8,443 bases of DNA, from positions 1 through 8,443 of the forward strand of contig JAUWCW010000075.1 in NCBI GenBank assembly GCA_030609125.1, in the 5' to 3' direction. The number at the start of each line of letters is the position of its first letter. Position 1 is the stretch's first letter. This document shows, one piece after another, positions 1 through 8,443 of this stretch. The position numbers were made by a program, and so were the translations under genes. The notes below the pieces were generated by a model, which was given only the letters and a program-made list of their open reading frames with translations, searched no databases and was not told the origin of the DNA. The stretch is from JAUWCW01 sp030609125 [NCBI: Candidatus Rokuibacteriota bacterium] (GTDB lineage: Bacteria > JAUVQV01).

Positions 1-37
1 TCTTCTCGCCCCTGCCGGCTTTCGTGGTCGTCATCAT
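1..37 (-). CDS. Possible 5' end of the next operon gene (partial, unidentified)
   Basis: On the minus strand, 44 nt beyond the stop of the mutase-like gene, two adjacent in-frame ATG codons (37-35 and 34-32) open a frame that stays open to the window edge. The visible peptide is MMTTTKAGRGEK. A G-rich run (GGGGGA) lies directly before the first ATG and would serve the second ATG better, although its spacing is short for a ribosome binding site. No terminator-like hairpin with a U tract separates it from the upstream gene, so it could be the sixth gene of the operon. Twelve residues are too few to name a family, and the frame could also be chance. Confidence 0.3.
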   Translation of the reverse strand, partial: MMTTTKAGRGEK

Positions 38-81
38 TCCCCCGCCGTGCGCGCCCCCGCCCCGCCTTTCCGGGTGTGCGG

Positions 82-1305
82 TCACTGGCCCCGCAGGAAG
101 CGGCCCAGGAGGCGGTGGCCCTCCTCTATCATCACTCCCGAGTTGAGGGCCGAGTCCTCGCTGAAGGAAATCTGCCGCACCCCTTCCGCTGCCGGGGCCG
201 GCGAAATGACGTAGGGGACGGGGTCTCCGGTGTGGGTTCTCATCTGCAGGGGGGTGGGGTGGTCGGGAGCGGCGAGAACCCTGAAGTCCTCTCCCGCCCG
301 GCTCTCGAGAACGGGACCGAGAAACTCCGCATCGATGCTCTCGATGGCGCGCACCTTGAGCTCCGCCTCCCCCTGGTGTCCAGCCTCGTCGGGGGCCTCG
401 ATGTGGACGAAGACGATGTCGTGCTCTTCCAGGGCCTTCAGCGCGTACGCCGCCTTGGCGCCGTAGTCGGTGTCCACGTAGCCCGTCGCCCCCGGCACGA
501 CGATCCGCTCCAGACCGGCGAGAACCCCGATGCCGTTGACGAGATCGACAGCGGAGATGACCGCGCCGGAAAGGCCCGTCGCCTCCTTGAGGGTCGGCAG
601 GGCGGGACGGCGGCCGGCGCCCCAGAACCAGAACGAGTCCGCCGTGAGGAGCCCGCGCTCCCGCCGGCTCCGGTTCACGGGGTGGTCTTTCAGGAAGGCG
701 GCGGAAATCCTCATTAGCTCCAGCAGCCGTGCGGCGCCTTCTCCCCGCGGGAGGTAGTCCTCAACCTCCCTGTCCAGGATGTCGTGGGGAGGCGTAAGGG
801 TCACCTCGTCGCTGCCGCCTTTCCAGACGAGAAGGTGGCGGTAGCCGACTCCGGGGTAGAGGTCCAGGTCGGGCTGGAAGTGCCGCCGGTACTCCTCGGT
901 GAGGCGGAAATCCTCGACGATGCGGCGGCCCTCCCCGGTGCTGATGTGACCGGCGCTGTAGTCTTTCATCTGCGCTCCCGCCTCACCCGGCGCCTTCCCT
1001 TCGGTGCAGACCAGGTTGCAGCGGAAGGCGACGTCCCCGCCGGCGAGCTCGATGCCGAGGCTGGCCGCCTCCAGGGGCGCCCTGCCGGTGTAGTAGCGGG
1101 ACGGGTCGTATCCGAAGAGGCTCAGGTTGGCGACATCGCTCCCCGGGGCCATCCCCTCCGGAACGGTGCGGACGAGTCCGATCTCGCCTTCCCGCACCAG
1201 CCGGTCCAGGTTGGGGGTCCGGGCCGCCTGCAGGGGCGTCTTGCCGTTCAGCGACGGCTCGGGCAGGTCCGCCGAACCGTCGGGAATGAGCACCAGATAC
1301 TTCAC
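82..1305 (-). CDS. apgM: Archaeal-type cofactor-independent phosphoglycerate mutase family protein; candidate homoserine kinase
   Basis: A 407-residue alkaline-phosphatase-superfamily metalloenzyme of the archaeal-type independent phosphoglycerate mutase group. Visible motifs are an N-terminal metal aspartate (LIPDG, D9), the catalytic serine in PGSDVAN (S56), AGHIST near 118-123, and C-terminal metal ligands in APDEAGH (D306, H310), D348-H349 and H358. Length is usual for this group (about 400). The GTG start overlaps the thrC stop as GTGA, with AAGGTG 8 nt upstream; the same frame is open for another 102 codons inside thrC, but that part is a shadow. A subfamily of these proteins, encoded beside hom and thrC, has been proposed as homoserine kinase (TIGR02535, from memory). 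Since no ThrB-type kinase is present and the gene is coupled to thrC, I infer that role; the 2-/3-phosphoglycerate mutase reaction is the alternative. All catalytic residues appear intact. Confidence 0.85.
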   Translation of the reverse strand: MKYLVLIPDGSADLPEPSLNGKTPLQAARTPNLDRLVREGEIGLVRTVPEGMAPGSDVANLSLFGYDPSRYYTGRAPLEAASLGIELAGGDVAFRCNLVCTEGKAPGEAGAQMKDYSAGHISTGEGRRIVEDFRLTEEYRRHFQPDLDLYPGVGYRHLLVWKGGSDEVTLTPPHDILDREVEDYLPRGEGAARLLELMRISAAFLKDHPVNRSRRERGLLTADSFWFWGAGRRPALPTLKEATGLSGAVISAVDLVNGIGVLAGLERIVVPGATGYVDTDYGAKAAYALKALEEHDIVFVHIEAPDEAGHQGEAELKVRAIESIDAEFLGPVLESRAGEDFRVLAAPDHPTPLQMRTHTGDPVPYVISPAPAAEGVRQISFSEDSALNSGVMIEEGHRLLGRFLRGQ

Positions 1306-2360
1306 AGGCCCAGCACCTTGAGGACGGCGTCCTTTTCGGCCTCGACCGTGTGGGCCGGAGAGGACACCCTGATGGCAAGGTCCGGGTCCTTCAGGCCGTG
1401 GCCCGTGAGGGTCAGAACGAGCCTCTGGCCCTTGCGAAAGTAGCCCCGCTCCTGCAGCTTGCGCACCCCGGCCACGGTGGCGGCCGAGGCGGGCTCGCAG
1501 AAGATGCCCTCCGCCGAGGCCAGCATCCTGTACGCCTCGACGATCTCCTCGTCCGTCACGGACTCGATGAGCCCTCCCGACTCGTCCCTGGCGGCGACGG
1601 CCTGCTTCCACGAAGCGGGGTTGCCGATCCTGATGGCGGTGGCCAGGGTTTCGGGCTTCTCAACGGGATGGCCGAGAACGATAGGGGCCGCCCCCGCCGC
1701 CTGGAAACCGAGCATCACCGGCAGACGGTCGATGACTCCCTGCTCGCGGTAGGTCCGGTACCCCCGCCAGTAGGCGGTGATGTTGCCCGCGTTGCCGACG
1801 GGAAGGACGTGACAGTCCGGCGGGCCGTCGAGGGCATCGCAGACCTCGAAGGCGGCGGTGGTCTGGCCCTCGATCCGGTAGGGGTTGACGGAGTTCACCA
1901 GCGTCACGGGGTGCTCCGCGGAGATTTCCCGTACCAGGCGCAGGGCGTCGTCGAAATTGCCCTTCACCTGCAGGACCCTTGCCCCGTGAACCATGGCCTG
2001 GGAGAGCTTGCCGAGGGCTATTTTCCCCTCGGGGATGAGCACGAAACAGTCGATCCCCGCCCGGGCGGCAAAGGCGGAGGCGGAAGCGGAGGTGTTGCCG
2101 GTGGAGGCGCAGATCACCGCCCGCGAGCCCGCCTCTCTCGCCTTGGAGAGGGCCATCGTCATCCCCCTGTCCTTGAAGCTGCCCGTGGGATTGAGGCCCT
2201 CGTACTTCAGGTATATCTCGAGGTCCGGGTTGATGATCCGCGCGAGGTTGTCGGCCTTGACGAGGGGCGTGTTCCCCTCGTTCAGGGTTATGACGGGAGT
2301 CTTCTCCGAGACTGAGAGAAACTCACGGTACCGCTCGATCACACCCATCCACCGGCTCAT
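1302..2360 (-). CDS. thrC: Threonine synthase
   Basis: PLP enzyme that converts O-phospho-L-homoserine and water to L-threonine and phosphate, the last step of threonine synthesis, in the cytoplasm. The 352-residue length fits the short bacterial form. Visible features are the N-terminal EGNTPL stretch (28-33), the Schiff-base lysine K63 in GSFKDRGM, the substrate-binding STGNTSAS (86-93) and the phosphate-binding loop VGNAGN (188-193). The ATG start overlaps the hom stop as ATGA, with a GA-rich ribosome binding site (GGAGAGGAGAG) in the end of hom, so translation is probably coupled. A second in-frame Met (M5) is possible but less well placed. The gene is intact, lies between hom and the mutase-like gene, and matches the Bacillus-like ThrC pattern around the N-terminal W-x-G-x-I segment. 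Confidence 0.96.
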   Translation of the reverse strand: MSRWMGVIERYREFLSVSEKTPVITLNEGNTPLVKADNLARIINPDLEIYLKYEGLNPTGSFKDRGMTMALSKAREAGSRAVICASTGNTSASASAFAARAGIDCFVLIPEGKIALGKLSQAMVHGARVLQVKGNFDDALRLVREISAEHPVTLVNSVNPYRIEGQTTAAFEVCDALDGPPDCHVLPVGNAGNITAYWRGYRTYREQGVIDRLPVMLGFQAAGAAPIVLGHPVEKPETLATAIRIGNPASWKQAVAARDESGGLIESVTDEEIVEAYRMLASAEGIFCEPASAATVAGVRKLQERGYFRKGQRLVLTLTGHGLKDPDLAIRVSSPAHTVEAEKDAVLKVLGL

Positions 2361-3667
2361 TCCGAACTCTCCTCTCCGCTCTCTTCGACCCTGATGCAGA
2401 CCGGCGGAGCGGTTACGACCTGCCGGCCGGCGATCTCATCGAGAGCGGCCCTCACCGACGCCTCCCTGGCGCTGTGAGTCATCATGACGATGGGGACGGC
2501 GCTCCCCGCCTCGCGTCCCCTCTGGATGACGGAGGCGATGCTGATCTCGTGGCGGGCGAGGACCCCCGATATGGCCGCCAGTATGCCGGGGCGGTCGGGA
2601 GACATGAAGCGGATGTAGCAGGGGCATCTCACCTCTTCCATGGGGACGATGGGACGCTCCTCCTCGAGAGTGATCCGGAACGGGGAGGGACCGCCGCCGG
2701 TCCTGATGCTTCTCGCCATCTCGACCAGGTCCGCCACGACGGCACTCGCCGTGGGCAGGCTCCCGGCTCCGAGGCCGTACAGGAGGGTCGGGCCGACTGC
2801 GTCGCCCCGTATGTAGATGGCGTTGAAGACGTCGCCCACGGTGGCCAGGAGGTGCCCTTTGGGAATCATGGTGGGGTGGACCCGCGCCTCGACACGCTCC
2901 CCGCCGGCCTTGGCCACAGCGAGAAGCTTGACGACATAGCCAAGCTCCCGGGCGATTTCAAGGTCTATCAGCGAAATCCCTGATATCCCCTCGGTGTAAA
3001 TCTTCTCCAGCGGGACGCAGGTGTCGAAGGCGAGGCTCGCCAGGATGGCCAGCTTGTGGGCCGCGTCTCCCCCGTCTATGTCAAGGCCGGGGTCCGCCTC
3101 GGCGTACCCCATCTCCTGGGCCCGTCTGAGGGCCGTCTCGAAATCGAGCCCCTCTTCCGACATGCGGGTCAGGATGTAGTTCGAGGTGCCGTTGATGATG
3201 CCGTGGATGGACTCGATCCGGTTCGCCACCAGCCCCTCCCGCAGAGCCCGAATGACCGGTATGCCCCCGCCGACGCTCGCCTCGAAGCCGAGCCTGCCTC
3301 CCCCCTCCTGCGAGGCTCCGCAAAGCTCCTGCCAGTGGTGGGCGAGAAGGGCCTTGTTGGCGGTGACCACCCCCTTGCCCTTCCCGAGAGCCTGCAGGGT
3401 GAAGGTCCGTGCCGGTTCGAGACCCCCGATGAGCTCCACCACCAGCGGGATATCGGGGTCTTCGATGACCTCCCCGGCGTCGGTGGTAAGCAGGGAGGCC
3501 GGCACCTGGATGCCGCGGTCGGTGGTGACGTCCAGATCGGCCACTTTCGCCAGAGTCAGGGGAAAGCCCAGCCTCTTCTCGATGACGGCACGGTTCTGCA
3601 GGAGGAGGCGGACCACGCCCGCTCCGACGGTGCCGAAACCGATCACGCCGACTTTCACTTCATGCAT
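2357..3667 (-). CDS. hom: Homoserine dehydrogenase with C-terminal ACT domain
   Basis: Reduces aspartate-4-semialdehyde to homoserine with NAD(P)H, the branch point from lysine to threonine/methionine synthesis. The 436-residue length is typical of the monofunctional bacterial enzyme with a regulatory tail. Visible features are the Rossmann loop GFGTVG (10-15), TANK with K105, the conserved NGTSNYIL segment (159-166), GYAEADP with E190, and the catalytic pair D201/K205 in DGGDAAHK. The ACT domain starts near residue 350 (YIRFMSPDRPGILAAI) and runs to about 425, implying allosteric feedback, classically by threonine. The ATG at 3667 has AGAGGA six nucleotides upstream; a second ATG four bases later is out of frame. 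It is not fused to aspartate kinase, and no aspartate kinase gene lies in this window. It follows alaC after a 95-nt gap and overlaps thrC by four bases. Confidence 0.97.
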   Translation of the reverse strand: MHEVKVGVIGFGTVGAGVVRLLLQNRAVIEKRLGFPLTLAKVADLDVTTDRGIQVPASLLTTDAGEVIEDPDIPLVVELIGGLEPARTFTLQALGKGKGVVTANKALLAHHWQELCGASQEGGGRLGFEASVGGGIPVIRALREGLVANRIESIHGIINGTSNYILTRMSEEGLDFETALRRAQEMGYAEADPGLDIDGGDAAHKLAILASLAFDTCVPLEKIYTEGISGISLIDLEIARELGYVVKLLAVAKAGGERVEARVHPTMIPKGHLLATVGDVFNAIYIRGDAVGPTLLYGLGAGSLPTASAVVADLVEMARSIRTGGGPSPFRITLEEERPIVPMEEVRCPCYIRFMSPDRPGILAAISGVLARHEISIASVIQRGREAGSAVPIVMMTHSAREASVRAALDEIAGRQVVTAPPVCIRVEESGEESSE

Positions 3668-3693
3668 CGTTGTTCCTCTCGTGAGTCGTTCAT

Positions 3694-3746
3694 CGTATGT
3701 CGTATGTCGTCGCAGGCTGAAGCCTGCGCCTACAAGCCTGCGGCTT
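3694..3746. repeat. Palindromic repeat-like element in the alaC-hom gap
   Basis: The 95-nt alaC-hom gap holds two features. First, a tandem heptamer: CGTATGT at 3694-3700 and again at 3701-3707, followed by a partial CGT. Second, a perfect 8-bp inverted repeat, CGCAGGCT-GA-AGCCTGCG (3711-3728), followed six bases later by a smaller dyad, AAGCC-TGC-GGCTT (3734-3746), that reuses the same GCAGGCTT core. In the operon mRNA the large dyad can fold as a seven-pair stem with a UUCA loop. There is no U tract, so it is not a classical terminator. The composition resembles dispersed intergenic palindromic (REP-like) elements common in deltaproteobacteria, a judgement from memory. Only one copy is visible here, so dispersal cannot be shown from this window. 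Confidence 0.6.
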
Positions 3747-3762
3747 TCATACCGGGCCGGGA

Positions 3763-4935
<1,173 letters not shown>

Positions 4936-4949
4936 GATACCCCCCGTTT

Positions 4950-5837
4950 CTACAGTTTCCCCGCTATTCCCGGGCGCGCCTCGTCCCGAGCCGAAACAAA
5001 CCCGGCATAGATCTCACCGGCATGGTATGAGCTCCGCACCAGCGGACCGGCTACGACGCGCTCGATTCCGGTCTTCCGTCCCTCACGGGCGAGATCCGCG
5101 AACTCCCGGGGCTCCAGGTACCTCGACACGGCGAGATTCTCTCTCGTCGGCTGCAGGTACTGACCCAGTGTCAGGGACCTGCAGCCCGCCCGGGCCAGGT
5201 CCCGCATCACCTCCATGACTTCTTCCCTCTCCTCGCCGAGTCCAAGCATCATCCCCGACTTCGTGACCGGCAGAACCTCGGCGGCGCGGCGAAGCAGGTC
5301 GACGGACCGCCCGTAGTCCGCTCCCGGCCGAACCGCCGGGTAGAGGCGCGGCACGGTCTCGACGTTGTGGTTCAGCACCTCGGGGGCCGCGGCGAGCACC
5401 CTTTCCAGGGCGCCCGCTCTTCCGCCGAAGTCCGGGACCAGCACTTCCACGCAGGCCCCCGGGTTCCTGCGGCGAATCTCCCCGACGACCTCCGCAAAGA
5501 CCGCCGCGCCTCCGTCGGGAAGGTCGTCCCGGGTGACGGAGGTCACCACCACGAAGTCGAGCCCCAGGCGCCTCACCGCTTCCGCGACCGCTCCCGGCTC
5601 ACCGGGATCGGGGGCCTCGGGGCAGCCCTTGTGAACGGCGCAGAAACCGCACCGCCGGGTACAGGACCTTCCCAGAAGGAGAAAGGTCGCCGTCCGTTCC
5701 CCGAAGCACTCCCCCCGGTTGGGACACCGGGCCGATTCACAGACCGTCGACACTTTGAGGTCCCTGAGCAGTTTCCTGACCTCGTGTCCCCCGGCGATAG
5801 GGACGGCCCTGGGAAAGACCCATCGGGGCTTGCGCAC
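4950..5837 (-). CDS. lipA: Lipoyl synthase (radical SAM)
   Basis: Inserts two sulfur atoms into octanoyl groups on lipoyl domains and the glycine-cleavage H protein, using S-adenosylmethionine and two 4Fe-4S clusters. Numbering from the GTG start gives 295 residues. The auxiliary-cluster motif [12 protein letters not shown] supplies C33, C38 and C44; the radical-SAM motif CTRRCGFC supplies C59, C63 and C66; and the C-terminal RSSY (268-271) gives the serine ligand S270. Start choice: the frame continues upstream, but GTG at 5837 has AAAAGGAGG eight nucleotides before it and yields an N terminus (VRKPRW...) like those of other LipA proteins. The upstream ATG at 5876 has no ribosome binding site and sits inside the promoter -10. 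It is slightly shorter at the N terminus than E. coli LipA. It appears to be the first gene of the operon; lipB is not visible. Confidence 0.95.
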
Positions 5838-5845
5838 GGAGCCCG

Positions 5846-5854
5846 CCTCCTTTT
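5846..5854 (-). promoter_or_regulatory. Ribosome binding site that fixes the lipA start
   Basis: On the minus strand, AAAAGGAGG is a near-perfect Shine-Dalgarno sequence eight nucleotides before the GTG at 5837-5835. No comparable site precedes the in-frame ATG at 5876 or the more upstream in-frame start near 5930, so the shorter protein is preferred. Confidence 0.85.
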
Positions 5855-5871
5855 CGTAAGAAAACCGCTTA

Positions 5872-5900
5872 ACCATAGGGGAAATAAGGGAAACTGTCAA
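5872..5900 (-). promoter_or_regulatory. Sigma70-like promoter of the lipA-alaC-hom-thrC-apgM operon
   Basis: The minus strand carries TTGACA (5900-5895), a 17-nt spacer and TATGGT (5877-5872; four of six consensus bases). Transcription would start near 5865 and give a leader of about 28 nt that contains the strong lipA ribosome binding site. It is the only convincing promoter seen ahead of the cluster. The leader is too short for a riboswitch or attenuator. Start site inferred from spacing only. Confidence 0.7.
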
Positions 5901-5937
5901 GAAGAGCTCCGAATTCCGCCACCCCGGCACACCCTCA

Positions 5938-5966
5938 TTGACAAGGGGAACGGCACTCCCTAAGAT
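5938..5966 (+). promoter_or_regulatory. Sigma70-like promoter of the hybrid kinase gene, predicted to give a leaderless mRNA
   Basis: The plus strand carries TTGACA (5938-5943), a 17-nt spacer and TAAGAT (5961-5966; four of six consensus bases). A start six to eight bases after the -10 falls at 5972-5974, only 3-5 nt before the ATG at 5977. No Shine-Dalgarno sequence is visible before that ATG, which fits leaderless or near-leaderless translation. The -35 lies 37 bp from the -35 of the divergent lipA promoter. Confidence 0.65.
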
Positions 5967-5976
5967 CTATGCTGCC

Positions 5977-8316
5977 ATGAAGGTCCGAAAAATCCTCGTC
6001 GTCGACAACAACGCCACGATCGTGGAGCTCGTCGGGAATCTTCTCACCCAGGCAGGGTATGAGGTCGACAAGGCCTACGACGGCATCGGCGCCCTCGACA
6101 GGCTCGAAGAGGCGGATGTCCTCCCCGACGCCATTCTCCTCGACCTCGTCATGCCCAAGATCGACGGGCAGCGGCTGACGCGCATCCTCAAGGCCGACGA
6201 GCGGTACGCCCACATTCCCATCGTCATCCTCTCCGGCATCGCCGCCGAGGAAGACAGCAGGATCTTCGCTTTCGGGGCCGACGCCTTCATCGCGAAGGGG
6301 AAGATAGACGAGACGTTCAAACACATCCAGGAGACGCTCAAGTGGATCGAGGAGCGGCCCGAGCCGACGGAGAAGAAGGCGGAGGTGCTGGGCGTCGAAA
6401 AGCTCTTTCCCCGGGAGATTTCCAGGGAGCTCCTCCTCGTCAAGCAGCACTTCGACTCCATGTTCAATCTCATGCAGGAGGGGGTTATCGAGATCGACCA
6501 GGACCACCGGGTCCTCTTCGTCAACCCCGCCGCCCAGCGCCTGCTCTGCCTGAAGGACCACCAACTCTTCGCCAAGCCGGTCCAGGACCTTTTTGAGGAC
6601 AAGAAAGCCATCGGCGATTACCTCGACAGCCTGCCCCGGAAGCCTGACGGGACCAGCGAGTCGATCCAGCTCACCTGCGGGCAGTACGTCACCAGGTCCA
6701 TAGCCTCACCTTTTTTTCTCGAGGGTGAGTACATCGGGGCCATCATCATCGTCCAGGACATCACGTCCCTCATCCACCGGGAAAAATCGCTGGAGGGGCA
6801 GATGGCCGCCATCGTCGAAAACGCACCGGTGGGGCTCTGTCTTCTCAACGAGGAGGGACTGGTCCAGGTGGCCAACAACTCCCTGAAACGGATTCTCCGC
6901 CAGGCGCCCGACTGGAAGCCGGCGGGGCTGAACATCCTCGAGTTTCTCGCCGGAGTGAGCCCGCCCCTCAGTGACGCGCTGCGTAACATCCTCACCCTTG
7001 CGCCGGGGAAAATGCTGGTCCACAAAGCCGACTACTTCCCGGCGGGAGAGCCGATCCGCCAGGTCCTCAACGTCACCGCCAAGGCGCTCGACGGAGAAGG
7101 AGGAGCGCGGTTTCTGCTCCTCGTGGAAGACGTGACGGAGAAGGCCCTGCTGGAGGGAAACCTCCGTCGCGTCAACGACGAACTCGACAAGGCAAGCAGG
7201 TCCAAATCGACCTTCCTCTCCATGGTCTCCCACGAGCTTCGGACCCCCCTCTCCGTGGTGAGGGGCTACATCTCCCTTATCCTGGAAGGCAAGATCGGTC
7301 CCGATCCGGACCAGATGCAGGCGGCCCTGCAGGTTGCGGACAAGCGGGCACGGCACCTTCAGCACCTCATCGAGGAACTCCTCGACCTTTCCAGGATCGA
7401 GGCCGGCAAGCTTTCCATCAAGAGAGAGAACCTGGAGATCGCGAAGCACGCGCGGGAAACCGTCGAGATGTTCAAGGACGACCAGGAGCAGAAGGAGCTC
7501 GAGATCGTTCTCGACATCCCCGACGGGATCCCTCCCGTCTTCGCCGATCACGACAAGATCCACCAGGTCTTCACCAACCTGGTTTCCAACGCCATCAAGT
7601 TCAGCAACAGCGGCGGCCGGATCGTCATCTCCGCAAGGCAGGAGGGGGATCGTGTGGAGATCAAGGTCACCGACGGCGGGATCGGCATCCCCGCCGACAG
7701 GATCGACCGGATCTTCGAGAAGTTCTACCAGGTGGACTCGTCGGACACGCGCAAGCACGCCGGGACCGGGCTTGGCCTGTCGATCGTGAAGATGATAATT
7801 GCCGCCCTCGGCGGATCGATGCACGTCACCAGTGAGGTCGACAAGGGAACGACTTTCACCTTCACCCTCCCCCTGGGAACCGCGGCCGCCCCCGCGGAAA
7901 AGGTCTCCTCCGCTCCGGAACCGGAGCCCGTCAGGAAAGAGCCGGCGGCGCGGAAGAAACGGATTCTCGTCGTGGAGGACGACCGGGACACACTGGAGCT
8001 GATCCGGATCTTTCTGGCGAACGCCAACTACGAGGTCACCGTCGCCAACGACGCCTTTCTGGGGTTGAAAGAGTTCTTCCGCCAGCCCCCCGACCTCGTT
8101 CTCGCCGACGCCCTGCTCCCGCTGATGACGGGACTCGACATGTGCCGCGTCATCAAGAACAACCCGGAAACGAAGAACCTGCCGGTGATGATTCTTTCGG
8201 CGGCGGCCCAGGAGGATGAGATCCAAAGCGGCTACGAAGTCGGCGCCGACGCCTATCTTGTCAAGCCCGTCACCTCCCAGGACCTGATCGACGCCATCCG
8301 CAAATATACGTCCTGA
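5977..8316 (+). CDS. Soluble hybrid sensor histidine kinase, REC-PAS-PAS-HisKA-HATPase-REC
   Basis: A 779-residue two-component protein. Domain order: REC1 (3-123) with phospho-acceptor D56, S86 and K107; PAS1 (about 157-268); PAS2 (about 273-390); HisKA with H419 in SMVSHELRTP; HATPase_c (about 520-635) with N538, DGGIGI (566-571) and GTGLGL (596-601); an Ala/Pro-rich linker (about 636-660); and REC2 (661-779) with E667/D668, D711, S741 and K763 (VKP). It has no signal peptide or membrane span, so it should sense a cytoplasmic cue or receive phosphoryl groups at REC1. REC1 has D10-N11 where a paired acid is usual. The ATG at 5977 is chosen because the protein then begins directly with KVRKILVVD; the frame also opens at TTG 5938, but that codon is the promoter -35. 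A four-codon frame, ATG CTG CCA TGA, overlaps the start. Signal, partner and regulon are unknown. It is divergent from lipA. Confidence 0.92.
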   Translation: MKVRKILVVDNNATIVELVGNLLTQAGYEVDKAYDGIGALDRLEEADVLPDAILLDLVMPKIDGQRLTRILKADERYAHIPIVILSGIAAEEDSRIFAFGADAFIAKGKIDETFKHIQETLKWIEERPEPTEKKAEVLGVEKLFPREISRELLLVKQHFDSMFNLMQEGVIEIDQDHRVLFVNPAAQRLLCLKDHQLFAKPVQDLFEDKKAIGDYLDSLPRKPDGTSESIQLTCGQYVTRSIASPFFLEGEYIGAIIIVQDITSLIHREKSLEGQMAAIVENAPVGLCLLNEEGLVQVANNSLKRILRQAPDWKPAGLNILEFLAGVSPPLSDALRNILTLAPGKMLVHKADYFPAGEPIRQVLNVTAKALDGEGGARFLLLVEDVTEKALLEGNLRRVNDELDKASRSKSTFLSMVSHELRTPLSVVRGYISLILEGKIGPDPDQMQAALQVADKRARHLQHLIEELLDLSRIEAGKLSIKRENLEIAKHARETVEMFKDDQEQKELEIVLDIPDGIPPVFADHDKIHQVFTNLVSNAIKFSNSGGRIVISARQEGDRVEIKVTDGGIGIPADRIDRIFEKFYQVDSSDTRKHAGTGLGLSIVKMIIAALGGSMHVTSEVDKGTTFTFTLPLGTAAAPAEKVSSAPEPEPVRKEPAARKKRILVVEDDRDTLELIRIFLANANYEVTVANDAFLGLKEFFRQPPDLVLADALLPLMTGLDMCRVIKNNPETKNLPVMILSAAAQEDEIQSGYEVGADAYLVKPVTSQDLIDAIRKYTS

Positions 8317-8443
8317 TCCCCGTACGGCTGCATCAACTTTTCTTACCCTTTCACCTGCTCTTGTCGAGCGGAAGAATGCCGCGGTGGTCGCTCCTTCTTT
8401 ACGGGGCACGAGGACCCAGCACTATGCAGGTGTCAAGAGTCCA
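8317..8443. other. Right flank, no assignable gene
   Basis: The 127 bases after the kinase stop contain no tRNA-like fold and no hairpin followed by a T run. The only dyad next to the stop is the 8-bp palindrome CCGTACGG, too small for a terminator. A plus-strand ATG at 8376 opens a frame to the window end (MPRWSLLLYGARGP...), with only a poor, too-close GGAAGA before it. The minus strand has TTGACA at 8436-8431, but no matching -10 at normal spacing. I cannot assign a function to any of these. Confidence 0.5.

What the first reader, a model, noticed from the sequence alone, without database searches (positions are those of the whole stretch)
82..1305. Mutase-like gene coupled to thrC is a candidate non-orthologous homoserine kinase
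Hom and ThrC are encoded here, but the intervening kinase step has no ThrB (GHMP-type) gene. Instead an archaeal-type phosphoglycerate mutase family member with all catalytic residues overlaps the thrC stop by four bases (GTGA). The order hom-thrC-apgM with translational coupling is what one expects if the protein makes O-phosphohomoserine. Family-level proposals for this role exist, but the substrate cannot be read from the sequence.
Basis: partly seen in the sequence, partly recalled or inferred. Interest (0 to 1): 0.6.

Follow-up and report, generated by a model that had tools for sequence, protein, structure and literature searches.

The report
ThrB2-type candidate homoserine kinase in threonine operon
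A bacterium from a little-sampled phylum carries, chained to its threonine-making genes, a mutase-like enzyme of a family already proposed to replace the usual homoserine kinase; oddly, it is also the only recognisable phosphoglycerate mutase found there, so which job it does is still open.

Summary
In detail: gene 82-1305(-) overlaps the thrC stop by GTGA, hom and thrC overlap by ATGA, and nucleophile and metal ligands are intact. The protein passes NCBI's 'proposed homoserine kinase' model TIGR02535 (497 bits, cut-off 446), but also two models named phosphoglycerate mutase (TIGR00306, NF003242); it fails PRK04024. The idea is published (GapMind; 'ThrB2'): Bacteroides mutants need threonine, but E. 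coli complementation failed. For it: no GHMP- or APH-type kinase found in the host (92% complete); thrC or hom near relatives in Actinomycetota (5 of 5), Omnitrophota (1 of 1) and Clostridia (51 of 55 with enough flank); thrB over cut-off in 1 of 37 carrier genomes; GpmI in 26 of 30 other bacterial carriers; residues shared by two mutase structures replaced (R116, R117, R228W, K303E). Against exclusivity: neither genome of this phylum shows GpmI or a recognisable GpmA, so this is the only mutase candidate; the sister genome has a Desulfovibrio-type homoserine-kinase-like gene, and an Omnitrophota genome has hom-thrB plus thrC-TIGR02535 with no other mutase found. Verdict: new member of a known, biochemically unproven kind; dual function not excluded.

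The parts
82..1305 (-). TIGR02535 / ThrB2-type protein, 407 aa (archaeal-type phosphoglycerate mutase fold), candidate homoserine phosphotransferase
   Evidence: TIGR02535 497.3 bits over 446.3; NF003242 516.3 over 426; TIGR00306 apgM 492.3 over 320; PRK04024 297.2 under 489; AF2 model pLDDT 94.7; 2zkt_B Z 46.1, rmsd 2.0, 365 aligned
1302..2360 (-). thrC, threonine synthase, 352 aa
   Evidence: TIGR00260 331.7 bits over 167.1
2357..3667 (-). hom, homoserine dehydrogenase with ACT domain, 436 aa
   Evidence: PRK06349 527.4 over 205; PF00742, PF03447, PF01842
1302..1305 (-). GTGA: thrC stop / ThrB2 start overlap (translational coupling inferred)
   Evidence: sequence read
2357..2360 (-). ATGA: hom stop / thrC start overlap
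   Evidence: sequence read
3763..4935 (-). aminotransferase upstream of hom, same strand, 95-nt gap; alanine transaminase model over cut-off
   Evidence: PRK08175 664.4 over 647; part of the operon only by position

Best explanation
The gene encodes a member of the TIGR02535 ('proposed homoserine kinase', ThrB2) branch of the archaeal-type phosphoglycerate mutase family that makes O-phosphohomoserine for the ThrC encoded just upstream. Inferred mechanism: a two-metal site activates Ser56, which takes a phosphoryl group from a small phospho-metabolite (phosphoglycerate or phosphoenolpyruvate rather than ATP) and passes it to the hydroxyl of homoserine; the acidic and tryptophan residues typical of this branch would replace arginines and a lysine of the mutase pocket so that an amino acid is accepted. 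Shown here: family, predicted fold, conserved catalytic residues, operon, genome context. Inferred: substrate, donor, coupling, and that the changed residues line the pocket. Whether the enzyme also keeps mutase activity in this phylum is left open.
For: TIGR02535 over cut-off. In the host: no GHMP homoserine kinase, no APH type, no shikimate-kinase-family protein over cut-off. Of 37 carrier genomes, 1 has a thrB over cut-off (the same search passes its cut-off in 11 of 14 control genomes). 26 of 30 other bacterial carriers also have GpmI, so there the protein is not needed as a mutase. Threonine context: hom-thrC-gene in 5 of 5 Actinomycetota loci, hom-gene in G001, thrC-gene in the one Omnitrophota locus, thrC in the held DNA of 51 of 55 clostridial loci with at least 4.5 kb downstream, about 3.6 kb downstream in the two whose map I read, L013 and L029. 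W226, W228, D175, D254, E303, E307 are fixed in the rows compared and differ in both mutase structures, which have Arg at 228 and Lys at 303. Published: BT2402 mutants need threonine in minimal medium (PMC7311316, passages); 278 of 300 ThrB2 gut genomes lack thrB (PMC9026213, passages).
Against: BT2402 did not complement an E. coli thrB mutant (PMC7311316). No GpmI or recognisable GpmA in G000 or G001, so the protein is the only mutase candidate. G001 has a second shikimate-kinase-like protein best matched by the Desulfovibrio homoserine kinase model, 178.5 bits (cut-off 197; next best 99.6). Omnitrophota G029 has hom-thrB and thrC-TIGR02535, with no GpmI and no histidine-phosphatase match. 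Two mutase-named models, TIGR00306 and NF003242, also pass their cut-offs. The five archaeal loci show no thrC or hom within the DNA held. The host assembly lacks even a shikimate kinase over cut-off, so absences there are weak.
Confidence: 0.6

Rival explanations
1. Dual enzyme: one phospho-Ser56 intermediate loaded from phosphoglycerate is handed either back to glycerate (mutase) or to homoserine (kinase-like transfer), so one gene fills both steps in this phylum.
For: In the host genome I found neither another homoserine kinase nor another mutase; G001 lacks GpmI and a recognisable GpmA too; each of the two genomes has one copy of the family; one catalytic chemistry could serve both.
Against: R116, R117, R228 and K303, shared by both mutase structures, are replaced in the rows compared, which suggests a changed pocket, though the positions were not mapped in 3D. 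A divergent mutase (for example L103 in G001) or assembly gaps would explain the absences: G005 and G011 lack GpmI while G006 and G012, whose TIGR02535 proteins are almost identical to theirs, have it.
Confidence: 0.2
2. Ordinary phosphoglycerate mutase that happens to sit in the threonine operon; homoserine is phosphorylated by another enzyme, such as the shikimate-kinase-like type.
For: Only mutase candidate recognised in G000, G001 and G029; another homoserine kinase or candidate is present in G029 and G001; nucleophile and metal ligands kept; TIGR00306 and NF003242, named as mutases, over cut-off.
Against: Below the PRK04024 cut-off; 26 of 30 bacterial relatives already have GpmI; threonine linkage in four phyla counting its own; no alternative kinase found in G000 itself.
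Confidence: 0.14
3. Another amino-acid phosphotransferase, for example an L-threonine kinase for corrinoid synthesis as suggested for Dehre_1608 (CbiU).
For: A TIGR02535 member lies in a corrinoid operon of Dehalobacter restrictus, role proposed only (PMC4285132, one passage read).
Against: None of the six window proteins scanned is a corrinoid enzyme; the neighbours are thrC and hom.
Confidence: 0.04

Closest known systems
TIGR02535 / ThrB2 proposed homoserine kinase (Bacteroides thetaiotaomicron BT2402)
   Same: Same NCBI model over cut-off (for BT2402 as stated in PMC7311316); linked to hom/thrC; Arg at position 38 as reported for BT2402 (PMC9765024; window position)
   Different: Different phylum; no separate mutase recognised in the host; BT2402 itself was not aligned here
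Archaeal ApgM (PH0037 2zkt; Thermoplasma 3kd8/3idd)
   Same: Fold of the predicted model (Z 46.1, and 34.1 for 3kd8), nucleophile, metal ligands, R75, R95, R156
   Different: H60, R116, R117, R228 and K303 of the structures replaced; D175, D254, E303, E307, W226, W228 instead
GHMP homoserine kinase ThrB (TIGR00191)
   Same: Supposed reaction product
   Different: Different protein family; none over cut-off in the host
Shikimate-kinase-like homoserine kinase (DvMF_0971; NF040667)
   Same: Another non-orthologous replacement; DvMF_0971 rescues E. coli thrB (PMC5764234, passages)
   Different: Different protein family; a candidate exists in G001, none found in the host
GpmI (iPGM, PF06415)
   Same: Metal-site segment aligns (80 columns, probability 79.7)
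   Different: No iPGM_N domain (PF10143 instead); GpmI itself not found in either genome of the phylum

Membership tests
TIGR02535 (ThrB2) proposed homoserine kinase | Whole-protein score over the curated cut-off | tested here: met
   497.3 over 446.3 bits
TIGR02535 (ThrB2) proposed homoserine kinase | Groups with the subfamily apart from true mutases | tested here: inconclusive
   37 relatives incl. window split from two mutase structures at 100/100, but relatives were fetched with peptides of the window and G001 proteins, only two mutases were in the tree, BT2402 was not, and only 8 of the 37 were scored against TIGR02535 (7 over, L084 442.8 under)
TIGR02535 (ThrB2) proposed homoserine kinase | Neighbouring threonine genes | tested here: met
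   hom-thrC-gene with 4-nt overlaps; relatives
TIGR02535 (ThrB2) proposed homoserine kinase | No other homoserine kinase in the genome | tested here: inconclusive
   None found, but the assembly is 92.4% complete and lacks even a shikimate kinase over cut-off; the sister genome has an SK-like candidate
TIGR02535 (ThrB2) proposed homoserine kinase | Forms O-phosphohomoserine | not testable with these tools
   needs assay
Archaeal-type phosphoglycerate mutase (TIGR00306 / NF003242 / PRK04024) | Broad apgM subfamily model TIGR00306 and NF003242 over cut-off | tested here: met
   492.3 over 320; 516.3 over 426
Archaeal-type phosphoglycerate mutase (TIGR00306 / NF003242 / PRK04024) | Equivalog model PRK04024 over cut-off | tested here: not met
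   297.2 under 489 bits
Archaeal-type phosphoglycerate mutase (TIGR00306 / NF003242 / PRK04024) | Catalytic serine and metal ligands | tested here: met
   S56, D9, D306, H310, D348, H349, H358
Archaeal-type phosphoglycerate mutase (TIGR00306 / NF003242 / PRK04024) | Basic residues common to the two solved mutases at 116, 117, 228, 303 | tested here: not met
   Y116, S117, W228, E303 in the window; that these residues touch the substrate was not shown
Archaeal-type phosphoglycerate mutase (TIGR00306 / NF003242 / PRK04024) | Only mutase of the genome | tested here: inconclusive
   No GpmI (best 12.3 bits, under cut-off 27) and one histidine phosphatase that reads as SixA; genome incomplete
Archaeal-type phosphoglycerate mutase (TIGR00306 / NF003242 / PRK04024) | Mutase activity | not testable with these tools
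   needs assay
GHMP homoserine kinase ThrB | GHMP domain | tested here: not met
   PF10143 and PF01676 only

The most novel reading that the evidence does not exclude
In this phylum one enzyme, encoded in the threonine operon, does both the phosphoglycerate mutase step of central metabolism and the ATP-independent phosphorylation of homoserine from the same phosphoserine intermediate, tying threonine synthesis directly to the phosphoglycerate/PEP pool.
Probability: 0.18. Interest if true: 0.7.

Novelty: new member of a known kind. Interest (0 to 1): 0.4.

Why it matters
[quoted passage not shown] open-licence papers, mostly seen as listings or passages) showed me no assay of a purified member. 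This lineage sharpens the question: it has no other recognisable mutase, so assaying one protein with homoserine and with phosphoglycerate would decide between replacement, dual function and plain mutase, and would help settle conflicting NCBI model names.

Tried and rejected
A thrB hidden in the host: the single GHMP hit is a 309-aa frame that reads as IspE (name by recalled motif); rejected. APH-type kinase: no match in the host. GpmA in the host: the only PF00300 hit is a 162-aa frame that reads as SixA (recalled motif). In G001 the PF00300 hits are a SixA-like frame (L100), a 405-aa histidine-phosphatase-like protein without an NCBIfam match (L103; a divergent mutase is not excluded) and one that looks spurious (L105). 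Phylum-wide co-occurrence: not possible, only two genomes are held. Mapping the pocket in 3D: model coordinates were not among the script files, and the profile comparison with GpmI aligned 80 columns around the metal site only. Papers on contact residues gave little. RNA leader: no Rfam match at gathering threshold in the window. Naming the host's taxon: no tool output named it.

Limits and rows dropped. Relatives were fetched with two peptide patterns (MKYLVLIP and AD[SN]FWFW), so residues 1-8 are alike by selection and the sample leans to the window's own branch; the best 80 of 87 were kept. For the genome searches I gave 35 of those 80 loci plus G000 and G001; the completeness of the 35 is not told. 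PF06415 and TIGR00191 were run on 37 genomes, PF00300 on 6, PF01202 on 2, TIGR00938 and PF00288 on the host alone. L074, L085 and L087 were left out of the profile as partial; the tree used 39 rows. The specificity comparison rests on two mutase structures.

Full report
What is there. The window lies on contig C372 of a 2.32-Mb, 376-contig genome, 92.4% complete, 2.15% contaminated. On the minus strand run an alanine-transaminase-like gene (3763-4935), hom (2357-3667), thrC (1302-2360) and the gene of the finding (82-1305). hom and thrC overlap by ATGA, thrC and the last gene by GTGA.

What the protein is. It scores 497 bits against TIGR02535 'proposed homoserine kinase' (cut-off 446), 516 against NF003242 'cofactor-independent phosphoglycerate mutase' (cut-off 426), 492 against the broad apgM subfamily model TIGR00306 (cut-off 320) and 297 against PRK04024, another mutase model (cut-off 489). 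NCBI thus has models with conflicting names over their cut-offs on the same protein. The predicted structure is confident (mean pLDDT 94.7) and matches PH0037 (2zkt_B, Z 46.1, rmsd 2.0 over 365 residues) and the Thermoplasma mutase (3kd8_A, Z 34.1, rmsd 4.9). In a 39-row tree the window and its sister G001 pair at 100/99, and 37 rows stand apart from the two mutase structures at 100/100; the tool warned that the Omnitrophota row L073 sits on a long branch. Of the 37, eight were scored: seven pass TIGR02535, the Archaeoglobi row L084 narrowly does not (442.8 against 446.3). Because the relatives were fetched with peptides of the window and G001 proteins, the tree shows which branch the window belongs to but not where that branch ends.

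Residues. The serine and metal ligands are unchanged. Of 160 columns in which the two solved mutases share a residue, 47 have that residue at a lineage-weighted frequency under 0.1 among the relatives; among the 47 are 9 Lys/Arg, including R116, R117, R228 and K303, and 5 Asp/Glu. Six positions are fixed in the rows compared (window phylum, Actinomycetota, Omnitrophota, Archaeoglobi, Clostridia) and differ in both mutases: D175, W226, W228, D254, E303, E307. This fits a changed substrate site, but only two mutases were compared and no distance to the active site was measured.

Context elsewhere. Relatives in Actinomycetota have hom-thrC-gene in 5 of 5 loci; G001 has hom joined to the gene by ATGA, without thrC between; the Omnitrophota locus has thrC immediately upstream; thrC lies in the held DNA of 51 of 55 clostridial loci with at least 4.5 kb downstream (52 of all 69), with hom in 0 of 69. 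The five Archaeoglobi loci show neither by the same search.

Who else could phosphorylate homoserine. In the host: no GHMP thrB, no APH type, no shikimate-kinase-family protein over cut-off, not even the expected shikimate kinase, which suggests that the assembly has gaps. Among 37 genomes searched, thrB passes its cut-off in 1, the Omnitrophota G029, where it sits behind hom. Its contig and that of the TIGR02535 gene are alike in composition (G+C 0.48 and 0.47; tetranucleotide r 0.85, against 0.66 and 0.14 for two unrelated loci), so they probably belong to one genome. G001 has a shikimate kinase between aroC- and aroB-like frames (best model 140.7 bits, itself under its cut-off of 204) and a second shikimate-kinase-like protein whose best model is the Desulfovibrio homoserine kinase NF040667, 178.5 bits, under the cut-off of 197 but far above the next, 99.6. 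The other 35 genomes were not searched for that type.

Who else could be the mutase. GpmI is found in 26 of 30 bacterial relatives, in 0 of 5 Archaeoglobi, and in neither G000 nor G001 (the model is found in 6 of 14 control genomes). PF00300, run on six genomes, gave only SixA-like or doubtful proteins in G000 and G001 and nothing over cut-off in G004, G005, G011 and G029 (found in 13 of 14 controls). G005 and G011 lack GpmI although G006 and G012, with almost identical TIGR02535 proteins, have it, so single absences can be assembly gaps; two absences in the only two held genomes of a phylum are less easily dismissed. Each of the two has one copy of the family. Whether the host has enolase, and so needs a mutase, was not tested.

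Literature. GapMind (PMC7311316, passages) reports that BT2402 mutants need threonine, that BT2402 did not rescue an E. coli thrB mutant, and leaves its role uncertain. PMC9026213 (passages) names the family ThrB2 and reports complementary occurrence with thrB in gut genomes. PMC4285132 (one passage) proposes a threonine kinase role for another member. PMC5764234 (passages) reports the shikimate-kinase-like homoserine kinase. PMC9765024 (passages) reports R38 in BT2402 where the mutase has E41; the window also has Arg38. My searches showed me no assay of a purified member; most subscription papers are outside the library.

Verdict. A sound observation, a member of a known family with a published but biochemically unproven role. 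Homoserine phosphorylation is the likeliest function; a dual role with phosphoglycerate mutase is the most interesting reading that the evidence leaves open.

Noticed in passing
G000 genome (L108): No shikimate kinase over cut-off in the host although a frame that reads as EPSP synthase (recalled motif) is present: assembly gap or an unusual enzyme.
   Followed up: partly
L109:1465-1989 (G001): Shikimate-kinase-like protein best matched by the Desulfovibrio homoserine kinase model, with GGS in place of the GGG seen in the aro-cluster kinase L107.
   Followed up: partly
L103:1447-2658 (G001): 405-aa histidine-phosphatase-like frame without an NCBIfam match at E 0.001.
   Followed up: no
L073 and L092 (G029, Omnitrophota): hom-thrB and thrC-TIGR02535 pairs on separate contigs of one genome: apparent redundancy of homoserine kinases; the L073 protein has Ala at D57, which is Asp in 76 of 77 bacterial rows.
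   Followed up: partly
window 3668-3762: Short palindrome CGCAGGCTGAAGCCTGCG and a 12-nt direct repeat between the aminotransferase gene and hom; no exact match of the palindrome in the 113 loci held.
   Followed up: partly
window 5977-8316: Divergent hybrid sensor kinase (receiver, PAS, HisKA, HATPase, receiver); promoter-like TTGACA sites on both strands within 5872-5966.
   Followed up: no
NCBIfam NF003242 and TIGR02535: Two models with conflicting names (mutase, proposed homoserine kinase) both pass their cut-offs on the window protein and on 6 of 7 relatives scored.
   Followed up: yes
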